Below the pieces are notes generated by a model. That model made no database searches. It was not told where the DNA came from and saw only the letters and a program-made list of their open reading frames with translations. A program made the position numbers and the translations under genes. Below are positions 1 through 64,000 of a stretch of DNA of 64,000 nt, in pieces. Location: NCBI GenBank assembly GCA_017475745.1, contig JAFVEZ010000031.1, forward strand, positions 1 through 64,000, written 5' to 3'. How positions within the stretch are numbered: position 1 is the stretch's first letter; every line of letters starts with the position of its first letter. Origin of the DNA: Selenomonadaceae bacterium (GTDB lineage Bacteria; Bacillota; Negativicutes; Selenomonadales; Selenomonadaceae).

Positions 1-475
1 CCATGTGAATATAGCTGGTGATATTGCCCTTGGTCTAATAACGGACAAAACGACGAATAGAAATTTTCTCACCGATGGTTGCGGTTGCCTCTGTTACAAG
101 TTCATCAACGGTCTTGTCACCAATTTTGCTTGTATTGAGTGCGTCAACATCTTTTGTATCTGCTGTCGCAATGTGTTCAGCAATTTTCTTCTCAAGACTT
201 CTAAAGCCTTCATTGTTTGCTGCAAAGTCAGTTTCGCAGTTGACTTCCAGAAGAACTCCGATCTTAGAATCAGCGGAAACATAAGCGGCAACTGCACCTT
301 CAGCGGCAATGCGTCCAGATTTCTTTGCAGCCTTGGCAATGCCTTTCTCACGGAGCCAATCAGCTGCAGCCTTCTCGTCACCGTTAGTCTCAACAAGTGC
401 CTTCTTGCAATCCATCATACCTGCGCCGGTCTTCTCTCTCAAGTCTTTGACCATTGCAGCAGTAATTTGTGCCAT
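1..475 (-). CDS. tsf: Elongation factor Ts, cut by window edge and interrupted by an in-frame TAG
   Basis: EF-Ts is the guanine nucleotide exchange factor that recycles EF-Tu in translation. The N-terminal UBA-like domain (residues 1-50, with [13 protein letters not shown]) and the exchange motif ETDF (81-84) are intact. After residue 146 (RRFVRY) the frame meets TAG at 35-37. Beyond it the same frame continues as [11 protein letters not shown] to the window edge, which is normal EF-Ts sequence. EF-Ts usually has Glu or a similar residue here, so the codon looks like a GAG-to-TAG change. Start is ATG 475 with an AGGAGG site. It lies downstream of rpsB, the usual rpsB-tsf operon. Identity is certain; whether the stop is real is not. 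Confidence 0.9.
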
Positions 476-523
476 AACTTTAAATCCTCCTAAATTTCTC
501 TCATTTAAAGCCGTACTTGTAAA

Positions 524-1246
524 TTATTCCTCTTCAGCAACTTCATCTTCGGTTGTTGCGTCAAGCCCCTGGCGACCTTCAAGCACAGCGTCAGCCATAC
601 GCGCAGTGATGAGTTTTACCGCACGAATCGCGTCATCATTGCCTGGAATGACATAATCAATCTCGTCAGGATCGCAGTTTGTATCGACAATCGCTACAAT
701 AGGTACACCAAGTTTGCGAGCTTCGGCAACTGCAATGCGTTCTTTGCGTGGATCGACGATGAAGAGCGCGCCAGGCATTTTGTTCATATCTTTGATACCG
801 CCAAGATACTTTTCAAGCCTTGCCATCTCATGACGAAGCTGCATGACTTCTTTCTTGGTAAGTACGTCGAATGTGCCGTCTGCTTCCATCTCTTCGAGTT
901 CTTTGAGACGACCAATGCGCTTTTGGATTGTCTGAAAGTTGGTGAGCATACCACCAAGCCAGCGCTCATTGACGAAGAACTGACCAGCGCGGACAGCCTC
1001 TTCTTTGACGGCTTCTTGAGCCTGCTTCTTGGTACCGACGAAGAGGATCATCTTGCCTTCTTCAGCTACACTGCGAATGAAAGCATAAGCCTCGTCAACC
1101 TTCTTGACTGTCTTCTGAAGGTCGATAATATAGATACCATTACGCTCAGTGAAGATGTACTTCGCCATTTTAGGATTCCAGCGGCGGGTCTGATGACCAA
1201 AGTGAACGCCTGCTTCCAACAGTTGTTTCATTGAGATAACTGCCAT
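524..1246 (-). CDS. rpsB: 30S ribosomal protein S2
   Basis: Structural protein of the small ribosomal subunit, 240 residues. The family signatures are present: [20 protein letters not shown] at the N-terminus, [12 protein letters not shown] in the middle, and [20 protein letters not shown] near the end, followed by an acidic tail. The ATG at 1246 is chosen because AGGAGG lies just upstream and the family begins at this MAVISMK; an upstream in-frame start would add 18 unrelated residues. First gene of the rpsB-tsf pair, preceded by a leader of about 160 nt. Confidence 0.97.
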
Positions 1247-1406
1247 TTTAATATTCCTCCTGTTTTCTCTCGTGCAACTGCAACTTTTGTTATTGCCCAC
1301 AACTTACATAATTGAAGCTGAGACACACAAATTATCAAAGAATTTACCGTTGTCACCTCTTTCAAGGCACAGGAACGGTATCAGTCGCACGTGTTTTTAA
1401 ATAACG
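1247..1406 (-). promoter_or_regulatory. Long 5' leader of rpsB
   Basis: About 160 nt without an open frame between the inferred transcription start and the rpsB start codon. Ribosomal protein operons often carry autoregulatory leaders, so an S2-binding structure is possible. I did not recognise a named motif here. Confidence 0.35.
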
Positions 1407-1412
1407 ATAGTT

Positions 1413-1442
1413 ATTATAGCATATGAAATATTTCAAATGCAA
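1413..1442 (-). promoter_or_regulatory. rpsB-tsf promoter
   Basis: On the minus strand TTGCAT (1437-1442), an 18-nt spacer and TATAAT (1413-1418). Transcription from about 1406 gives an unusually long leader of about 160 nt before rpsB. Confidence 0.65.
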
Positions 1443-1458
1443 GCATTTTATTAAAATT

Positions 1459-2694
1459 TTACAAGCCGAGATATTTTCTCTGCTCATCGGTCAGTGTATC
1501 AATCTCAACGCCAAGTGCCTTCAATTTAATCTTGGCAATGTCAATGTTGATATTCTCCGGCAGCAGGTAAACATGATTTTGCATTGATTCATGGTTGTTG
1601 AGGATATGCAGCGCTGAGAAGAACTGCACCGCAAATGATAAATCCATAACCTCAGCAGGGTGACCATCGCCACTTGCCAAATTGACGAGTCTGCCTTCAG
1701 CCAACAGATAGACACGCTTGCCATTCTTGAGACTGAACTGCTCAATGTTAGGCTTGACGGTTTTACGCTCCGTGGAAAGAGCAGCAAGCTCAGGTATATT
1801 AATCTCAACATCAAAGTGGCCGGCATTGGCGAGCATTGCGCCTTCTTTCATCAGCTCAAAGTGATTCTTGTTGATAACATCACTGCAGCCCGTCAAAGTA
1901 AGGAACAAGTCGCCGATTTTAGCCGCTTCACTCATCGGCATGACTCTGAAACCGTCAAAGACAGCCTCAATGGACTTAATTGGATCGACCTCAGTGATGA
2001 CGACATTGGCACCCAAACCTCTTGCCCTCATTGCCGCGCCCTTGCCACACCAGCCATAACCTGCTATAACGACAGTCTTACCGGCAATGACGAGGTTAGT
2101 TGTCCTCATAATGCCATCGAAGGTTGACTGTCCCGTGCCGTAGCGGTTGTCGAAGAGAAACTTCATGTATGCGTCATTAGCAGCAATCATTGGAAAAGCA
2201 AGTTCACCGTCAGCGTCGAGCTTCTTGAGACGATTGACACCAGTAGTAGTTTCTTCGGAACCGCCGTAGAGATTAGCAATCAAGTCCTTGCGCTTAGTGT
2301 GAAGAAGGTGAACAAGATCGCCGCCGTCATCAATTATTATGTGAGGTGGATTCTCAAGGGATTTCTCAATATAGGTGAAGTATTCCTCATCGGAACAGGC
2401 GTGAGTCGCAAAGACATTGACGCCGCTCTGAGCAAGTCCGGCACAGACATCATCTTGAGTTGAGAGAGGATTTGATCCGCAGATTGAGACATTAGCACCG
2501 GCATTGTGAAAAACCTGTGCCATATAGGCCGTCTTTGCCTCAAGATGCAGGCAAATTGTGACATTCAGACCCGCAAAAGGTTTAGATTGACCGTATTTAT
2601 CGTTGATGTAATTCATCACTGGCATAAAATTCTTGACCCAGTTGATTTTATCGGCACCACTCGCCGCAAGTGACATATCTTTAACTATTGACAA
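1459..2694 (-). CDS. ahcY: Adenosylhomocysteinase
   Basis: Cytosolic NAD-dependent enzyme that hydrolyses S-adenosylhomocysteine to adenosine and homocysteine, removing the product inhibitor of methyltransferases. At 411 residues it is the short form. Visible motifs are HLEAKTA (51-57), DDGGD (122-126), SEETTTG (146-152), FDNRYGTGQS (181-190) and the NAD-binding loop AGYGWCGKG (211-219). The start is TTG at 2694, with GGAG eight bases upstream. It follows recX by 14 bases on the same strand, so it probably shares the recA transcript. Confidence 0.95.
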   Translation of the reverse strand: MSIVKDMSLAASGADKINWVKNFMPVMNYINDKYGQSKPFAGLNVTICLHLEAKTAYMAQVFHNAGANVSICGSNPLSTQDDVCAGLAQSGVNVFATHACSDEEYFTYIEKSLENPPHIIIDDGGDLVHLLHTKRKDLIANLYGGSEETTTGVNRLKKLDADGELAFPMIAANDAYMKFLFDNRYGTGQSTFDGIMRTTNLVIAGKTVVIAGYGWCGKGAAMRARGLGANVVITEVDPIKSIEAVFDGFRVMPMSEAAKIGDLFLTLTGCSDVINKNHFELMKEGAMLANAGHFDVEINIPELAALSTERKTVKPNIEQFSLKNGKRVYLLAEGRLVNLASGDGHPAEVMDLSFAVQFFSALHILNNHESMQNHVYLLPENINIDIAKIKLKALGVEIDTLTDEQRKYLGL

Positions 2695-2708
2695 TTAAAT
2701 CACTCCTA

Positions 2709-3185
2709 TCATTCGACTAAATCATTTTCAACATCAATTTTGAATTTATCAACAGCAGAAGTAATGACCGAATAGTCAAAACCTCTAGTATAAAGAAACT
2801 GCTGCATTTTTTTAACATCAGTAGGTTTTTTGAATTTCATTTGGAGCAAGCGAACAGCCGTAAGCTCTTCATGTTCCTCACAACTCTCAGGCTTGCATTT
2901 ATTAATCAGTTGTTCCTCAAAACCCAAGTTAAACAACTTGGCGCAAATCTGTCTGACAGAATAGCGCTCTGATTGATACATCAAATCAAATTGATTGCTG
3001 CAAGCTCGCTCATCATTAAGATAATTATATTTTTTGAGTTTTGCAATGGCTTCGTCAATGTCCTCTTGTGAATACTTGCGAGTAGCAAGTTTTTGACGTA
3101 GTCGCGCTTCACTGTGATCTTGACGCGCCAAGAGATCAACAGCACAGATGAGAGCTGTCCTATCAGGATTATTCTGTCTCTTCAC
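2709..3185 (-). CDS. recX: Regulatory protein RecX
   Basis: Small helical protein (158 residues) that caps or inhibits RecA filaments. The three-helix repeat pattern is visible: [17 protein letters not shown], then the [10 protein letters not shown] segment, then [12 protein letters not shown] near the end. The GTG start at 3185 lies inside the recA 3' end (17-bp overlap), so translation is probably coupled to recA. This is the usual recA-recX arrangement. Confidence 0.9.
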
Positions 3186-4284
3186 TGTTCGTGCCTTTTG
3201 CAGTTCCTACGTTCACATTCTCTTCATTATCTACATAATCAGGCTCATCGTAGTCTTCTGGCATTTCTTCAATCTCTTCTTCTTGCGGAATATTTATATC
3301 AAGACCTTCAAATACCTTGGTACGAACTTTATTTTCAAGTTCGGCAGCTTTGTCTGGGTGTGTCTTGAGGAAGTCTCTAAACTTTTCTTTGCCTTGAATA
3401 CGATCGCCGTTATAGGTGTAATAAGAGGCGCTCTTAGTAACAATTTCAGCATCTACACCCATATCAATTATGGCACCAAGCCTGGAGAAGCCCTCACCGT
3501 AGAGTATATCAAATTCAACTTGTTTAAGCGGTGGTGCAACTTTGTTCTTGGTGATTTTGACTTTAGTGCGATTGCCGACGACATCTGAACCCACTTTGAT
3601 TGCTTCGGCTTTGCGTACTTCCATACGAATTGTAGAATAAAACTTCAACGCCCTGCCACCAGTTGTAACTTCAGGATTGCCGAACATTACACCCACTTTT
3701 TCGCGTATCTGATTGATAAATATCGCTATAGTATTGGTTTTACTTATGTTACCGGCGAGTTTTCTCATTGCCTGTGACATCATTCTGGCATGAAGGCCAA
3801 CATGAGATGCACCCATATCGCCGTCAATCTCAGCTTGAGGAACAAGTGCCGCCACAGAATCAATAACTACTATGTCAATCGCAGAACTTCTAACCATGGA
3901 GTCAATTATCTCCAAAGCTTGTTCGCCAGAATCAGGCTGTGAGAAGATGAGAGAATTTATATCGACACCAATTCTCTTTGCGTATGAAGGATCCATTGCA
4001 TGTTCAGCATCAATAAATACAGCCGTTCCGCCTTGTCTCTGCACTTCAGCTATAATGTGGAGGGCAACTGTAGTCTTTCCGGAGGATTCCGGGCCGTAAA
4101 TTTCGATTATTCTTCCACGCGGCAGACCGCCAATTCCTACCGCTATATCAATCGGAAGTATTCCAGTCGAAACTACCTGCATTTTGATTTTTTTGCTGTC
4201 GTCGCCAAGGCGCATTATTGAGCCTTTTCCAAATTGTTTCTCTATTTGTTTCATTGCCGAGGACAACGCTTCTGTTCTATCCAT
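3169..4284 (-). CDS. recA: Recombinase RecA
   Basis: DNA-dependent ATPase for homologous recombination and SOS induction, 371 residues from ATG 4284. Walker A is GPESSGKT (64-71); [12 protein letters not shown] is the Walker B region, and [15 protein letters not shown] is loop L2. The C-terminal tail is strongly acidic, as usual. The ribosome site AGGAG lies 13 bases from this ATG. An in-frame GTG at 4296 is closer but overlaps the site, and the family begins at MDRTEAL. First gene of recA-recX-(ahcY). Confidence 0.97.
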
Positions 4285-4317
4285 TAAACATATCACTCTC
4301 CTAAACAAATTTGACTT

Positions 4318-4347
4318 ATTATATCATCTTGAAGATGTTCTGTCTAT
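4318..4347 (-). promoter_or_regulatory. recA promoter with a palindrome in the spacer
   Basis: Minus strand TAGACA, 17 bases, TATAAT just upstream of recA. The spacer holds the perfect palindrome CATCTTCAAGATG (plus coordinates 4325-4337). A repressor bound there would block RNA polymerase, so it is a candidate damage-response operator. It does not match the Bacillus-type GAAC-N4-GTTC LexA box. Confidence 0.55.
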
Positions 4348-4362
4348 CTTTCAGAAATATTT

Positions 4363-4956
4363 TTAATTTTTAAGAGCAAAGATGGTGATATTTAGACTAC
4401 AATTAAGCCATTCTCCGTCATCTTCGCTTGTTATGGAGACCTCTTCAATATGCATCAATCGCTCACTAGATTCCATTGATTCAAGAAATTTTATCAGCGA
4501 AATATAGCTGCTTTCTAGTTTAATACCAATGGGCAACTTGATTAAATTTCTTTCTTGATTATCAGCAACTTTCTCTGTGTTTTCACTATCAAGATTAGTC
4601 TTTGAATTGTCATATACAGGTTGAATTGAACCTGGTGTCAGTGAAATGATTTTAATTTGATTCTCAAGAGCCATTTTCTGCAAGAAGTCTACAAACTCAC
4701 CTTGATTCATTCTCTCAGGCAGTATCTTATTTGAGAGCTGAAACCGCTCCTCAAGTCTTTGCATGTACTCATCTAAATTTCCATATTTATTTTTATAATT
4801 TAGTATGTTGGTGCTGATTTGAGAGAGTTTTTGCCGCTCCAAATCAAGCTGTAGAATCTTTTGCTGTGCATATTTATGAGCGAATTGCCAGAAGAGAACT
4901 TCCAAAATGACACAAAAAAACAGAGAAACTGCCAGAGTTGTCTTATTAAAACTCAC
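4363..4956 (-). CDS. Type IV pilus assembly PilO-like protein
   Basis: 197 residues: one N-terminal membrane helix (TTLAVSLFFCVILEVLFWQF), a coiled-coil stretch (QQKILQLDLERQKLSQIS), then an alpha/beta domain with LPERMNQGEFVDFLQKMALENQIKI. This resembles PilO, the inner-membrane alignment protein of type IV pili and competence pseudopili. The GTG at 4956 is preferred over upstream starts because GGAG is eight bases away. It begins 16 bases after speE. pilT and comEA are elsewhere in the window, but no other pil genes adjoin, so the role is inferred from fold pattern only. Confidence 0.6.
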   Translation of the reverse strand: MSFNKTTLAVSLFFCVILEVLFWQFAHKYAQQKILQLDLERQKLSQISTNILNYKNKYGNLDEYMQRLEERFQLSNKILPERMNQGEFVDFLQKMALENQIKIISLTPGSIQPVYDNSKTNLDSENTEKVADNQERNLIKLPIGIKLESSYISLIKFLESMESSERLMHIEEVSITSEDDGEWLNCSLNITIFALKN

Positions 4957-4972
4957 TTCAATTACTCCACAA

Positions 4973-5824
4973 TCACTCCACGGCAGCCAAGAGGTCTTCG
5001 ACATACGTTGGCAAGGCAAATGCGCCGCGATGTAAGTGAACATTATAATAGCGAGTTTGTATGTTTAATGCCTTCCAAGACTCAAAGTCAACGCCGCGGA
5101 ATGGGTGATACTTCTTTGATGCAAATCCAAAGAGCCAATGTCCAGAAGGATAAGTCGGTATGTGAAGCTGATAGCAGCGACTAATTGGAAATGATGAAAC
5201 TATTCGCTTGTGAGCACGCTGCATTGCAACTGCGTCCTTGGAGTAGAATGGATTCTCATGTTGATTGACCATGATGCCGTCATCATGAAGAGCGTTGAAA
5301 CAGTTGCCGTAGAACTCTTTGGTAAAGAGTCCTTCACCAGGGCCAAATGGATCGGTTGAGTCAACAATGATTAAATCGTAAGAGTTAGTACAATGGCGGA
5401 TAAACTTTAAGCCGTCCTCAATGTGGATACTGACTTTGGGATTGTCAAGACAAGCGGCAGTCCTTGGAAGAAACTTTCTGCAGGCACGGACAACAACTTC
5501 GTCGATTTCAACCAAATCAATACTCTCAATCGTCTCATACTTCAAAAGCTCACGGACAGTACCACCATCGCCACCGCCGATCAAAAGTACTTTGCGAATA
5601 TTCGGATTCACACACATTGGTACATGTGAAATCATTTCATGATATATGAACTCGTCCTTCTCCGTCAGCATCATACAGCCATCAAGTATCAGAAACCGCC
5701 CGAACTCTTTGGACTCAAATATATCGACACGTTGAAACTCACTTTGCTCACTAAATAACTGCTTATCTACCTTTATCGAAAGCTTCACATTGGGCGTGTG
5801 CATTTCTGAAAACCATAATTCCAT
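4973..5824 (-). CDS. speE: Spermidine synthase
   Basis: Aminopropyltransferase making spermidine from putrescine and decarboxylated SAM, 283 residues. Visible are the SAM-binding loop LIGGGDGGTV (81-90), the acidic partner LVEIDEVVV, and DSTDPFGPGEGLF, which carries the catalytic Asp. The ATG at 5824 has GAGGAG eight bases upstream; a TTG six bases earlier is too close to that site. Upstream neighbour in the transcript is comEA. Confidence 0.95.
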   Translation of the reverse strand: MELWFSEMHTPNVKLSIKVDKQLFSEQSEFQRVDIFESKEFGRFLILDGCMMLTEKDEFIYHEMISHVPMCVNPNIRKVLLIGGGDGGTVRELLKYETIESIDLVEIDEVVVRACRKFLPRTAACLDNPKVSIHIEDGLKFIRHCTNSYDLIIVDSTDPFGPGEGLFTKEFYGNCFNALHDDGIMVNQHENPFYSKDAVAMQRAHKRIVSSFPISRCYQLHIPTYPSGHWLFGFASKKYHPFRGVDFESWKALNIQTRYYNVHLHRGAFALPTYVEDLLAAVE

Positions 5825-5852
5825 ATCCAAGACTCCTCTGATTAAAAACTTA

Positions 5853-6488
5853 TCACACTCTAAGACGATTTTTTAGCTTCTCAAAAGTCTTTACTCCAAT
5901 ACCGCGGACATTTTGTAATTCCTCAATGGATTTAAAAGCCCCATTAGCTTGGCGGTATTCTATAATCTTTGCCGCCATCTTTGGACCTATACCGCTTAAT
6001 GTCTGCAGTTCCTCTGGACCAGCTGTATTTATATTGACAATACTGCCACTATTATTAGATTTATTATTATCGCTGTTGTTTGTCTTATTGACAGTCGTGT
6101 CACTCGTTTGGTTTTGTACAGACTGCTCAACGACTTTTTCGGGAATACGAATATGTTGACCATCGCTGATCGTCTCTGCCAAGTTGATGTTGTCGACATC
6201 AGCAGTAGGCAAAAGTCCACCGCAAGTCTCTACGGCATCGGCAACCCTAAGCACTTTGTTTGCTTCAAGCTCAACCATGCCTGGCTTATTGACGCCACCG
6301 GTGACATAGACGAAGATAGTATTACTACCTGCATTATTGTCATCAATCGCCGAAACTCTATCATCATTTAAGACAGCTTTATCTAATTTGGAAATATGCT
6401 CACTTGTAGAGCTGCCGTAGATCGTACCGCCAAATACAGCTGCAGCAATCACAAGCAGAACAACCAGGGAATTTTTATACATGGGCAT
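5853..6488 (-). CDS. comEA: ComEA family competence DNA-binding protein
   Basis: 211 residues: one N-terminal membrane helix, an SLBB domain (FVYVTGGVNKPGMVEL, about residues 59-74), an Asn/Ser/Thr-rich linker, then a double helix-hairpin-helix (LQTLSGIGPKMAAKIIEYR; VRGIGVKTFEKLKN). ComEA binds incoming double-stranded DNA at the membrane during transformation. comEB-like dCMP deaminase is separate at 34 kb, and comEC is not in the window. Confidence 0.9.
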   Translation of the reverse strand: MPMYKNSLVVLLVIAAAVFGGTIYGSSTSEHISKLDKAVLNDDRVSAIDDNNAGSNTIFVYVTGGVNKPGMVELEANKVLRVADAVETCGGLLPTADVDNINLAETISDGQHIRIPEKVVEQSVQNQTSDTTVNKTNNSDNNKSNNSGSIVNINTAGPEELQTLSGIGPKMAAKIIEYRQANGAFKSIEELQNVRGIGVKTFEKLKNRLRV

Positions 6489-6504
6489 AAAATTACCTCG
6501 AAGT

Positions 6505-6945
6505 TTAGAAGTGATTCTCTAAACGCTGACGGGCAAGCTGCTCAAACTTGCCGCTGCCGAAGTTGACATAAGGTTTTATTGAAATGCCGCCACGTACACT
6601 GAAATCGCCTGTGACCTCAATGTATCGCGGATTGAGAAGTTTTATCAAGTCGCTGGCAATAGTGTTGACAACATCTTCATGAAAGGTACCGAAGTTTCTG
6701 AAACTCGTAAGGTAGAGCTTGAGACTCTTACTCTCGACGAGTTTTTTATCTGGAATGTAATTTATTATAATTGTCGCAAAGTCTGGTTGGTGAGTTATCG
6801 GACAAACGCAGGTAAATTCATCACAAACCAACTTAACAAAGTAATCACGCTCAAAGTTTTTATTGTCGATTGCTTCCAGGGTCTCCGGCGTGTAATTATA
6901 GACATAATTTGTTTCATTTCCCAAACTTTTGAGATTATTTGACAT
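6505..6945 (-). CDS. queF: NADPH-dependent 7-cyano-7-deazaguanine reductase QueF
   Basis: Reduces preQ0 to preQ1 in queuosine biosynthesis. This is the short (unimodular) form of 146 residues. The catalytic region [11 protein letters not shown] (46-56) supplies the active-site Cys48 and Asp55, and [15 protein letters not shown] is the NADPH motif. The usual CPxTGQPDF reads CPITHQPDF here, with His in place of Gly. [13 protein letters not shown] lies near the end. No other que genes are nearby. Confidence 0.93.
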
Positions 6946-6966
6946 TTAGTTCGCCTCTCATTCCTT

Positions 6967-8739
6967 CTAACATTCCGAAGCAGCAGATTCTTCGTAATGC
7001 ATTGGACATTCATTGAATATAACTTTGTGTTCAGCAAGTTCTTCTAAATAAGGTTCCAAAAATTTCTCTTCAAAAATAGGAATTGGCTCAGGTCGTCCAA
7101 ATAGATAACCTTGAATTACATCGGCATTACATTGATTTTTCAACAGTTCATACTCAGTAAAACTCTCAACGCCTTCCAGACATACTTTCATTCCTATCGA
7201 ATGGCAAAGCATAATTGTATATTTGATTAGTTTGTAGTCAAATTCCGATTCCAGGACATTCTCAACGAAGGCGCGGTCAATCTTAACGAAATCACAATTC
7301 ATATACTTCATAGAAGACAACGAAGAGTTGCCGGTTCCAAAATCGTCAATGGCAATTTTTATTCCTTGTTGTCTGAAAGAATCGAATTGTTTATTAACAA
7401 AAGTCCAATCCGTGACAATTTTACTCTCTGTTAATTCTAAAATGAGAGCAGAGGGTGGCAACCCATAACGTCTTAGACAATCCACGACGAAATCACGAAA
7501 ACTTAAATCTCTTAGCTGCTCATAACTCAAATTGACGCTGATCTTGAAGTTAGAAATAACCTTACGCCATTTTTTAGTAATTTTCAAAGCTTCTTCGATT
7601 ATCCAACGACCAATAGGCAGGATTAATTTTGTCTCTTCCAAGATAGGCACAAATTCTTGAGGAGCAACCATTTTGCCACGAGGATTGCGCCACCTGAGCA
7701 GTGCTTCTGCACCCAAAAGACTTCGATTATGCGCGCAAACTTGCGGCTGAAAGTAAAGTTCAAAGTCAGTGCAGCCATTCTCTACGCTCTTTCGGAGATA
7801 TTCTCTAATATAGAGCGAACGAACCCAGCGATTATACTGTTCCTTAGTAAATACAACATTTCGATTTTTGCCATCACGTTTTGCCAAGTCCATTGCTGCC
7901 TCGGCATGCTTATGCAAAACCAAATAGTCACGGCCCGACTGAGGATAGAAGACCGTGCCGGAAGAAATAGTACAAAAGAATGAGCGCCCATTAATGATTT
8001 TAGGATTCACTAATGCCTTCTGGATATTTGAAAACAATGATTCAATATCCTCTTCACTTGCACCCGGAAATACCACTGCAAAAGTATCGCCGTCCAACTT
8101 AAAGAGCTTGAGATTGTAAGGTAAGAGCAAGGAGACTTTATCGGCAACATGTTTGAGTATCATATCACCAACAGCACGGTTATGAGCTTCATTTATGATT
8201 TTAAAGTTATCAAGTCCAAAGAGGAAGATGGCACCTTCGATATGGTTTTCTCGACAATTCAACAGGACATTCTTCACTTCTTGCTCGAATTGATATTTAT
8301 TAAGCAAACCTGTTACTTCGTCTGCATCATTCTGCGCCGCCATTTTAGTCATCACACCGACAAATATTATAGCATTACCGTTGCTGTCATAGCCTAGCCT
8401 GGCTCGCGTGCGTATCCAAATAAAGTTACCTTTACGATTCCTTATTCTATTTTCAGCTACAAATTCAGGTGGATCGTGATTGAGCATGGTATTTTCAAAA
8501 TTGATGATATACTCCGGCTGCTCCTCTTTATGAATTAATGGAAACCAGTATTCACTTATATTATTTATTACTTCGCCTGGAAGATTGAAATCCATAGCAA
8601 AATTAGGCGTTACAAGCGCCGTGCTAGTTTTCAAGTCGACAATAAACATATAGTTATCTGTTACCGACTTCATTACATCGAACAGGAATTTAAAACGATT
8701 TAGAGTTGGTGTCAGTGCTATGCGTGAAGATTTTTTCAT
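6967..8739 (-). CDS. PAS-GGDEF-EAL cyclic-di-GMP phosphodiesterase
   Basis: 590-residue signalling protein with a PAS-like sensor (about residues 15-135), a GGDEF domain and a C-terminal EAL domain. The GGDEF signature is degenerate (KLDGDTFAVVF instead of GGDEF), so cyclase activity is unlikely. The EAL domain keeps GAEALLRW, the DDFGTG loop and LEGVES, so c-di-GMP hydrolysis is likely. No membrane helix is evident. The ATG at 8739 follows GGTGAT; an upstream in-frame start would add 22 residues. Confidence 0.88.
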   Translation of the reverse strand: MKKSSRIALTPTLNRFKFLFDVMKSVTDNYMFIVDLKTSTALVTPNFAMDFNLPGEVINNISEYWFPLIHKEEQPEYIINFENTMLNHDPPEFVAENRIRNRKGNFIWIRTRARLGYDSNGNAIIFVGVMTKMAAQNDADEVTGLLNKYQFEQEVKNVLLNCRENHIEGAIFLFGLDNFKIINEAHNRAVGDMILKHVADKVSLLLPYNLKLFKLDGDTFAVVFPGASEEDIESLFSNIQKALVNPKIINGRSFFCTISSGTVFYPQSGRDYLVLHKHAEAAMDLAKRDGKNRNVVFTKEQYNRWVRSLYIREYLRKSVENGCTDFELYFQPQVCAHNRSLLGAEALLRWRNPRGKMVAPQEFVPILEETKLILPIGRWIIEEALKITKKWRKVISNFKISVNLSYEQLRDLSFRDFVVDCLRRYGLPPSALILELTESKIVTDWTFVNKQFDSFRQQGIKIAIDDFGTGNSSLSSMKYMNCDFVKIDRAFVENVLESEFDYKLIKYTIMLCHSIGMKVCLEGVESFTEYELLKNQCNADVIQGYLFGRPEPIPIFEEKFLEPYLEELAEHKVIFNECPMHYEESAASEC

Positions 8740-8828
8740 TACAATCACCGATAATTCATTCTGCAAAAATGCTGTATTTTTTTCTTTAATTTTAGCATGT
8801 ACCATTGAGATTCTAAATTGCTTATATA

Positions 8829-8857
8829 AGTTTATCCTTAAATATATGTTTCGTCAA
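8829..8857 (-). promoter_or_regulatory. Promoter of the PAS-GGDEF-EAL gene
   Basis: Minus strand TTGACG (8852-8857), 17 bases, TAAACT (8829-8834), about 90 bases before the start codon. Confidence 0.55.
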
Positions 8858-8886
8858 GGTATTATATTATTCTTTTTAGTTTTAGT

Positions 8887-11349
8887 TCAATTTTTGGAGA
8901 TGACACCACGGAAATAGTGTCCACGGGTGAAATCGAAGTTTTCAGGCTCAGTGAGTTGTTCACCTTGTAGGGCGCGACAATAGTATTTGACAGTATTAGT
9001 CAGTTCCGTGGCTGTCATTGCCCTGCCGTCAATTCTGATGTTACTGACACCTACTCTCTTGAACTCTGCAGCATAGGGCAACATTGATAGCGGCTTTGCA
9101 TTAAGTATGTGAACTCTGCAGAATTGGTCAGTAACAATGGGAAAGATCGCTGCCTTGCGATCTCTTAGAAAGAAGTGTTGACGCTTGCAAGGCTGGCTGC
9201 ACTTGTGCTCACCAACTCCGCCAAGAAAGCTACCGATCGTACAGTATGAAGAAGTCATTAACTCTGCCCGTCCGTGGACAATGCACTCAACTGGCAAAGG
9301 CGAATTTTTAGTAAGTGATTTAATCTGCTCAAAAGTCAGCTCTGGTGATAAGGTGACACCCTCAACACCCAAGCATTTTAAATATTTGACGGTCTCAAGA
9401 TTGAAGGCTATCAGTGAGTAATCAGTGTGTATTGGAAGACTAGTCAATCGTCGAGCTAGGTTCAAAGTAGCAATGTTGTGGACGTACACGGCATCAGCTT
9501 CCTCAATGGCAGTCAATACCTCTTCAATGACAGGTTGATCTACATTGCGAACTATGCGCGGAGTGGCAATGTAAATCTTCTTGCCAGCAAGGTGTACGAT
9601 CTTGATCGCTTGTCTATAGTCTGCTGGTGACAATTCTTCATGCCTATATGAATCACCACCGAAGAGTATGGCATCGGCTCCGGCTGATATGGCCAACTTT
9701 AATCTATCAACTGTATCAATGTGTACAGTCAGTGAAGTATCCTCAGCAACATAAGGCGTCGCATCAACTTTGGCGATACCTTCAGTATACTTTAATTTTG
9801 GTTGCTGCGCCTTCATTCTTGACAACTGCCTGTCTTCAAGTTTCTTAATTGCTCTGCGACGAACATCATTAATCTCACTCAGTGGCACCATCACATTGTC
9901 ATCAATATCATATTGGCAATCTTTTAACTCAAAGACAGAGTTGCCAAGACGCTTGAGCTGCTTATCAATCACCTCAATGGTTAGCGGTCGAGTCTTTGCA
10001 GGCTCGGCAATGAAATTAGTTATCGTCTCAATAAACTCTTCCATATCGGTTGTTGCCAAACACAGCTTCAATGGCTCACCAAGCTTAACACTGACTTTGC
10101 CAACGATTGGAATTTTGCGAATCGGATCGGCAGAAGTGAAGTATTTACGGGCGTGAGCAGTCAAGGCAGCGTCAAAGACTTTGAAAACCCTATCATGGAC
10201 TTTGACACCGCGGATAGCTTCACTCGTATTGATTGTACAAGTATCACCATTGATTGCGAAGTCCTTGACGGTGACAGTCACTCTACCGCCGACTTTTACC
10301 CAAATCTCAAGCTGGTCGCCTTGATTGATTTGGGTTGTGTTGTCTGAAATGTGAACTTCGATATAGTCTTTGCCGACCGTTGCGATTCTACCGATCGGCA
10401 CTCCGCGATTGTTAGGGCGCTTGTCGCTTATCATATTGCGTCCTTGGTTATGCTCAAGATAAGCCGTGGTGAAATCGCGGTTAAATATCTGTGCCAAATT
10501 ACGGCGCTCATCAACAGTTGCTTGATACTTATTACGCTCTTCATAGTATCTATCAATCGCTTTGCGATAAGTCTCAACGACGACAGCAACGTATTCCGGC
10601 CGCTTCATTCTGCCTTCAATCTTCAAAGAGCTTACACCCGCTTCAATGAGTTCTGGCAATAGTTCAATGGTGTTTAAATCTTTTGGCGATAGCAGATACT
10701 TACCGGCATTGCCTTCAAGTACGTCAACGCCTTTATCGTCAACCAACTCATAAGGCAGACGACAAGGCTGCGCGCATTGACCACGATTTCCGCTTCTTGC
10801 ACCAATCATCGACGACATCAAACATTGTCCGCTATAACAGACACATAAGGCGCCATGCATGAAGACCTCAATCTCTGCTGAAGAATTTGCACAAATATTT
10901 TGTATCTCATCAAGTGACAACTCGCGTGAAAGCACCACTCTTTCAAAACCAAGTCGCTCTAATGCCTTGACACCTTCGAGTGAATGAACAGTCATTTGAG
11001 TTGAAGCGTGCAGAGACATTTCCGGTACAACTTGCATAGCTAATGACGCAACGCCTAAGTCTTGAACTAGAATCGCATCAACGTTTATCTTGAGTAAAAA
11101 CTTCAAATACTCGGCCAGTGTACTCATCTCATCATCGTTGACGATTGTGTTGACCGTAACATGAACTCTTACATCACGCATATGAGCAAAGGTTACTGCC
11201 TTCTTTAAGTCGTCCTCATTAAAGTTGCCGGCATAGGCGCGAGCGCCAAAGTGATTGCCGGCAAGATATACTGCGTTGGCTCCTGTCTCTACTGCGGCCT
11301 TGAGAGCTTCAGGTGTACCGGCAGGAGCAAGCAGTTCTATTCGATTCAT
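8887..11349 (-). CDS. Peptidase U32 family protein with DUF3656-type region
   Basis: 820 residues. The N-terminal half begins MNRIELLAPAGTPEALKAAV and carries the U32 cysteine cluster HGALCVCYSGQCLMSS followed by GNRGQCAQPCRLPY. A second U32-like unit (SADAILFGGDSYRHEELSP, then IVHGRAELMTSSYC) fills the C-terminal part. U32 proteins include the RNA hydroxylases RlhA and TrhP, so a tRNA or rRNA modification role is more likely than proteolysis. Its ATG overlaps the stop of the upstream membrane protein gene (TAATG), so the two are translationally coupled. Confidence 0.85.
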   Translation of the reverse strand: MNRIELLAPAGTPEALKAAVETGANAVYLAGNHFGARAYAGNFNEDDLKKAVTFAHMRDVRVHVTVNTIVNDDEMSTLAEYLKFLLKINVDAILVQDLGVASLAMQVVPEMSLHASTQMTVHSLEGVKALERLGFERVVLSRELSLDEIQNICANSSAEIEVFMHGALCVCYSGQCLMSSMIGARSGNRGQCAQPCRLPYELVDDKGVDVLEGNAGKYLLSPKDLNTIELLPELIEAGVSSLKIEGRMKRPEYVAVVVETYRKAIDRYYEERNKYQATVDERRNLAQIFNRDFTTAYLEHNQGRNMISDKRPNNRGVPIGRIATVGKDYIEVHISDNTTQINQGDQLEIWVKVGGRVTVTVKDFAINGDTCTINTSEAIRGVKVHDRVFKVFDAALTAHARKYFTSADPIRKIPIVGKVSVKLGEPLKLCLATTDMEEFIETITNFIAEPAKTRPLTIEVIDKQLKRLGNSVFELKDCQYDIDDNVMVPLSEINDVRRRAIKKLEDRQLSRMKAQQPKLKYTEGIAKVDATPYVAEDTSLTVHIDTVDRLKLAISAGADAILFGGDSYRHEELSPADYRQAIKIVHLAGKKIYIATPRIVRNVDQPVIEEVLTAIEEADAVYVHNIATLNLARRLTSLPIHTDYSLIAFNLETVKYLKCLGVEGVTLSPELTFEQIKSLTKNSPLPVECIVHGRAELMTSSYCTIGSFLGGVGEHKCSQPCKRQHFFLRDRKAAIFPIVTDQFCRVHILNAKPLSMLPYAAEFKRVGVSNIRIDGRAMTATELTNTVKYYCRALQGEQLTEPENFDFTRGHYFRGVISKN

Positions 11350-12335
11350 TATTCATTCCTCATTCTTTTGGAGCGATTATATATTCCTGATAGTTTTCCA
11401 AATACCTTGGTGCCAATAAATTCACCAATCTTGTCAACAATCATTCGCACTACTACGAACAACAGTATTGAAATCTTTAGTCCCGCAACGGTGATTGCCA
11501 CGCCGCCAAACAACGGCAATAAGAAGATCATTGCCAACTTAATCATTATGAAAGAGCAAGTCAGTGCCAGTGCCGATCGACACAATCTTACAATGAATCG
11601 ACCATGCTCTCTTGACCACTTTGTCAAATCATAGTATGCCAGCCGCGGATGTCTCACTGCCTTCACTGTAAACGCCCAGGCACGCTTTCCATAGAATTGA
11701 AAGAACTCTCCTATTTTTTGCAACAGCTTGTTTATATCAGTGGGTATGTTTGTCACAATGCCGATTATCATCGAAGGATCGGCAATCAAGCCTCTGGTTG
11801 AGACGACTGCGCTGCCGAGTGCTTTTATTGGCTTGCCAACCCAACCTTGAACGCTCTCCGGCACGGGAATTGCAGGGACAAATGCTGCGATTATATATAG
11901 GATTATCGCCAATACGCGCCCCAGGATCATTCCTACGAAGTATTTAATCACCAGTTTAGGATTGCGCCTAAAAGCGTGAGGTAGGTGTCGATATTTAGAC
12001 GGAAGGCAGTTAATGAGCTTTTTGGTGAGCTGCCAGGTATCGTCATCATTGTATGTCACCCTACCTCTGCGCTTCTTGGCTTCGGCGATTATTTCTTGGT
12101 TGGTTTCCTTTGAGATGGCGCGCTTGCTGCTCTTCTCCAATTCATAGGAGAGATTAATCATTCTAGCAAAGGCATCAGAGATAGCTTTACGACTTTGTGC
12201 CTTGGCGAGTTCCAGTTCTTCGTCGAAGGTATGGGTGGTCTTTATCATCTTTTGGAAGTTATCGAAGGTGTTAGTGGTTTTCATCATTCGCTGAAGGGAT
12301 TTTTCGAGTTGGTCGGATTTACCGTCTTTACTCAT
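11349..12335 (-). CDS. Hypothetical membrane protein
   Basis: 328 residues, family not recognised. The N-terminus carries an internal repeat (MMKTTNTFDNF / MIKTTHTFDEE) and a helical charged segment. At least two hydrophobic regions follow, near the middle (MILGRVLAIILYIIAAFVP) and near the end (two adjacent stretches containing LALTCSFIMIKLAMIFLLPL). The last residues are basic. ATG 12335 is preferred to the upstream GTG/ATG cluster because of GGTGAT spacing. It sits between the giant RTX-like gene and the U32 gene, to which it is coupled. A role with either is only inference. Confidence 0.6.
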   Translation of the reverse strand: MSKDGKSDQLEKSLQRMMKTTNTFDNFQKMIKTTHTFDEELELAKAQSRKAISDAFARMINLSYELEKSSKRAISKETNQEIIAEAKKRRGRVTYNDDDTWQLTKKLINCLPSKYRHLPHAFRRNPKLVIKYFVGMILGRVLAIILYIIAAFVPAIPVPESVQGWVGKPIKALGSAVVSTRGLIADPSMIIGIVTNIPTDINKLLQKIGEFFQFYGKRAWAFTVKAVRHPRLAYYDLTKWSREHGRFIVRLCRSALALTCSFIMIKLAMIFLLPLFGGVAITVAGLKISILLFVVVRMIVDKIGEFIGTKVFGKLSGIYNRSKRMRNE

Positions 12336-12371
12336 AGGCATCACCACGGATAAAGGCTTATTAAAGTCAAG

Positions 12372-12422
12372 GGATAAGAAGCAAGCGACAAGTTAGAAGT
12401 TCAAGTCACTCACTTCTATCCC
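12372..12422 (-). terminator. Possible hairpin between the giant RTX-like gene and the membrane protein gene
   Basis: Inverted repeat GGGATAGAAG / CTTCTTATCCC on the minus strand with a loop of about 30 bases and no clear T-run. It may act as a partial terminator or transcript-stabilising hairpin. Confidence 0.3.
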
Positions 12423-12430
12423 ATTTATTC

Positions 12431-15400
12431 CTAAATATCACCTTGTTTCTTGTCAGTAAACTGGACAAGTTTTATATCTTGTTGCAATTCTTCAGACTGA
12501 AGTGACAATTCACCGGCAGTTGAAGGTTTATGAGATATTATATCCGTCAAGTCACTACCGTCAACAAGAACATCATCGACAAATAGATCATCAACAAGGC
12601 GTTCCGTATAAGTTGCCACAGTAGCGGTCTTCTTGTTGTAGGTGGTAGTTGTCGTGGCGCCGTAATCTTGTACCTGTATCTCAACGTCCGCACAGTTCTT
12701 GAAGGTAATAGACCCGCTGCCAATCGCCAGCACATAGTCACTGCCGCTCACTTTGCTCTTGGTTTCATTGACTTTAGTCTTGGCACTTCCCAATACTATC
12801 ACGTCACCCGCAGCATAGTTAGTGATGACATCTTTGCCGTCACCAGTCGTATAAGCGTAGAACATCTTACCGGCATTACCACCAGAAGCAAGACCGGTAT
12901 CTGGACTGACCGTCGCAGAGCCACTCAATGTATCATCGCCTTTGCCGCCTTGGATAGTGCCACCCTTAGTCGCTACTAAAGTGATTGTATCAGCTTTCGT
13001 ACCACCCTTGATGTAGGTAGTATAATTATTACCGGTCAAGTTCACTGGAGTCGTCCTCTTGGAGGCATTAATAGTCTTGATAGTATCGTCATTGGAAGGT
13101 GCGATATTGGCACCATCATTGTTAGTAACCTTCAATGTCTCAGGATCACTCAAAGTCAATGTCTCTGTCTTACCTTCAGCATTGGTCAACTTCAAAGTCT
13201 TATCTACTCCGTTGAGTATCTTGATTGTGTTTTCAGGCGTTACATTATTTGACACAACGCCGATACCTGTCTTAGTGACATAACCTAGATTCAATGTCAC
13301 TGTCATATCACTATCAACACTGTAATCAAGCAGAGAGAGTGCATAGTTTATAGTTGCACCACCAGATACTGCAGCATTAACGCTGGCTTGCAGCTCAAGT
13401 CTGTCATTCTTCTGATCGTGATCGGTTATGACCATATTGCCACCGTTGTAAATGATAACGTCTTTGCCCGCGCCGGAAGTAACTGTGTCATTACCGCCGC
13501 CACTTATGAATGTATCGGCACCAGCACCAAGTATCACAGTATCCGCACCATTACTACCGTATACGATATCATTGCCTGCGCCTGAATCTATATATGCACC
13601 TGGAATTGAATCACTTATCACTAATTTACTTGCTTCAAGGGTGTCAGCCTTCTTGCCGCCAAGCAAAGTAGAAGTACTCTCATTGCCAACTAGCCACACA
13701 GCCTTAGTGCGTTTAGAAGCATCTATACTCTTGACGTTCTTGTTGCTACCAACATCTACCTTGGTACCATCGGCATTTGCAACTTCAATCTTCTCACTGC
13801 CATAGACTTGAGCGCCTGCCTTGCCGTCACTGCCGACAAGAGTGATCTTCGTTGCTGCCGCACTCTTAACAGTAGCATGGTGCTCAACTGTATCAGCGAC
13901 ACCAGTTCCAGAAGAATAAGTGTAAGTAAACACCAGATCACTTCCAGAAGCTTCACCATTATTAAGTGTAACATTATCTCCAAGCCTTATCTTATCGTAA
14001 TTGCCCTTGGCAGAGGTATAGTCAGTTATCAATACATCGCCTTTGCCGTCAAGGAGGAATACATTAGCACCGCCAGCACCTGTGAGGGTATCAATACCGT
14101 CCAAGGCGCCATTGCCCGACAAGGTATCCGCCTTCGCCGTGCCTGTGATGTTGTTTGACTTGCCATTGCCAACAACATACATCGCCTTGGTCCTCTTTGG
14201 CTTGACAGAGCTTGGCAAAATATTCACCACGTTTGGATTGGCGCTTACATCAATAGTTGTACCGTCGGCGTTGACTACAACTACCTCAGTCGATACCAGA
14301 TCAAGTGCAGAGGTATTGACCACTGTCTTACCTTTGGCATTGGTACTCTCTGTGGCAATGCTTATCTTGTAGGCACCAATGGCAGGCAGGCTCGCAGCAG
14401 TACTTACTCCTACAATCGTTGCATCTTCGCTTGCACTCACTATGCTGCTGTAACCTCCGGCATCCCAGATAGTCACAGTGCCGACCGTACCTTTACTATT
14501 GGCAATCGTCAATATCACATCATTAGCTGTAGTCGTCACGTTCTTCGCGATAGTCTTCTTCTTGTTCTTAGCAACTTCCCAGACGCCGCTTGCACTCAAT
14601 GATGCCTGGACACCTGTCAAGGTTGTATTTCTAATAGAATCGTTCTCGTATTGCGCTGAAGTAACTGTGGCATCAGCAACGTAGTAGCCTTCTGGCAGTC
14701 TCAGAACATCTTTACCAACCTGATAATCTGTGATGATATCATACTCTGTACTTGTAGTTGGATTAAAGTAGAATACATCTTTACCATCACCACCTGTGAG
14801 GTAATTAGCTTCAGCTTTTGAAAGACTTCTATCCGAACCGCCGCCTCTACTTCTCAAGGTATCGTTACCCTTGCCTCCAACCAATGTACCGACAACTTCG
14901 TTGCCAATCAAGTAATCAGCCTTCTTACCGCCAGTGACAATATATTTAGTCTCCGATTTGCCACCTTCATAGCCTGCCTGTATAGTAGCGGCCTTGGTCC
15001 TGCTGGAAGCACTGATTGCATTGTAGGCAGTGTCACTCGAATCTATATAAACCGCCTTAAGGGTAGTTGGTTCGGTTTTGTTGGCGACTGTCCATTCATA
15101 AGGGTTAGCATAAATAGTGTCATGACTGATCGTTGCACCACTTGAGTCAATAATTGTCACCATCTTATCCTTGGCGTTCTTGAGAGTCAAGCTGTCATTA
15201 ATAAGCATAACACTGCCAGAAGAAACTGTGCTGAATATGAATGTAACGTCCTCACCGTTGAAGCGAATACTGCCACTGCCATTCGCAGCCACATTAATAG
15301 TATCAGGCAGAAGATTGGAAGCAGTGGGAATATGGCTTAAAGCTGTATCGCTGCTGATGATGATGACATCACTCTTGGCAGATTTCTTATTCCAGGTATA

Positions 15401-18400
15401 ATCTTCAATAGTGACATTGCCGCCTCTGTAAATGAAAGTATCGGCACCAGCGTTGCCTGTTACGTCAGTAGATGTCATATACCCGCTCTGCTTGCTTGAG
15501 TAGATGGTATCATCACCTTTACCACCGATTAAGGTGTTGTTGTTGATATATTCTAATTCTTTATCACTTTTACCGGTATTGTTGACAGCATTACCCAATA
15601 TAACAATCGGCTTCTTGGCACTTCTCTGAGAGGCGTCAACGACCTTCAAATAATCATTGTTTGCACCATCTGAAGCATCAACAGTTGCACCGTCTACATC
15701 AAGTACCTCTATCTCACTAGCTCCAAAGACCTGTGTACTCTCGTCTTTGACGATCTTGGTCTTGTTGGTCTTGGTCTTCTTGTCGTAGTATTCTTCCTCG
15801 CGTTCCTTAACTATGCTGATCTTTTGACCGAAGCCACCTTGAATTGTAATATCACCATCACCTGTTGCAGTATGTGTTCCATCTATCTTCTTGCTGTAGG
15901 TGAAGTGCATAACGATATCACTAGCGACATCGCCATCACCTATCGCCTTTATACTTGCAATGTTTAGACCTTCAATAAACTCCAATTTGTCTTTACCCGG
16001 AGTGTAGTCAGTAATGACTTCCATGAAGGTACTGTTGCTATGCATGAAGATATCTTTTCCGGAACCACCTGTAAGGGTTGAGATACCACCCGTTGAAGGT
16101 CCGCCGTTGAGGGTATCATTGCCGCTACCTGCCTGAATGGATATACCATCACCTTCAACTGTAGACCTAGAACTGGTTGAGGTAATGCTAATGGCTTTTT
16201 TTCGTCCACCGTCAACAACAGCCTGCACTCCACCATCAGCTAATATATATGTGCTGCTCTTGTCGTCAATGGTAATGATCGGCAAGCCGAAGGTCTGCGT
16301 GTTACTCTTGCCATCTGCATCGACAATGGTGATATTCTTGCCAAGCCCACCTTTGACGGTAATGTGGTTGTCCATGGTAGTATCATCATCTTTAGTGGTC
16401 TCTATGACAAGGAGCAGGTCTTCTGTAGAGCCAGCAACCGAACTGGAAGACTTCAAAGCTTGATTGGACAGCAAGACGATTGAATCTGCTTCTTTCTTGG
16501 CATTGGTATTATAGTCGGTGATGAGAATATCACCGCCCGGTGCCAACATGAACGCGTCATTACCTTTGCCGCCGGTTATAGTTGTCACTACAGGCATGTT
16601 ACTTGTATCTGTGCTATATGTACGATTATTGGTTGCACCGATAATCGTATTAGCATTGGCATTGCCGATTATTCCGAGATTCAGATTTCTTCTGAGCGTA
16701 CTACTCACTGCAACTGTAACTTCAGAACCGTCAATGGTATCTATTTTACTTGTATCTGATACAATCGCGCCTGCGTCAATCGTTGCAACTAGAGCATTGG
16801 GCTTAAAGTCAAGAATACCGTTTTCCTCAACGTCATCATCTTCAATCTTAGCAAGTGTACCAGCATATGTCATTCTATATTTAGTGCCGTCGCCGCGGTC
16901 AATAGTAAGCTTCGGCGGCAAGTAATTGATAACCGCCTTGCCTTTCTTCTTAACCCCGCTATCTACGGTATCAGCAATACCCTTGATGACAACCTTGCTC
17001 TTACCGATAGTGAGCTGCACATCATTGGCACCCTTCTTGGTAACGAGTGTCGAAGCGGTGATATGTACATCAGTAGAAGCCATTTTGATAATATCAGTTC
17101 CAGCTTCAATGCTGACTATTGCGTCCGTGCCATCAACAGTATCATAGATGAAAGTATCAACAACTCCTGCTGTACCGTAAAGGGTATCTTTACCTGCACC
17201 GCCTTGTAAGCTGTTGGAGCCAGTCTTAGAACCCATGATGACGTTCTTGCCACTGTTACCGATCAAGTAAAGATTGCCAGAAGCACTACCGCCATCAAGA
17301 GTGACCACCTTAGCATTGAAAGTAGTATCGACAACACCTATGGTTGTATCGCCATATGCATATTCAATAGGATAAACATCTGTACCAACGCTCAAGCTCT
17401 TGTTGCCATACTTCTGAGAAGCTATTGTCTCTTCACCACCAAGAGTGTCGGTTGTCTTGACAATAGTAACCAATGAATCTTGAGCACCCTTGAGGGTTAA
17501 AGTAGTCTTGTTCTTGCCTTTGGCATTTGTAACAGTAAACACAACGTCTGTTGCACCCTTTTTGGTATTGAGGGCTGAGGTGCTGATAGTTGTATCAGGA
17601 TTGGCGAGTTTGATAACATCACTCAAGGTCGGATCAGTGGTGCCAATATAGTCGGTAATGACATCATTGCCCGTACCACTATAATAGAGGAAAGTATCAT
17701 AATAAGGAGTCGCCGCATCTAATGAGGAGTGCCCACCGCTCATAGTGTCCTTGCCTGCACCACCGGTGATTGTATCGCGAAAACGGCTACCCACTATGCT
17801 GTTGGCTATCTTGTTGCCCTCAATGTAAACGCCGACACCGGTGATAAACCTGGATACCATGGCGCCAGTGGCAGGATCAGCCATAAGAGTAGAGAATTCA
17901 GAGGTTGAGGCGTCAATTAGTTTCACCTTGTCGCCGAGCTTGTTCGTCACATCAGTCAAAGAGGTACTAACAGTGGCCTGGTCCGTGACGATATAGTCTG
18001 TCGCGTTGCGATAAATCATAGTGTTACCTGTATCGACCGAGCCATCAGGTTTCAAAAAGGTGATACGCCTGTTCTTGCCATCCTTGACAGTGAGAGTGGT
18101 CTTCTTCTTACCGTCCAATGCAATAGTGAAGATGACATCGTTCTTTTTCGTTGTGTAACCGAGTACTGAGCCACTACTAAGGAGTATGGCATCAATAGCT
18201 TTGCCGTCCTCATCAGAAGCACTGTCGTAGTTAGTGATGACGTTGGTGCCCTGTCCTTCAGCAAAGACGAAAGTATTATGTACATACACGGTGCTGGGTT
18301 TGGAGTACTCACCAGTAGAGACAGTGTGCCAGCCTTCACCACCTGTGAGGGTATCTTTACCCGCACCACCAATGAGAGTGTTGTCTACGAAGTTGGAGCC

Positions 18401-19129
18401 AACAATGGAATTTGCCTTTGAGTTGCCTGTGATGACAAGACTGCCATTACTGGCATTTGTTCCTATGATAGTCTTGACAGAGGTGTTGAGGGTGGTATTC
18501 ATTACAGTGGTGCCGGTAGTGGCAGTAAGTTCCGTAGCACCAAAGGCTTGACTAACCTCGTTGATGATATTACCGTTGAGGTCGACGACTTTAAGCTCTT
18601 GCTCTTTACCATTGTTGATAGTAAATGCCGATTTATCGGAATTGGTAATAACAACCTTATTCTTGCTGACACTAACTTTGGTTGGCGTGACGCCATTAAG
18701 CATGATGACATCACCTTGAGTCGCAGAGTAGTCAGTAATGACGTTCTTGCCAGCACTACTGATAAAGGTATCTGCTCCTTCGCCACCAGTGAGAGAGTCT
18801 GCACCATCACCGCCGCTAAGGGTATCAGCACCTTTGCCACCGATAATATTGTTCTTCTTGTCGTTGCCAACGAGACGAATCGGATCATTCCTACCAGATG
18901 CATCGAGTGTCACCAGTGGAGTATAGCTAACGGCACTGAATATCGTGGAAGCATAGGCATCAGTTATAGCGACAGCCTTTGCCTTACTGGTATCAGTAGT
19001 GGGTGAGAAAGTAAGCCCCGTATCCTCCGCATCAAACTTCTCAATATAAGCAGCTTGCTCAGATATTGGAGCTAAAATATAATCATCTCTTTGAGTATCT
19101 CTCTTATCTTCTAACTTAACAGCAGCCAC
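12431..19129 (-). CDS. Giant RTX-like calcium-binding repeat protein
   Basis: 2232 residues built of about eleven modules averaging 200 residues. Each module reads: a DASxR strand (LDASGRNDP, VDASQRSAK, IDASKRTKA), a GN turn, nonapeptide glycine repeats (GGKGADTLSGGDGADSLTGG), a VITDY motif, a hydrophobic strand, and a fold ending in FG..EI.V. GGxGxDxLx repeats are the calcium-binding beta-roll of RTX proteins exported by type I secretion. No N-terminal signal peptide is present, as expected for that route, but no ABC exporter is nearby. GTG 19129 is chosen because AAGGAG is eight bases upstream. Adhesin or surface-layer function is inference. Confidence 0.85.
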   Translation of the reverse strand: MAAVKLEDKRDTQRDDYILAPISEQAAYIEKFDAEDTGLTFSPTTDTSKAKAVAITDAYASTIFSAVSYTPLVTLDASGRNDPIRLVGNDKKNNIIGGKGADTLSGGDGADSLTGGEGADTFISSAGKNVITDYSATQGDVIMLNGVTPTKVSVSKNKVVITNSDKSAFTINNGKEQELKVVDLNGNIINEVSQAFGATELTATTGTTVMNTTLNTSVKTIIGTNASNGSLVITGNSKANSIVGSNFVDNTLIGGAGKDTLTGGEGWHTVSTGEYSKPSTVYVHNTFVFAEGQGTNVITNYDSASDEDGKAIDAILLSSGSVLGYTTKKNDVIFTIALDGKKKTTLTVKDGKNRRITFLKPDGSVDTGNTMIYRNATDYIVTDQATVSTSLTDVTNKLGDKVKLIDASTSEFSTLMADPATGAMVSRFITGVGVYIEGNKIANSIVGSRFRDTITGGAGKDTMSGGHSSLDAATPYYDTFLYYSGTGNDVITDYIGTTDPTLSDVIKLANPDTTISTSALNTKKGATDVVFTVTNAKGKNKTTLTLKGAQDSLVTIVKTTDTLGGEETIASQKYGNKSLSVGTDVYPIEYAYGDTTIGVVDTTFNAKVVTLDGGSASGNLYLIGNSGKNVIMGSKTGSNSLQGGAGKDTLYGTAGVVDTFIYDTVDGTDAIVSIEAGTDIIKMASTDVHITASTLVTKKGANDVQLTIGKSKVVIKGIADTVDSGVKKKGKAVINYLPPKLTIDRGDGTKYRMTYAGTLAKIEDDDVEENGILDFKPNALVATIDAGAIVSDTSKIDTIDGSEVTVAVSSTLRRNLNLGIIGNANANTIIGATNNRTYSTDTSNMPVVTTITGGKGNDAFMLAPGGDILITDYNTNAKKEADSIVLLSNQALKSSSSVAGSTEDLLLVIETTKDDDTTMDNHITVKGGLGKNITIVDADGKSNTQTFGLPIITIDDKSSTYILADGGVQAVVDGGRKKAISITSTSSRSTVEGDGISIQAGSGNDTLNGGPSTGGISTLTGGSGKDIFMHSNSTFMEVITDYTPGKDKLEFIEGLNIASIKAIGDGDVASDIVMHFTYSKKIDGTHTATGDGDITIQGGFGQKISIVKEREEEYYDKKTKTNKTKIVKDESTQVFGASEIEVLDVDGATVDASDGANNDYLKVVDASQRSAKKPIVILGNAVNNTGKSDKELEYINNNTLIGGKGDDTIYSSKQSGYMTSTDVTGNAGADTFIYRGGNVTIEDYTWNKKSAKSDVIIISSDTALSHIPTASNLLPDTINVAANGSGSIRFNGEDVTFIFSTVSSGSVMLINDSLTLKNAKDKMVTIIDSSGATISHDTIYANPYEWTVANKTEPTTLKAVYIDSSDTAYNAISASSRTKAATIQAGYEGGKSETKYIVTGGKKADYLIGNEVVGTLVGGKGNDTLRSRGGGSDRSLSKAEANYLTGGDGKDVFYFNPTTSTEYDIITDYQVGKDVLRLPEGYYVADATVTSAQYENDSIRNTTLTGVQASLSASGVWEVAKNKKKTIAKNVTTTANDVILTIANSKGTVGTVTIWDAGGYSSIVSASEDATIVGVSTAASLPAIGAYKISIATESTNAKGKTVVNTSALDLVSTEVVVVNADGTTIDVSANPNVVNILPSSVKPKRTKAMYVVGNGKSNNITGTAKADTLSGNGALDGIDTLTGAGGANVFLLDGKGDVLITDYTSAKGNYDKIRLGDNVTLNNGEASGSDLVFTYTYSSGTGVADTVEHHATVKSAAATKITLVGSDGKAGAQVYGSEKIEVANADGTKVDVGSNKNVKSIDASKRTKAVWLVGNESTSTLLGGKKADTLEASKLVISDSIPGAYIDSGAGNDIVYGSNGADTVILGAGADTFISGGGNDTVTSGAGKDVIIYNGGNMVITDHDQKNDRLELQASVNAAVSGGATINYALSLLDYSVDSDMTVTLNLGYVTKTGIGVVSNNVTPENTIKILNGVDKTLKLTNAEGKTETLTLSDPETLKVTNNDGANIAPSNDDTIKTINASKRTTPVNLTGNNYTTYIKGGTKADTITLVATKGGTIQGGKGDDTLSGSATVSPDTGLASGGNAGKMFYAYTTGDGKDVITNYAAGDVIVLGSAKTKVNETKSKVSGSDYVLAIGSGSITFKNCADVEIQVQDYGATTTTTYNKKTATVATYTERLVDDLFVDDVLVDGSDLTDIISHKPSTAGELSLQSEELQQDIKLVQFTDKKQGDI

Positions 19130-19214
19130 AAGAATCACTCCTTCGTTAAATTCAAACTACTTCCGTGTAAATCTATTGTAACGTACAGACAACAACACAA
19201 ATTAAACTGTTATA

Positions 19215-19243
19215 AATTTAACATTTCGCGGGGCAAGTGTCAA
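19215..19243 (-). promoter_or_regulatory. Promoter of the giant RTX-like gene
   Basis: Minus strand TTGACA (19238-19243), 17 bases, TAAATT (19215-19220), giving a leader of about 80 nt. Confidence 0.6.
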
Positions 19244-19301
19244 TAATAAAATGATTAATAATTTTAAAAAGATTCATTAAAAATATCTAATAAATAAAAC
19301 A

Positions 19302-19324
19302 GACCGAAATACAATGTTTCGGTC
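19302..19324 (-). terminator. Terminator of waaA-lpxK
   Basis: Perfect hairpin GACCGAAA-7nt-TTTCGGTC followed on the minus strand by GTTTTATTT. Confidence 0.8.
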
Positions 19325-19342
19325 GCAATTCAATTTATTACG

Positions 19343-21838
19343 CTATTTGATTTTTGGTTTTCCTAACTTTTCCTCTAAGCGGCGTTTAAGCTCTCTCTGA
19401 AAGTCTTCTGCTCCGCTCTTAAAAGTAACTTCAACGCAGATCACATAGATTGGTATATTCCAATTCTCTTTGGCAACATCAACAGGAATTTTAACTGCGT
19501 CTTTCTCGGTGATGACTATTGATTCTGCACCTTGAGCTTCCGCCTGCTGAAGAACGTCCTGCATCTCAAGCATTGTATATTCGTGGTGATCGGGATAGCG
19601 CAAACTTTCAATTATAATCGCTCCCAAATCTTTCAGCGTTCGCTCAAACGAAGCCGGATTTCCTATGGCCGATACAGCCATCACGCGCTTGCCTTTGATA
19701 TTATTGACACTGACACCTTTTCCAGCAAGATCAATATACCACTCAGCAAGAGGAATAAAACAACGTGGTTGATGGATACTCTCAACCATTTGTGCCTTTT
19801 CATTATACTTGTGAACAGTCTCACGAATATACTCACAAGAACCCTCAGCGGCTTGGTCGACTTTAGTCATCAAGCAGACATCGGCGCGGCTGATATGTGA
19901 CATTGACTCTCTCAAAGTACCACGCGGCAGCAAGTGACCATTACCAAAGACATTAACGGCATCAACAAGCAGAATATCCATATCTCTGACAAGCTGCCAG
20001 TGCTGGTAACCATCGTCGAGGATTGCAACTTCAGCACCGAAATGTTCTATTGCATATTGCCCTGTAACTGCCCTCTGAGCGCCAATCAAGACCGGTACAT
20101 TAGGCAGGTGCTTGGCGAGCATATAGGCCTCATCACCTGCTTCAGCGGCGTCCATGTGAAGATGTTGACCGTCTGAGACTATACCAACCTCACCATGCCA
20201 CTTAGCCCGATAGCCGCGATTGAGAATGACAACACGATAACCCATATCTCTAATGTCGCGTGCTAACTTCTGTGCTGTAGGTGTCTTGCCTGTACCGCCG
20301 ACGGTAATATTACCGAGACTTATGACATAACAACTCAGCTCCTGCCGGCTGGAAAGACCAATCTTGTAGGCAAGAAGTTTAATATTGACAAGTTGCTCAT
20401 AAACCAGTGAGAAAGAATAGAGTATACCGGCAATGATGTGCATTGTTATGCCTTCAACTTCTTTATTTTGAAGCATATGAAGGAAGTAGGTTTGTAGATT
20501 TTCAACCTTTTCAGTTGTGCGAACGTGTTTAGCATTTTCGCGTTCCTCAAACTCAGTCAGCATATTACGCAAAAGTACTGCCGATTTACGAGAGGCGCCG
20601 CGATTTTCCTTGACTATTGCTATAGTCTCACATTCAAGTCGAAGGCGCTCATCTGGGTTGTCAAAGAGTTTAGCTGCTTCAACTGCCAATTCTTCAGGAT
20701 TATTGACAGTGACACAGGCGTTGCGATTCTTAAATAGCGCGTGGGTGTCTTTAAAGTTCTCCATATGGTGACCAACGATTATCGCCTTGCCGTGAGCTGC
20801 CGGTTCAAGGATATTGTGGCCACCATGAGTCACCAAGGAGCCACCGACATAGATGACATCACCAATACTGTAAACCTTGCCAAGTTCACCGATTGTGTCG
20901 AGTATAATAATATCCTCATTATCTGGTGGACGCTTCTGAAGTTCAGTTCTTGTACCGACCTTAAAACCAGCGTTGGAACAAATGTGAACGACTTCTCTAG
21001 TCCTCAAAAGTTCACGCGGTGCAATGACAAGTTTTGCATTTGGATGATGTTCGCGTATCTTCTTGAATGCACCCAACACATAGTTTTCTTCACCACGATG
21101 AGTACTTCCTGCAAGAAAGATTCCCTCAGCGTCGTTGAGTCCCAATTCATTTAGAATCCTATTATGTTCCTCAGTTGTAACGTCGGTATAGGTTTGGTCA
21201 AATTTGGTATTACCTGTAAGTATGACTAATTCCTTAGGCGCTCCGAGTTCAAGAATGTGATCTGCATCAATCGGAGACTGCATGGCAAACAGTTTGACTG
21301 TTCGCAGCATATTTGTCCAAATCGAAAACAGATATTTGTATCTCTTTACACTGTTCTCCGAAATGCGCCCATTAACCATCATCACCGGCACATTGAGTTT
21401 GCGCGCGGCGTTTAGGAAATTGGGCCAAAGTTCCGTCTCAACATTGAGAAATACCCTTGGGTGAATACGTCTCAGAACATGTGCGGCAACAATGGGCAAA
21501 TCAAGTGGAAAATAGATTATACTATCTGCGTCTTTGATTATGCGATTAGCCATTTCATAGCCGCTTGTAGTGACGACCGATACCAATATCGGCGATTTTG
21601 GAAATTCTCTGCGAAATTCTTTGATAAGCGGACTAGTGGCAACTATCTCACCAACTGAAGCCGCATGTACCCAAATACAATTCTTCTTTGCAACGTTGTC
21701 AAGTGCATGCTCAGGAAAAAATCCGAGACTTTGACGAATCCTCTCAGTGAAACCTCGCTCACGAATAGAGCGGATCATAAATATTGGAATTATGAGAATA
21801 ACGACAATAATTGCTGCAATATCATAGAGTAGCTGCAT
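19343..21838 (-). CDS. waaA-lpxK: Fused Kdo transferase and tetraacyldisaccharide 4'-kinase
   Basis: 831-residue bifunctional enzyme of lipid A biosynthesis. Residues 1 to about 430 are a GT30 Kdo transferase: one N-terminal membrane anchor, then IWVHAASVGE, NVETELWPNF, LVIAPRE and GHNILEPAAHGK. Residues from about 465 to the end are LpxK, with P-loop NITVGGTGKTP, LNRGYRAK, AILDDGYQHW, and ITEKDAVKI near the C-terminus. The first half adds Kdo to lipid IVA; the second phosphorylates the disaccharide. Fusion of the two is typical of Negativicutes and marks a diderm Firmicute. The start has AGGAG seven bases upstream. Confidence 0.95.
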   Translation of the reverse strand: MQLLYDIAAIIVVILIIPIFMIRSIRERGFTERIRQSLGFFPEHALDNVAKKNCIWVHAASVGEIVATSPLIKEFRREFPKSPILVSVVTTSGYEMANRIIKDADSIIYFPLDLPIVAAHVLRRIHPRVFLNVETELWPNFLNAARKLNVPVMMVNGRISENSVKRYKYLFSIWTNMLRTVKLFAMQSPIDADHILELGAPKELVILTGNTKFDQTYTDVTTEEHNRILNELGLNDAEGIFLAGSTHRGEENYVLGAFKKIREHHPNAKLVIAPRELLRTREVVHICSNAGFKVGTRTELQKRPPDNEDIIILDTIGELGKVYSIGDVIYVGGSLVTHGGHNILEPAAHGKAIIVGHHMENFKDTHALFKNRNACVTVNNPEELAVEAAKLFDNPDERLRLECETIAIVKENRGASRKSAVLLRNMLTEFEERENAKHVRTTEKVENLQTYFLHMLQNKEVEGITMHIIAGILYSFSLVYEQLVNIKLLAYKIGLSSRQELSCYVISLGNITVGGTGKTPTAQKLARDIRDMGYRVVILNRGYRAKWHGEVGIVSDGQHLHMDAAEAGDEAYMLAKHLPNVPVLIGAQRAVTGQYAIEHFGAEVAILDDGYQHWQLVRDMDILLVDAVNVFGNGHLLPRGTLRESMSHISRADVCLMTKVDQAAEGSCEYIRETVHKYNEKAQMVESIHQPRCFIPLAEWYIDLAGKGVSVNNIKGKRVMAVSAIGNPASFERTLKDLGAIIIESLRYPDHHEYTMLEMQDVLQQAEAQGAESIVITEKDAVKIPVDVAKENWNIPIYVICVEVTFKSGAEDFQRELKRRLEEKLGKPKIK

Positions 21839-21993
21839 TAACTCACTCCTAATCTAATTCGTAATTCATGACGTTTAACATTAATTGTCAATAAAATCAT
21901 TCTACTTGTGAATTACAAATAAGCCTTTTCTATAGTTTATCGTTTCTTAAAGAAAATTGCAACCATTATTTCTGACGGTTTTAAATAAATTCC

Positions 21994-22022
21994 TTGATTT
22001 TAATACACATTTAAATTATAAT
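21994..22022 (+). promoter_or_regulatory. Promoter of the rph operon
   Basis: TTGATT (21994-21999), 17 bases, TATAAT (22017-22022), about 40 nt upstream of the rph GTG start. Confidence 0.7.
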
Positions 22023-22070
22023 AGTAAAAAAGATATAATGGGTATTATAGAACATTTGGGAGGCGGCTTA

Positions 22071-22814
22071 GTGACAAGAGCTGACAGAAGAAGATTAGAT
22101 CAAATAAGGAACACTACCATAATAAAACACTATCAAAAATATCCGGCAGGTTCGGCTCTCATTGAAGTTGGAAATACCAAGGTAGTCTGTGCAGCAACAG
22201 TTGAGGATAGAGTACCTTTCTTTTTAAAAGGCACTGGCACCGGCTGGGTGACTGCAGAATATTCACTCTTACCAAGCTCTACTCCTGAAAGAGTACAGCG
22301 TGAGACTCACGGCAGAGTACAAGGTCGATCACAAGAAATACAAAGATTGATTGGAAGGTCTCTCAGATCGGTTGTCGATCTCAATGCAATCGGTGAAAGA
22401 ACTATAACGATAGATTGTGATGTTATCCAGGCCGACGGTGGCACTCGTACAGCTTCGATAACAGGAGCCTTTGTAGCACTTGTTGAAGCTTGTGAAACCT
22501 TTTACGATAAGGGCACCGTCTTTCCAGTCAAGGATTTTGTTGCAGCTATTTCGGTTGGAATATCAAGTACTGGCGATAAAATGCTGGATTTGTGCTATGA
22601 AGAGGATTCAACAGCAATAGCAGACTGTAATGTGGTGATGAGCGGTTCCGGCGAATTTATAGAGATTCAAACGACCGGTGAGAAGCGCCCATTTTCGAGA
22701 GCCGAACTTGATGAGATGCTAACCCTTGCAGAAGGTGGAATTGATGAGTTGATTTCACTGCAAAAAGATGCCTTGGGTGGTCAACTGGTTTGGCGTGTCG
22801 GTAGGGTTGGTTAG
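22071..22814 (+). CDS. rph: Ribonuclease PH
   Basis: Phosphorolytic 3'-5' exoribonuclease that trims tRNA 3' ends, 247 residues. Signatures are GNTKVVCAATVE, GWVTAEYSLLPSST, QGRSQEIQRLIGRSLR, TITIDCDVIQADGGTRTASITG and the C-terminal MSGSGEFIEIQTTGE. GTG 22071 is chosen because GGGAGGCGG lies nine bases upstream and the family begins TRADxR; upstream in-frame starts precede the ribosome site. The gene ends in TAG, which shows that TAG is a genuine stop in this organism. First gene of rph-rdgB-phosphodiesterase-nrdG. Confidence 0.95.
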   Translation: MTRADRRRLDQIRNTTIIKHYQKYPAGSALIEVGNTKVVCAATVEDRVPFFLKGTGTGWVTAEYSLLPSSTPERVQRETHGRVQGRSQEIQRLIGRSLRSVVDLNAIGERTITIDCDVIQADGGTRTASITGAFVALVEACETFYDKGTVFPVKDFVAAISVGISSTGDKMLDLCYEEDSTAIADCNVVMSGSGEFIEIQTTGEKRPFSRAELDEMLTLAEGGIDELISLQKDALGGQLVWRVGRVG

Positions 22815-22829
22815 TTAGGAATTGATGTT

Positions 22830-23423
22830 ATGAAGAAGATTGTAATTGCAACGAAGAATAACGGGAAACTTCGTGAAATGACAGAAGCTTTTGCAGAGCT
22901 GCCAGTTGAGATTGTATCTTTGGAGGACTTTGGCGAACTTCCCGATGCCATTGAAGATGGCAAAACTTTCGCTGAGAATGCAAAGATTAAAGCGGAGTTC
23001 TTCAGCTCAAAGACCGGCTACGCCTGCATTGCCGACGATTCCGGCCTTGAGGTCGAAGCTCTCGGTGGAATACCTGGAGTATACAGTGCTAGATTTGCTG
23101 GCTTCCACGCAGACGATGGCACCAATAATCAAAAGCTGATTGAAGAATTGGAGCGTATTGGCGTGGCTGAATCAAAGGCAGACTATCGCTGCGCCTTGAC
23201 ATTTGTTGACATTGACGGCACCTCTCTTGAAACCGAAGGCGTCTGCTATGGAACAATCAAAAAGATTGCCAAAGGTCAAGGCGGCTTCGGATATGATCCT
23301 TATTTCTACATTGACGGCAATAAAACTATGGCAGAACTCACCCTTGAAGAGAAGAATAAAATAAGTCATCGCGGTGCTGCTCTGCGTCGAATGGTAACTC
23401 TTTTAAAAGAATATCTATCATAA
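22830..23423 (+). CDS. rdgB: Non-canonical purine NTP pyrophosphatase (XTP/dITP diphosphatase)
   Basis: House-cleaning enzyme that hydrolyses dITP, XTP and dHAPTP to monophosphates, 197 residues. Motifs are IATKNNGKLREM at the N-terminus, FAENAKIKAE, ADDSGLEVEALGGIPGVYSA, GQGGFGYDPYF, and SHRGAALRRM near the end. It follows rph by 15 bases; rph-rdgB is a common Firmicute pairing. Confidence 0.95.
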   Translation: MKKIVIATKNNGKLREMTEAFAELPVEIVSLEDFGELPDAIEDGKTFAENAKIKAEFFSSKTGYACIADDSGLEVEALGGIPGVYSARFAGFHADDGTNNQKLIEELERIGVAESKADYRCALTFVDIDGTSLETEGVCYGTIKKIAKGQGGFGYDPYFYIDGNKTMAELTLEEKNKISHRGAALRRMVTLLKEYLS

Positions 23424-23490
23424 AAGAGGATGTTTATTTATTGATGCGGCGATGTTCTATGTTCATCAAGCCGAGAAAGTGGATGTTATA

Positions 23491-23979
23491 ATGAAGATAG
23501 GTATAATAAGCGACACACACGGCAACTGGGCGGCAATAGATGAGGCACTTAACATTGCCAATAATATGGATATATGGCTTCATTTGGGTGATTGTACACC
23601 TGATGCCGAATATCTTGCCACTACCTATAATGTCCAGGTTTATGGTGTTGCCGGAAATTGTGACTGGCCGACACAAGATACTTGTTATGAGAGATTGGTC
23701 GATCTCGCCGGACACAAAATCTTTATGACACATGGTCACAACTATGGCGTTCGATATACTCAAGAATACGTCATGGAAGCGGCAGAAAAGCAAGGTGCCG
23801 ATATTGCCATCTTCGGTCATACTCATATAGTTGAGTATCTTTCTGGTCCGCCGGTGCTGCTTAATCCAGGCAGTGCATCAAGACCTCGCGATGATGAGAG
23901 AAGTTCCTTTATGATTATGGAACTTGAGCCTGAGATTGCCCCAAAGGTTACTATTGTTCGTATGAAGCGTGTCAGATAA
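23491..23979 (+). CDS. YfcE/MJ0936-type metallophosphodiesterase
   Basis: 162-residue calcineurin-like phosphoesterase. The metal ligands are visible in IISDTHGN (4-11), HLGDC, VYGVAGNCDW, FMTHGHNYG and IFGHTH, with GSASRPR near the end. Such proteins hydrolyse phosphodiesters in vitro; the physiological substrate is unknown. The ATG at 23491 begins the family's MKIGIISDTH; an upstream in-frame ATG lacks a better ribosome site. Third gene after rph and rdgB. Confidence 0.88.
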   Translation: MKIGIISDTHGNWAAIDEALNIANNMDIWLHLGDCTPDAEYLATTYNVQVYGVAGNCDWPTQDTCYERLVDLAGHKIFMTHGHNYGVRYTQEYVMEAAEKQGADIAIFGHTHIVEYLSGPPVLLNPGSASRPRDDERSSFMIMELEPEIAPKVTIVRMKRVR

Positions 23980-24013
23980 TTTAATACTATAGTTCGAGTA
24001 GGTGATTCAAAAG

Positions 24014-24541
24014 TTGAAGATAAGAATTGCTGATATAATCGAAGAATCCTTTGTCGATGGTGAAGGCGTTCGATTTGCAATATTCGTTCAAGGCTGTCAC
24101 CACAACTGCAAGGGCTGTCATAATCCTGCGACTCACGATTTCAACGGTGGAAAACTTGTTGACACTGAGCAAATCATAGTTAAGTTTAAAAATGCTCCAT
24201 TGATAAGTGGAATTACTCTAACTGGAGGAGAGCCACTTTGTCAAATCAAAGCTGTAACCGAACTTGCTATCGCTGCAAAAGAATCAGGTCTCAGCGTATG
24301 GTGTTACACTGGGTGTGTCTATGAGGAACTAATTGGAAATTTAAATGAAAGTGACAAAAGATTCTTTACTCTCGATGAGATTAGTCATTTCTTGAAATAC
24401 GTTGATGTACTTGTTGACGGTCCGTTCATTGAAAGTCAACGCGATTTAACAATGAGTTTCTGCGGTTCAAGGAATCAGCGTCTTATAGATATACCAAAAT
24501 CTCGCGATCAAAAAATTTTTATTCCTTGGACATCTCATTAA
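24014..24541 (+). CDS. nrdG: Anaerobic ribonucleotide reductase activating protein
   Basis: Radical-SAM enzyme that installs the glycyl radical on NrdD under anaerobiosis, 175 residues. The iron-sulfur motif is QGCHHNCKGCHN (CX3CX2C), followed by LTGGEP and VDGPFIESQRDL. TTG 24014 is chosen: AGGTGA is eight bases upstream, and NrdG proteins begin MKIRIADIIEES. An in-frame GTG at 24002 would overlap the ribosome site. No nrdD lies next to it in the window. Confidence 0.92.
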   Translation: MKIRIADIIEESFVDGEGVRFAIFVQGCHHNCKGCHNPATHDFNGGKLVDTEQIIVKFKNAPLISGITLTGGEPLCQIKAVTELAIAAKESGLSVWCYTGCVYEELIGNLNESDKRFFTLDEISHFLKYVDVLVDGPFIESQRDLTMSFCGSRNQRLIDIPKSRDQKIFIPWTSH

Positions 24542-24544
24542 AAC

Positions 24545-24573
24545 TTGACCGTTTATACAAAAATGATTATAAT
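24545..24573 (+). promoter_or_regulatory. Promoter of the 79-residue membrane protein gene
   Basis: TTGACC (24545-24550), 17 bases, TATAAT (24568-24573). Confidence 0.7.
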
Positions 24574-24610
24574 TTATGAAGGATAGTTCATACATATTCG
24601 GAGGATTTAT

Positions 24611-24850
24611 ATGGATTTCTTACCGCCAATCGATATCATCATAGGTCTTATTTGTATCGGCGTGTTCGGCCTGCTGATGGGTGCTCTTATTTACCTTCCG
24701 GTTGCCGCTAAAGAATCGCCGCTGCCGATTGAGAAACTTTCAGGAGATATAATTTGGCGATATATGCCGGATTGGCTCTTGATGTTCCTCGGCTGTCTTA
24801 TCTTTATCATCATAAGTTTTTTAATGATCAGTGGTTTTTTGAGATACTGA
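24611..24850 (+). CDS. Small two-helix membrane protein
   Basis: 79 residues, not recognised. There are two hydrophobic helices (about 8-30 and 56-76) joined by a short segment with AKESPLPIEKLSGD. The ribosome site GGAGG is eight bases before the ATG, and the gene has its own strong promoter, so it is very likely expressed. Confidence 0.7.
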   Translation: MDFLPPIDIIIGLICIGVFGLLMGALIYLPVAAKESPLPIEKLSGDIIWRYMPDWLLMFLGCLIFIIISFLMISGFLRY

Positions 24851-24866
24851 ATTTTAACTAAAAAAA

Positions 24867-24990
24867 TGCGCGTTTCGTATATCACGATCGTCGTGTGAGA
24901 CGTTCTTTGGTTTGGGAATGCCTACAAGCCTTCGTTGTAGTGAGTAACTAAACGAAGTTGACACGCACAACCAACTGAAGGACGCGCTTT
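24867..24990 (+). ncRNA. Structured RNA or leader candidate
   Basis: A 124-nt gap closed by a perfect helix GCGCGT (24868-24873) / ACGCGC (24982-24987). Inside are a hairpin CACGA-TCG-TCGTG, a hairpin CTACAA-7nt-TTGTAG, and the pairing TTGGTT / AACCAA. GTGTG and ACACGCAC could form an alternative pairing. The closing helix is flanked by A-run and T-run, so a terminator could work on either strand. It lies just before the phosphatase-like gene at 25014. I tested the signatures of SRP and 6S RNA by eye and do not see them. Confidence 0.4.
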
Positions 24991-25013
24991 TATTTCGAGG
25001 TGTTTTAATTTTC

Positions 25014-26174
25014 ATGGAAAAAAATACTGAAGCTCTACAGTCGAAGAAAAAAATTTTAAAACCAAAGATAAATATACCGATACTTTCCAAGTCGGAAGTA
25101 AAGATCATGTTCGTTTGCGATGGAAATATCTGCTGCTCACCGATGGCAGAGTTTATAATGAAATATCTGGTAAATTGTGCAGGCTTGTCAAAGAAAGTAA
25201 CAATACATTCTTCTGGTTGTTTTGCTGATCCTGAAGAGATAATGGATCAAGGTGCAGTTAAGGAACTTCACAGACATCAAATACCCTTCATTAAAACAAA
25301 TGCGACTCAATTTGAAGAGTCGAATTGTGATAAATACGATTATATAATCTGTATGACATATGAGCAAATTAGAACTCTGTCGAAGGGCAGACGCAGCAAT
25401 AAGATTTGGCTGTTGCTGGATTTTGCCGGTGAACATCGCAATATATTTGATCCTATTTTCAATGGTAAGTATTCAGATGCTTATTCGCTTATATATAAAG
25501 GTTGTACGGCTCTTTTAGAGCATTTGCATAAAATTTTTGCAAACAGCAATGATATAAATAATGAATCTAAAAAAACTATCTTGTCTGCATCTATCAATGA
25601 AGATTTACTCCTACGATTTGAAACAGCTCTGACATTAAAACACGAAACTATTGATCGAGTGCTTGAGAGATTTATAGAAAAATATACTTCTGATGCTGCC
25701 AAAATTCTCTCCGGTGGTAATAAGAAGTCTAAAACTGCTCAAACTACTAGAAACCATAAAAATGATAATAAAAATGAAGTTAAGCAAAGTGTTTCGGGTA
25801 CTTTAACTGAACCGATCAATGAATCAGAAGTAATAGAACAATTTATAAGAAAATGGGCAGCAGGTATCAGTCAAATAAATAATAGAATTGTCAAAGCTTA
25901 CTTTAAATCCATTGAACTTAACGGCAAGGCTACAGTTGAGAATATGAAAGAACTTTGCAGTAATCAGAAGGAATACCCAAGTTTGTACATATACAAAAAC
26001 AATGGATTTGACAATCATTACAGGCAAATGAAGACCAGCTCTGTGAATGGTAGAGTTAAAAATGGTAAGAACATTGACGGTAAAATCTTTTGGGAATCCG
26101 ATCAAGAGGTGAAGATTTTAACTGCGGTTGAGCCTTTTCTTGAGAAGTATAAATCTCACTTCACAAATAACTGA
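25014..26174 (+). CDS. Low-molecular-weight phosphotyrosine phosphatase-like protein with RHH-like segment
   Basis: 386 residues. Residues 30-175 match the LMW protein-tyrosine phosphatase or arsenate reductase fold: IMFVCDGNICCSPMAE with nucleophile Cys35, and the general-acid loop FDP (Asp146). The essential P-loop arginine (CxGNxCRS) is Cys41 here, encoded TGC where CGC would give Arg, so catalysis is doubtful. Residues 190-225 (LSASINEDLLLRFETALTL...) resemble a ribbon-helix-helix DNA-binding segment. A basic linker and an unrecognised C-terminal domain follow. It could be a regulator derived from a phosphatase. The 90-residue gene follows nine bases later. Confidence 0.7.
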   Translation: MEKNTEALQSKKKILKPKINIPILSKSEVKIMFVCDGNICCSPMAEFIMKYLVNCAGLSKKVTIHSSGCFADPEEIMDQGAVKELHRHQIPFIKTNATQFEESNCDKYDYIICMTYEQIRTLSKGRRSNKIWLLLDFAGEHRNIFDPIFNGKYSDAYSLIYKGCTALLEHLHKIFANSNDINNESKKTILSASINEDLLLRFETALTLKHETIDRVLERFIEKYTSDAAKILSGGNKKSKTAQTTRNHKNDNKNEVKQSVSGTLTEPINESEVIEQFIRKWAAGISQINNRIVKAYFKSIELNGKATVENMKELCSNQKEYPSLYIYKNNGFDNHYRQMKTSSVNGRVKNGKNIDGKIFWESDQEVKILTAVEPFLEKYKSHFTNN

Positions 26175-26182
26175 GGTTAATC

Positions 26183-26455
26183 ATGAATAAACGAGAAAAG
26201 AAGGCGCAACGGTCGTCGATTGAGACTTTGCTGGTGAGCATTGAAAAGAAATATTTAACGCGAGAGAAGATGTATAATCGTATTCTTCATAATCGCGAAA
26301 GTACTGATCCTTCAGTGATTAATATAATAGGGCGAATGGATATTGTTGATTCTGTTCGTCAAAATGTCAGAACATCATTGCAGTTTGATGATTATAGACG
26401 TGCTACTTGGTATTTACAGTTGTTGTTGCGTCTCTGTGAAAAGTACTTCAACTAA
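26183..26455 (+). CDS. Small basic helical protein, partner of the phosphatase-like gene
   Basis: 90 residues, not recognised. Arg/Lys-rich N-terminus, then predicted helices with no membrane segment or cysteine motif. GAGG lies seven bases before the ATG. It follows the phosphatase-like gene by eight bases, so the two form a two-gene operon that ends at the hairpin at 26498-26539. Confidence 0.6.
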   Translation: MNKREKKAQRSSIETLLVSIEKKYLTREKMYNRILHNRESTDPSVINIIGRMDIVDSVRQNVRTSLQFDDYRRATWYLQLLLRLCEKYFN

Positions 26456-26497
26456 ACTCGTTGTGCTAGTTTTAAGGATTGATAATGGGTGTTATTT

Positions 26498-26539
26498 GCG
26501 GTGAGGTCTCTAATAGATAGAGATTTTTAGTCTCACTGC
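26498..26539 (+). terminator. Hairpin after the phosphatase-like operon
   Basis: Two-tier stem GCGGTGAG...CTCACTGC with an inner GTCTCT/AGAGAT, followed by AATTTTAA. Probably the terminator of the two-gene plus-strand operon. Confidence 0.45.
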
Positions 26540-26607
26540 GAATTTTAACATTGTTACTCAAATGTCATATAATGGATAGCTTTTCTGTATCAAATCTATC
26601 CATATTA

Positions 26608-27534
26608 TTATTCATGCTTAACGATATCATAGACCATCTTGGATAGTAACTCATCTTTGAAGTTGTCGGGTTTTAGGGTGCAACCAAAAATCATTCTATT
26701 AAATTGATGTTCATTGATATTCAATAATTTTTTCAAATACTTTAAGTAGTTGTGGTTATAGAGACGTTTCCAACGTAAGATATCCTTTACGTCCTCGATA
26801 TGGTTTTTATATTGTTCATTTAATTGAAAAAGCTTGATATTTTCAAGTATTTTTTTGCTCTTTTCTTGTGGTGTGTTAATATCTATTTCCCATTTTAAGT
26901 CCATATCATTGTTTTCACCTAATAGCGCACCAACATTGTGAGGTTTTACTTTGATGATACAATCATCATCAAAACCTTCATCATGTGGTGACAAGATAGT
27001 AGTTGTCGATGAACGCTTGTATTTTTGGTTACATGGTTTGCAACATGGAATCATATTCCAAATTGACAGCGAAAACAAAGGGTAAATGTCCTTGTTCAAA
27101 AAATGATCTATATCGCCCAAATACCCGCTATCTTCGACAATGTGAATATACTGACGATTGCAATAAGGACAAACCTTCACGTCCATTAACTTAAATATTT
27201 TCCAACGTGTCATTTTATTAATCTTTTCATAGTTAAACCACAGCTTAACTTCATCATTGAATCTACGAAATTTTTTTGAATTTCCTCTTGAAGACATATG
27301 ATAATAAAACTTAATTCTAGGATATTTTTTTAGCAATTCTGTTTCCGGCAATAATAAAATATCAGTCATAACATCAGCATTTTTGGTGATCTGACACAAA
27401 AATTTTCGTGTTTGCCTAGAGAAGAAATCTGTAGCAGGATTTTTTTGAGTATCGGGATAACACATTTTTTTCATGATATAATCTACATACCATTTCCAAC
27501 GACTTACATTGTAATGATAAGGAATTTTAATCAT
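26608..27534 (-). CDS. HNH endonuclease-like protein (PtuB-like)
   Basis: 308 residues. The nuclease core shows CPYC (122-125) with the following NRQYIHI, DIDHF (141-145) and PCCKPCNQKYK (163-173), so the CxxC pairs frame a treble-clef HNH site. The rest is charged and helical. The ATG overlaps the end of the ATPase gene by eight bases, showing tight coupling. An ATPase plus HNH protein is the layout of Septu-type anti-phage systems, where the nuclease is the effector. Assignment is by architecture; I have not compared it with named PtuB sequences. Confidence 0.72.
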   Translation of the reverse strand: MIKIPYHYNVSRWKWYVDYIMKKMCYPDTQKNPATDFFSRQTRKFLCQITKNADVMTDILLLPETELLKKYPRIKFYYHMSSRGNSKKFRRFNDEVKLWFNYEKINKMTRWKIFKLMDVKVCPYCNRQYIHIVEDSGYLGDIDHFLNKDIYPLFSLSIWNMIPCCKPCNQKYKRSSTTTILSPHDEGFDDDCIIKVKPHNVGALLGENNDMDLKWEIDINTPQEKSKKILENIKLFQLNEQYKNHIEDVKDILRWKRLYNHNYLKYLKKLLNINEHQFNRMIFGCTLKPDNFKDELLSKMVYDIVKHE

Positions 27535-29464
27535 TTTTTCTCTCCAATTTCCGCAGTGCTGTCAAATGTTTTAGTATCTCCTCAAAATGACTGCTCTTTT
27601 CCAAATCGGTGTTATTATCTTCACGAGCAGAACGATACAATAGATTGTTCAGCCTATTTTGTATATGATTTCTGACGATTGGTTCGTCAATGATCTCACT
27701 TTGGCGCAACAACTCTTCATAAAACGTTGAAATATCAGTAAACTTGTTGTCTGTAGCTGTAAACTTTTTTTCAAATTCGTCAAGTTTTTTCAATAACTTA
27801 TCGACGTACTGTTTGGAAAATTCACCACAAGGAAAAGTTATAAAGAATGATTCCTTCATTATGTCGTTAATGTTGCTCATGAAGCCAAATTCAGCTAGAC
27901 GAAAAGAGATTTTCTTGTCATCTCTTCGTTCGCAACAATGAATATGTTGTCGAGGAATATCAGAAAGTATTATCGGCGAGTGAGTGGTAATGATGATTTG
28001 ATAGTAATAGTCCGAAAAGGGTGGTTCATTCAAGATAGTTGTCAAGGTCGACACAAGTTGTCTTGACCATTCTGGATGAAATGAACAATCCGGCTCATCA
28101 AGAAGCAAGATACAGGACCTTCCTGTGGTTTCTCTTGAAACGTTCGGCCATACGCTCAAGCCTTTGTAAATGGTGGCATAAAGGTTTATAAGTTCCATTT
28201 CTCCAGAACTCATCTGTCCGTAACTTACCTCGAAGAATCTCATATGGTTCAAAAAAGGTGCATCGTCCTCATTTGGATTATCATGGATAGTTCCAAGATA
28301 ATCATTGTATTCGTCCAAAAGTGCCAAAAATGCCCAAACTGAATCAGCTTTATCATCATTCATAGGTACTCTAATAGTTTTGTCTTCAATAAAAAAATAT
28401 TGCGGTGCTATTCCTTCAAGAGCAACACAAACGGCAGTCACTATATAACCATTTACTTCTTGCTTGGCCGTCAATTTCTCAATAGCTCCTAGCAAGTATT
28501 TTTTGCGTGACGAATAATCATAGAGATTTTCTTCGTCATGATATTCCGATTGAAAATTATTCTTCTGTATTAGTGATACTAATGTCATTTCCAAGTAATG
28601 TATAATGAAGTAGCGGCGAATGTCTTCAGCTTCATATTTATAACCAAGTATTTCAAAAGATATAGGTTCTGGCCAAAGTATACCAGTTTTACCATATATT
28701 GCCAACGAACGCATTTTAATTGCATCATTATTCAATTCAAGGACATTGACATCATCTTTCATTCGTATGGTCAACCGTGAAGCCATTGGGACAATTTCCA
28801 TATTGCCTGGCAAAGTTTCTTCTAATGTCGCCTTTCGCAAATATTCAAACACACCAACATAACCAGGCGAAGAAAGATAACTTCGATATGCAAGAAGTTC
28901 TACGCCTGCAATGGATTTTCGTCTTACTCTTCGCGTATACCAAGAGCGACTATTTGTAGCATCATATAACATGTACAGGCAATGAAAATCTTCTTGCCGC
29001 ATTGTATCAAAATAACCGTCTATTTTATTTGTCTCGAAGTCATAAGAAAACCAAACAGAATATTGAGGTTTTAACCAGCCAGCAGAGTCTAACAATTTCA
29101 AAACTTTATTGTTGTAGCCTTCAATGGCAAATTTATTATCCTGCAAATGATAGACGGCAAACCAGTTTTTCTTATGATCTTTATCACCATTATATTCACT
29201 CAGACCAAACTCGTTTATTCTGTCTCCAGTATTCAAGCCCAAAAGATTCATGATGCTGCTTTTACCGCTACCATTACGCCCAACTAACAAATCTATACCA
29301 AGAATATTTCTTCCATACATTGCCGTCAATACAGTATCTCTCTTGTTGATAACTAACTCTTTAGTGTGGCTATTATATGAGATATCATAGTCATCGGCAA
29401 AATTTAAACATTGATTTGAAATGTCACGACCAATATCGCCTATCCAAACAAACAACAATCTCAT
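27527..29464 (-). CDS. AAA/ABC-type ATPase of a Septu-like defence pair (PtuA-like)
   Basis: 645 residues. The ATP site is complete: Walker A GRNGSGKSS (62-70), signature SYGQMSSGEMELI, Walker B CILLLDEPDCSFHPE, and a THSP switch His. The centre is a long helical insertion. The architecture is the OLD/RecF-like ATPase of defence systems. ATG 29464 has GGAGG seven bases upstream. It follows hypF on the same strand after 45 bases with no terminator visible, so it may be read from the hypF transcript. With the overlapping HNH gene it forms a two-gene system. No reverse transcriptase or TOPRIM domain is seen. Confidence 0.75.
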   Translation of the reverse strand: MRLLFVWIGDIGRDISNQCLNFADDYDISYNSHTKELVINKRDTVLTAMYGRNILGIDLLVGRNGSGKSSIMNLLGLNTGDRINEFGLSEYNGDKDHKKNWFAVYHLQDNKFAIEGYNNKVLKLLDSAGWLKPQYSVWFSYDFETNKIDGYFDTMRQEDFHCLYMLYDATNSRSWYTRRVRRKSIAGVELLAYRSYLSSPGYVGVFEYLRKATLEETLPGNMEIVPMASRLTIRMKDDVNVLELNNDAIKMRSLAIYGKTGILWPEPISFEILGYKYEAEDIRRYFIIHYLEMTLVSLIQKNNFQSEYHDEENLYDYSSRKKYLLGAIEKLTAKQEVNGYIVTAVCVALEGIAPQYFFIEDKTIRVPMNDDKADSVWAFLALLDEYNDYLGTIHDNPNEDDAPFLNHMRFFEVSYGQMSSGEMELINLYATIYKGLSVWPNVSRETTGRSCILLLDEPDCSFHPEWSRQLVSTLTTILNEPPFSDYYYQIIITTHSPIILSDIPRQHIHCCERRDDKKISFRLAEFGFMSNINDIMKESFFITFPCGEFSKQYVDKLLKKLDEFEKKFTATDNKFTDISTFYEELLRQSEIIDEPIVRNHIQNRLNNLLYRSAREDNNTDLEKSSHFEEILKHLTALRKLERKND

Positions 29465-29509
29465 AACCAAACCTCCGTCAAAATACAGCCGTTGCTTTAG
29501 GATTAATCA

Positions 29510-31750
29510 TCAAGAATTGTCAAAATGAGCTTCCATGCACTGTCCTAGTGCTATACCGCCATCGTTGGGTGGAATCATCTTATGGCGAAGGACTTTAAAG
29601 TTTAGTGAGGTCAGTCTTTCCATTGTCAGTGTTAAAAGTAAGGTATTCTGAAAGACACCACCAGACAGTGCCACAGTTGAGATTTTTGATTTGTCTCTGA
29701 TTTTTTGGCAAGTATTGGCAATGTAACTTGCAAGTGCAGCATGGAAGGCAAAGGCAAGCTTACTTGTGTCTTCACCGTTCAGCCGCCGATTCAAGAGATC
29801 AGCGAATATAGCTCTTGTTGAGGAACTATTAATCAAATTTACGTTAGTGGCTCCACATTCTGCCTTATATTGAAGCTTCATGGCTGCTTCACCCTCAAAG
29901 GTTGATTTAGTGCAAATGCCGAGAAGCGCACTCACTGCATCGAATAATCTGCCAGCACTTGTTGATTTAATGCAGTTGACATTATTATGAATCATATATA
30001 ATTGTCCGTTGATCTTACTCTCATCAATGAGACTGAGCTTGGCGGCAATTTTTTTTGTCTCATTGACATCACCAACGACATCAAGGATCATCGCAGCAGC
30101 AATCCTCCAGCCTTCAACAGAGGATTTATCGCCACCCGCTTGAATAAATGGCGCGATTGAATCCAAGCGAGTAAAGTTTTTAACGTCGGCAATCATGAAC
30201 TCGCCACCCCAGATTGTGCCGTCAGTTCCGTAGCCTGTACCGTCAAAGGCAACACCTATTACCGGCTCAGTAAAATCATTCTCCGCTAGACAAGAGAGAA
30301 TATGGGCGTAGTGGTGTTGAACTCTTACAATAGGTATAGCAAGCTCTTTGGCGAATGATTCTGCAATTTGAGTTGAATGATAGCGCGGGTGAAGATCGCA
30401 GGCAACCATATCAGGACTAATCTCCAGCAAATCACTCATTCTATTGATAGAAGATTTGAGTGTCTCAACCGTTCTGAGGTCAGTCAAATCACCAATATAG
30501 GGTGACATGTAAAAAAGACTGCCTTTGCTCAAGCAGAAAGTATTCTTTAATTCTCCGCCAATCGCCAGTACTGATATGGACTTCGCTGTACTAACGCAAA
30601 TCGGTAAAGGTGCATAGCCGCGACTTCGACGGATCATATAAGGTTCATTGTCAACTATATCCATAACGGAATCATCTGAGCGAATCAGAATATCACGGTT
30701 ATGAGTCAGAACAATATCTGCGATTTTCGACAGGTCGCGTCGTGCTTCCTCGTCATTTGTCGCAAGTGGGGCACCAGAGACATTGCCGCTCGTCATCACC
30801 AGAGTTTCTGGAAAGTCGACAACATCATCGGGATAGTCGAATATGAGTAGATGTAGTGGAGTATACGGAAGCATCACGCCTAACTTGTGATTATTAGGTG
30901 CAACATTCTCGGCAACGTCCATGAAATATTCTTTCGGCAGCAGTACAATCGGCTTCTGATGTCCGTTGACTATATGCGTTGACAAATAATCCAGAGACTT
31001 TGCCATCACTGCAAAAGGCTTATGAGGGCGATATTTACGTTCACGAAGGCGCTTTACGGCTTCAAAGTTTGTTGCATCACAAGCGAGGTGGAACCCACCA
31101 ATACCCTTGATTGCAGCTATGCCACCGTTCTTTATGATTTTTCTAACCTTAGTGATTGCTTCGGCGCCACGTTCCTTACCGTCAAGAATATAAACTGCCG
31201 GTCCGCAGTCGTTGCAGCAGACCGGCTGGGCGTCATAACGTCTTGAAACAGGATTGTAATACTCCTCACGACATTCATTACACATTGGAAAAACACTCAT
31301 GCTTGTTCGTTCGCGATCGTAAGGCATTTCTTTCATGATCGTCAAGCGAGGGCCACAATCAGTACAGTTAATGAACGGGTGGAGATAGCGTCGATTATTC
31401 TTGTCGAAGAGTTCATCTTTACACTTATCGCAAATGCCAATATCCGGCGATACGAATATAGTACCCTGCTCTCGTTCACTTTCAACGATTTGAAAATCCT
31501 CATATACTCCATTTGTCTCGTTGATCGTTGTCACAGCAATATCAACTATCACTGCACGAGGTGGCGCTTCATTCTCAATAGCTTTACAAAACAAATTCAC
31601 AACACTCTCAGAACCTTGAACGAGAATCTCGACGTAAGGGCCACGGTTGGCAACGGTGCCCTTGAGATTGAAGCGATTTGCAAGGCGATCAATGAATGGA
31701 CGAAAGCCAACGCCTTGGACTATCCCCAAGACTTTGATTTGATATAACAA
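29510..31750 (-). CDS. hypF: Carbamoyltransferase HypF
   Basis: Makes the cyanide ligand precursor for [NiFe] hydrogenases by transferring a carbamoyl group to HypE. Domains in order: acylphosphatase (IVQGVGFRPFIDRLANRF), two zinc-finger units (CDKCKDEL, NCTDCGP, CNECREEY, CCNDCGP), a YrdC-like domain (MTSGNVSGAP), and the Kae1-like carbamoyltransferase (VQHHYAHI, GVAFDGTGYG). TTG 31750 has GAGGTGA at normal spacing; a GTG three codons earlier overlaps that site. No other hyp or hydrogenase genes are in the window. Confidence 0.95.
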   Translation of the reverse strand: MLYQIKVLGIVQGVGFRPFIDRLANRFNLKGTVANRGPYVEILVQGSESVVNLFCKAIENEAPPRAVIVDIAVTTINETNGVYEDFQIVESEREQGTIFVSPDIGICDKCKDELFDKNNRRYLHPFINCTDCGPRLTIMKEMPYDRERTSMSVFPMCNECREEYYNPVSRRYDAQPVCCNDCGPAVYILDGKERGAEAITKVRKIIKNGGIAAIKGIGGFHLACDATNFEAVKRLRERKYRPHKPFAVMAKSLDYLSTHIVNGHQKPIVLLPKEYFMDVAENVAPNNHKLGVMLPYTPLHLLIFDYPDDVVDFPETLVMTSGNVSGAPLATNDEEARRDLSKIADIVLTHNRDILIRSDDSVMDIVDNEPYMIRRSRGYAPLPICVSTAKSISVLAIGGELKNTFCLSKGSLFYMSPYIGDLTDLRTVETLKSSINRMSDLLEISPDMVACDLHPRYHSTQIAESFAKELAIPIVRVQHHYAHILSCLAENDFTEPVIGVAFDGTGYGTDGTIWGGEFMIADVKNFTRLDSIAPFIQAGGDKSSVEGWRIAAAMILDVVGDVNETKKIAAKLSLIDESKINGQLYMIHNNVNCIKSTSAGRLFDAVSALLGICTKSTFEGEAAMKLQYKAECGATNVNLINSSSTRAIFADLLNRRLNGEDTSKLAFAFHAALASYIANTCQKIRDKSKISTVALSGGVFQNTLLLTLTMERLTSLNFKVLRHKMIPPNDGGIALGQCMEAHFDNS

Positions 31751-31768
31751 ATTCTTCACCTCATTGAT

Positions 31769-33781
31769 CTAAGGTGCGAAGTAGACCTTGACAGTGGTGC
31801 CACTCTCGACGACAGAATTTGCTTCAATGCTCTGCTCAACAGCAAACCCACTGCCGTCGCTTTCAAACCTCAACCCTGCATTATTCGCCAATCTCGCCGC
31901 TTCACGAATACTTCGACCGTAAAAGTCCGGCACGACAGAATTACCAACAGCAACGTCAGTTGGTTCAGGTGCTACATATCTATATGATGATCTTTGAGCA
32001 GAACTACCCGCAGCATCACCCTCACCGACATCATCAGGCGATTCGTCGTCCTCATTGGCAGCAGGTGTATCGGAAGGCTCAATTCTCAAGTATCTGAATA
32101 TCTGCGAGAAGATACGACCAGCAACCGGAGCAGCAATCTGTCCACCGTAGAAAGCACCGTAAGGATCATCAATCATCACCAGCAAAGTAAGACGTGGATT
32201 CTCAACCGGTGCAAAGCCACAGAATGAAGCGATATAACGTCCTTCTTGATAACCAAGTTCTTCTTCGCGTATCTTCTGCGCCGTGCCTGTCTTACCAGCT
32301 ATCCTGTAGCCCTTAACTTTAGCCTTGCCGCCGCCGCCTGTTGCAACAACCTGTTCCAATAGACTAACAAGTGTCTTATCCGTTGCCGACTCAATAGAGC
32401 GTCTGACTTCCTCAACGTGAGTCTCACTGAATGTGGTGCCGTTTGCATTCTTAATCATCTTTACGATGTGAGGTTTTAGCAAGACACCATCATTGGCAAC
32501 CGCGCTCATTGCAGTTACGAGTTGGAGCGGTGTCACGGCGATACTTTGACCGATTGCCATAGTTGCTATATCAGAATCAACCATGTAATCCGGATCAAAG
32601 AGGATACCTGCTTCTTCGCCCGGCAACTCAATTCCTGTCGGTTCACCGAAGCCGAAGCTTCTGGCATATTCCGTCATCTTTCTGGCACCCAAATCCAGCC
32701 CGACGAGTGCAAAGCCGGTGTTGAGTGAATTCTTTATGACATCGGTAAAAGTCACTGTGCCGAAGCTTTCGCCGTTCCAGTTCTGTATCTTCTTGCCACT
32801 GACCATGACATAACCAGGATCAACGAATATCTGATTCGGACTCACGACACCTTCCTGGAGAGCTGCGCCTGTAGTGAAAGTCTTAAAGGTAGAACCTGGT
32901 TCGTAAATGAATGACACTGACAAATTCTTCCAAATCTCTTGATCGTAGTCCCAAAATCTGTTTGGATTGTATGAAGGTCTTGAACCCATTGCAAGGACTT
33001 CGCCAGTTTTAGGGTCCATAACGATACAAGTGATTGAGCGCGGAGAGTTCTCAGCCATGGCGCGGTCGAGTTCTTGTTCAACAATGAATTGAATGGCACT
33101 ATCAATGGTGAGCTGAATAGTCTTGCAGAGATCACCTTGATAGCCGTGGCGCACGAATATTGAATCAAGAATCGGTCGATCTTGCCTGTCAGTGTAAAGA
33201 AATGACTCAGTAACCTCACCTTTGATGTACTTGTCGAAGGCCTGCTCAATACCGTCAAGACCTTTATCATCAGTTCCGACAAAGCCCAAGACATTGGCAG
33301 CCAGTACATCGTTGGGATAATATCTCTTCGCTTCGTCGCGGAAGCCTAGACAGACAGCATAACCCTTCTCGCGAATGAGCGTTCGGACTGCTTCATATTC
33401 TGCCTGCTCCATGCGACGCTTGACCCAAGAGAAACCGCCGCCGACACTGATATCCTCCAATATCTCTTCCTCAGTCTTGCCAACAAGAGGAGCTAAATCT
33501 CTTGCAAGCTCTTCAGAATTTTCTACATGATTCGGATCGACGAAGAGAGATTTCGTCATTGTACTAACTGCAAGTTCTCTGCCATTGCGATCTATTATGG
33601 CACCGCGCGGTGATTGGACTAAATAATCTTGTCCGACTTGATATCTCATTCGCTCTGCCAATTCACTGCCTTGTACTAACTGAAGCCAAGCATAACGGCA
33701 AATGACTACGATAATGCCGAACAATAGAACTACCACCAGCCAGCGGATATTGCTCTGTACTTTATTTCTATTTGGTATCAA
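31769..33781 (-). CDS. Class B penicillin-binding protein (FtsI/SpoVD type) with PASTA domain
   Basis: 670 residues: N-terminal membrane helix, dimerisation domain, then the transpeptidase with STFK (active-site Ser), SLN and KTGTA. An acidic Ser/Ala-rich linker follows, then one C-terminal PASTA domain (VPDFYGRSIREAARLANNAGL). It crosslinks septal peptidoglycan. TTG 33781 is preferred, since GAGGTGG is five bases away, over a GTG inside that site. It is the first gene of a transcript that probably includes hypF and the ATPase/HNH pair, an odd combination. Confidence 0.93.
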   Translation of the reverse strand: MIPNRNKVQSNIRWLVVVLLFGIIVVICRYAWLQLVQGSELAERMRYQVGQDYLVQSPRGAIIDRNGRELAVSTMTKSLFVDPNHVENSEELARDLAPLVGKTEEEILEDISVGGGFSWVKRRMEQAEYEAVRTLIREKGYAVCLGFRDEAKRYYPNDVLAANVLGFVGTDDKGLDGIEQAFDKYIKGEVTESFLYTDRQDRPILDSIFVRHGYQGDLCKTIQLTIDSAIQFIVEQELDRAMAENSPRSITCIVMDPKTGEVLAMGSRPSYNPNRFWDYDQEIWKNLSVSFIYEPGSTFKTFTTGAALQEGVVSPNQIFVDPGYVMVSGKKIQNWNGESFGTVTFTDVIKNSLNTGFALVGLDLGARKMTEYARSFGFGEPTGIELPGEEAGILFDPDYMVDSDIATMAIGQSIAVTPLQLVTAMSAVANDGVLLKPHIVKMIKNANGTTFSETHVEEVRRSIESATDKTLVSLLEQVVATGGGGKAKVKGYRIAGKTGTAQKIREEELGYQEGRYIASFCGFAPVENPRLTLLVMIDDPYGAFYGGQIAAPVAGRIFSQIFRYLRIEPSDTPAANEDDESPDDVGEGDAAGSSAQRSSYRYVAPEPTDVAVGNSVVPDFYGRSIREAARLANNAGLRFESDGSGFAVEQSIEANSVVESGTTVKVYFAP

Positions 33782-33810
33782 ATCGTCCACCTCAGTTTAG
33801 ATTTGATACC

Positions 33811-33839
33811 ATTATATCACAAAATTTTCATATTCACAA
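33811..33839 (-). promoter_or_regulatory. Promoter of the penicillin-binding protein gene
   Basis: Minus strand TTGTGA (33834-33839), 17 bases, TATAAT (33811-33816). Confidence 0.65.
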
Positions 33840-33867
33840 ACAGTTTTAACTTTTATATGTAAAAAAA

Positions 33868-33890
33868 GCACTTCCTTATATGGAAATGCT
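33868..33890 (-). terminator. Terminator after dCMP deaminase
   Basis: Stem AGCATTTCC-6nt-GGAAGTGCT on the minus strand followed by a seven-T run. It separates the deaminase transcript from the penicillin-binding protein promoter. Confidence 0.8.
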
Positions 33891-33910
33891 TGTAACTCAA
33901 TCTATATCAG

Positions 33911-34381
33911 TTAATTCTTAATCTCACTAGGCTTGAGACATTTTAATTCACCCGAAGCTGTCTGGAAGACTACATTGGCAATTTTAGCATTTTGTATCAT
34001 TCGCCTGCACAACTTACATGGTTCGCCGGAAGCAATAGAGCCATCAGCGGCATTAATTCCAGCGATGTAGATTGTTGAACCTTCCATCTTGACAGGATCA
34101 GCGTTGATGATAGCATTTTGTTCAGCGTGTACGGCAACACAAAGTTCATAGCGCTCACCTTTGGGCACCTTGAGTCTTTCACGCTCACAAACACCACTGT
34201 CAATGCAATTCACCTCTCCGCGCGGTGAGCCATTATAACCGGCACTGATTATGACATTATCCTTGACAATGACAGCACCATAACGCCGTCTCAGACAGGT
34301 TGCGCGTCGTCCGACAGCCTTGGCAATATCTAAGAAATATTCATTCCAGTCAGGTCTGATATACGTTTTTGTTTCACTCAT
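33911..34381 (-). CDS. dCMP deaminase family protein (ComEB-like)
   Basis: 156 residues. The zinc site is HAEQNAI (His ligand and catalytic Glu) with PCKLC (two Cys ligands). RRRYGAVIVKDNVIISAGYNG and the extra CIDSGVCERE segment are typical of dCMP deaminases (ComEB), which produce dUMP for thymidylate synthesis. It lies directly after the YqgF-like gene (2-base gap). Confidence 0.92.
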   Translation of the reverse strand: MSETKTYIRPDWNEYFLDIAKAVGRRATCLRRRYGAVIVKDNVIISAGYNGSPRGEVNCIDSGVCERERLKVPKGERYELCVAVHAEQNAIINADPVKMEGSTIYIAGINAADGSIASGEPCKLCRRMIQNAKIANVVFQTASGELKCLKPSEIKN

Positions 34382-34383
34382 CT

Positions 34384-34779
34384 TTAATTTTCACTCCTCA
34401 AGAATTTTCTAGCCAATACCTCGGCAGCTATGTCATCAATCGGAACAGGCGGCACTTGCATTGAAATCGGCAATAACCTCCGCCAACTGCGCGGTGGATT
34501 TTTCTTCCAGTAAAGTTTTCTTGCTTCCTCGGTAGTGTGTCGCTCATCAACAACTTCTATGCGAATATTTGGCAAGGTTGATAGTATTCTTTTCTTCGCG
34601 GACTTACTCGTAGTGCCATCGCCTAATACGATTATCTGCAATTCAAATTGGTTTGAGAGTTCAATAAGTACAGATTCTAGTGTTGAAGTTTCGATTACAC
34701 ATTGAGATTTTACATTGCCATCGACGGTCATTACAACTAATCCGCATTTGTCACGCCCTGGATCTATTGCCATTATCAT
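34384..34779 (-). CDS. YqgF/RuvX-like RNase H-fold protein
   Basis: 131 residues with an RNase H-like core: MAIDPGRDKCGLVV (first Asp), IVLGDGTTSKSAKK, VVDERHTTEEAR (Asp-Glu) and a terminal PPVPIDDIAAEVLARK (last Asp pair). The layout matches YqgF-type pre-16S rRNA nucleases and Holliday resolvase homologues, but the sequence looks divergent and may be the second paralogue common in Negativicutes. It lies between DUF3084 and dCMP deaminase in a tightly packed operon. Confidence 0.72.
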   Translation of the reverse strand: MIMAIDPGRDKCGLVVMTVDGNVKSQCVIETSTLESVLIELSNQFELQIIVLGDGTTSKSAKKRILSTLPNIRIEVVDERHTTEEARKLYWKKNPPRSWRRLLPISMQVPPVPIDDIAAEVLARKFLRSEN

Positions 34780-34784
34780 TTTAC

Positions 34785-36017
34785 TTATGCCTTCTTTGAC
34801 TTCAACTGCTCGAACTTTATGACCAATCGTAAAGGTCCTATTGTCTCTGTTGTATCTCTTGCATAGGCTGTTAGTACTATCAAGCCATTGGCTTTTGAGA
34901 CTGCATCGACAATTTGATAGAACTGTGAAGCTTCCATAACACCGACTGCTCCGGTTATTGGGTCTGATAAGACACCTTTTGTCGCTGCTGAATGATTGAC
35001 TTCAGTAAGGAAGTGTCTGACCACCTGTTCGGCCTCGACACCCTCTTGGATTTCATAAGCCTTGGAGACTATAAACTCGTCTTTATCGTAAATTTTACTG
35101 TTTTTGTATAGTTCAAGACTGGTACGAACTGGTTCGCCGCGCATCAAATTACCTGCTGCGACCATTCTCAGCACTACATCTTGGCTACTTTCGGAGATAG
35201 CCTTCACCGCTTCAGAGAGTTCGGGTTGATATATCCAGACGGAATGATCAGCAGTATTGCCTACACGTCCGGAGACATTGTTAGTCGCGGTATTTGCCAA
35301 TTCGTCTATATCTCTTACAACATCTTCGGTAGGACGATTGCCCTTGATGACAGCACTTGCAAGGATTTCACCTGCACGAAAGACTATATCACCCTCACGA
35401 ATAGCAGTAAGACCGTTTCGGAGATTTTCGTTGCGCTTCTCAAGATTTTGATTATCGGTTTTCAATTCTTCATTGTTAGCGGATAATTCGGTATTACTCT
35501 TGGTTAATGTCTCATTGTCTTTTGTAAGCTTCTCATTATTGCCGCTCAAGAGTTCATTATCGGTGATTAACCGTGCATTTGATAATTCAAGTTTCTCGTT
35601 GCCTTCTTTGAGACGATCTGATTCTTCCTTTAGTTGGATTTGTTCTTTCTTCAATTCCTCAACTTCAACTTTAGATTTTTCTAAATCGCTATTAGCCTGT
35701 TGATACTTATTCTTGGTGAGAATTAATTCATTAGAGAGATCATCAAGCTCAAACTGTTTAGAAGCAAGATTAGCATTGAGTTCTTCCATACCAAAGAGCG
35801 CGGTACGAACATTGTCGGAAGCTATGGACATTATACCTATTGTAAGGGTAGTTATAAAAATTCCTGTTATGACTGTTATGACGTTTGAGGTGTGGCGCGG
35901 TCTCAATCCAAAGATTGACAATCGCTTCTTACCAATTTTGGTACCAACTATATCACCAATAAAGGCGATTGCTCCACCGGTTACAGCCAGCGCAGCTATT
36001 AAATATAATCCATACAT
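34785..36017 (-). CDS. DUF3084 coiled-coil membrane protein
   Basis: 410 residues. Two N-terminal membrane helices (about 4-25 and 46-67) flank GTKIGKKRLSIFGLRPRHTSN, the DUF3084 signature. A long coiled coil of repeated Leu-Glu-Lys heptads follows (about 80-200; NEKLTKDNETLTKSNTELS), then a globular C-terminal domain. The function is unknown; an envelope role is likely from topology. It is the first gene of a transcript with the YqgF-like and deaminase genes. Confidence 0.85.
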   Translation of the reverse strand: MYGLYLIAALAVTGGAIAFIGDIVGTKIGKKRLSIFGLRPRHTSNVITVITGIFITTLTIGIMSIASDNVRTALFGMEELNANLASKQFELDDLSNELILTKNKYQQANSDLEKSKVEVEELKKEQIQLKEESDRLKEGNEKLELSNARLITDNELLSGNNEKLTKDNETLTKSNTELSANNEELKTDNQNLEKRNENLRNGLTAIREGDIVFRAGEILASAVIKGNRPTEDVVRDIDELANTATNNVSGRVGNTADHSVWIYQPELSEAVKAISESSQDVVLRMVAAGNLMRGEPVRTSLELYKNSKIYDKDEFIVSKAYEIQEGVEAEQVVRHFLTEVNHSAATKGVLSDPITGAVGVMEASQFYQIVDAVSKANGLIVLTAYARDTTETIGPLRLVIKFEQLKSKKA

Positions 36018-36067
36018 TTTTGAGCCTGCTTTTCAATACAATACATATAATTTATTTTTGCGTTTAC

Positions 36068-36096
36068 ATTATAATTGAATAGACTCAAACTGTAAA
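36068..36096 (-). promoter_or_regulatory. Promoter of the DUF3084 operon
   Basis: Minus strand TTTACA (36091-36096), 17 bases, TATAAT (36068-36073). Confidence 0.65.
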
Positions 36097-36134
36097 TAGT
36101 GAATTTATCATTATTGCAATTTATCAAATAAAAA

Positions 36135-36150
36135 AGCAGTGCTAACTGCT
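36135..36150 (-). terminator. Terminator after pilT
   Basis: Stem AGCAGT-TAGC-ACTGCT on the minus strand followed by TTTTTTATTTG. Confidence 0.8.
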
Positions 36151-36213
36151 ATATATTAATAAACTTAACCAGATAGTACAGTCTACCTTCCACTGATTAC
36201 TGGAATTGGACAT

Positions 36214-37218
36214 CTATTTGCGAAGTTGATTCTCATTCACCACCGACATCAATTTTTGTAGAGCTACTTGCATTGTTTGCATGCCAAGTGCTTTACCACT
36301 CAACATCACTGACGGAAGCTGCACATATTTGCCTTGTCGGATCAAATTAGTTGAAGCGGACGTTGAGAGCAAAACTTCAGTTGCACTGACTCTACCTCCA
36401 CCAATCCTTGGCAATAACTGTTGTGAGAATATACCAATGAATACATCAGCAAATTGATCTCTCACGGCATCACGCTGGACTATTGGGAACATTGACTCAA
36501 CGCGCATTGCAGTTTCCGCGGCACCGCTAGTGTGCAATGTACCAAGTACAAATATTCCTGCCGCCGCTGCTTCCATTGCCATTGCCATGGTCTCACAGTC
36601 GCGAATCTCACCTACCAGCAGGACATCAGGCATCTCACGAAGAGCACTCTTCAGCGCTTGTGGGAACGATACAAAGTCGCGTCCAAGTTCACGCTGACTG
36701 ATAAAACACTTATCGCTGATATGCTCAAACTCAATCGGGTCTTCAAGCGTTAGTATATGACATGCACGCTTCTGAGTGATTGCATTGATAAATGACGCCA
36801 AAGTCGTTGACTTGCCGGAGCCTGTCTTACCGGTAACAAGCAACAATCCTTGAGTAGTATCTATCATCTTGTAAAGTGCTTCAGGCACTCCGAGTTCCTT
36901 GAGAGTTGGGATAACTGCTGGAATCAATCTGAAAGCAATGGACAGCATATCACGTTGATAATAGACATTGCTGCGGAATCGGCGAGACTCATACTTGAAT
37001 GAGAAGTCCAGCTCTCTCTGTTGGACAAGCCGTCTATACTGCTCTTCAGATAAAATTTTTTTCAAGAACTCTTCAATAACTTCTGCTGTTATTAATGTCT
37101 CGGAAGCGATGTTGAGTTCACCGTCTTTCCGAAAGAACGCCTTCTGTCCTATTGTTACATGAAGATCAGATACTTCCAGTTCAATAGCCTTGCTCATCAG
37201 TTCGTTTAATATTTCCAT
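36214..37218 (-). CDS. pilT: Type IV pilus retraction ATPase PilT
   Basis: 334-residue hexameric ATPase that depolymerises type IV pili for twitching and DNA uptake. Visible are Walker A TGKTGSGKST, the Asp box ILTLEDPIEFEH, Walker B MPDVLLVGEIRDCETM, and the His box GTLHTSGAAETAMR. ATG 37218 follows GGAG at nine bases. It lies 20 bases after prfC on the same strand. Confidence 0.95.
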   Translation of the reverse strand: MEILNELMSKAIELEVSDLHVTIGQKAFFRKDGELNIASETLITAEVIEEFLKKILSEEQYRRLVQQRELDFSFKYESRRFRSNVYYQRDMLSIAFRLIPAVIPTLKELGVPEALYKMIDTTQGLLLVTGKTGSGKSTTLASFINAITQKRACHILTLEDPIEFEHISDKCFISQRELGRDFVSFPQALKSALREMPDVLLVGEIRDCETMAMAMEAAAAGIFVLGTLHTSGAAETAMRVESMFPIVQRDAVRDQFADVFIGIFSQQLLPRIGGGRVSATEVLLSTSASTNLIRQGKYVQLPSVMLSGKALGMQTMQVALQKLMSVVNENQLRK

Positions 37219-37240
37219 CAATTCATGCTCCGAATATCAG

Positions 37241-38845
37241 TCAATTCTCAAACGGCACAGCATTTAATATCAACTTTGGATTATTCTCTCTGATCCAGCC
37301 AAGTGACCACTCATTCTCAACAATCAAGACAGGTTGTCCATTGCGATCCGTGACAAACATTCCGCGGTCAGCACCTCTCAACGAAGCAGGTGTAACGGGC
37401 TTACCGTCCTCAAACCTCAACCACCGCGCAACCTCAAAAGGTTGCATTGTCAGAAGTACATCAACGCTGTATTCAGACTTCAGACGATATTGCAGAACTT
37501 CAAACTGCAAAGTGCCAACGGTTCCGACTATGTAGGATTCTGTACCGGCGCCGACTTGATTGAACAGTTGAATTGCTCCTTCTTGGGTCAACTGCTCAAT
37601 ACCTTTGGTGAACTGCTTGCGCTTCATTGTGTCCTTGGCTTGAACTCTTGCAAACTTTTCTGGTGGAAAGGTTGGGAAGTCTTCAAATCTGAACTTATGC
37701 GCCGAATCGGCAAGAGTATCGCCTATACCAAATATACCTGGATCAAATAGCCCAACTATATCGCCCGGATATGCCTCATCAATGATCTGTCTGTCTTGTG
37801 CGAGAAACTGTTGTGGTTGTGAAAGTTTGATCGACTTATCTTCTTGAGCGTGCCAGACATTCATATTGCGCTCGAACTTACCGGAGCAAATTCTTATAAA
37901 CGCTAATCTGTCGCGGTGTGCAGGGTTCATATTCGCCTGTATCTTGAAGACGAAGGCCGATAACTTTTCATCATCAGGTTCAATGATACCGTCTGAAGAC
38001 ATTCTTGGCGCCGGCGGTGGAGCAAGTTTAAGATACTCTTCCAAGAAGTTTTGAACGCCAAAGTTAGTCATTGCAGAGCCGAAGAAGGTCGGCGTTAGAT
38101 CTCCGGCGTCGACTTTTGCTTTGTCGAAGTCTTCACCTGCTTCATTGAGGAGCATTAAATCATCTTGAAGAGCATCATAGGTCTCTTGCCCAATCTTACC
38201 AATCATCTCAGGCGAATCTGCGGCAAATATTTCAGAGTTCCTCTCAAGTTGTCCGTGTGAGGTATCTTCAGCAAAAAGCTCAACTTGATTCTTCTGCCTG
38301 TCAAATACACCCAGATATTTGCCATCAATACCTATAGGAAAATTCATAGGATAAGTGGGAATACCTAACACCTTCTCAATCTCGTCCATCAAGTCCAGCG
38401 GTGCCTTGCCGTAGCGGTCTAGCTTGTTGACGAATGTGAAGATAGGTATACGACGCTCACGGCAGACCTTGAAGAGCTTCTTGGTCTGAGCTTCAACGCC
38501 CTTAGCTGCATCAATAATCATCACAGCACTGTCAACTGCCATCAATGTGCGGTAAGTGTCTTCACTAAAGTCCTGGTGACCTGGCGTGTCGAGGATATTT
38601 ATCTTAAAACCGTTGTAGTCAAATTGTAAAACCGAGCTGGTAACGGAAATACCACGCTGCTTCTCTATCTCCATCCAGTCAGATACGGCGTGGCGCTGAG
38701 TTTTGCGTGATTTGATTGAGCCTGCAAGGTGGATTGCTCCACCGTAGAGAAGTAACTTCTCAGTGAGAGTGGTCTTGCCGGCATCAGGGTGAGATATTAT
38801 TGCAAAAGTTCGACGTTTGTTTATTTCTTCCAAAAGTGTTGACAA
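37241..38845 (-). CDS. prfC: Peptide chain release factor 3
   Basis: GTPase that recycles RF1 and RF2 after termination, 534 residues. Signature elements: ISHPDAGKTTLTEKLL (G1), QRGISVTSSVLQF (G2), NILDTPGHQDFSEDTYR (G3), TFVNKLDR (G4). TTVIGEQ-like domains are absent, and the C-terminus has YRLKSEYSVDVLL, typical of RF3. The start is TTG 38845 with GGAG upstream at a longish distance. Confidence 0.95.
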   Translation of the reverse strand: MSTLLEEINKRRTFAIISHPDAGKTTLTEKLLLYGGAIHLAGSIKSRKTQRHAVSDWMEIEKQRGISVTSSVLQFDYNGFKINILDTPGHQDFSEDTYRTLMAVDSAVMIIDAAKGVEAQTKKLFKVCRERRIPIFTFVNKLDRYGKAPLDLMDEIEKVLGIPTYPMNFPIGIDGKYLGVFDRQKNQVELFAEDTSHGQLERNSEIFAADSPEMIGKIGQETYDALQDDLMLLNEAGEDFDKAKVDAGDLTPTFFGSAMTNFGVQNFLEEYLKLAPPPAPRMSSDGIIEPDDEKLSAFVFKIQANMNPAHRDRLAFIRICSGKFERNMNVWHAQEDKSIKLSQPQQFLAQDRQIIDEAYPGDIVGLFDPGIFGIGDTLADSAHKFRFEDFPTFPPEKFARVQAKDTMKRKQFTKGIEQLTQEGAIQLFNQVGAGTESYIVGTVGTLQFEVLQYRLKSEYSVDVLLTMQPFEVARWLRFEDGKPVTPASLRGADRGMFVTDRNGQPVLIVENEWSLGWIRENNPKLILNAVPFEN

Positions 38846-38874
38846 ATTTTTCTTATCTCCTATCTATATTTTTG

Positions 38875-38903
38875 TTGACGTAATTAATTTGTTATGCTAC
38901 AAT
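38875..38903 (+). promoter_or_regulatory. Promoter of antitoxin-like RNA 1
   Basis: TTGACG (38875-38880), exactly 17 bases, TACAAT (38898-38903). Confidence 0.75.
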
Positions 38904-38908
38904 GAAGC

Positions 38909-38989
38909 CAAAGGTAGTTGATGTTGGTTCGTCGACTTCCTCCAGAATAATGTATCTTTTAAGAAAGTCGCCTTACGGCTTTATTTTTT
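38909..38989 (+). ncRNA. Antisense antitoxin-like RNA 1
   Basis: About 80 nt. It begins CCAAAGGTAG, then a 7-bp hairpin GTTGATG-6nt-CGTCGAC, then CTTCCTCC, which can pair with the GGAGG ribosome site of either toxin mRNA. It ends at the hairpin AAAGTCGCC-TTAC-GGCTTT with T-run (38964-38988). That hairpin also reads as a terminator for the converging toxin mRNA. Ends are inferred from the promoter and hairpin. Confidence 0.65.
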
Positions 38990-38990
38990 G

Positions 38991-39068
38991 CTACTGAAGC
39001 AGCATTATGATGTTGATGATGGTATTGATGATCGTTGCAGTTGCAATAATCTTTTCAAAAGTAGTCAT
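38991..39068 (-). CDS. Type I toxin-like hydrophobic peptide 1 (25 residues)
   Basis: Very short ORF: charged start MTTFEK followed by a hydrophobic stretch of Ile/Ala/Thr/Asn/Leu (one membrane helix) ending in LLQ. The GGAGG site lies eight bases before ATG 39068 (the ATG six bases upstream is too close). That site is buried in the stem CCTCC-GCGA-GGAGG (39077-39090). Architecture and size match membrane toxins of Fst/TxpA/holin-like type I systems. No sequence family is asserted. Confidence 0.68.
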   Translation of the reverse strand: MTTFEKIIATATIINTIINIIMLLQ

Positions 39069-39123
39069 CACCATCACCTCCTCGCGGAGGAAGCCGACCA
39101 TCATCTTACCTTTGGCAGAGTCG

Positions 39124-39152
39124 ATTATAGCACAAAAAAAATAGGCTGTCCA
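39124..39152 (-). promoter_or_regulatory. Promoter of toxin mRNA 1
   Basis: Minus strand TGGACA (39147-39152), exactly 17 bases, TATAAT (39124-39129). The mRNA leader is about 50 nt and starts CCAAAGGTAAGATG. Confidence 0.75.
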
Positions 39153-39171
39153 GAAATTTTACACTTCAAGA

Positions 39172-39200
39172 TTGACTCAAAAATTTTTATATGTTAAAAT
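39172..39200 (+). promoter_or_regulatory. Promoter of antitoxin-like RNA 2
   Basis: TTGACT (39172-39177), exactly 17 bases, TAAAAT (39195-39200). Confidence 0.75.
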
Positions 39201-39204
39201 TAAA

Positions 39205-39287
39205 CCAAAGGTAGTCGATGTCGTTCGTCGGCTTCCTCAAATCAGTTATAATTTTGGTTGTCGCCGTTGACGTAAACGGCTTTTTAT
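39205..39287 (+). ncRNA. Antisense antitoxin-like RNA 2
   Basis: Paralogue of RNA 1. It starts CCAAAGGTAG, followed by hairpin GTCGATG-5nt-CGTCGGC, with two base changes relative to RNA 1 that keep pairing, then CTTCCTC. It ends at GCCGTT-6nt-AACGGC (39263-39280) and a T-run. Confidence 0.65.
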
Positions 39288-39294
39288 TTTACGC

Positions 39295-39375
39295 TTAATC
39301 CTTAAAGAATGCCACGTAGATAGCAATCGCAGTCTGAGTGAGTCCGATAAGGATCATAATCTCATCATTACTCAT
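39295..39375 (-). CDS. Type I toxin-like hydrophobic peptide 2 (26 residues)
   Basis: Begins MSNDEIM, then a single predicted membrane helix rich in Ile/Leu/Ala (ILIGLTQTAIAIYVAFF) and ends KD. GGAGG is seven bases before ATG 39375 and is sequestered by CCTCC-GCGA-GGAGG (39383-39396), as in locus 1. The pattern of an acidic start plus a helix of about 20 residues resembles holin-like toxins of Firmicutes. Confidence 0.72.
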   Translation of the reverse strand: MSNDEIMILIGLTQTAIAIYVAFFKD

Positions 39376-39429
39376 GCTATCACCTCCTCGCGGAGGAAGC
39401 CGACCATCGTCTTACCTTTGGCGGAACCA

Positions 39430-39458
39430 ATTATAACAAAAAGAATACATTCTGTCCA
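39430..39458 (-). promoter_or_regulatory. Promoter of toxin mRNA 2
   Basis: Minus strand TGGACA (39453-39458), exactly 17 bases, TATAAT (39430-39435). Confidence 0.75.
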
Positions 39459-39551
39459 GAATTTTAAATCTCTGTCGACTTGCATATAGAAAGAAAGATA
39501 AAAATTTTTCCAGGGTAATATTGCCAGGCTACCTTGGATATTTTTTTGTTG

Positions 39552-39917
39552 TTATAATGTACTTGCTTGATCAGATTTGCTTGATTTGCGCTCTCGCTCA
39601 TAAACGGCATCGAGTGTAATGTTTACAATATCCTTGCCGGTATCACTCAATCCAAGATACTTTTGTACCTGTGATTGAATCTGTGAATCAACGTTAGTGA
39701 CATTATTCTCAAATTCAGTCTCATCTTTGCCAAGGATATAATCCGTCGTAACACCAAACAAATTAGACAATTCTTCAAGTCGTCTGACGGGCTTACTGGA
39801 GCCGTTCTCATATTGATTATATGCAGAGCGAGTAATTCCAAGATACTCTGCAACTTTCTTCTGAGATAATCCTTTTGCCTTTCGCAATCTCCGCAAACGA
39901 TAAGCGGTAATGTCCAT
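39552..39917 (-). CDS. XRE-family transcriptional regulator
   Basis: 121 residues. N-terminal helix-turn-helix: RLRRLRKAKGLSQKKVAEYL, then GITRSAYNQYENG, SSKPVRRLEELSNLFGVTTDYILG. The C-terminal part is charged and unassigned (possible oligomerisation). It is divergently transcribed from the small-peptide cassette. A 12-bp inverted repeat overlaps its own -10 element and the cassette's -35 element, so autoregulation and control of the cassette are likely. Confidence 0.88.
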   Translation of the reverse strand: MDITAYRLRRLRKAKGLSQKKVAEYLGITRSAYNQYENGSSKPVRRLEELSNLFGVTTDYILGKDETEFENNVTNVDSQIQSQVQKYLGLSDTGKDIVNITLDAVYERERKSSKSDQASTL

Positions 39918-39928
39918 TAAAATCTCTC

Positions 39929-40020
39929 CTTATCAACATTATAATTGAAGATAAATCATTAGGTTATATGTAAATTTAACTTACTTAAATGTTGATAAGT
40001 TAATTTAATTCACATACAAT
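39929..40020. promoter_or_regulatory. Divergent promoter region with paired operators
   Basis: CTTATCAACATT (39929-39940) and its exact inverted copy AATGTTGATAAG (39988-39999). The left copy overlaps the regulator's TATAAT (minus, 39938-39943). The right copy contains the cassette's -35 TTGATA (39992-39997), with 17 bases to TACAAT (40015-40020). This is the expected design for a repressor controlling both directions. Confidence 0.7.
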
Positions 40021-40038
40021 AAAATGGTGGTGATAGAG

Positions 40039-40257
40039 ATGTCGGGACTCATTGGCGGTATATTTGGCGGCATATTTAAGGCAATATTTGGTAAGATAAT
40101 ATTTAATCTTATCATATCGCTTCCGTTGGCTATACTTAGTGGAATTGGCAAGCTCATGATCACCATATTGAAAGAATTTGCTCAGACGATTCTTGAGATC
40201 ATTATCACTATTCCTATTAGCATCATTCATAAGATTTTTAAATTTATATTTGGTTAG
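40039..40257 (+). CDS. Hydrophobic amphipathic peptide (72 residues)
   Basis: Not recognised. Almost entirely Ile, Leu, Phe, Gly and Ala with lysines spaced along it (IFGGIFKAIFGKIIFNL, HKIFKFIFG at the end). It has no signal-peptide cleavage pattern and could form one to three membrane or amphipathic helices. ATG 40039 has GGTGGTGAT upstream; the leader is only about 12 nt. Possible roles are a holin-like or pore peptide or a leaderless bacteriocin; these are inferences from composition only. Confidence 0.65.
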   Translation: MSGLIGGIFGGIFKAIFGKIIFNLIISLPLAILSGIGKLMITILKEFAQTILEIIITIPISIIHKIFKFIFG

Positions 40258-40323
40258 TGCTTAGGTGGTGGTGCTTGCAGATATGATAACTTTAAAAATT
40301 CAGCATGATGGGAGGTGACTGTA

Positions 40324-40542
40324 ATGGTCATTGATGCTATTGTTGCCGGAGTGGCAAAAGATGCAATCAAAGGTATAGTTGAAATGAATGATACCTACAA
40401 TAAGCGGAAGCAGAATGAGAACTTGGCGGACAATGTTGTTAAGGGTGCTGCTGCTTTGTTGGCTGCTGGTGTGGCTGCATATGGTATCAACAAGTTTGCA
40501 CCAAATAACAACGATACAAAATCTCCAAAACCTATCAAGTAA
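40324..40542 (+). CDS. Small hypothetical protein (72 residues)
   Basis: Not recognised. Ala/Val/Ile-rich N-terminal helix, charged middle (NDTYNKRKQNENLAD), then a short hydrophobic helix (GAAALLAAGVAAYGI) and a polar tail. GGGAGGTGA precedes ATG 40324. Second gene of the XRE-linked cassette. Confidence 0.65.
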   Translation: MVIDAIVAGVAKDAIKGIVEMNDTYNKRKQNENLADNVVKGAAALLAAGVAAYGINKFAPNNNDTKSPKPIK

Positions 40543-40636
40543 TGTAGAGTTGACAAAGTGCTGAGAGGTGAGGATATTCAACAAATTATTGAATTGTTCC
40601 TCACCTTGAATGGCACTTAATGAGGAAGTGGCTCTT

Positions 40637-41320
40637 ATGGATTATGATTTTTCTTCTTGGTCTTCGGTTCTGAATCAGTTCCGTGAGAATTATGAACTAT
40701 ATAAAGACTTCAAACATGTCAGAAAAATTTTTATAGCCCGTTTACGAAATGACAAAGTGAAATTCATTCATACTATCCATTACAAAGATGGTGATAAGCT
40801 CTTTGAGAGTACTCAGTCTCTTGAAATAGAAAAAACTATTGTACCTAAACAAATATTGGAAACTCTCAATCATGAGGAAAAAGCAGATATAACCGAGATG
40901 GTTGAGAAAATGATGGAAAGTGCATCCGACGATTTCGATACATCTAAATTTGATGATGTCGATATGGGTAAATATGCTAAAAACTATTCTGAAGGCGATC
41001 TTTGGAAAAAAATAAAAGGCAATGTCAAAAAAGCCGGTTTGGGCTTAATTTACAATGCCTTGCAACTTTACTATGTAACTGAAAATCCGAACTGTCCAAT
41101 GAAGGTGAAAGCCGGTATATTTGCCGCTCTGGGTTACTTCATTTCGCCGATTGATCTGATTCCTGATTTTACACCAATAGTTGGATATTCAGACGATGGC
41201 GGAGCTATCTTGTTGGCAATCGGTATGGCACAAATGTACATTGATGATACCGTCAAAGGAAAAGCAAAAGAAAAAATCCGCAACTTGTTTGGTAAAGATG
41301 TTGTTGCAGAACTCAATTAG
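40637..41320 (+). CDS. DUF1232 (YkvA-like) protein
   Basis: 227 residues. The C-terminal third carries the DUF1232 signature YFISPIDLIPDFTPIVGYSDD followed by a hydrophobic helix. The N-terminal 120 residues are charged and unassigned (FARLR..KVKFIHTI-like). DUF1232 proteins are small membrane-associated proteins of unknown function. ATG 40637 is chosen for GAGGAAG upstream; earlier in-frame starts precede that site. It lies in the cassette next to the CFI-box gene, which starts 14 bases later. Confidence 0.8.
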   Translation: MDYDFSSWSSVLNQFRENYELYKDFKHVRKIFIARLRNDKVKFIHTIHYKDGDKLFESTQSLEIEKTIVPKQILETLNHEEKADITEMVEKMMESASDDFDTSKFDDVDMGKYAKNYSEGDLWKKIKGNVKKAGLGLIYNALQLYYVTENPNCPMKVKAGIFAALGYFISPIDLIPDFTPIVGYSDDGGAILLAIGMAQMYIDDTVKGKAKEKIRNLFGKDVVAELN

Positions 41321-41334
41321 AAAGGGTGATATAA

Positions 41335-42228
41335 TTGCCAGATGTGAGCGAATTAAAAGATGCAGCGGCTAATGGCGATATGGATGCCATTGAAGAGTTA
41401 TCAGCGCTGTATTTCAATCAGATGGACTATCAAAATGCGTCTTACTGGGCGCGTGAAGGTGCTGCTGTGCATAATGCCTGGTGTTTGCATTTGCTTGGCA
41501 CGATTGCTCGCGATCAAAGAAATTTCCGCGAGGCTGAACAGTGGTACAGTCGCAATATCAACATCAATGGTGACAGCCTGTCTGCTTCCAATCTAGGTTT
41601 CATTTACTTAAATCCTAATGATGAACTTGATATGCCCAAAGACCTTGACAGAACGGAATATTACTTTCAACTGTCCATGAAGAAGGATAACCAAAATCCA
41701 GAAGCGGCTTTTGGCTTGGCAATTTGTATTTTGAATCACGACAATGTTGATATGAACCAAGTTAAATCATTGCTTCAAATTACCTACAGAAACGGTACCG
41801 GTGAGGTGAAAGATGCCGCGCAAGATCTTTTGAGAGATATTCAAAATAATGAACGATCTGGCAATAACAACAATAATAATAACAACGGTAATAATAGTAG
41901 TGGCGGTGGCTGTTTTATTACGACAGCAGTCTGTGATAGTCTTGGCAAAGCTGATGACTGCTATGAGCTGACGATGTTTAGAAACTTCCGCGACAACTGG
42001 CTCATCAATCAATCTGATGGCAAATCTCTGATTGACGAGTATTATTCAACTGCTCCTGCAATCGTCGACAAAATCAACAAAATCACCGATTCACCACAAA
42101 TTTACAAGACTATTTGGAACGAATACCTCAAACCCTGCCTTGCAAACATTGAGCGTGGCGACTTCTCGGAGTGCAAAAGGATCTACATTTCAATGGTCAA
42201 CAATCTGAGGAATACTTATTTAAAGTAG
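41335..42228 (+). CDS. Sel1/TPR-like repeat protein with CFI-box C-terminal domain
   Basis: 297 residues from a TTG start with AAGGGTGAT upstream. Residues 1-170 are helical repeats (AANGDMDAIEELSALYF, YQNASYWAREGAAVHNAWC, FREAEQWYSRNI) of Sel1/TPR type. A low-complexity Asn stretch (177-188) leads to GGGCFITTAVCDSL (189-202), the CFI-box motif, followed by an alpha-helical domain with YELTMFRNFRDNWL. CFI-box domains cap many otherwise unrelated bacterial proteins and have no assigned function. Confidence 0.8.
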   Translation: MPDVSELKDAAANGDMDAIEELSALYFNQMDYQNASYWAREGAAVHNAWCLHLLGTIARDQRNFREAEQWYSRNININGDSLSASNLGFIYLNPNDELDMPKDLDRTEYYFQLSMKKDNQNPEAAFGLAICILNHDNVDMNQVKSLLQITYRNGTGEVKDAAQDLLRDIQNNERSGNNNNNNNNGNNSSGGGCFITTAVCDSLGKADDCYELTMFRNFRDNWLINQSDGKSLIDEYYSTAPAIVDKINKITDSPQIYKTIWNEYLKPCLANIERGDFSECKRIYISMVNNLRNTYLK

Positions 42229-42280
42229 TTTGGAAAGGTAACTTCAAAAAGTACAATATTTAACGTTTGGAGGTAATGAC

Positions 42281-42529
42281 ATGGGTTTACTAAGAACTTT
42301 AGGAAGAGCCTTTATCGAGGTAACAAATGTAGTCGGACCTGTCGCTGAGGAAGGTGTGAAAGCACTTTGGAGGGCTGGAAAGAAAGGTCTCAATGAGGCA
42401 CAGGATGCCCGTATGAACTCAAGAGGCTTGAGTGACGCAGAATTGCTCAACGGAGTTCAAAATCCAAATAACTCTTGGGCGCAGAGAGCCGGAATGGCAC
42501 AAGCCTTCAAAGACAGGCATAGGAAGTAA
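42281..42529 (+). CDS. Small hypothetical protein (82 residues)
   Basis: Not recognised. Hydrophilic, basic, helical, with MNSRGLSDAELLNGVQNPNNS in the second half, a segment that resembles a short recruitment motif. GGAGG is eight bases before the ATG. It continues the cassette 52 bases after the CFI-box gene. Confidence 0.65.
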   Translation: MGLLRTLGRAFIEVTNVVGPVAEEGVKALWRAGKKGLNEAQDARMNSRGLSDAELLNGVQNPNNSWAQRAGMAQAFKDRHRK

Positions 42530-42561
42530 AATTACTCCTATATGTCAAACAGGTGAGGATA

Positions 42562-42649
42562 ATGATTAAGGCATTGATAGAAGATTTGCAGGAATCCTTA
42601 GTAAATTGCTTGAAGTTGTCCTTGCCTTGATTTATTATAAAGCCATTTA
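42562..42649 (+). pseudogene. Frameshifted small hydrophobic peptide
   Basis: GGTGAGG precedes ATG 42562, which opens a 22-codon frame (MIKALIEDLQES...) ending at TGA 42628-42630. One extra base in the TTT run near 42585 would instead give a 29-residue peptide ending AGILSKLLEVVLALIYYKAI at a TAA near 42647-42649. That version is amphipathic and resembles the other cassette peptides. It may be a real one-base deletion or a sequencing error. Confidence 0.4.
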
Positions 42650-42718
42650 AAGATTCATATTACTTGTAATATTGCTGCTGCTGCGGTATATTAGAAGAGA
42701 CTACACAGTTGTCTGATA

Positions 42719-42769
42719 TTGATTAGAACTTGTTTTGAGATTATAATTATAATTATAATTGTAATTAAG
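42719..42769 (+). promoter_or_regulatory. Promoter with reiterated TATAAT hexamers
   Basis: TTGATT (42719-42724), 17 bases, TATAAT (42742-42747), then further in-phase copies 6 bp apart (ATAATT repeats) before the HTH gene. Slippage here would change promoter spacing. Confidence 0.5.
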
Positions 42770-42791
42770 ATAAAATCGCGGAGGGTTGGTA

Positions 42792-43430
42792 ATGCCTGTA
42801 ATTTTAACGAAGAATTTGCAGAAGAAGCTCGATAGAATGAAACTCTTCAACGCGGTCGAAAAATATATCAGTGACTATTACAAGCCTACTCCGTTTAGGG
42901 TTCTTAAAAAGGTAATAATCCGCTGTTTTACATCGCCACCTGACAAAATGATTCCCAATATTTCTGCTAGGTCAAATATGGGTATGTTTAGCATAATTGC
43001 TGATCTTGTCCTTAGGCGTCCCACAGGGCAGACTTTCTCGGAAAAATTGATGACTCTGATTAAACACAAGGGCAGAAAACCGCAAGAGATATATTACAAG
43101 GCTGCCATTACCAAGCAGCATTTCTCAAAAATCAAGAATAACATTGACTATCAACCAGCCAAGGGAACAGCGATAGCTCTTGCCATAGCACTTCATTTGA
43201 ATCTTGAAGAGACTAATGATTTGCTTCGTCGTGCCGGATATATTCTTTCACACAGCATAAAATCCGATTTGATAGTAGAGTATTTTATAAATGAAAAATT
43301 TTATGATGTTGATGAAATTAATATTCAACTTCACAGTCATGGTTTTCAGCCTTTGACTAATAATCGAGAAGTCAAAGAGGAAGTCTCAAAAAAGAAAAAA
43401 ATAATCAATAAGTTCAACTACGATAATTAA
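42792..43430 (+). CDS. Helix-turn-helix protein of unknown function
   Basis: 212 residues. The core TFSEKLMTLIKHKG, then AAITKQHFSKIKNN, GTAIALAIALHLNLEETNDLLRRAGYILS and IVEYFINEKFYDVDEIN is an XRE-like helix-turn-helix module common in Clostridia, often found as a C-terminal module on macro-domain or TerD-like proteins. The first 85 residues are basic and unassigned. ATG 42792 follows GGAGGG; a TTG six bases earlier is less likely. It has its own promoter and a terminator hairpin behind it. Confidence 0.7.
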   Translation: MPVILTKNLQKKLDRMKLFNAVEKYISDYYKPTPFRVLKKVIIRCFTSPPDKMIPNISARSNMGMFSIIADLVLRRPTGQTFSEKLMTLIKHKGRKPQEIYYKAAITKQHFSKIKNNIDYQPAKGTAIALAIALHLNLEETNDLLRRAGYILSHSIKSDLIVEYFINEKFYDVDEINIQLHSHGFQPLTNNREVKEEVSKKKKIINKFNYDN

Positions 43431-43461
43431 TGATTAAATAGGACTGATTAAATCAAAAATA

Positions 43462-43491
43462 GCCGCCTAAGTCTCGTCATCTTAGGCGACT
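43462..43491 (+). terminator. Terminator after the HTH gene
   Basis: Stem GCCTAAG-9nt-CTTAGGC extended by flanking pairs, then a TTTTT run at 43500. Confidence 0.65.
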
Positions 43492-43544
43492 ATCAACAAT
43501 TTTTCTAACTCGTCAAAATATGGTCGTTGCTAGTCAATGCTTAA

Positions 43545-43575
43545 CGCTCTGCACCACGCAGGGCGATTTCTTTTG
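43545..43575 (+). terminator. Second hairpin with T-run
   Basis: CGCTCTGC-ACCAC-GCAGGGCG followed by ATTTCTTTTG; a plus-strand terminator. Confidence 0.55.
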
Positions 43576-43603
43576 TTCAAGTATATCACATCAAAAATAT
43601 TCT

Positions 43604-44905
43604 TCAACCAAAATAGACAACATCAAATGAAAGAGGGATTGTATTCAACAGCATTTTAAAGAAAGATTTCTGCTCAACGTCGGTAGTAGCAACAATTTTA
43701 GATTCTGCAACCTCTTTTCCATCACATAGAACATGAACTTTGCCCACAGTATCACCTTTCTTAATCGGTGCCTTCAAGAAGGTCGGAACATCATAATCAA
43801 TCTCATAGGCTTCAGCATCGTCCTTGAAAACAGGCATTACAACTTCATTTGTCGTCTTTACAGGCATGGCGTGTTTGCGACCTGAGAGAATAGGCAGCGT
43901 ATCAATAGTCTCATTGGATTTAACGAGGGTTGAAGTCTCCACTTGAGAGAATCCGTAATCCAGCAAGGCGATTGAATCATTCCACATGTAGACACTATCG
44001 AGGACGACTGCAATTAATTGTACGCCATTTCGATTTGAAGCTGAAACCAAGCAGCGACCGGCAGCGTCAGTATAGCCGGTCTTGACGCCGTTGCCACCTT
44101 GATAGAGCCACAACATTTGGTTCTCATTCCTCAGCAGATGTGATGGATCATGAACCCAAGGGAATGTCTGTTCTTTAGTGCTAACGATCTTTTCAAAGTT
44201 AGGCAGAGAGTAACCATGTGCCGCAAGGATAGCTAAATCGTAAGCCGTGGTATAATGATTAGCGTCCGGCAAGCCATTGGCATTTGTAAAGTTAGTTCCT
44301 TTAGCGCCAAGTTCTTTGGCACGCTGTGTCATATGAGCAGCAAACTTCGGAACGCTGCCATCAACATGTTCAGCAATGGCGATTGCGGCATCATTGCCGG
44401 ATACCATCATCATGCCACTCAACAAATCACCAAGAGGTACTTTATCTCCAACTTCCAGCCAAAGGGTTGAACCTTCAGCACCAGAAGCATTTTTACTGAC
44501 CGTTACAACTTCGTCGAGGTTACCATATTCCAGCGCAGTTATTAACGTCATCATCTTTGTGGTTGAAGCTGGAAACATCTTTCGATGAGCATCACGTTGA
44601 TATATAATGTGTCCTGTTTTCGCTTCAATCACCACCGCGGAAGTTGCGGTCATATTCGGCAGCTTGTCAGTCGGTGACACCGGTTTGGTGTTTTGTATCG
44701 GTGTTATGCTATAACCCGGATTTAATCCTGACGCCGTGTTAGGTATATTCGTTGAAGGTTCAGCAATTTGCCCATTGAGTTCTGTCGAACTTTGTATCAT
44801 CTGTGACTCTGTGATTGGCTCTGCTGTTGTAGGTGAATACAGCAGCATTGTGGAAGTTACTGCCACTGTCAAAATTGACATCAAGATTTTTCTTTTTGAC
44901 CTCAT
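43604..44905 (-). CDS. D-alanyl-D-alanine carboxypeptidase (DacF/PBP5 type)
   Basis: 433 residues. N-terminal signal peptide, a Ser/Thr/Pro-rich stretch, then peptidase family S11: PASTTKMM (SxxK nucleophile), VSGNDAAI (SxN), NGVKTGYTDAAG (KTG). A C-terminal beta domain ends the protein. It trims the terminal D-Ala of peptidoglycan pentapeptides in the periplasm. ATG 44905 is preferred for its distance to GAGGTGA. Confidence 0.93.
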   Translation of the reverse strand: MRSKRKILMSILTVAVTSTMLLYSPTTAEPITESQMIQSSTELNGQIAEPSTNIPNTASGLNPGYSITPIQNTKPVSPTDKLPNMTATSAVVIEAKTGHIIYQRDAHRKMFPASTTKMMTLITALEYGNLDEVVTVSKNASGAEGSTLWLEVGDKVPLGDLLSGMMMVSGNDAAIAIAEHVDGSVPKFAAHMTQRAKELGAKGTNFTNANGLPDANHYTTAYDLAILAAHGYSLPNFEKIVSTKEQTFPWVHDPSHLLRNENQMLWLYQGGNGVKTGYTDAAGRCLVSASNRNGVQLIAVVLDSVYMWNDSIALLDYGFSQVETSTLVKSNETIDTLPILSGRKHAMPVKTTNEVVMPVFKDDAEAYEIDYDVPTFLKAPIKKGDTVGKVHVLCDGKEVAESKIVATTDVEQKSFFKMLLNTIPLSFDVVYFG

Positions 44906-45011
44906 ATCTTTCACCTCGTTTTCATATTACTTCTACATATTCTCTTCTATAAATTAGAGATTATTCCTCTATTATTCTGAAAAATTTCTGATAAAATTTG
45001 TAAAAAAATAA

Positions 45012-45027
45012 TGCGACTCTCATCGCA
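45012..45027 (-). terminator. Terminator of the GT2 gene
   Basis: TGCGA-TGAGAG-TCGCA on the minus strand followed by TTATTTTTTT. Confidence 0.75.
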
Positions 45028-45048
45028 CTATAAATATTTAATCGGAAG

Positions 45049-46296
45049 TTACTTTTCCTTCATGAAATCTTTATAACTCATCGCTCTAGTGTGTTCAGTA
45101 TGTGCCCATTCGTGGTTATTTCGATTGACAAAACCAAGGAAGATTATCGGAATCCATGAGTAAATGAAAATGGGATAGAGTAAGAGATAAAACCAAGCCT
45201 TGAGTTTTGCCTTAACTTTTACCAAAATTATCATCGGCAAAGCATATTGACCTATCATTATTGCTGTCATTAACTGTGATGGCATGAACGAATATATACT
45301 CGTGTAAAATTGTCCAACGGCAAGCTGTATGTAGCTTATCAAAATGAAGAGTGCCGACAACATCAAGAAATGTGGCTGGAGCAAGTAAATGCAGCCGTCC
45401 CAAATTCTAATATCTTTGCGGCGCCAGCCCTCAACCAACATCTTGGGAATAAATCGGTGAGCCACATCAAATTGACCTTGCGCCCAACGTTTTCTTTGAG
45501 TCCAAGACTGCTTAAAAGTCAGTGGCTTCTCATCATAAACAATAGCATCGTGTGCCCAAGTTGTCTTAATGCCTTCAGCCAGTGACTTCATGGTAAATTC
45601 CATATCCTCAGTCAGACAAGTTGCACGCCAGCCATATTTCTTAAGAATATCAATCGTTATGCACATACCCGTACCACCAAGGACCGCAGAGAGCCCTATA
45701 TTGGTTTTGGCGAGGTGTGAAACGTGGTCAATAACCCAGAAGGCGATTGCAAAGGTGCCGGAGACCCAAGTGTCATATGGATTCTTTGCATCAAGGAAGC
45801 CTTGTATAATTCTATCGCCTTTCATTAAACGATTATTCATTTCCATAAGGAATTGAGGGTGAACGAGATTGTCAGCGTCGAAAATCGCTACAGCATCATA
45901 AACAGTGCCGGACTTCTCCATCTCAAAGAGCCTGTCAAACATCCACTCAAGCGCGTAGCCTTTACTCTTCTTCTCGTTGTCGAAGCGCTCACAGACAATA
46001 GCGCCAGCTTCACTTGCAATCTTCGCAGTTTCATCAGAGCAGTTGTCAGCAATCACATAGATATCGTAGAGGTCTTTTGGATAGTTGAGATCCTGAAGAT
46101 TGTCAACAAGCTGACCAATTACCGCGTGTTCATTGTGTGCTGCAACCAAGACTGCAAATCTTTTCGCAGGTGTGGTGATCTTGTCTTCATGACGCCGCCA
46201 CATTCCACAAAATCCTATGATGAAAAAATACATCGTAAAAACAAATAGAATTATTTGCAGCGGCACCATTACTATATCAAATGGAAAAATTATCAT
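45049..46296 (-). CDS. Membrane glycosyltransferase family 2
   Basis: 415 residues: N-terminal membrane helix, GT-A fold domain, and a cluster of C-terminal membrane helices. Motifs are VLVAAHNEHAVI, IADNCSDETA, AIFDADNLVHP (DxD), CLTEDMEF (TED) and QRKRWAQGQ (Q/RxxRW). These mark a processive-type synthase such as those making poly-N-acetylglucosamine or cellulose-like polymers, but the acceptor is unknown. It has its own consensus promoter. Confidence 0.88.
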   Translation of the reverse strand: MIIFPFDIVMVPLQIILFVFTMYFFIIGFCGMWRRHEDKITTPAKRFAVLVAAHNEHAVIGQLVDNLQDLNYPKDLYDIYVIADNCSDETAKIASEAGAIVCERFDNEKKSKGYALEWMFDRLFEMEKSGTVYDAVAIFDADNLVHPQFLMEMNNRLMKGDRIIQGFLDAKNPYDTWVSGTFAIAFWVIDHVSHLAKTNIGLSAVLGGTGMCITIDILKKYGWRATCLTEDMEFTMKSLAEGIKTTWAHDAIVYDEKPLTFKQSWTQRKRWAQGQFDVAHRFIPKMLVEGWRRKDIRIWDGCIYLLQPHFLMLSALFILISYIQLAVGQFYTSIYSFMPSQLMTAIMIGQYALPMIILVKVKAKLKAWFYLLLYPIFIYSWIPIIFLGFVNRNNHEWAHTEHTRAMSYKDFMKEK

Positions 46297-46353
46297 TTAT
46301 AAATATACCTTCAAAAATCATATTAAAGTCACGAACATGTGATTAGCACTGTC

Positions 46354-46382
46354 ATTATATTAATTTACAAGGTATATGTCAA
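46354..46382 (-). promoter_or_regulatory. Consensus promoter of the GT2 gene
   Basis: Minus strand TTGACA (46377-46382), 17 bases, TATAAT (46354-46359): both hexamers match consensus exactly. Confidence 0.8.
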
Positions 46383-46427
46383 GTACAACGTAACTAATTT
46401 ACGTTAAACTCATTTGAAATTTTTATT

Positions 46428-46455
46428 TTGCATATATAGTTAATTGTAGTATAAT
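46428..46455 (+). promoter_or_regulatory. purE promoter
   Basis: TTGCAT (46428-46433), 16 bases, TATAAT (46450-46455). Confidence 0.65.
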
Positions 46456-46482
46456 ATAAAAAAAGTTGTAGGAGGACTTTGT

Positions 46483-46977
46483 ATGAAAGTGGCAATAATA
46501 ATGGGTAGTGATTCTGATTGGTCTGTAATGAAATCTGCTGTTGATACCCTTCGCAGTTTTGATATCCCTTTTGATATAACCGTGGCTTCAGCACATCGTA
46601 CACCCAATAAAGTTCGTGAATTTGTTCAAACTTCATTGGAAAACGGTGCCAAAGTCTTCATTGCTGCGGCAGGTTGTGCAGCACATTTAGCTGGTGTAGT
46701 CGCAAGCTATACAACTATGCCGGTTATCGGTGTGCCTATCAGTTCAGAGCCATTTAAGGGTTTTGACTCATTATTCTCAACCGTCCAAATGCCACCTGGT
46801 GTTCCAGTTGCGACTATGGCAGTCAATGGTGCCAAAAATGCCGCTCTTTTTGCCGTTCAAATCCTCGCTGTTGCTAATGAAGATATTCAGAAGAAGCTTG
46901 TTGACTATCGTGCAAAGATGGAAGCTGAAGTTGAAAAGAAAGCGGAAAATCTCAAAAAAGTAGTGAGCGAAAATTAA
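46483..46977 (+). CDS. purE: 5-(carboxyamino)imidazole ribonucleotide mutase
   Basis: Step six of purine synthesis: converts N5-CAIR to CAIR. 164 residues, class I. Motifs MGSDSDWSVMKSA, SAHRTPNKVREF, AAAGCAAHLAGVVAS and MPPGVPVATMAVNGAKNAA are complete. GGAGG precedes the ATG. purC follows 86 bases later with its own promoter. Confidence 0.97.
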   Translation: MKVAIIMGSDSDWSVMKSAVDTLRSFDIPFDITVASAHRTPNKVREFVQTSLENGAKVFIAAAGCAAHLAGVVASYTTMPVIGVPISSEPFKGFDSLFSTVQMPPGVPVATMAVNGAKNAALFAVQILAVANEDIQKKLVDYRAKMEAEVEKKAENLKKVVSEN

Positions 46978-46985
46978 AATATAGA

Positions 46986-47014
46986 TTGACTTTGTTTGCA
47001 TAAATCGCTAAAAT
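46986..47014 (+). promoter_or_regulatory. purC promoter
   Basis: TTGACT (46986-46991), 17 bases, TAAAAT (47009-47014). Confidence 0.6.
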
Positions 47015-47063
47015 AATAAATATAAAAGTGAGTATTAACTTTTGTTGAGAGAGGTGTAATCTA

Positions 47064-47771
47064 ATGGAAAAAGGTAAAGTCATTCACGAAGGCAAGGCTA
47101 AGATCATTCACGAGACCAGCGATCCGAATCAACTCATAATGTTCTTCAAAGACGAAGCGACTGCTCGCAATGGTGAGAAGCGCGGTACTATTAAGGACAA
47201 GGGCATCATCAACAACAAAATTAGCACATATTTCTTCAAGCTCCTCAAAGACAGAGGAATTGAAAATCACTACATCAGTACGCCAGACGCCAGGGATATG
47301 CTCGTCAAGAAGATTGAGATGATTCCGTTGGAAGTAGTTGTTCGCAATGTCTTTGCCGGAAGTCTTGCTGCACGTTTCGGCAAAGAAGAGGGCACACCTC
47401 TCTCCATGCCTATAGTTGAATTTTATTACAAGAGTGACGCTTTGGGCGATCCTATTATCAATCGCTATCATGCTATCGCACTTGAGATCGCCACATTGAC
47501 TGAACTCAATCAGATTGAACATATCGCATTCTCGATCAATGCCATTCTGAAGCAGATTCTTGACGCTAAAAATGTTGCTCTAATTGATTTTAAGACTGAA
47601 TTTGGCCGCGACGAAAAGGGCAGAATTATGCTTGGTGATGAAATTTCACCTGACAACTGTCGCTTCTGGGATAAGGACTCCAAGCGCAAACTTGACAAAG
47701 ACGTTTTCCGTCATGACCTTGGCAGCCCTGAAGAGGCTTACCAAGAGATGCTGCGCCGTCTCACGGAATAG
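47064..47771 (+). CDS. purC: SAICAR synthetase
   Basis: Phosphoribosylaminoimidazole-succinocarboxamide synthase, 235 residues, ATP-dependent addition of aspartate to CAIR. Motifs GKAKIIHETSD, GKGIINNKIS-like NNKIST, PLEVVVRNVFAGSLAARFG and LIDFKTEFGRD, LGDEISPDNCRFWD are intact. It ends in TAG. The gene directly follows purE; the rest of the pur pathway is outside the window. Confidence 0.97.
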   Translation: MEKGKVIHEGKAKIIHETSDPNQLIMFFKDEATARNGEKRGTIKDKGIINNKISTYFFKLLKDRGIENHYISTPDARDMLVKKIEMIPLEVVVRNVFAGSLAARFGKEEGTPLSMPIVEFYYKSDALGDPIINRYHAIALEIATLTELNQIEHIAFSINAILKQILDAKNVALIDFKTEFGRDEKGRIMLGDEISPDNCRFWDKDSKRKLDKDVFRHDLGSPEEAYQEMLRRLTE

Positions 47772-47801
47772 TTGGAAACTAATTTTAAAGAAATAGATTG
47801 A

Positions 47802-47855
47802 GGAGATTTTTGTTTCACTTTAGTAATTTGTGGAATGAAAGTCTCCTGATTTTTT
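47802..47855 (+). terminator. Terminator after purC
   Basis: Long imperfect hairpin AGGAGA...TTTCAC / GTGGAA...TCTCCT followed by GATTTTTTA. Confidence 0.6.
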
Positions 47856-47891
47856 ATGATATGTTAAATTAAATCTTTAAGGTATGGTAAA

Positions 47892-48449
47892 ATGCGATTG
47901 ATAGTTGGAATAAGCGGAGCCAGCGGCGCTATTATCGCCGTTGATCTTCTGCGTAAATTAAAACAGTTGGATACAGTCGAGACTCACTTGATCATCACTG
48001 AAGGTGCTGCATTGACTTTCAGGCATGAGACAGATTTTGACTTATACGACATAAAAAAGCTCGCTGACGTTGTTTATGATGTCAACGAGATAGACGCCTC
48101 TATTGCAAGTGGCAGTTTTTTAACTGATGGTATGGTGATTGTACCTTGCTCAATGAAAACTGTTGCCGGAATTGCAAGCGGTTATGCTGAAAACTTACTC
48201 TTGAGAGCAGCTGATGTCTGTATTAAGGAAAATCGCAAACTTGTGGTGGTTCCACGCGAGATACCTTTCAGTCGAATACATTTGCGAAATTTAAAAGAGA
48301 TTGCTGACAATGGAGTGGTAGTTTTACCACCTATGTTGACTTTTTACAATGTGCCTTCAACCATTCAACAACAGATTGATCATATTGTTGGAAAAATCCT
48401 CATGCAGTTTAAGCTACCATCTTCTCTTCCCGAATGGAATAATCATTAA
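47892..48449 (+). CDS. ubiX: Flavin prenyltransferase UbiX
   Basis: Makes prenylated FMN, the cofactor of UbiD-type decarboxylases; 185 residues. Motifs: GISGASGAIIAVDLL (flavin loop), PCSMKTVAGIASGYAENLLLR, VVVPREIPFS and LPPMLTFYN. No ubiD neighbour is present. It ends 12 bases before the convergent DUF927 gene. Confidence 0.93.
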   Translation: MRLIVGISGASGAIIAVDLLRKLKQLDTVETHLIITEGAALTFRHETDFDLYDIKKLADVVYDVNEIDASIASGSFLTDGMVIVPCSMKTVAGIASGYAENLLLRAADVCIKENRKLVVVPREIPFSRIHLRNLKEIADNGVVVLPPMLTFYNVPSTIQQQIDHIVGKILMQFKLPSSLPEWNNH

Positions 48450-48461
48450 TATGAAATAGAT

Positions 48462-50369
48462 TTATCTATTCTTCCAGTTCACCTTATATCTATTTGCAAT
48501 ATTATCGGTGTCGCTTTCTAAAAAGCCTTCATGTATCAATTCATTTATGATCTTTTCGGGTGAGAAGCCCGCTCTTTTCAATTCGCTCTTGAGTTTATAC
48601 TGGTATACCGTGATGTGATCGCCCTTTATTGTGCCAAAGATCGGGTCTTGTACTTTGATTAAATCATTGTTAATTAAGAAGTGTTTACGCCTACTGGAGA
48701 TAAATTCCTTTATAAATTCCTTGGCTCGATGGGAATTGCTGGTGTCTGATTCACCGACTAATTCCTTCAGTATTTTAACTGTATGGCTTTCTTGTAGTTC
48801 TTTAATGGCAATATTGATATTGACATTACGGAAGTAAACGTTAAAGATCACATCAGCAGTGTAAGCAGCCGCAAGGAAATTAATATGATCGGGAATGGCT
48901 TCCGGTCTCTTGTCTTTGAAGTCCTTCTTGAGAAATTTGTAGGTTGATTTGATATCATTAATATGATCCTTTATGGTGTCAACCCACTCACGCCCAATCA
49001 ATCCGTAATTATCATTGACAAATTCATGAGTCTCGTCTGCCAATTCACGTGGAAGAACTTCACTGCAATGAAGCTCAATCGTCCGTCTCTTCTTGCCTTG
49101 GTCGGAATTGAAGCCGGTCAAGGGCTGTTCTCCTGTTATGAGAGCGATCGTTGAGAATCTCTTCAAAGTTTCAAGCTCACCGCTCCTAGCCGTGCGCCCT
49201 TTACTGACACCTTCACCAATGATGTGAGCAAACTTATCAATATTGTCGCGTTGGAATTGATTGGTAATATTTTGAAGTTCATCAACCGCAAATGGCAGAT
49301 TATTAGAACTTACCGCCCGACGCTCCAAACTGTTGAAGGTAGAGTTAAATGTAGGGACATATTTGGGATCGCCGTAAATAGACATCGGAAACTTGATGGC
49401 ACCCGCCGTCTTACCACCACCGCTCTTGCCCCAGATACAAAGTGTCATATTTCGCATACCTATAATCTCAATGAATGATGCCGCTAATGCAGCACCAAAG
49501 GCAAGCCGCGCATGAGGGTGATTTTTGATTTTATCGTAATGGGCCAGCCACTTTTGACGACTACCTCTCGTTTGATACATTAGATTAATCTCATCGTTTT
49601 CACTGGTATCAACGATATAATCTTTGCCACTCGGCGGATATATAAAATCACTGAACTCATTGCGCCAACCTATCTTACTCACGATTTTGGTGACTGGTAT
49701 TCTATCTAGGTTGTGACGAAGCAACTCACTAATATATATTATAGTCTCACGAGCAATGACTGAATCAACACTGAGACCGTAGCGACTCAGGCTTACAAGT
49801 CTATGCTCTTCTGAGAAATCATATCTGTCGGCGGTAATAAAGTGCCAACCTTCGGAGCTGTAGACGGCGACCTTAAATTTTTCAGTCTTATCGTCGATAT
49901 TCTTGAGACGCTCAACTATAAAGAAAGGCGAATAGGCAACGAATTTCGTCATATGACTGCCATTTACCAACACTTTATCGACAACAATTCCACGAGTTGA
50001 ACAGGTGTAAGCCGAAGGTATTATAAGTTCCAAGCCATTTGGAAGAGATGGCAGATTAAATATATCTTCATTTGCAGGATTGAGTTTTATTACTTTTGAG
50101 TTCTCTTCAAATCGCCCAAATTCTCGTCGAATACGGCTGGTATATTTTCTTACAGCTTCATTGAAGAGCGTCAACGCTACTTCTTTGTGAGATTTGCACT
50201 TTGCCTTGAAGTCCGCAAAAGCCAGCTCATCATAGATCTTGCAGAGCGCTGCCGCGTTCAATATATCCTTACTCAATATAGTTTGATTGCTGAAGTCTTC
50301 AACCTTATTTAACAATTCAATCGCTTGCTGAAGATTAGCTTCTATCATTTTGTATTTTAAATCTCTCAT
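48462..50369 (-). CDS. DUF927 domain ATPase
   Basis: 635 residues. An N-terminal helical region is followed by the DUF927 ATPase core: KIGWRNEFSDFIYP, CIWGKSGGGKTAGAIKFP (Walker A), LPFAVDELQNI (Walker B), ALITGEQPLT. A C-terminal winged-helix-like tail follows. Such proteins are typical of plasmids, integrative elements and prophages, where they sit near primases. Here it stands alone between ubiX and DUF4931 with no integrase or phage gene, so it looks like a relic or solitary cargo gene. Confidence 0.8.
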   Translation of the reverse strand: MRDLKYKMIEANLQQAIELLNKVEDFSNQTILSKDILNAAALCKIYDELAFADFKAKCKSHKEVALTLFNEAVRKYTSRIRREFGRFEENSKVIKLNPANEDIFNLPSLPNGLELIIPSAYTCSTRGIVVDKVLVNGSHMTKFVAYSPFFIVERLKNIDDKTEKFKVAVYSSEGWHFITADRYDFSEEHRLVSLSRYGLSVDSVIARETIIYISELLRHNLDRIPVTKIVSKIGWRNEFSDFIYPPSGKDYIVDTSENDEINLMYQTRGSRQKWLAHYDKIKNHPHARLAFGAALAASFIEIIGMRNMTLCIWGKSGGGKTAGAIKFPMSIYGDPKYVPTFNSTFNSLERRAVSSNNLPFAVDELQNITNQFQRDNIDKFAHIIGEGVSKGRTARSGELETLKRFSTIALITGEQPLTGFNSDQGKKRRTIELHCSEVLPRELADETHEFVNDNYGLIGREWVDTIKDHINDIKSTYKFLKKDFKDKRPEAIPDHINFLAAAYTADVIFNVYFRNVNINIAIKELQESHTVKILKELVGESDTSNSHRAKEFIKEFISSRRKHFLINNDLIKVQDPIFGTIKGDHITVYQYKLKSELKRAGFSPEKIINELIHEGFLESDTDNIANRYKVNWKNR

Positions 50370-50401
50370 CTCGACTTATCCTATCTCTTGTTTCAACAGT
50401 G

Positions 50402-51166
50402 TCAAAAATATATGCTTAGAATCTCATTTGCTATGCGCTTAATATTATTAGGTAAGAAGCGGATATTGTAACCAACGAAATAGGGCGAAGTGGCGAATCG
50501 TGGTATCAATTTGGTATAAATCTGTCGACCTTTGTGATAGAAGAATATATTATAACTTGTCAAGTTTCTTCTGAAGTGATGAGTGAGGTAATGGACGCCA
50601 ATTTTGATAAAGTCAGCGAAGGTGTCGAGGTCTCCGTCAATTTTAGGTACTACATTAATCTCGCCGAAACCTATCCTGGGGCAGTTGGAGACGCTCATCT
50701 CTACACCATTGAGTTCTTTGACGACGATGCCACGCATTTCTTCAGGAAAGAAGAGCAAATCGGAGTTTAATTTTGGAAAGCCGACTAGCTGCATGTGAGG
50801 GTGTTTAATTGTGCCGCCAGACATGGGACCAAAATTCTTGAAGAATAGCACTTCTTCATATTTGCCGCTCTCCAGCAATAGTTTCCATTGCTTCAGTCCA
50901 AGTCTTATGACTTTTCGCATATGCTCTTTGGAATAATCGGGCATATCAGTATTGCACTCACGACCTTCAATGAGGACAAACTGATCGGCACCTTCGACAA
51001 CATTGTATTTATTCTTGAGAAAGATTATATCGTCATCAATTTCAATTATATCAGTAAGGTGCTCGACATCGCAAAACGGACAGTTATTTTCAGTGTGAAT
51101 GATATTTTCAGGCTTAATGGAGCCTATATCGGTGTTGAATTTAATCAAATTGATATCTCTTGACAT
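50402..51166 (-). CDS. DUF4931 HIT/GalT-like nucleotidyltransferase
   Basis: 254 residues. A CPFC zinc-like pair near residue 30 and GTIKHPHMQLVGFP (His-x-His-x-Gln as in galactose-1-phosphate uridylyltransferase and HIT enzymes) mark the fold. The gene begins with GAGGTGA at good distance. Substrate unknown. Not part of a recognisable galactose operon. Confidence 0.78.
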   Translation of the reverse strand: MSRDINLIKFNTDIGSIKPENIIHTENNCPFCDVEHLTDIIEIDDDIIFLKNKYNVVEGADQFVLIEGRECNTDMPDYSKEHMRKVIRLGLKQWKLLLESGKYEEVLFFKNFGPMSGGTIKHPHMQLVGFPKLNSDLLFFPEEMRGIVVKELNGVEMSVSNCPRIGFGEINVVPKIDGDLDTFADFIKIGVHYLTHHFRRNLTSYNIFFYHKGRQIYTKLIPRFATSPYFVGYNIRFLPNNIKRIANEILSIYF

Positions 51167-51289
51167 CTCGTCTCACCTCGTAAATAGTTTACCACAAATT
51201 TGCAGAAAATTAAATCAGGGAGAAAAATTTTCTTAAATAAAAAAGCCGCTGACATCTTTAGAGATTGCCAACGGTCATTATTACGAATT

Positions 51290-51523
51290 TTATTGAAGTC
51301 CGAGCATAGTGTCAATTTTAGTTTTGTCGAAGCCAACAACATATTCCTTGTCGTCAGGTGTGATGACGGGCACCATAGTATCTCCGCTCAAAACCTCACA
51401 TGCCTTTGCATCTTCGTCGCTGTTTTCGATGTTGTGCTCCTCAAAGTCCACATTCTTGCTCTTGAGGTACTTTTTCACCTTGTCACACCACGGACATTGT
51501 GTGATTGAGTAAACTTTTACCAT
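51290..51523 (-). CDS. Glutaredoxin-like protein (NrdH type)
   Basis: 77 residues with the redox site CPWC (10-13) in VYSITQCPWCDKVKKYL and the cis-Pro loop TMVPVITPD. Such proteins accept electrons from thioredoxin reductase rather than glutathione. It begins one base after the reductase gene ends, so the two are a reduction couple in one operon. Confidence 0.9.
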   Translation of the reverse strand: MVKVYSITQCPWCDKVKKYLKSKNVDFEEHNIENSDEDAKACEVLSGDTMVPVITPDDKEYVVGFDKTKIDTMLGLQ

Positions 51524-51524
51524 T

Positions 51525-52463
51525 TTAATTCACCTCTCTCAACTTTGCAATGTATTTTTCAGCCAACAGAGCAGCAGTGGTACCGTCGGAAGCTGCCGTC
51601 GTCAACTGATGTATTTCCTTCTCTCTAATGTCACCAGCAGCAAAGACACCATCAAGATTTGTTCTACAGTCTTCACCCGCCAAGATGTGTCCACGCTTGC
51701 TGAGTTTGATCTGATCTTTGAACAGAGCAGTATTAGGCTCCACACCGATATTGACGAAGATTGCGTCAACGTCCAGCAAGCTTGAAGATTGGGTATTTTT
51801 ATCCAGAATTTCAATCTTTCTGAGTCTTGTGTCACCGAGTAATTTGGTGATTTCGGTCTCCAGCATTATCTCAATTTTGGAATTTTGCTTGACTTTTTCT
51901 TGAGTTATTTCGTCAGCACGGAACTGTGAACGATGAACCAAATAGAGTTTTGAAGCATACTTGGTTAGGAAGAGTGCTGCATCGAGAGCTGCATTGCCAC
52001 CACCCATGACAGCTATGATTTTATCTTGATACATGTGACCGTCACAAAGTTCGCAGTAATGAACGCCACGATTAGCAAATTTAGACTCTTCAGCAAGTGG
52101 GAGTTTGCGGCGATTCATACCAGTTGCAAGAATGACTACCGGTGTCTCATAGATGTAGTTAGCAGTTTCAACCAGCTTGGTCTCATTTTGAAGCTCCAGT
52201 CTTTCAATAATATCAAACTCATCAACCACAGCACCAACATTTTCTGCCTGCTTCTGAACAGTCTCAATGAGTTCTTTTCCAGTGACAGTCATAAATCCCG
52301 GATAGTTTTCAATACCAGTGGCATTTGCAATCTGTCCGCCGACTATTGCATTTTCGAGGACAATGGTATTGAGATTCATTCTTCCGGCATAGAGCGCAGC
52401 AGTCAATCCCGCCATTCCTGCGCCAATTATCACAATATCTTTTTTAACAGAAGTTTTCTCCAT
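51525..52463 (-). CDS. trxB: Thioredoxin reductase-like flavoprotein
   Basis: 312 residues. FAD motif VIIGAGMAGLTAALYAGR, redox pair CELC (in GVHYCELCDGHMY), NAD(P) motif MGGGNAALDAALFLTKYA, and GVFAAGDIRE near the end. The active-site spacer is EL where classical TrxB has AT. The partner is the glutaredoxin-like protein encoded next. The promoter matches consensus exactly. Confidence 0.92.
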   Translation of the reverse strand: MEKTSVKKDIVIIGAGMAGLTAALYAGRMNLNTIVLENAIVGGQIANATGIENYPGFMTVTGKELIETVQKQAENVGAVVDEFDIIERLELQNETKLVETANYIYETPVVILATGMNRRKLPLAEESKFANRGVHYCELCDGHMYQDKIIAVMGGGNAALDAALFLTKYASKLYLVHRSQFRADEITQEKVKQNSKIEIMLETEITKLLGDTRLRKIEILDKNTQSSSLLDVDAIFVNIGVEPNTALFKDQIKLSKRGHILAGEDCRTNLDGVFAAGDIREKEIHQLTTAASDGTTAALLAEKYIAKLREVN

Positions 52464-52500
52464 GAAATCACTCCCATACAGTAAAATAGAAGATACTCTA

Positions 52501-52528
52501 ATTATACTTTAACTTTTACTTGTGTCAA
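52501..52528 (-). promoter_or_regulatory. Consensus promoter of trxB-glutaredoxin
   Basis: Minus strand TTGACA (52523-52528), 16 bases, TATAAT (52501-52506). Confidence 0.8.
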
Positions 52529-52549
52529 GTGGCAAATATATAAATGCAA

Positions 52550-52576
52550 AAGACCGATCATTGATAGGTCGGTCTT
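52550..52576 (-). terminator. Terminator after rseP
   Basis: AAGACCGA...TCGGTCTT hairpin followed on the minus strand by TTTTGC; symmetric, so it could act in both directions. Confidence 0.7.
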
Positions 52577-52692
52577 TGTTATACTATATTATGTACATTG
52601 TCGACGGCGGCTTCCTCAAATTCATGAATTGGTTGATCTTCATTATGAAGCTCATCATGCTGATTCTGACTATCCTCATGTATCTTAACCAA

Positions 52693-53730
52693 TCAACTGA
52701 AGAAGACGCGTACTATATCATTCTTTGTAGCAAATATCATCAAAATCAACAGCAACACCACGCCTACTCTTTGTGCATAGATAAGAGCCTTTGGACCAAG
52801 CGGCTTGCCTCTCACTGCTTCAAGTGCAAGCGTAACAAAGTAACCGCCGTCCAATGCAGGCACCGGCAAGAGATTTATTATCCCCAAATTTAAACTCAGT
52901 AGAGCAGCAAAGTTAAGCAGAGGTATAAATCCAGTCTCAGCAACTCTGCCTGCCATTTGTGCGATTCCTATTGGTCCTGCTAAATCTGCTTCAGTTGGAC
53001 TGCGGAAAATCTCAACCAATGCTTCTAGCATCATTTCAACAATCTCTACTGTCCTTTGCAAAGAAAGCTGCATTGCTTCAACAAATCCTACTTCTTTAAT
53101 GACAGCCATACTTTGCACACCGATCATAAATCGCTTGCTTTCTTTCTCATACGTCGGTTGAAGTGCAGTTTCATTGACTTGCCCTTCTCTTTCGTAAACA
53201 ATATTCAAAGGTTGTCCTTCAGTATCATTGCGAATGGTCTCAACAAAGGTAGTCCAATTAGCAACTTCAGTGCCATTGACGCTGATGATGCGATCACCTG
53301 CTTTGATACCAGCAATATCGGCAGCTTTACCTTCTATGACAGTTCCAATCACAGGTTCAGTTGAAGGAGTAGCCACACCCGAAAAGAAGAATATCCCAAA
53401 GAACAGCAGCACCGGCAATACAAAATTCATTGCAGAGCCGGCAAGTATAACAATCATTCGCGACAACACCGGTTTTTCGCAATATCCACGAGGACCGGCA
53501 TCATTATTTAAAGGATCCATTCCAGCTATATCATTAAAACCGCCGAGTGGCACTGCACGAATTGAGTAAACTGTCTCACCACGCTTAGTACTTATCAACT
53601 TCGGGCCGAAACCTATTGCAAATTCATCTACACGCATTCCCGTCATCTTCGCCGTTATGAAGTGACCGAACTCGTGAACCAGGACCAAAAGTCCAAACAC
53701 AAACAAGGCAGCAGCTATAGTTAATACCAT
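52693..53730 (-). CDS. rseP: Intramembrane site-2 zinc protease RseP
   Basis: 345 residues. Membrane helices carry the zinc site VLVHEFGHF (HExxH) and the third ligand region LLPVPALDGGYF. A PDZ domain (GIKAGDRIISVNGTEVANW) lies between. The protease cleaves anti-sigma factors and signal-peptide remnants in the inner membrane. ATG 53730 is chosen for its spacing to GAGAGGTGA. The 3' untranslated part before the hairpin at 52550 is about 115 nt. Confidence 0.95.
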   Translation of the reverse strand: MVLTIAAALFVFGLLVLVHEFGHFITAKMTGMRVDEFAIGFGPKLISTKRGETVYSIRAVPLGGFNDIAGMDPLNNDAGPRGYCEKPVLSRMIVILAGSAMNFVLPVLLFFGIFFFSGVATPSTEPVIGTVIEGKAADIAGIKAGDRIISVNGTEVANWTTFVETIRNDTEGQPLNIVYEREGQVNETALQPTYEKESKRFMIGVQSMAVIKEVGFVEAMQLSLQRTVEIVEMMLEALVEIFRSPTEADLAGPIGIAQMAGRVAETGFIPLLNFAALLSLNLGIINLLPVPALDGGYFVTLALEAVRGKPLGPKALIYAQRVGVVLLLILMIFATKNDIVRVFFS

Positions 53731-53770
53731 AATCCTCACCTCTCTGAAAACTTCAATCTATTTGGAAATC

Positions 53771-54613
53771 TCATTTTGATGATAGCTTTCTTCTGATGCT
53801 TTCCTCAAGACTTAACACACCAGCGAAGTAGCGACGTTTAATGTATCTCAAATCAATATACAAATCTTTTTCGGAATCATTTTCGCTGATAAAAATTTGC
53901 GGCACTTCCTTAATCTTTAATTTATTGTGAACTACATACAAATTAAGAAGCCGCTCACCAATATAACCCATCATTCTGAGATTTTTCTTGTCGGATAAAT
54001 CAATGTGCTGTTCAACGTCCATCAATATTCTAAATAGCCATTCTGAATAAACATCAAAGATCGGTTTAGTTGAGACCATCAAATTGGCAAAATACTCAAA
54101 CCTTCGACCAAAGACACCATCAACTGACCTCATATATTCAGGATAGTTGCGTTTAATTGCATCTATCATCAAATAATAATTATCTTCACCATGTGCATCA
54201 ATGAATTGAGATTTGATGTCTCCACCCGAAAAAGCGTAAGGTTTAGGTAAAATTATATCATAATTACTTCTTTTTAGTATATTCTTTACACTTTGAGTAT
54301 CTAGTAGAGCTTCACAATCACCAATGGATTTAAAAGTCCTTCTGCAAAGACGACGTGGAATATCATTCAGCCAAAGAAATCTTCGATAGTGACAAAGACC
54401 AACAATATCACTTTGACTGTCATTTTGCCAAATCCAATAATGACCGGTCAATTCGCAGTAAAATGGATTTTTATTGCTGATAGAATCTCCCGTACTATCG
54501 TTGAGACCTTTCGATAAATTCTCATTAGGCTTACCAACCATCAGAGGTATGTAATTTTCATTCTTCGGAAATTCGCGTTCAGCTTGTGTTGCGATATATA
54601 TACTTATCTTCAT
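53771..54613 (-). CDS. DUF4422 glycosyltransferase
   Basis: 280 residues. KISIYIATQAEREFP at the start, ELTGHYWIWQN and IVGLCHYRRFL are typical of DUF4422 capsular or LPS transferases. The ATG overlaps the stop codon of the GT8 gene (ATGA), so translation is coupled. Acceptor sugar unknown. Confidence 0.85.
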   Translation of the reverse strand: MKISIYIATQAEREFPKNENYIPLMVGKPNENLSKGLNDSTGDSISNKNPFYCELTGHYWIWQNDSQSDIVGLCHYRRFLWLNDIPRRLCRRTFKSIGDCEALLDTQSVKNILKRSNYDIILPKPYAFSGGDIKSQFIDAHGEDNYYLMIDAIKRNYPEYMRSVDGVFGRRFEYFANLMVSTKPIFDVYSEWLFRILMDVEQHIDLSDKKNLRMMGYIGERLLNLYVVHNKLKIKEVPQIFISENDSEKDLYIDLRYIKRRYFAGVLSLEESIRRKLSSK

Positions 54614-55593
54614 AATTTTAATTTTTCTCTTAAATATAAATAATACCACTTTAATGCAGTTGAAAACTGGTTTTGATGTAAAGCCGCATTACCCATCATT
54701 CGCTTTTCACGATAATTTCTTGGCTTGTAGACAAAATTAGACCAAAGAGATTTATTTAAATACTCATGATAAATCAATCTTTTGGGATTTTCACACCAAG
54801 GCTGCCAAGGTTTAAGAAGACCGGCAAAGTGCAAAAACAGCGTATCGGAGGGTATGTCCTCATTTTCTTCATTCATTAGAAAAAACTGATTAAAACGAAC
54901 TGGAATGGCTTTAATTTGTCCGATTGCTATAAGGTTTAGTGCATCTTGATCTTGATATGATAATTTTCGTTCATTTAGCAGTTCTATCATTTTTTCTGAC
55001 ATTTTAAATTCATTCCACTTTTGTAAATCAATATACAAAACTCCAGCATTGAAGTAGTCTTGACTTTCTGGAATTTTGATTTCCTGTTTGTGAGCAGGCA
55101 GCCAATCTCCACGGTCAAGCACCGCTAATATCATTTTATCATCAAAAGACAAATTTTTCAACTCTAAAATTTTACCGACACACAAAGTGTCAGCATCAAT
55201 GTACAAAAGCTTAGAAATTGAAGGATAGAGCACTTGAGCTATTATAATTCTGTTATATGTAGCAACAGTATAGCTCTTTCCCACATGAAAATTTTTAAAA
55301 ACACTGACATCAATGTAATATACATCAATTTGGATATTTCTATAATGATCTGACAGTGTCTTTAATTTATTGATATCTTCATCTAAAATAGAGTTTAGAA
55401 ACACATGAACGTACAAATTACAATCAGGATTGTTAATTAAAATTGAAGTGATCATTATACCCATCTGAGGTACATAGTGAGAATCAACACCAAACGCGAT
55501 ATTAAATCTATCTTTGTTCTCCTCAGATTGAGGAATATTCCCAAAAGATTCTTTTCGATAAATAAATTGTTGTAAATCTAGTTTTTTACACAT
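54610..55593 (-). CDS. Glycosyltransferase family 8
   Basis: 327 residues. NIAFGVDSHYVPQMGIMITS at the start of the fold, KLLYIDADTLCVG (DxD metal site), FNAGVLYIDLQKW and LHFAGLLKPWQ mark GT8, whose members add galactose or glucose to LPS cores or proteins. It overlaps the gene before by one base and the DUF4422 gene after by four. Confidence 0.9.
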   Translation of the reverse strand: MCKKLDLQQFIYRKESFGNIPQSEENKDRFNIAFGVDSHYVPQMGIMITSILINNPDCNLYVHVFLNSILDEDINKLKTLSDHYRNIQIDVYYIDVSVFKNFHVGKSYTVATYNRIIIAQVLYPSISKLLYIDADTLCVGKILELKNLSFDDKMILAVLDRGDWLPAHKQEIKIPESQDYFNAGVLYIDLQKWNEFKMSEKMIELLNERKLSYQDQDALNLIAIGQIKAIPVRFNQFFLMNEENEDIPSDTLFLHFAGLLKPWQPWCENPKRLIYHEYLNKSLWSNFVYKPRNYREKRMMGNAALHQNQFSTALKWYYLYLREKLKL

Positions 55594-57074
55594 TAATTCG
55601 TATCCCTAATTTCACCATTTGGACCAATATCAAGGGTGCACTCATTCTTTTCCACAGGTTTGTGTTTTTGTCCATCAACTACTAACTCAGATTTATCATT
55701 AAATACAAATGTAATTTTCTCTACTCCGTAAGGATTTACAATATTCTTTATATCAACTTTCATTTTACTAGGAATAATATACTTCACGTCTTGTGCCGGA
55801 GCAAAATTACTAATTGTAATGACCTTTTTATTCTTATTATTTCGTTCAAGTTCAAAATCTTCCTTAGTCAATTTTACTTCTTTAGGATTTGTATTGGTAC
55901 TTTTGGATTGATTATCTTCATTAGCATTGACATTTTCAGATTTTTGTTTTTCATCAAAAAACTCTTTTACTCCTAAAATTTTTATCGCTTCATCATCAAG
56001 ATTAATCAAACTACCATGACGTAAAGGTCTGTTTTCAGCTTCAACGTAATAAGCCTTATAAGGCCCGTTTTCAATGTCATTTTCATTTGCAATCCAAACA
56101 GTATGGCCGGACTTACCAGCATTATCATATTTTTGAGAGAAGTTATCGGCATAAATATAAACTCTACCATCTCGTGTTAATATGGAAAAACCCTCGTAAC
56201 CACGAATACCTCTTAGCGGCCATTCTTTAACTTCAGTAAATTTTCCGTCAGGACTATCAGCTCTAAACAATATAGGAGACTTATTATCATTATTGGTAAT
56301 GCGAGCTTCATTTTTGATAACCATATAATATTTACCGTTGACTTTGCGAACTTGGGCATCTATGTAATTGGTTCTGTCATTGATTGATTTTTCAAATACT
56401 GTAACGGCTTCTTTTCCATCAATAATAGGCTTTTCAACTTCTTCAGTCTTTTTGGCTTTTTCGGCTTCGTTGACTTTTTCATTTTCGTCATTTTTTTCAG
56501 CTTTCTCATCTTTAACCAATTTGAAAAATTTATCAGATTCTGCGATATTCTCAATTTTATACACATATAAATTAAATTGAGCTTCATAAGGTTTAGGGAT
56601 TAAACCTTTCTGTTTGGCAAAATAAACATAAGCCAGACCGTCGTCATTAATAAATAAATCTGGTGCCCAAATAAAACGATATTTAACATCACGTTCGACA
56701 ACTTTATAAGGTTTCGATATTTCCCATTCTTTAAGATCCTTAGATCTGTAAAGTCTGAAGGTATTTTCAGAAGTTTTCGGTTCTACTAAGCAGATATAAA
56801 AGTAACCGTTGTAATATTGACAGGATATATCACGACCTTTAATATCTTCAATAGTACTAAAGTACTTAAGGTCATCACCATTTTCAGATTCTGACAGATA
56901 ACACTGCATAGTTATATCATCATTTGAAGTGAAGAAAGTTCCAAAAATATAATTTTTGTGATCGTTAGATGTCAAATCATCATCACTTGCTTGTACTAAA
57001 GGAAAAGTTGTCGCAACAGATGTTAAGAGTGTCAAGGCGATCGTTTTACAAATACGTTTGACTTTACGCTTCAT
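55593..57074 (-). CDS. Secreted glycoside-hydrolase-like protein (GH43/five-bladed propeller type)
   Basis: 493 residues with an N-terminal signal peptide (about 1-29, ending VQASDDD). The body has blade-like repeats: YYNGYFYICLVE, RFIWAPDLFINDDGLAYVYFA, IDAQVRKVNGKYYMVIKNE, YEGFSILTRDGRVYIYAD. WAPDLF and similar motifs resemble family 43 glycosidases. A charged Lys/Glu repeat (AEKNDENEKVNEAEKAKK) interrupts the fold near residue 200, and a Ser/Thr/Asn-rich linker leads to a C-terminal beta domain. Catalytic residues were not assigned with certainty. Confidence 0.65.
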   Translation of the reverse strand: MKRKVKRICKTIALTLLTSVATTFPLVQASDDDLTSNDHKNYIFGTFFTSNDDITMQCYLSESENGDDLKYFSTIEDIKGRDISCQYYNGYFYICLVEPKTSENTFRLYRSKDLKEWEISKPYKVVERDVKYRFIWAPDLFINDDGLAYVYFAKQKGLIPKPYEAQFNLYVYKIENIAESDKFFKLVKDEKAEKNDENEKVNEAEKAKKTEEVEKPIIDGKEAVTVFEKSINDRTNYIDAQVRKVNGKYYMVIKNEARITNNDNKSPILFRADSPDGKFTEVKEWPLRGIRGYEGFSILTRDGRVYIYADNFSQKYDNAGKSGHTVWIANENDIENGPYKAYYVEAENRPLRHGSLINLDDEAIKILGVKEFFDEKQKSENVNANEDNQSKSTNTNPKEVKLTKEDFELERNNKNKKVITISNFAPAQDVKYIIPSKMKVDIKNIVNPYGVEKITFVFNDKSELVVDGQKHKPVEKNECTLDIGPNGEIRDTN

Positions 57075-57091
57075 AATACTCACCTCATTAA

Positions 57092-58099
57092 TTAGGAATC
57101 CCATTCACAAATAAATCCAAAATGATTTAAACCAAAGAAGTCTTCCTCATTTGCAACTACTCCCTCTGATGATACGTCATTCCAAAGACCGAATTTATGT
57201 TTGGGAGCTTTTGGATTGGTATTTTTATATACCATTAATGCCTTTGATCTTATATTATCAGGTTGTCCACTTGCCCAATTTGCATAAGCAAATGGAGTTT
57301 TGTCTATCCAGACAAATTTTCCGTTAGGTGCTCTCTTTGCACCGAGCCAATAATTATTGCGTTGTCCTTGGTTCAGCAAAGTTTCAATAAACTTTTGTTC
57401 AGCCACTGAACCAATAGTAACGAGGTGACCACCTTGATTTTCGCAGGCCATACTCGCATCATTCCAAGTCATACCCACATCAACAATTTGATAATAATGA
57501 CCTTTAAAAAGCGTTGCTTTTGACTTATCTATGCCGACACTATTCATATTTATTGGATCTTGTTTTATTGGATCTGGTTCTGGTTTTATCGGTTCTGGTT
57601 TTATCGGCTCTGGTTTTATCGGCTCTGGTTTTATCGGCTCTGGTTTTGTTGGTTCTGGTTTTGGATTAACAATTTCTTCGATACGTTTTCTCATTGCCTC
57701 TACATCAACCGTCACTCTTGCTTGTATGGTTACTGTACACCTTCTATTATTCCTATCAATATCAAACTTAGGATCGTTAAGGAGTGCTATCGTTCCGTGT
57801 GTTAAAGATTTGAGATTATCTTCTGTTACTTTAAAATCTTCCACTTCGGTATATTCGGTGATAAAAGTACAAACCATTTCCAAAGCTCTTATTTCTGCCC
57901 TAAGGAGTGCCTTTTTTCTAGCAATGGTTTCCGATTCGTCATCACCCCATCCGTAGTCATAACTTGCTGCTTGAACAACTTTTTCTATGAGTGGATTTTC
58001 TTCTTCAGCATAGATGGTATTTGGATAGAGCAACCCAAGACTCATATTCATCAGCCCAACGGCAAGAGCCAATTTTTTTAAAAAATTTTTAATAGCCAT
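57092..58099 (-). CDS. Secreted protein with LPP20/FlgO-like and C-type lectin domains
   Basis: 335 residues. Signal peptide (1-31, ending IYAEE). Residues 43-140 hold an LPP20/FlgO-like domain (ARKKALLRAEIRALEMV, RRCTVTIQARVTVDV). Residues 147-175 are a KPEPI repeat linker. Residues about 195-335 form a C-type lectin domain: WNDASMACENQGGHL, NYWLGA, NWASGQPDN with a QPD sugar-binding triplet, GLWNDV and GFICEW. Only two cysteines (219, 331) occur in the lectin domain. QPD suggests galactose-type ligands. It lies before the GH43-like gene and glycosyltransferases. Confidence 0.8.
   Translation of the reverse strand: MAIKNFLKKLALAVGLMNMSLGLLYPNTIYAEEENPLIEKVVQAASYDYGWGDDESETIARKKALLRAEIRALEMVCTFITEYTEVEDFKVTEDNLKSLTHGTIALLNDPKFDIDRNNRRCTVTIQARVTVDVEAMRKRIEEIVNPKPEPTKPEPIKPEPIKPEPIKPEPIKPEPDPIKQDPINMNSVGIDKSKATLFKGHYYQIVDVGMTWNDASMACENQGGHLVTIGSVAEQKFIETLLNQGQRNNYWLGAKRAPNGKFVWIDKTPFAYANWASGQPDNIRSKALMVYKNTNPKAPKHKFGLWNDVSSEGVVANEEDFFGLNHFGFICEWDS
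57569..57660 (-). repeat. Tandem repeat encoding KPEPI
   Basis: Five to six copies of a 15-bp unit (GGTTTTATCGGCTCT-type on the plus strand) encoding the Pro/Lys linker of the lectin protein. Unit changes are mostly silent. Length change by slippage would stay in frame. Confidence 0.85.
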
Positions 58100-58148
58100 G
58101 ACACTAACCTCACTAACTTCATATACACACCACATAATTAACAATTAT

Positions 58149-58214
58149 TTAATATTCAATATCAATTTCTACTCTTGCAATTATATTTACTGTACAAGTT
58201 CTCCTTGCATAATC
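58149..58214 (-). pseudogene. Remnant of an LPP20/FlgO-like domain
   Basis: A 21-codon stretch encodes YARRTCTVNIIARVEIDIEY and a stop. It matches residues 118-134 of the lectin protein (RRCTVTIQARVTVDVEA). The preceding frame is blocked by stops. Probably the decayed end of a duplicated copy upstream of the gene. Confidence 0.45.
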
Positions 58215-58356
58215 TCAATATTTTCTTTTACCGACAATTATAAAATTGATGTTTAAAACATTAAAATTATATTAACCTGATTCAATTATAAAACATTTTC
58301 ATAATAATGACAATTAAAAATAAATTAAAAAATACTAAAAAAATCATTAAAATAGT

Positions 58357-59511
58357 TCATCTCAAACTGATGACACGACACTGATATTGACCGTAGATAC
58401 GCTTGATATCTTTTGCTCGCTGACCATTATACTCGTCTAGTAGTTCGTGAATATATTTCACTACAATCTCAACAGGTATGTTTTTCATACAAGCCATATT
58501 TTCTTTACCTTGACGCGGACAAATGTGCTTTCCGCAAGGGTGGCAGATTTCTGGCGTTTGAATTAGAATATCCTTGGCATCATATGGATAGAAGCCTGGA
58601 ACAGGTGAAGCTCCGAACATTGTTACAATGGGAATATTCCTCGCAACGCCGATGTGCATAGGTCCCGAATCAGTCGTCAAGAACAAGACGCAATTATCAA
58701 GAAGACCAGCAACCTGCGCCAGTGTTAGCTTGCCGGTGAAGATTTTCACTTTATCGCTGTCACGATGCTTCATATTTGCAATGCAGGCGTTGACGATCTC
58801 AATGTCCATACCACCGCCAGGGAAGGCAATGGCATAACCCTCATCAATCAGTATGTCTGCACATTCGGCGAAGTAAGAATCAAGCCAGCGCTTGGTCTGC
58901 CAGCTCGCGCCGATATTGAAAGCAATGACTTTATCATCAGCACTGAAGTTGTCACTGAACATTCTCGCCATCTCAGCTTCCGTCTCTTGAGGAATCCACA
59001 TTTCCAATCCACCGTCATCAATATTGGTGACTCCAAGAGTCTTGCTGAGGACATCAAAGTGAGATTTGACCTGATGTTGATTGCCTGGGACATACTCTGT
59101 ATTGAAGCCTTTTTTGATGTGCCGCGCGATTGAAGGATTGGGCATAACCTTATCAAAGAAGAGAGAGAAGCCAGGCTTGGAGTAACCTACAATCTTATTG
59201 GCACCACTGAGGGCAGCTATAGCGGAAGCACGCTCATTGCGGTGAAGATTTATTACTAAATCAAAATGTTTAGCACGTATCTTGAATATGAACTTAAAGA
59301 AGTTAATTAATCTATCGTCCGCGCCTTTTTTGTCGATCAAAATACATTCATTAATACGTTTATTATATTGAACGAGATCAGCAGCTCGCTTATCAGCAAG
59401 AAGTGCAATGTGGGCGTTGGGATAATTGGTTCTCAATGTCCTAAGTACAGGTGTCGTCAGCATTAAATCGCCAAGCTGTGACATATTTATAACCAGGATT
59501 TTATTGTACAT
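58357..59511 (-). CDS. Glycosyltransferase family 9 (heptosyltransferase-like)
   Basis: 384 residues. Rossmann start KILVINMSQLGDLMLTTPVLRTLR, FDLVINLHRNERASAIA, FNIGASWQTKRW and the donor loop TTDSGPMHIGVARNIP are GT9 signatures of LPS core heptosyltransferases. A C-terminal cysteine cluster (CHPCGKHICPRQGKENMAC) is present, as in WaaQ-like members. GAGGTTA precedes two adjacent ATGs; the second is used. Confidence 0.9.
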   Translation of the reverse strand: MYNKILVINMSQLGDLMLTTPVLRTLRTNYPNAHIALLADKRAADLVQYNKRINECILIDKKGADDRLINFFKFIFKIRAKHFDLVINLHRNERASAIAALSGANKIVGYSKPGFSLFFDKVMPNPSIARHIKKGFNTEYVPGNQHQVKSHFDVLSKTLGVTNIDDGGLEMWIPQETEAEMARMFSDNFSADDKVIAFNIGASWQTKRWLDSYFAECADILIDEGYAIAFPGGGMDIEIVNACIANMKHRDSDKVKIFTGKLTLAQVAGLLDNCVLFLTTDSGPMHIGVARNIPIVTMFGASPVPGFYPYDAKDILIQTPEICHPCGKHICPRQGKENMACMKNIPVEIVVKYIHELLDEYNGQRAKDIKRIYGQYQCRVISLR

Positions 59512-59647
59512 CATTAACCTCGTTTTAATCTTAATTACTAATTAAATATTCTTCACAAAGTCTAAAATCCCTGCTATATTGCCATATTTATACTTATTGG
59601 GTTGGAGTACACTCAATGAAATGTATATGAAAATTTTCAAAAACATC

Positions 59648-59675
59648 TTGCATTAGAAAAAAAAGATGATATAAT
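59648..59675 (+). promoter_or_regulatory. PTS permease promoter
   Basis: TTGCAT (59648-59653), 16 bases, TATAAT (59670-59675). Confidence 0.7.
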
Positions 59676-59694
59676 TATTACTGATAATAATTCT

Positions 59695-59709
59695 ATGATA
59701 CCCTATCAT
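59695..59709 (+). promoter_or_regulatory. Palindromic operator candidate
   Basis: ATGATA-CCC-TATCAT, a perfect 6-3-6 palindrome just after the inferred transcription start. A repressor bound here would block the PTS transcript. The regulator is not in the window. Confidence 0.55.
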
Positions 59710-59728
59710 TGATAAGAGAGGTGACGCT

Positions 59729-59755
59729 ATGAGGAGAGTTTCGCTGTCGTTATAG
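59729..59755 (+). CDS. Eight-residue leader peptide candidate
   Basis: ATG 59729 opens MRRVSLSL and stops at TAG, with a strong ribosome site GAGAGGTG five bases upstream. It lies in the PTS leader 40 bases before ptsG. It may be a translated leader that affects ptsG expression, or a chance ORF; the good ribosome site is the only support. Confidence 0.35.
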   Translation: MRRVSLSL

Positions 59756-59795
59756 TGTCATTTATATTATCAAAATTTGTTAGGAGATGATTTCT

Positions 59796-61979
59796 ATGGC
59801 TGGTGGCAACGCATTTGCTGTTGCTCAACAAATTGGTAAGTCTTTGTTCCTGCCGATCGCGGTATTGCCGTTCGCGGGCGTTCTGCTCGGCGTCGGCGCT
59901 TCATTCTCCAATCCTACAACCATCGCGGCTTACGGATTGGAAGGAATCCTTCACGAGGGTGGAGCACTCTTTAGCTTCATGCTCATTTTGTCCAATGTCG
60001 GTGGTGCAATCTTCGGTAACTTGGCACTGATCTTCGCATTGGCGGTTGCTCTGGGTATGGCGAAGAAAGAGAAAGGTATCGCCGTTCTCGGTGCTGCAAT
60101 CTTTTATCTGGTCATGCTTACGACCATTCACGTTTTCTTAACTCTTGATGGTTCACTTCTTAGTGACGGCTCTATAGCTGAAACCGTCAAGGCTGGTGCT
60201 ATCGCTGATGTCCTCGGTATCCGCACTCTCCAGATGGGTGTGTTCGCAGGTATCGTCACCGGTTTGATAGCAGCTTGGATTTGTGACAGATTCTATAAAC
60301 AACAACTTCCGCAGGCATTCGCATTCTTCGGCGGCACTCGTTTTGTTCCGATCATGTGTATGTGTTTCGGTATTGCTACAGGCGTTGTCATGTACTTCGT
60401 CTGGCCTTTTATTCAGAATGGTATCTTCGCACTTGGCGATCTCGTCAAGGCTTCCGGTTATGTCGGAACTTTCATCTTTGGTTGCTGCGAGCGTGTTCTG
60501 ATTCCGTTCGGTCTGCATCACATCTTCTATCTCCCGTTCTGGCAGACTGCAATGGGCGGTACGATGATGATCAATGGCGTCCAGGTTATGGGTGCTCAGA
60601 ACATCTTCTTTGCACAGCTTGCTGATCCTAGCACCACTGAATTCAGTGTTGATGCCTGCCGCTTCATGATGGGTAAATATCCGTTCATGATGGCTGGTCT
60701 TCCTGCTGCTGCATTTGCAATGTATACTTGCGCTCGTCCTGAGAAGAAGCAAGAAGCCGGTTCACTGCTTTTCTCCGTCGGTTTGACTTCATTCCTCACA
60801 GGTATCACCGAGCCTATCGAGTTCACTTTCCTCTTCCTTGCTAAAGAACTCTTCGGTATTCACGTTATCTATGCAGGTCTTTCCTTCATGCTCTGCCATA
60901 TCCTCGGCATTGCAATGGGTACTACATTCTCCGATGGTTTGATTGACTTTATCCTGTACGGTGTCCTGCCCGGTCAGTCTAAATCTCACTGGATGCTAAT
61001 GTTGCCTCTCTTTGCAGTGTATGCAGTCCTCTACTTCATCACATTTAAGTACTTCATTATGAAGTGGGACCTCAAAACTCCTGGTCGTGAAGAAGGCGAC
61101 GCAGAAGTCAAGATGGTCTCCAAAGATGAGTATCGCAAGGCTACCGGTGTTGGCGTAGCCGGCGGTGCTGCTTCCAATGTTCCTGCTGACTTTGACACGA
61201 AGTCCGCAACAATCCTCGCAGGTGTCGGCGGTGTCGATAACGTCACTGAGATTGACTGCTGCGCTACTCGTCTGCGTTTGACTTTGGTTGATGGTTCCAA
61301 AGTTGACGAAGCCAAGCTCAAGAGCACAGGTGCCGGCGGCGTTGTCATCAAGGGCAATGCTATCCAGGTTATCTATGGTCCTAGCGTCACTATCGTCAAG
61401 GCTAACTTTGAAGAATTTGTCGAGGGTATCCGCGACGGTTCTATTAATCGTCAGATGGCTGAAGCTGCTGGTGGCGGCGGAAGTGCTGCTCCTGCGGCGG
61501 CTGAACCTGCAGCTCCTACTATGAAGGACACTGTTCTTGGTGCTCATATGACTGGTAAGATGATGCTGATGAACGAAGTTCCTGATGAGGGCTTTGCATC
61601 ACGCGGCATGGGTGATGGCGTTGCTGTTGATCCTACTGTTGGCGAGCTTCGTGCTCCGGCTGATGGTACAATCTCACTCGTCTTCCCAACCAAGCATGCT
61701 ATTGGTATGTTGACTGATGACGGCGCTGAGTTGCTCATGCACATTGGTATTGATACCGTTAAGCTCAACGGTGAGCACTTTGAAGTTAAAGTTGCTCAGG
61801 ATCAGAAAGTCAAGAAGGGCGATCTGCTCGTCACCTTCGACATTCCTGCAATCAAGAAGGCAGGTTATCCTGTTGTCACTCCGTTGATTGTCACCAATAC
61901 CTCAGCTTACAAGGCAATTCGTCCGCTCAAGACTGGCGATGTCAAAGCTGGCGATGACCTCTTCGAGGCTCTCGGTTAA
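59796..61979 (+). CDS. ptsG: Glucose-type PTS permease, fused IIC-IIB-IIA
   Basis: 727 residues. IIC (about 1-410) has multiple membrane helices and LPFGLHHIFYLPFWQTA, FMMGKYPFMMAGLPAAA and GITEPIEF. IIB (about 430-520) holds the phosphocysteine in CCATRLRLTLVD. An Ala/Pro/Gly-rich linker (GGGGSAAPAAAEPAAP) joins IIA (about 560-727) with phosphohistidine site LLMHIGIDTVKL. It transports and phosphorylates glucose or N-acetylglucosamine; GlcNAc specificity cannot be excluded. ATG 59796 has AGGAG nine bases upstream; the ATG at 59787 is too close to that site. Confidence 0.88.
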   Translation: MAGGNAFAVAQQIGKSLFLPIAVLPFAGVLLGVGASFSNPTTIAAYGLEGILHEGGALFSFMLILSNVGGAIFGNLALIFALAVALGMAKKEKGIAVLGAAIFYLVMLTTIHVFLTLDGSLLSDGSIAETVKAGAIADVLGIRTLQMGVFAGIVTGLIAAWICDRFYKQQLPQAFAFFGGTRFVPIMCMCFGIATGVVMYFVWPFIQNGIFALGDLVKASGYVGTFIFGCCERVLIPFGLHHIFYLPFWQTAMGGTMMINGVQVMGAQNIFFAQLADPSTTEFSVDACRFMMGKYPFMMAGLPAAAFAMYTCARPEKKQEAGSLLFSVGLTSFLTGITEPIEFTFLFLAKELFGIHVIYAGLSFMLCHILGIAMGTTFSDGLIDFILYGVLPGQSKSHWMLMLPLFAVYAVLYFITFKYFIMKWDLKTPGREEGDAEVKMVSKDEYRKATGVGVAGGAASNVPADFDTKSATILAGVGGVDNVTEIDCCATRLRLTLVDGSKVDEAKLKSTGAGGVVIKGNAIQVIYGPSVTIVKANFEEFVEGIRDGSINRQMAEAAGGGGSAAPAAAEPAAPTMKDTVLGAHMTGKMMLMNEVPDEGFASRGMGDGVAVDPTVGELRAPADGTISLVFPTKHAIGMLTDDGAELLMHIGIDTVKLNGEHFEVKVAQDQKVKKGDLLVTFDIPAIKKAGYPVVTPLIVTNTSAYKAIRPLKTGDVKAGDDLFEALG

Positions 61980-62015
61980 TAGACTGATTATCGGTTAATC
62001 CGAATTGAATATATC

Positions 62016-62050
62016 AACATTCCCGTCAACGGTGATGGGAATGTTTTTTA
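62016..62050 (+). terminator. Terminator after ptsG
   Basis: AACATTCCCGTCA-ACGG-TGATGGGAATGTT followed by TTTTTA. Confidence 0.9.
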
Positions 62051-62111
62051 TTGCCAAGATTGTTAATTTATATTATAATAAGTGCAAATTTATCAGTAAT
62101 AGAGGTTTGTT

Positions 62112-62450
62112 ATGAATAATGTCAATGAAGTTCACGAGCATGAATTGGCTGATGGTACAGTCATTCGGCACAGTCATAATCACAGTCACACGCACACACA
62201 GACTAAGGCAGTACTTAATCGAATGGCGAGACTTATTGGACACTTGGAGTCAACGAAGAGAATGATAGAGGACGGGCGTGACTGCAGCGAAGTTCTCATT
62301 CAGCTTTCAGCGGTTGATGCTGCCCTCAGAGCAGTTGGACGAATCATTCTCAAAGACCATATTGAGCACTGCATAGTTGAGGCAGTTCAAGAGGGTGACA
62401 ATCAAGCCATTGAGGAACTTAACAAGGCAATAGATCAATTCATGAAGTAA
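62112..62450 (+). CDS. CsoR/FrmR-family metal-sensing repressor with His-rich N-terminus
   Basis: 112 residues. All-helical CsoR fold: TKAVLNRMARLIGHLESTKRMIEDGRDCSEVLIQL and HIEHCIVEA. The metal ligands fit the CsoR pattern: Cys in DCSEVL and His/Cys in HIEHC. The N-terminus adds HEHELADGTVIRHSHNHSHTHT, a histidine-rich stretch that may bind Ni, Zn or Cu. No metal transporter gene lies next to it. Confidence 0.85.
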   Translation: MNNVNEVHEHELADGTVIRHSHNHSHTHTQTKAVLNRMARLIGHLESTKRMIEDGRDCSEVLIQLSAVDAALRAVGRIILKDHIEHCIVEAVQEGDNQAIEELNKAIDQFMK

Positions 62451-62554
62451 AAGCAATCTGGCAGTTAGTTAGATGAACCTTCAATAAGGTCAATAGTGTT
62501 GTCAATATCAGCATATACGATATCTGTAAATTAATTTTTTCTGACCCTTTAGTA

Positions 62555-62583
62555 TTGTTATTATTTTCACGATATATTATAAT
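62555..62583 (+). promoter_or_regulatory. Promoter of the second RTX-like gene
   Basis: TTGTTA (62555-62560), 17 bases, TATAAT (62578-62583). Confidence 0.65.
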
Positions 62584-62647
62584 AAGGTTAAATATGTTAT
62601 GATATAGTTAATTAATTTGATGAGTTATAAAGTTTGGAGGGCTTTTT

Positions 62648-64000
62648 ATGGATACGATTATATATGTCCTGGGTGAGGATACTATCGACACTGGTACCAC
62701 CATTGTCGGCGGTCCTGATGATACGCCACCTCCCGGTGACACCATCCCACCCGTACCACCGAGTGACACTATTCCACCGAGTGATACCGCACCTTCCAGC
62801 GATACCACTCTTACTGGTACTGGTTCTGCTGATGTCTTTACTTATCTTGGCGGACATCTTACCATAAACGACTATCAAGAAAATGACGCCATTCAATTCG
62901 ATAGTGATACGACGTTCATCTCATCTGCTGCTGACTCTTCCTCTAAGAATTTTACCCTAACGACTAATAAGGGCATTATTACCCTGGTTGAGGCTGCTAC
63001 CTACAAGAAGAGTACCCTAACTGGCAAGAAGGTTACTCTCATTGACAGCTTTGGCAACAAGACTACTAGACTGTTCGGAACTTCAACAATCACAATGACC
63101 TCTGCAGATGCCACCACACTTAACCTTAATAATCTCGGCTATGCCGATGTAACAGTAGTTGACGCCTCAAAACGAAAATCAACAGCACCTGTCAACCTCA
63201 TTGCACCCGACCGCGATGTCTCCGTCCTCACTGATACCACACTAACTGTAACCCTCAAAGGCAGCAAGGGCGCGGATACTCTTGAAGGTGGTAGCGGTAA
63301 TGCTGTCGTCGTAACTGGCTCAGGTAATGACACTGTGGTTTACAGCGGTGGCAATGACATTATTACTGACTACACTGCCGGCAAGGACGTTATTCAGTTC
63401 AGCTCTGGTGTGCTCTTCACTTCATCGAGTGTTGATACTGTTACTAAGGACGTTACCATCAATACTAACAAGGGTACTCTCACTCTTACTAAGGCTGCCA
63501 CTGTGAGCAAAGCAGGTGTTGTCACAGGTGGCAAAAAAATAACTGTTGCTAATAGTTCAGGAGATAAGGCTGTTCGTATATTTGGAATGAATACAATGAG
63601 CATAGCCAACACGGACGGTGACACCATTGATCTCAACAACAACTTACTCAAAGATGTTACTGTTGCTGATGCATCCAAGCGCAGTGCCAAATATCCTGTC
63701 TATATCATTGGTAACTCTTATAAAGCTGCCAGTACTTCAGAGACCAGTGTCATCAATACCATCAAGGGTGGTAAAGGTACTGATACACTTGAGGGCGGTG
63801 CAGGCAATGACTATCTAACAGGCGGCAGTGGCAATGACATATTCATCTACAATGGTGGTAATGATGTTATTACCGATTACACTGTCAGCAAGAGTGCTGG
63901 TGACACTATTAAGCTTGGTGCCGGATTTGATACAGCTAGAGCATTGGACGCCTATCAAATCATTGACAAAGATGTAGTCATTCCGTTTAGTGACAGTGAT
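62648..64000 (+). CDS. Second RTX-like repeat protein, truncated by the window end
   Basis: Open for 451 codons to the window edge without stop. A Pro/Asp/Thr-rich N-terminus (TPPPGDTIPPVPPSDT) precedes modules of the same type as the giant protein at 12-19 kb: VVDASKRKST and VADASKRSAK strands, LKGSKGADTLEGGSG and KGGKGTDTLEGGAGNDYLTGG repeats, and ITDY motifs. At least three modules are visible. There is no signal peptide. GGAGG lies ten bases before the ATG. Likely a paralogous surface or secreted protein. Confidence 0.82.
   Translation, partial: MDTIIYVLGEDTIDTGTTIVGGPDDTPPPGDTIPPVPPSDTIPPSDTAPSSDTTLTGTGSADVFTYLGGHLTINDYQENDAIQFDSDTTFISSAADSSSKNFTLTTNKGIITLVEAATYKKSTLTGKKVTLIDSFGNKTTRLFGTSTITMTSADATTLNLNNLGYADVTVVDASKRKSTAPVNLIAPDRDVSVLTDTTLTVTLKGSKGADTLEGGSGNAVVVTGSGNDTVVYSGGNDIITDYTAGKDVIQFSSGVLFTSSSVDTVTKDVTINTNKGTLTLTKAATVSKAGVVTGGKKITVANSSGDKAVRIFGMNTMSIANTDGDTIDLNNNLLKDVTVADASKRSAKYPVYIIGNSYKAASTSETSVINTIKGGKGTDTLEGGAGNDYLTGGSGNDIFIYNGGNDVITDYTVSKSAGDTIKLGAGFDTARALDAYQIIDKDVVIPFSDSD

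Follow-up and report, generated by a model that had tools for sequence, protein, structure and literature searches.

A likely XRE-repressed cassette encoding small peptides, a DUF1232 fusion protein and a TPR/CFI-box protein in a Selenomonadaceae bacterium

The window analysed here, the whole 64-kb stretch of DNA, carries between prfC (37241-38845, minus strand) and a D-alanyl-D-alanine carboxypeptidase-like gene (43604-44914, minus strand) a small XRE-family repressor gene and, divergent from it, a single run of genes in the order hyd-p2-DUF1232-CFI-p5, with an HTH-family gene further downstream (Table 1). The genes named in a preliminary description of this DNA are all present where it placed them, and the divergent orientation of XRE that it reported is seen in the ORF layout. 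The small peptides hyd, p2 and p5 gave no firm match in family-profile scans, and an Rfam scan of the 64-kb window returned no match. Against PADLOC-DB 2.0.0 (2023 library), XRE matched generic HTH models only and the DUF1232 protein gave one weak match (0.006); the lack of a system-specific match in a library of that date does not argue against a defence role. On the minus strand at 39295-39375 there is also a 26-codon ORF, MSNDEIMILIGLTQTAIAIYVAFFKD, encoding a small, hydrophobic, type-I-toxin-like peptide, which sits in a region of two-copy direct repeats (38875-39465; 85% and 76% identity).

Table 1. Genes and candidate regulatory features of the cassette, by position in the window
Feature	Position	Strand	Basis
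XRE-family repressor gene, 121 aa	39552..39917	-	HTH_3, 2e-17
Inverted repeat CTTATCAACATT, arm 1	39929..39940		exact match
Candidate operator GTAAATTTAACTTAC, GTGA-N7-TCAC type	39970..39984		matrix match 39967-39987, rank 4 of 64-kb window
Inverted repeat CTTATCAACATT, arm 2	39988..39999		exact match; overlaps cassette -35
Cassette promoter-like site TTGATA-N17-TACAAT	39992..40020	+	consensus scan, 10/12
Candidate operator GTTAATTTAATTCAC, inside cassette promoter spacer	39999..40013		matrix match 39996-40016, rank 2 of 64-kb window
hyd, 72-aa hydrophobic peptide	40039..40257	+	ORF
p2, 72-aa peptide	40324..40542	+	relatives adjoin DUF1232 or CFI genes
DUFn-DUF1232 fusion, 236 aa	40610..41320	+	PF06803, 1e-13; phrog_14750, 2.5e-35
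Predicted TPR superhelix with C-terminal CFI-box domain (193-296), 297 aa	41335..42228	+	NF041770, 3.4e-18
p5, 82-aa peptide	42281..42529	+	ORF; weak relatives in genomes G087, G083, G079
Promoter-like site TTGATT-N17-TATAAT ahead of HTH gene	42719..42747	+	10/12
HTH-family protein, 212 aa	42792..43430	+	phrog_4031, 1.5e-5

The HTH_3 domain of the regulator scores 63.3 bits against a gathering score of 23, and orthologs of the protein are found in 46 of 189 family genomes (E<=1e-15), mostly as a single copy per genome. It resembles phage repressors (phrog_8, 4e-23), and its 63 bits (3e-17) against the RstR phage repressor family (NF041951) fall under the curated cut-off of 80. Because XRE has no peptidase domain, self-cleavage of the LexA or CI kind is unlikely. 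It is possible that derepression proceeds via an antirepressor, or via phosphorylation by the Ser/Thr kinase whose gene is convergent with XRE in 13 of the 42 XRE-region loci read; no kinase gene is adjacent to XRE in the window cassette.

Promoter-like sites point in both directions from the intergenic region, and a -10 for XRE, TATAAT, can be read on the minus strand at 39943-39938. The preliminary description had placed an inverted repeat, CTTATCAACATT, on this -10 and on the cassette -35, and had taken it as the site of dedicated repression. The repeat is indeed perfect, and the whole window has just one other perfect 12-bp inverted pair whose arms lie <=100 apart. Its second arm lies on the cassette -35, but its first arm touches only the edge of the XRE -10. 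Of the XRE orthologs whose upstream regions were read, the nearest alone retains both arms, though imperfectly and with the same C-to-T change in each, and we rejected the repeat as the operator because its conservation stops there. An unbiased count of spaced dyads points to a different element: GTGA-N7-TCAC occurs in 16 of 37 non-redundant regions upstream of XRE orthologs, whereas in 60 shuffled sets any dyad reached at most 6 regions. About one third of the upstream regions in this count are without a site even at one mismatch. Both dyads in the window, found with a matrix of sites from other genomes (the window and its nearest XRE ortholog were left out of training), are variants, GTAA/TTAC and GTTA/TCAC, and not the exact consensus. 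The top matrix match in the window (58444) falls within an unrelated coding gene, so a lone match is no proof of an operator. It is the conserved dyad together with the matches at ranks 2 and 4 in the 120-bp promoter region that makes dedicated repression of the cassette by XRE likely, as judged from sequence, through an operator other than the repeat named earlier.

The HTH gene had been counted within the XRE-controlled cassette, but it probably forms a separate transcription unit, because it has its own promoter-like site, is separated from p5 by 262 bp, and belongs to a family whose genes are solitary in two relatives (L129 and L130); the promoter-like site and the solitary relatives led us to reject it as an operon member. 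Its product matches only phrog_4031 in the family scans and has a 78% ortholog in another genome (G080). A hairpin-like stretch, GCCGCCTAAG...CTTAGGCGAC, followed by a short T run, lies 3' of the gene at 43461-43500, and the terminator-like site called by our scan lies elsewhere, at 43545-43565.

Two of the cassette proteins belong to named families. The DUF1232 protein of the preliminary description does pass the Pfam cut-off (PF06803, 51.2 bits against a gathering score of 23), but it has to be redescribed as a fusion, in which an N-terminal domain, DUFn (about residues 13-105), precedes the DUF1232 region (110-236). DUFn is found as a separate gene in L070 and L071, as well as in the XRE-headed cassettes L188 and L179. 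Relatives of DUF1232 are present in 149 of the 189 family genomes (E<=0.001), and a plasmid collection held only distant matches. The predicted DUF1232 fold, made from an alignment of three sequences only, has a pLDDT of 46 and was set aside. A literature search on DUF1232 turned up only plant RING-protein papers. For the next protein, the CFI box reported earlier scores 65.2 bits against the curated NCBIfam cut-off of 40, over residues 193-264 of 297. The Sel1-type repeats also reported there fall below the cut-off in Pfam, yet fold prediction gives a clear TPR/Sel1 superhelix. In the AlphaFold model (mean pLDDT 93.6) the TPR superhelix would span residues 1-181, followed by a linker modelled at low confidence (182-190) and, from residue 194, a helical CFI domain, and matches in a PDB comparison span the TPR part only (model residues 2-179). 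Two cysteines, C193 and C200, are invariant across 61 sequences. CFI relatives occur in 29 family genomes (E<=1e-8), and our literature search found no paper on the CFI box. The same genome carries a second CFI-box gene on contig C1 (263 aa, L083); after it come genes for an HTH-type protein and a Ser/Thr kinase.

How far the cassette is conserved can be judged from its relatives, in which genes were called with a custom script and many loci stop at contig ends, so that counts are approximate. The exact gene set was found in no relative examined. The scattering of the genes without a shared order, which the preliminary description had named as its refutation, is borne out by half: the set of six is not conserved, but pairs and triples of its genes recur. 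DUF1232 is followed by CFI in four relatives (L065, L074, L075 and L076), three of which also have TerB-like and DUF4230 genes in the operon, Pfam-confirmed in L076. At six loci a relative of p2 is found close to DUF1232 or CFI (L003, L077, which is the same as L237, L236, L238, L239 and L240), and the HTH family lies <=5 kb from DUF1232 at 15 of 88 loci, compared with an expectation of 0.25. A search of the family genomes found no firm relative of hyd; L179 has a 37-aa peptide of the same kind at the equivalent place. Upstream of TerB-DUF1232-CFI-DUF4230, L065, L074 and L076 carry radical-SAM-like and PqqD-like genes with short peptides, which, read from sequence, look like a RiPP cluster.

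A survey of the divergent side of the 42 XRE-region loci shows how varied the cargo is. Among XRE-headed loci there is one with DUF1232 (L195), one with a zinc ribbon, p2L and CFI (L079), and one with CFI (L180). Others have dynamin-like GTPases (L183), an HTH-family gene (L192), an FtsZ-like gene (L204), hydrophobic peptides with AAA+ and DUFn (L179), or a zinc ribbon with AAA+ and DUFn (L188). At L131 the XRE ortholog begins a long region with two HTH-family genes, two FtsZ-like genes, and kinase, vWA, PP2C and DUF1232 genes.

The conserved dyad, the recurrent gene pairs and the varied cargo, all of them computed, lead us to favour, tentatively and with somewhat more doubt than conviction, a membrane stress or defence cassette that is headed by a repressor and swaps its cargo. 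We infer that the XRE protein would bind GTGA-N7-TCAC-like dyads, both within the divergent promoters and in the stretch that separates them, and that bound XRE would repress both its own gene and the hyd-p2-DUF1232-CFI-p5 run, which would be co-transcribed. A signal would remove the repressor, such that the two small hydrophobic peptides, the DUF1232 protein and the TPR/CFI scaffold are made together, and these products may act at the cell membrane in a stress or defence response. Relatives would retain the type of repressor and swap the cargo. A role at the membrane, in stress or in defence, is suggested by the company that these families keep, which recalls TerY-P triads, vWA and GTPase conflict systems and FtsZ-like loci; the membrane-acting role proposed in the preliminary description is, by this analogy, consistent with neighbours in relatives that include TerB, DUF4230, vWA, PP2C, Ser/Thr kinase, dynamin-like GTPase and AAA+ genes.

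Other readings of the same locus deserve consideration. XRE could be a conserved chromosomal regulator of the ordinary kind, acting on envelope genes, with the varying neighbours acquired independently at a permissive site and not forming one system. One ortholog per genome in most of the genomes that have it, and cargo that differs strongly among them, would fit such a regulator, but DUF1232, p2, CFI and DUFn co-occur far above chance in several genera, and the candidate operator dyads sit in the cassette promoter, so we regard this as rather unlikely. We think it improbable that the locus is a toxin-antitoxin-like unit, in which the hydrophobic peptide would be a membrane toxin, XRE its antitoxin or repressor, and the remaining genes passengers. 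Both in the window and at the nearest ortholog, the first gene that follows XRE does encode a short hydrophobic peptide. Most XRE orthologs, however, have a different gene in that position, and hyd is without a firm relative in other family genomes.

The region had also been described as an accessory island, and this is partly supported. In favour of it, no other genome examined has this exact combination of genes, and the neighbours of prfC and of the carboxypeptidase gene differ in the relatives checked, but this difference also means that no island ends could be drawn, and neither an integrase nor an empty site was found. It is very improbable that the locus is what remains of a prophage or integrative element, with the repressor and early genes surviving. 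The likeness of XRE to phage repressors would fit such a remnant, as would the transposase or excisionase-like genes adjoining some XRE-headed loci (L200, L218 and L188). However, the part of the window that was read showed neither phage structural genes nor an integrase, and no tRNA was found in the 64-kb window. Searches of IMG/VR found no relative for DUF1232 or HTH and only partial ones (<=48%) for XRE, and phage records gave only a distant DUF1232 match. For want of support, given the tRNA, IMG/VR and phage-record results, we rejected a prophage origin.

The cargo-swapping cassette would matter because DUF1232 and the CFI box, although they have family names, had no tested bacterial function in the literature searched. 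The shared candidate operator and the repeated grouping of both with p2 turn them into a single testable unit, which the XRE gene would switch. We also entertain, with considerable doubt, the broader idea of a class not described before: membrane defence or stress cassettes that are headed by a repressor of this XRE type, have the GTGA-N7-TCAC operator as a hallmark and exchange their cargo, and in which DUF1232, p2 and the CFI box would be one recurring effector module. If the cassette proves to serve defence or the response to envelope stress, the vWA, kinase and GTPase networks would gain a simpler version that lacks its own NTPase.

Compared with known families and systems, the DUF1232 protein of the window resembles YkvA/DUF1232 proteins in passing the PF06803 gathering score, but differs in carrying a fused N-terminal domain, which relatives encode as a gene of its own. 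Likewise, its neighbour passes the curated cut-off for CFI-box-CTERM proteins with the domain at the C terminus, and differs in that the CFI domain follows a predicted TPR superhelix. TerY-P triads consist of a TerY-like vWA protein, a PP2C phosphatase and a Ser/Thr kinase (PMC11090510), and relatives of DUF1232 and of the HTH family sit with all three kinds of gene in L131, whereas the window cassette has none of them and is not a triad. FtsZ-like loci have been proposed to function in membrane remodelling (PMC2875224). From the vWA and GTPase conflict systems (PMC7159879), in whose description DUF1232 and TerB are not named, the window cassette differs in having no NTPase; the likeness lies in the GTPases, zinc ribbons, transmembrane parts and swapped effectors seen around these same families.

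Follow-up and report, generated by a model that had tools for sequence, protein, structure and literature searches.

A predicted bacterial C-type lectin joined to a putative SHS2-like domain heads a WbbM-like gene cassette in Selenomonadaceae

The window, the whole 64,000-nucleotide stretch analysed here, comes from what we judge by its named relatives to be a rumen lineage of Selenomonadaceae. On its minus strand lies a lectin gene, P0001 (57092..58099; ORF list, translation and Pfam). The open reading frame spans 57092-58144, and the ATG at 58099 is the most likely start, giving a protein of 335 residues. Judged by eye from the sequence, residues 1-31 (58007..58099, minus strand) form a signal peptide likely cut after TIYA. 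It is followed by an N-terminal domain (N-domain; residues 37-144, 57668..57991, minus strand), for which alignment, model and structure comparison indicate a strand, a long helix, a beta-hairpin, three strands and a C-terminal helix in an SHS2/FlgP-like arrangement, then by a proline-rich linker (57554..57667, minus strand) and by a C-type lectin domain (CTLD; residues 192-335, 57095..57526, minus strand; Pfam, alignment and model). A Pfam scan of P0001 at E ≤ 1 returned Lectin_C and no further domain. Upstream of the gene, a promoter-like site TTGTCA-17-TATAAT (58285..58313, minus strand) matches 11 of 12 consensus positions; it is a consensus match only, and a 7.2-kb stretch has 45 such sites, compared with 28.3 in shuffled sequence. 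The earlier note had placed the protein in a lipoprotein context, but our own pattern search found no lipobox in P0001, so this part of the claim does not apply to it. In the same kind of search one of seven relatives has a lipobox pattern (FAAC) and the other six have none.

It had also been claimed that a KPEPI repeat joins the lectin domain to the N-domain, and tandem-repeat analysis and linker comparison bear this out: the linker is of the form (KPEPI)n, and its 15-bp repeat at 57579-57662 comprises 5.6 copies with 94% matches (score 140). The repeat units are nearly identical at third-codon positions, which fits recent expansion. Among the eight homologues in genomes carrying the gene cassette described below, the spacers are 38-75 residues long and unlike one another in sequence, being composed of KPEPI, of N/Q/P runs, or of PPVVTQ, PIYQP or TPNP; the spacer of L048 is a charged stretch without proline. 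Such dissimilarity fits a linker that acts as a spacer under weak sequence constraint.

We modelled the window N-domain with AlphaFold2 (18 rows; mean pLDDT 89.3). The model has a helix at residues 27-46, strands at 49-57 and 60-69, and a C-terminal helix at 103-114. A Foldseek comparison of this model with solved structures gave no match at E ≤ 0.001. The top solved match was 9hmf_A (probability 1.00, E 2e-3, TM 0.45/0.48), a chain of 106 residues from the periplasmic scaffold of the C. jejuni flagellum, which we infer from chain length and title to be FlgP. In VIA-align the highest Z was 6.3 for Tip-alpha, followed by 5.5-6.0 for dodecins; these values are middling by the tool's own scale, and the Tip-alpha and dodecin rows are read as a predicted resemblance of fold only. 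H. pylori Lpp20 (5ok8) scored Z 5.2 (rmsd 4.1, 73 aligned), a level at which unrelated-looking rows also appear, and FlgT was not among the VIA-align rows. By sequence, the N-domain profile matched no PDB chain at E ≤ 10, and the neighbouring GH43-like protein matched none at E ≤ 1, so the folds of both rest on models or Pfam. At E ≤ 1, FlgT_N (PF16548) was listed for 14 N-domains out of 20, the strongest at 1.2e-6 and the window N-domain not among them; in a second scan it was listed for 5 of 9 at 14.6-17.9 bits, all below the 28.8 cut-off. LPP20 (PF02169) matched a single one of 20 N-domains (E 0.13) and did not match P0001 at E ≤ 1. Thus the earlier description of this domain as LPP20/FlgO-like is reasonable at the level of predicted fold, with middling scores, but the window protein has neither an LPP20 profile match nor a lipobox pattern.

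According to the part of PMC12222027 available to us, an SHS2-like fold is common to FlgP, dodecin, Lpp20 and FlgT, and ring formation goes along with an insert that follows the SHS2 helix. As modelled, the window protein resembles these proteins in predicted fold, in its post-helix hairpin and in its C-terminal helix; it differs from them in being fused to a lectin and in having neither a Pfam LPP20 or FlgT_N match nor a lipobox pattern. The comparison with FlgP is one of order: helix, hairpin and C-terminal helix follow each other in the model as described for FlgP. Since FlgP forms rings, the hairpin after the helix together with the C-terminal helix makes it probable that the N-domain associates with itself or is docked to the outer membrane. 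The resemblance to FlgP and FlgT would also suit an accessory of flagellar motor rings whose CTLD holds envelope glycan, but the cassette contains no flagellar gene, and the N-domain paralogues in the same genome have TPR-like or other tails; we set this explanation low and regard it as highly improbable.

The stretch that separates the lectin start from the GT9 gene contains a decayed N-domain remnant of 21 codons and a stop (58149..58214, minus strand). Read from 58214 to 58149, it gives DYARRTCTVNIIARVEIDIEY followed by the stop, in a frame different from that of the lectin. The remnant scored 11.8 bits with an N-domain HMM from which the window row had been left out; the highest score among 5000 dinucleotide shuffles was 9.9 and that among 974 window tiles 7.6, so none of either set came up to it. 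Two relatives explain its origin: in L051 an intact open frame of 157 residues with an N-domain stands directly upstream of the lectin gene, and in L047 a single lectin carries two fused N-domains. The domain search reported no further N-domain in L046, L048, L049 or L050. These results support the earlier proposal that a copy of the N-domain was duplicated and then decayed.

The assignment of the C-terminal part as a C-type lectin, made before from the letters alone, is well supported. Lectin_C (PF00059) matches residues 209-310 with 52.8 bits against a cut-off of 22.6 (E 7.7e-14), and in a full-length model (46 rows; pLDDT 86.7) the lectin part has a confident CTLD fold. The lectin model gave 417 matches in the PDB at E ≤ 0.001. 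The best 50 of these are CTLD proteins; one long chain among them has a target TM of 0.25, and the others lie at 0.70-0.83. Among the matches listed, macrophage galactose lectin, CD23 and CRD4 of the mannose receptor are near (target TM ~0.8). Translation and alignment place a QPD motif at residues 279-281 (57257..57265, minus strand) and a WND motif at residues 306-308 (57176..57184, minus strand). Both motifs are kept in all eight cassette-genome homologues; the earlier note had counted a lack of such conservation, coupled with no calcium or sugar binding, against its claim. Cys219 and Cys331 are invariant in the nine rows of lectin alignment A1. QPD is a galactose-type motif and EPN a mannose-type motif. 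The domain resembles the animal galactose-type C-type lectins CLEC10A and ASGR2 (PF00059) in fold, QPD, WND and two outer cysteines. It differs from them in being bacterial, in its attached SHS2-like domain and, in this copy, in lacking a second cysteine pair and in having Ser in place of a likely calcium-site Glu.

This last difference was placed in a survey of 117 distinct CTLDs of at least 107 residues, taken from the collected loci after shorter pieces and near-copies had been dropped. Of these, 74 are canonical (QPD or EPN plus ND). The column of window residue 285 (57245..57247, minus strand) holds Glu, a likely third calcium ligand, in 68 of the 74 canonical domains and in the other seven of the eight cassette-genome homologues, whereas the window has Ser285 and no acid at this position between QPD and WND. 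Some acid lies between the motif and the next strand in 72 of the 74, the window being one of the two without. When the L047 lectin loop is aligned to solved lectins the calcium-ligand column is ambiguous by one residue, and the window is free of acid at either position. Since a likely calcium ligand is missing from the window copy, its sugar binding may be weakened or altered. In this species the CTLD might even be a module that does not bind sugar or that works without calcium, the lectin being in the course of losing its sugar binding after duplication and decay, as the acid-free stretch and the adjoining decayed N-domain copy would allow. We hold this to be improbable: the lectin gene has no stop or frameshift, QPD, WND and both cysteines are kept, the CTLD is 64% identical to that of L011, and the Glu persists in the seven other homologues.

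The lectin heads a row of genes on the same strand, in the order lectin, GH43-like hydrolase, GT8, DUF4422 and rseP-like. The GH43-like hydrolase (55593..57074, minus strand) has a signal-peptide-like start; its start codon at 57074 is our choice within a listed ORF that begins at 57104. It passes the PF04616 cut-off (37.9 bits against 32.2), as do three of four relatives scanned, whereas L047 falls below (24.2 against 32.2). Three acid motifs (RD.S, IDA and EGF), presumably the GH43 triad, are kept in the seven GH43-like proteins compared. It is followed by the GT8 glycosyltransferase (54610..55593, minus strand), by the DUF4422 (GT111-type) protein (53771..54649, minus strand), and by a gene that we take to be rseP (52693..53739, minus strand), which by gene order closes the cassette in relatives. 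A GT9 heptosyltransferase-like gene (58357..59514, minus strand; Pfam/profile match) lies upstream of the lectin in the window but not in relatives, where the upstream neighbour varies. The claim that the lectin sits within a glycan gene cluster is thus upheld, the GH43-like, GT8, DUF4422 and GT9 neighbours all being matched by profile. Two points escaped the earlier note: the change at the likely third calcium ligand of this copy, and that, as judged from sequence, these neighbours form a conserved WbbM-like cassette. The GH43-like gene occurs in 8 of 66 congeneric genomes, the window's own included. It has the lectin directly upstream in seven of the eight (in G031 the lectin is elsewhere) and is followed by GT8 in all eight. 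DUF4422 follows GT8 in seven, the G336 contig ending within GT8, and rseP is present in six, the contigs of G007 and G336 ending earlier.

The two glycosyltransferases correspond to the two halves of WbbM, the Klebsiella O2a galactan polymerase. The DUF4422 protein matches solved WbbM residues 30-287 (E 1.8e-33), the N-half. The GT8 protein matches 3tzt best (E 2.6e-18), then LgtC (9.7e-16) and the C-half of WbbM (residues 302-539, 1.2e-8), while on the LPS 3-alpha-galactosyltransferase model it scores 194.5, below the cut-off of 461. In the portion of PMC12269835 drawn on here, DUF4422 is GT111, the UDP-Galf transferase of WbbM, the GT8 half is a UDP-Galp transferase, and WbbM makes galactan. 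By these matches the cassette DUF4422 and GT8 proteins may transfer Galf and Galp, respectively, the sugar being less secure for GT8 in view of its best match, to another GT8 protein, and its score below cut-off. The likeness lies in adjoining GT8 and DUF4422/GT111 modules; the cassette differs in that the modules are two genes with GT8 first and that a lectin and a GH43-like gene are added. A gene for UDP-galactopyranose mutase (glf) is present in the window's own genome, in all eight cassette genomes and in 36 of 58 non-cassette genomes (44 of 66 overall), and DUF4422 proteins occur in 53 of the 66 genomes of the genus, so neither is specific to the cassette. As far as the part of PMC10115798 available to us goes, a galactofuranan was hydrolysed by two enzymes acting together, one of them a GH43_31 enzyme. 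Wzt_C was matched in none of nine genomes searched, another difference from WbbM, and gives no sign of an exporter reading chain ends; these genomes are incomplete and a missing match is no proof. The O1 and O2 systems differ at the export step, according to the accessible part of PMC11231755, so the Wzt_C result does not decide the matter.

The association between lectin type and cassette is close. All eight genomes with the GH43-like gene carry an N-domain lectin with QPD, and the ten N-domain lectins examined from other genomes, a count to which some weak matches do not belong, are all non-QPD (EPN, EPS or DPN). In a RecA tree of 27 rows (RecA was matched in 27 genomes, of which 26 were used alongside the window and G334 was left out for a partial match; G336 and G001 gave no match), the seven cassette genomes present fall into one starred set of eight together with G337, an 81% complete genome that has no GH43-like gene and whose N-domain lectin is of the EPN type. 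Repeated independent gains joining lectin and cassette were considered and set aside, the cassette genomes forming one clade in this tree. We therefore claim an association, not a repeated one: the co-occurrence is the trait of one clade.

Bacterial C-type lectins had been described as uncommon. This holds in that, within the class, 21 of 300 genomes, belonging to 4 of 97 genera, have a PF00059 match and none of 14 control genomes has one, but less so in that an alignment-based contig scan confirmed 117 CTLD stretches, many of the 80 matches listed being labelled rumen or gut. The same scan with the single window protein as query confirmed no relative; the alignment query did. Related CTLDs bear the labels Synergistaceae/Synergistales, Treponema, Spirochaetaceae and Candidatus Bathycorpusculum (L072, L106, L112, L118 and L124), and their spread across phyla may reflect exchange among gut microbes. 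The window's own genome also has two RTX-like proteins of about 1400 aa with an EPN-type CTLD between beta-roll-like repeats (L009:2495-6769 and L010:2907-6986), and beside the latter stands an ABC transporter that we take to be T1SS-like. Stand-alone CTLDs with a signal peptide and QPD occur at L056:6905-7549, L060:6923-7564 and L057:1670-2386. The CTLD is followed in L056 and L060 by what is presumably a purD-like gene, and in L056 then by genes that we regard as glf-like and DUF4422-like, so that a galactose-type lectin is again found near Galf genes. At L084:4345-5807 an N-domain lectin frame is directly followed by a second CTLD frame. Among the papers listed in literature searches, none had a title that dealt with a bacterial lectin built in this way, from which we claim no absence from print.

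From the domains, motifs, cassette and single-clade co-occurrence observed, we consider it plausible, if somewhat short of probable, that the protein serves in the envelope as a lectin whose ligand is the galactose-bearing glycan made by the same cassette, its location, binding, ligand and oligomer state being predicted. The lectin would be exported to the cell envelope, to the periplasm or the outer membrane, where a spacer changeable in length and letters would carry the galactose-type CTLD. The GT8 and DUF4422/GT111 proteins would attach Galp and Galf to a glycan of LPS type, which the GH43-like enzyme would trim and the lectin would bind with presumed use of calcium and recognition of galactose. 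The main rival is that the lectin, at the surface or secreted, recognises foreign glycans with galactose, of plants or mucin, and serves adhesion or feeding together with the GH43-like enzyme. Plant arabinan and galactan are common substrates of GH43 enzymes, and the occurrence of related CTLDs in several phyla of rumen and gut bacteria, and inside the RTX-like proteins of the same genome, is in line with such a role. We nevertheless deem it rather unlikely, as biosynthetic glycosyltransferases are part of the cassette, none of its genes looked like a sugar importer, and the N-domain resembles periplasmic proteins.

The reading of the cassette's own glycan can be extended into a more speculative form, which we also rate as rather unlikely: one cassette would galactosylate its own envelope glycan, trim the product and bind it with an animal-like galactose-type lectin made multivalent by a FlgP-like domain that forms rings, either to check the quality of the glycan or to anchor the coat non-covalently, the spacer being changeable and the ends held. 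C-type lectins are mainly known as animal proteins that read foreign glycans. If the proposal is true, a bacterium would be reading its own coat, with a galactose-type site that is full in seven of eight homologues, beside a split WbbM-like galactan synthase. The FlgP-like domain would give a bacterium its own means of multivalent display, with an effect like that seen in collectins. Reading of the cassette's own glycan names a testable ligand, and the window copy, without one likely calcium ligand, would serve as a natural control.

Three other loci in the window were noted. An HNH-like protein and an AAA ATPase at 26608-29470 match the PADLOC candidate PDC-M62 (E 7.8e-50 and 1.6e-36) and, more weakly, Septu PtuB/PtuA. 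A 2235-aa RTX-repeat protein (HemolysinCabind, E 4.9e-30) is encoded at 12431-19138, and a DUF927 and Cch helix-turn-helix protein, possibly of a mobile element, at 48462-50369.
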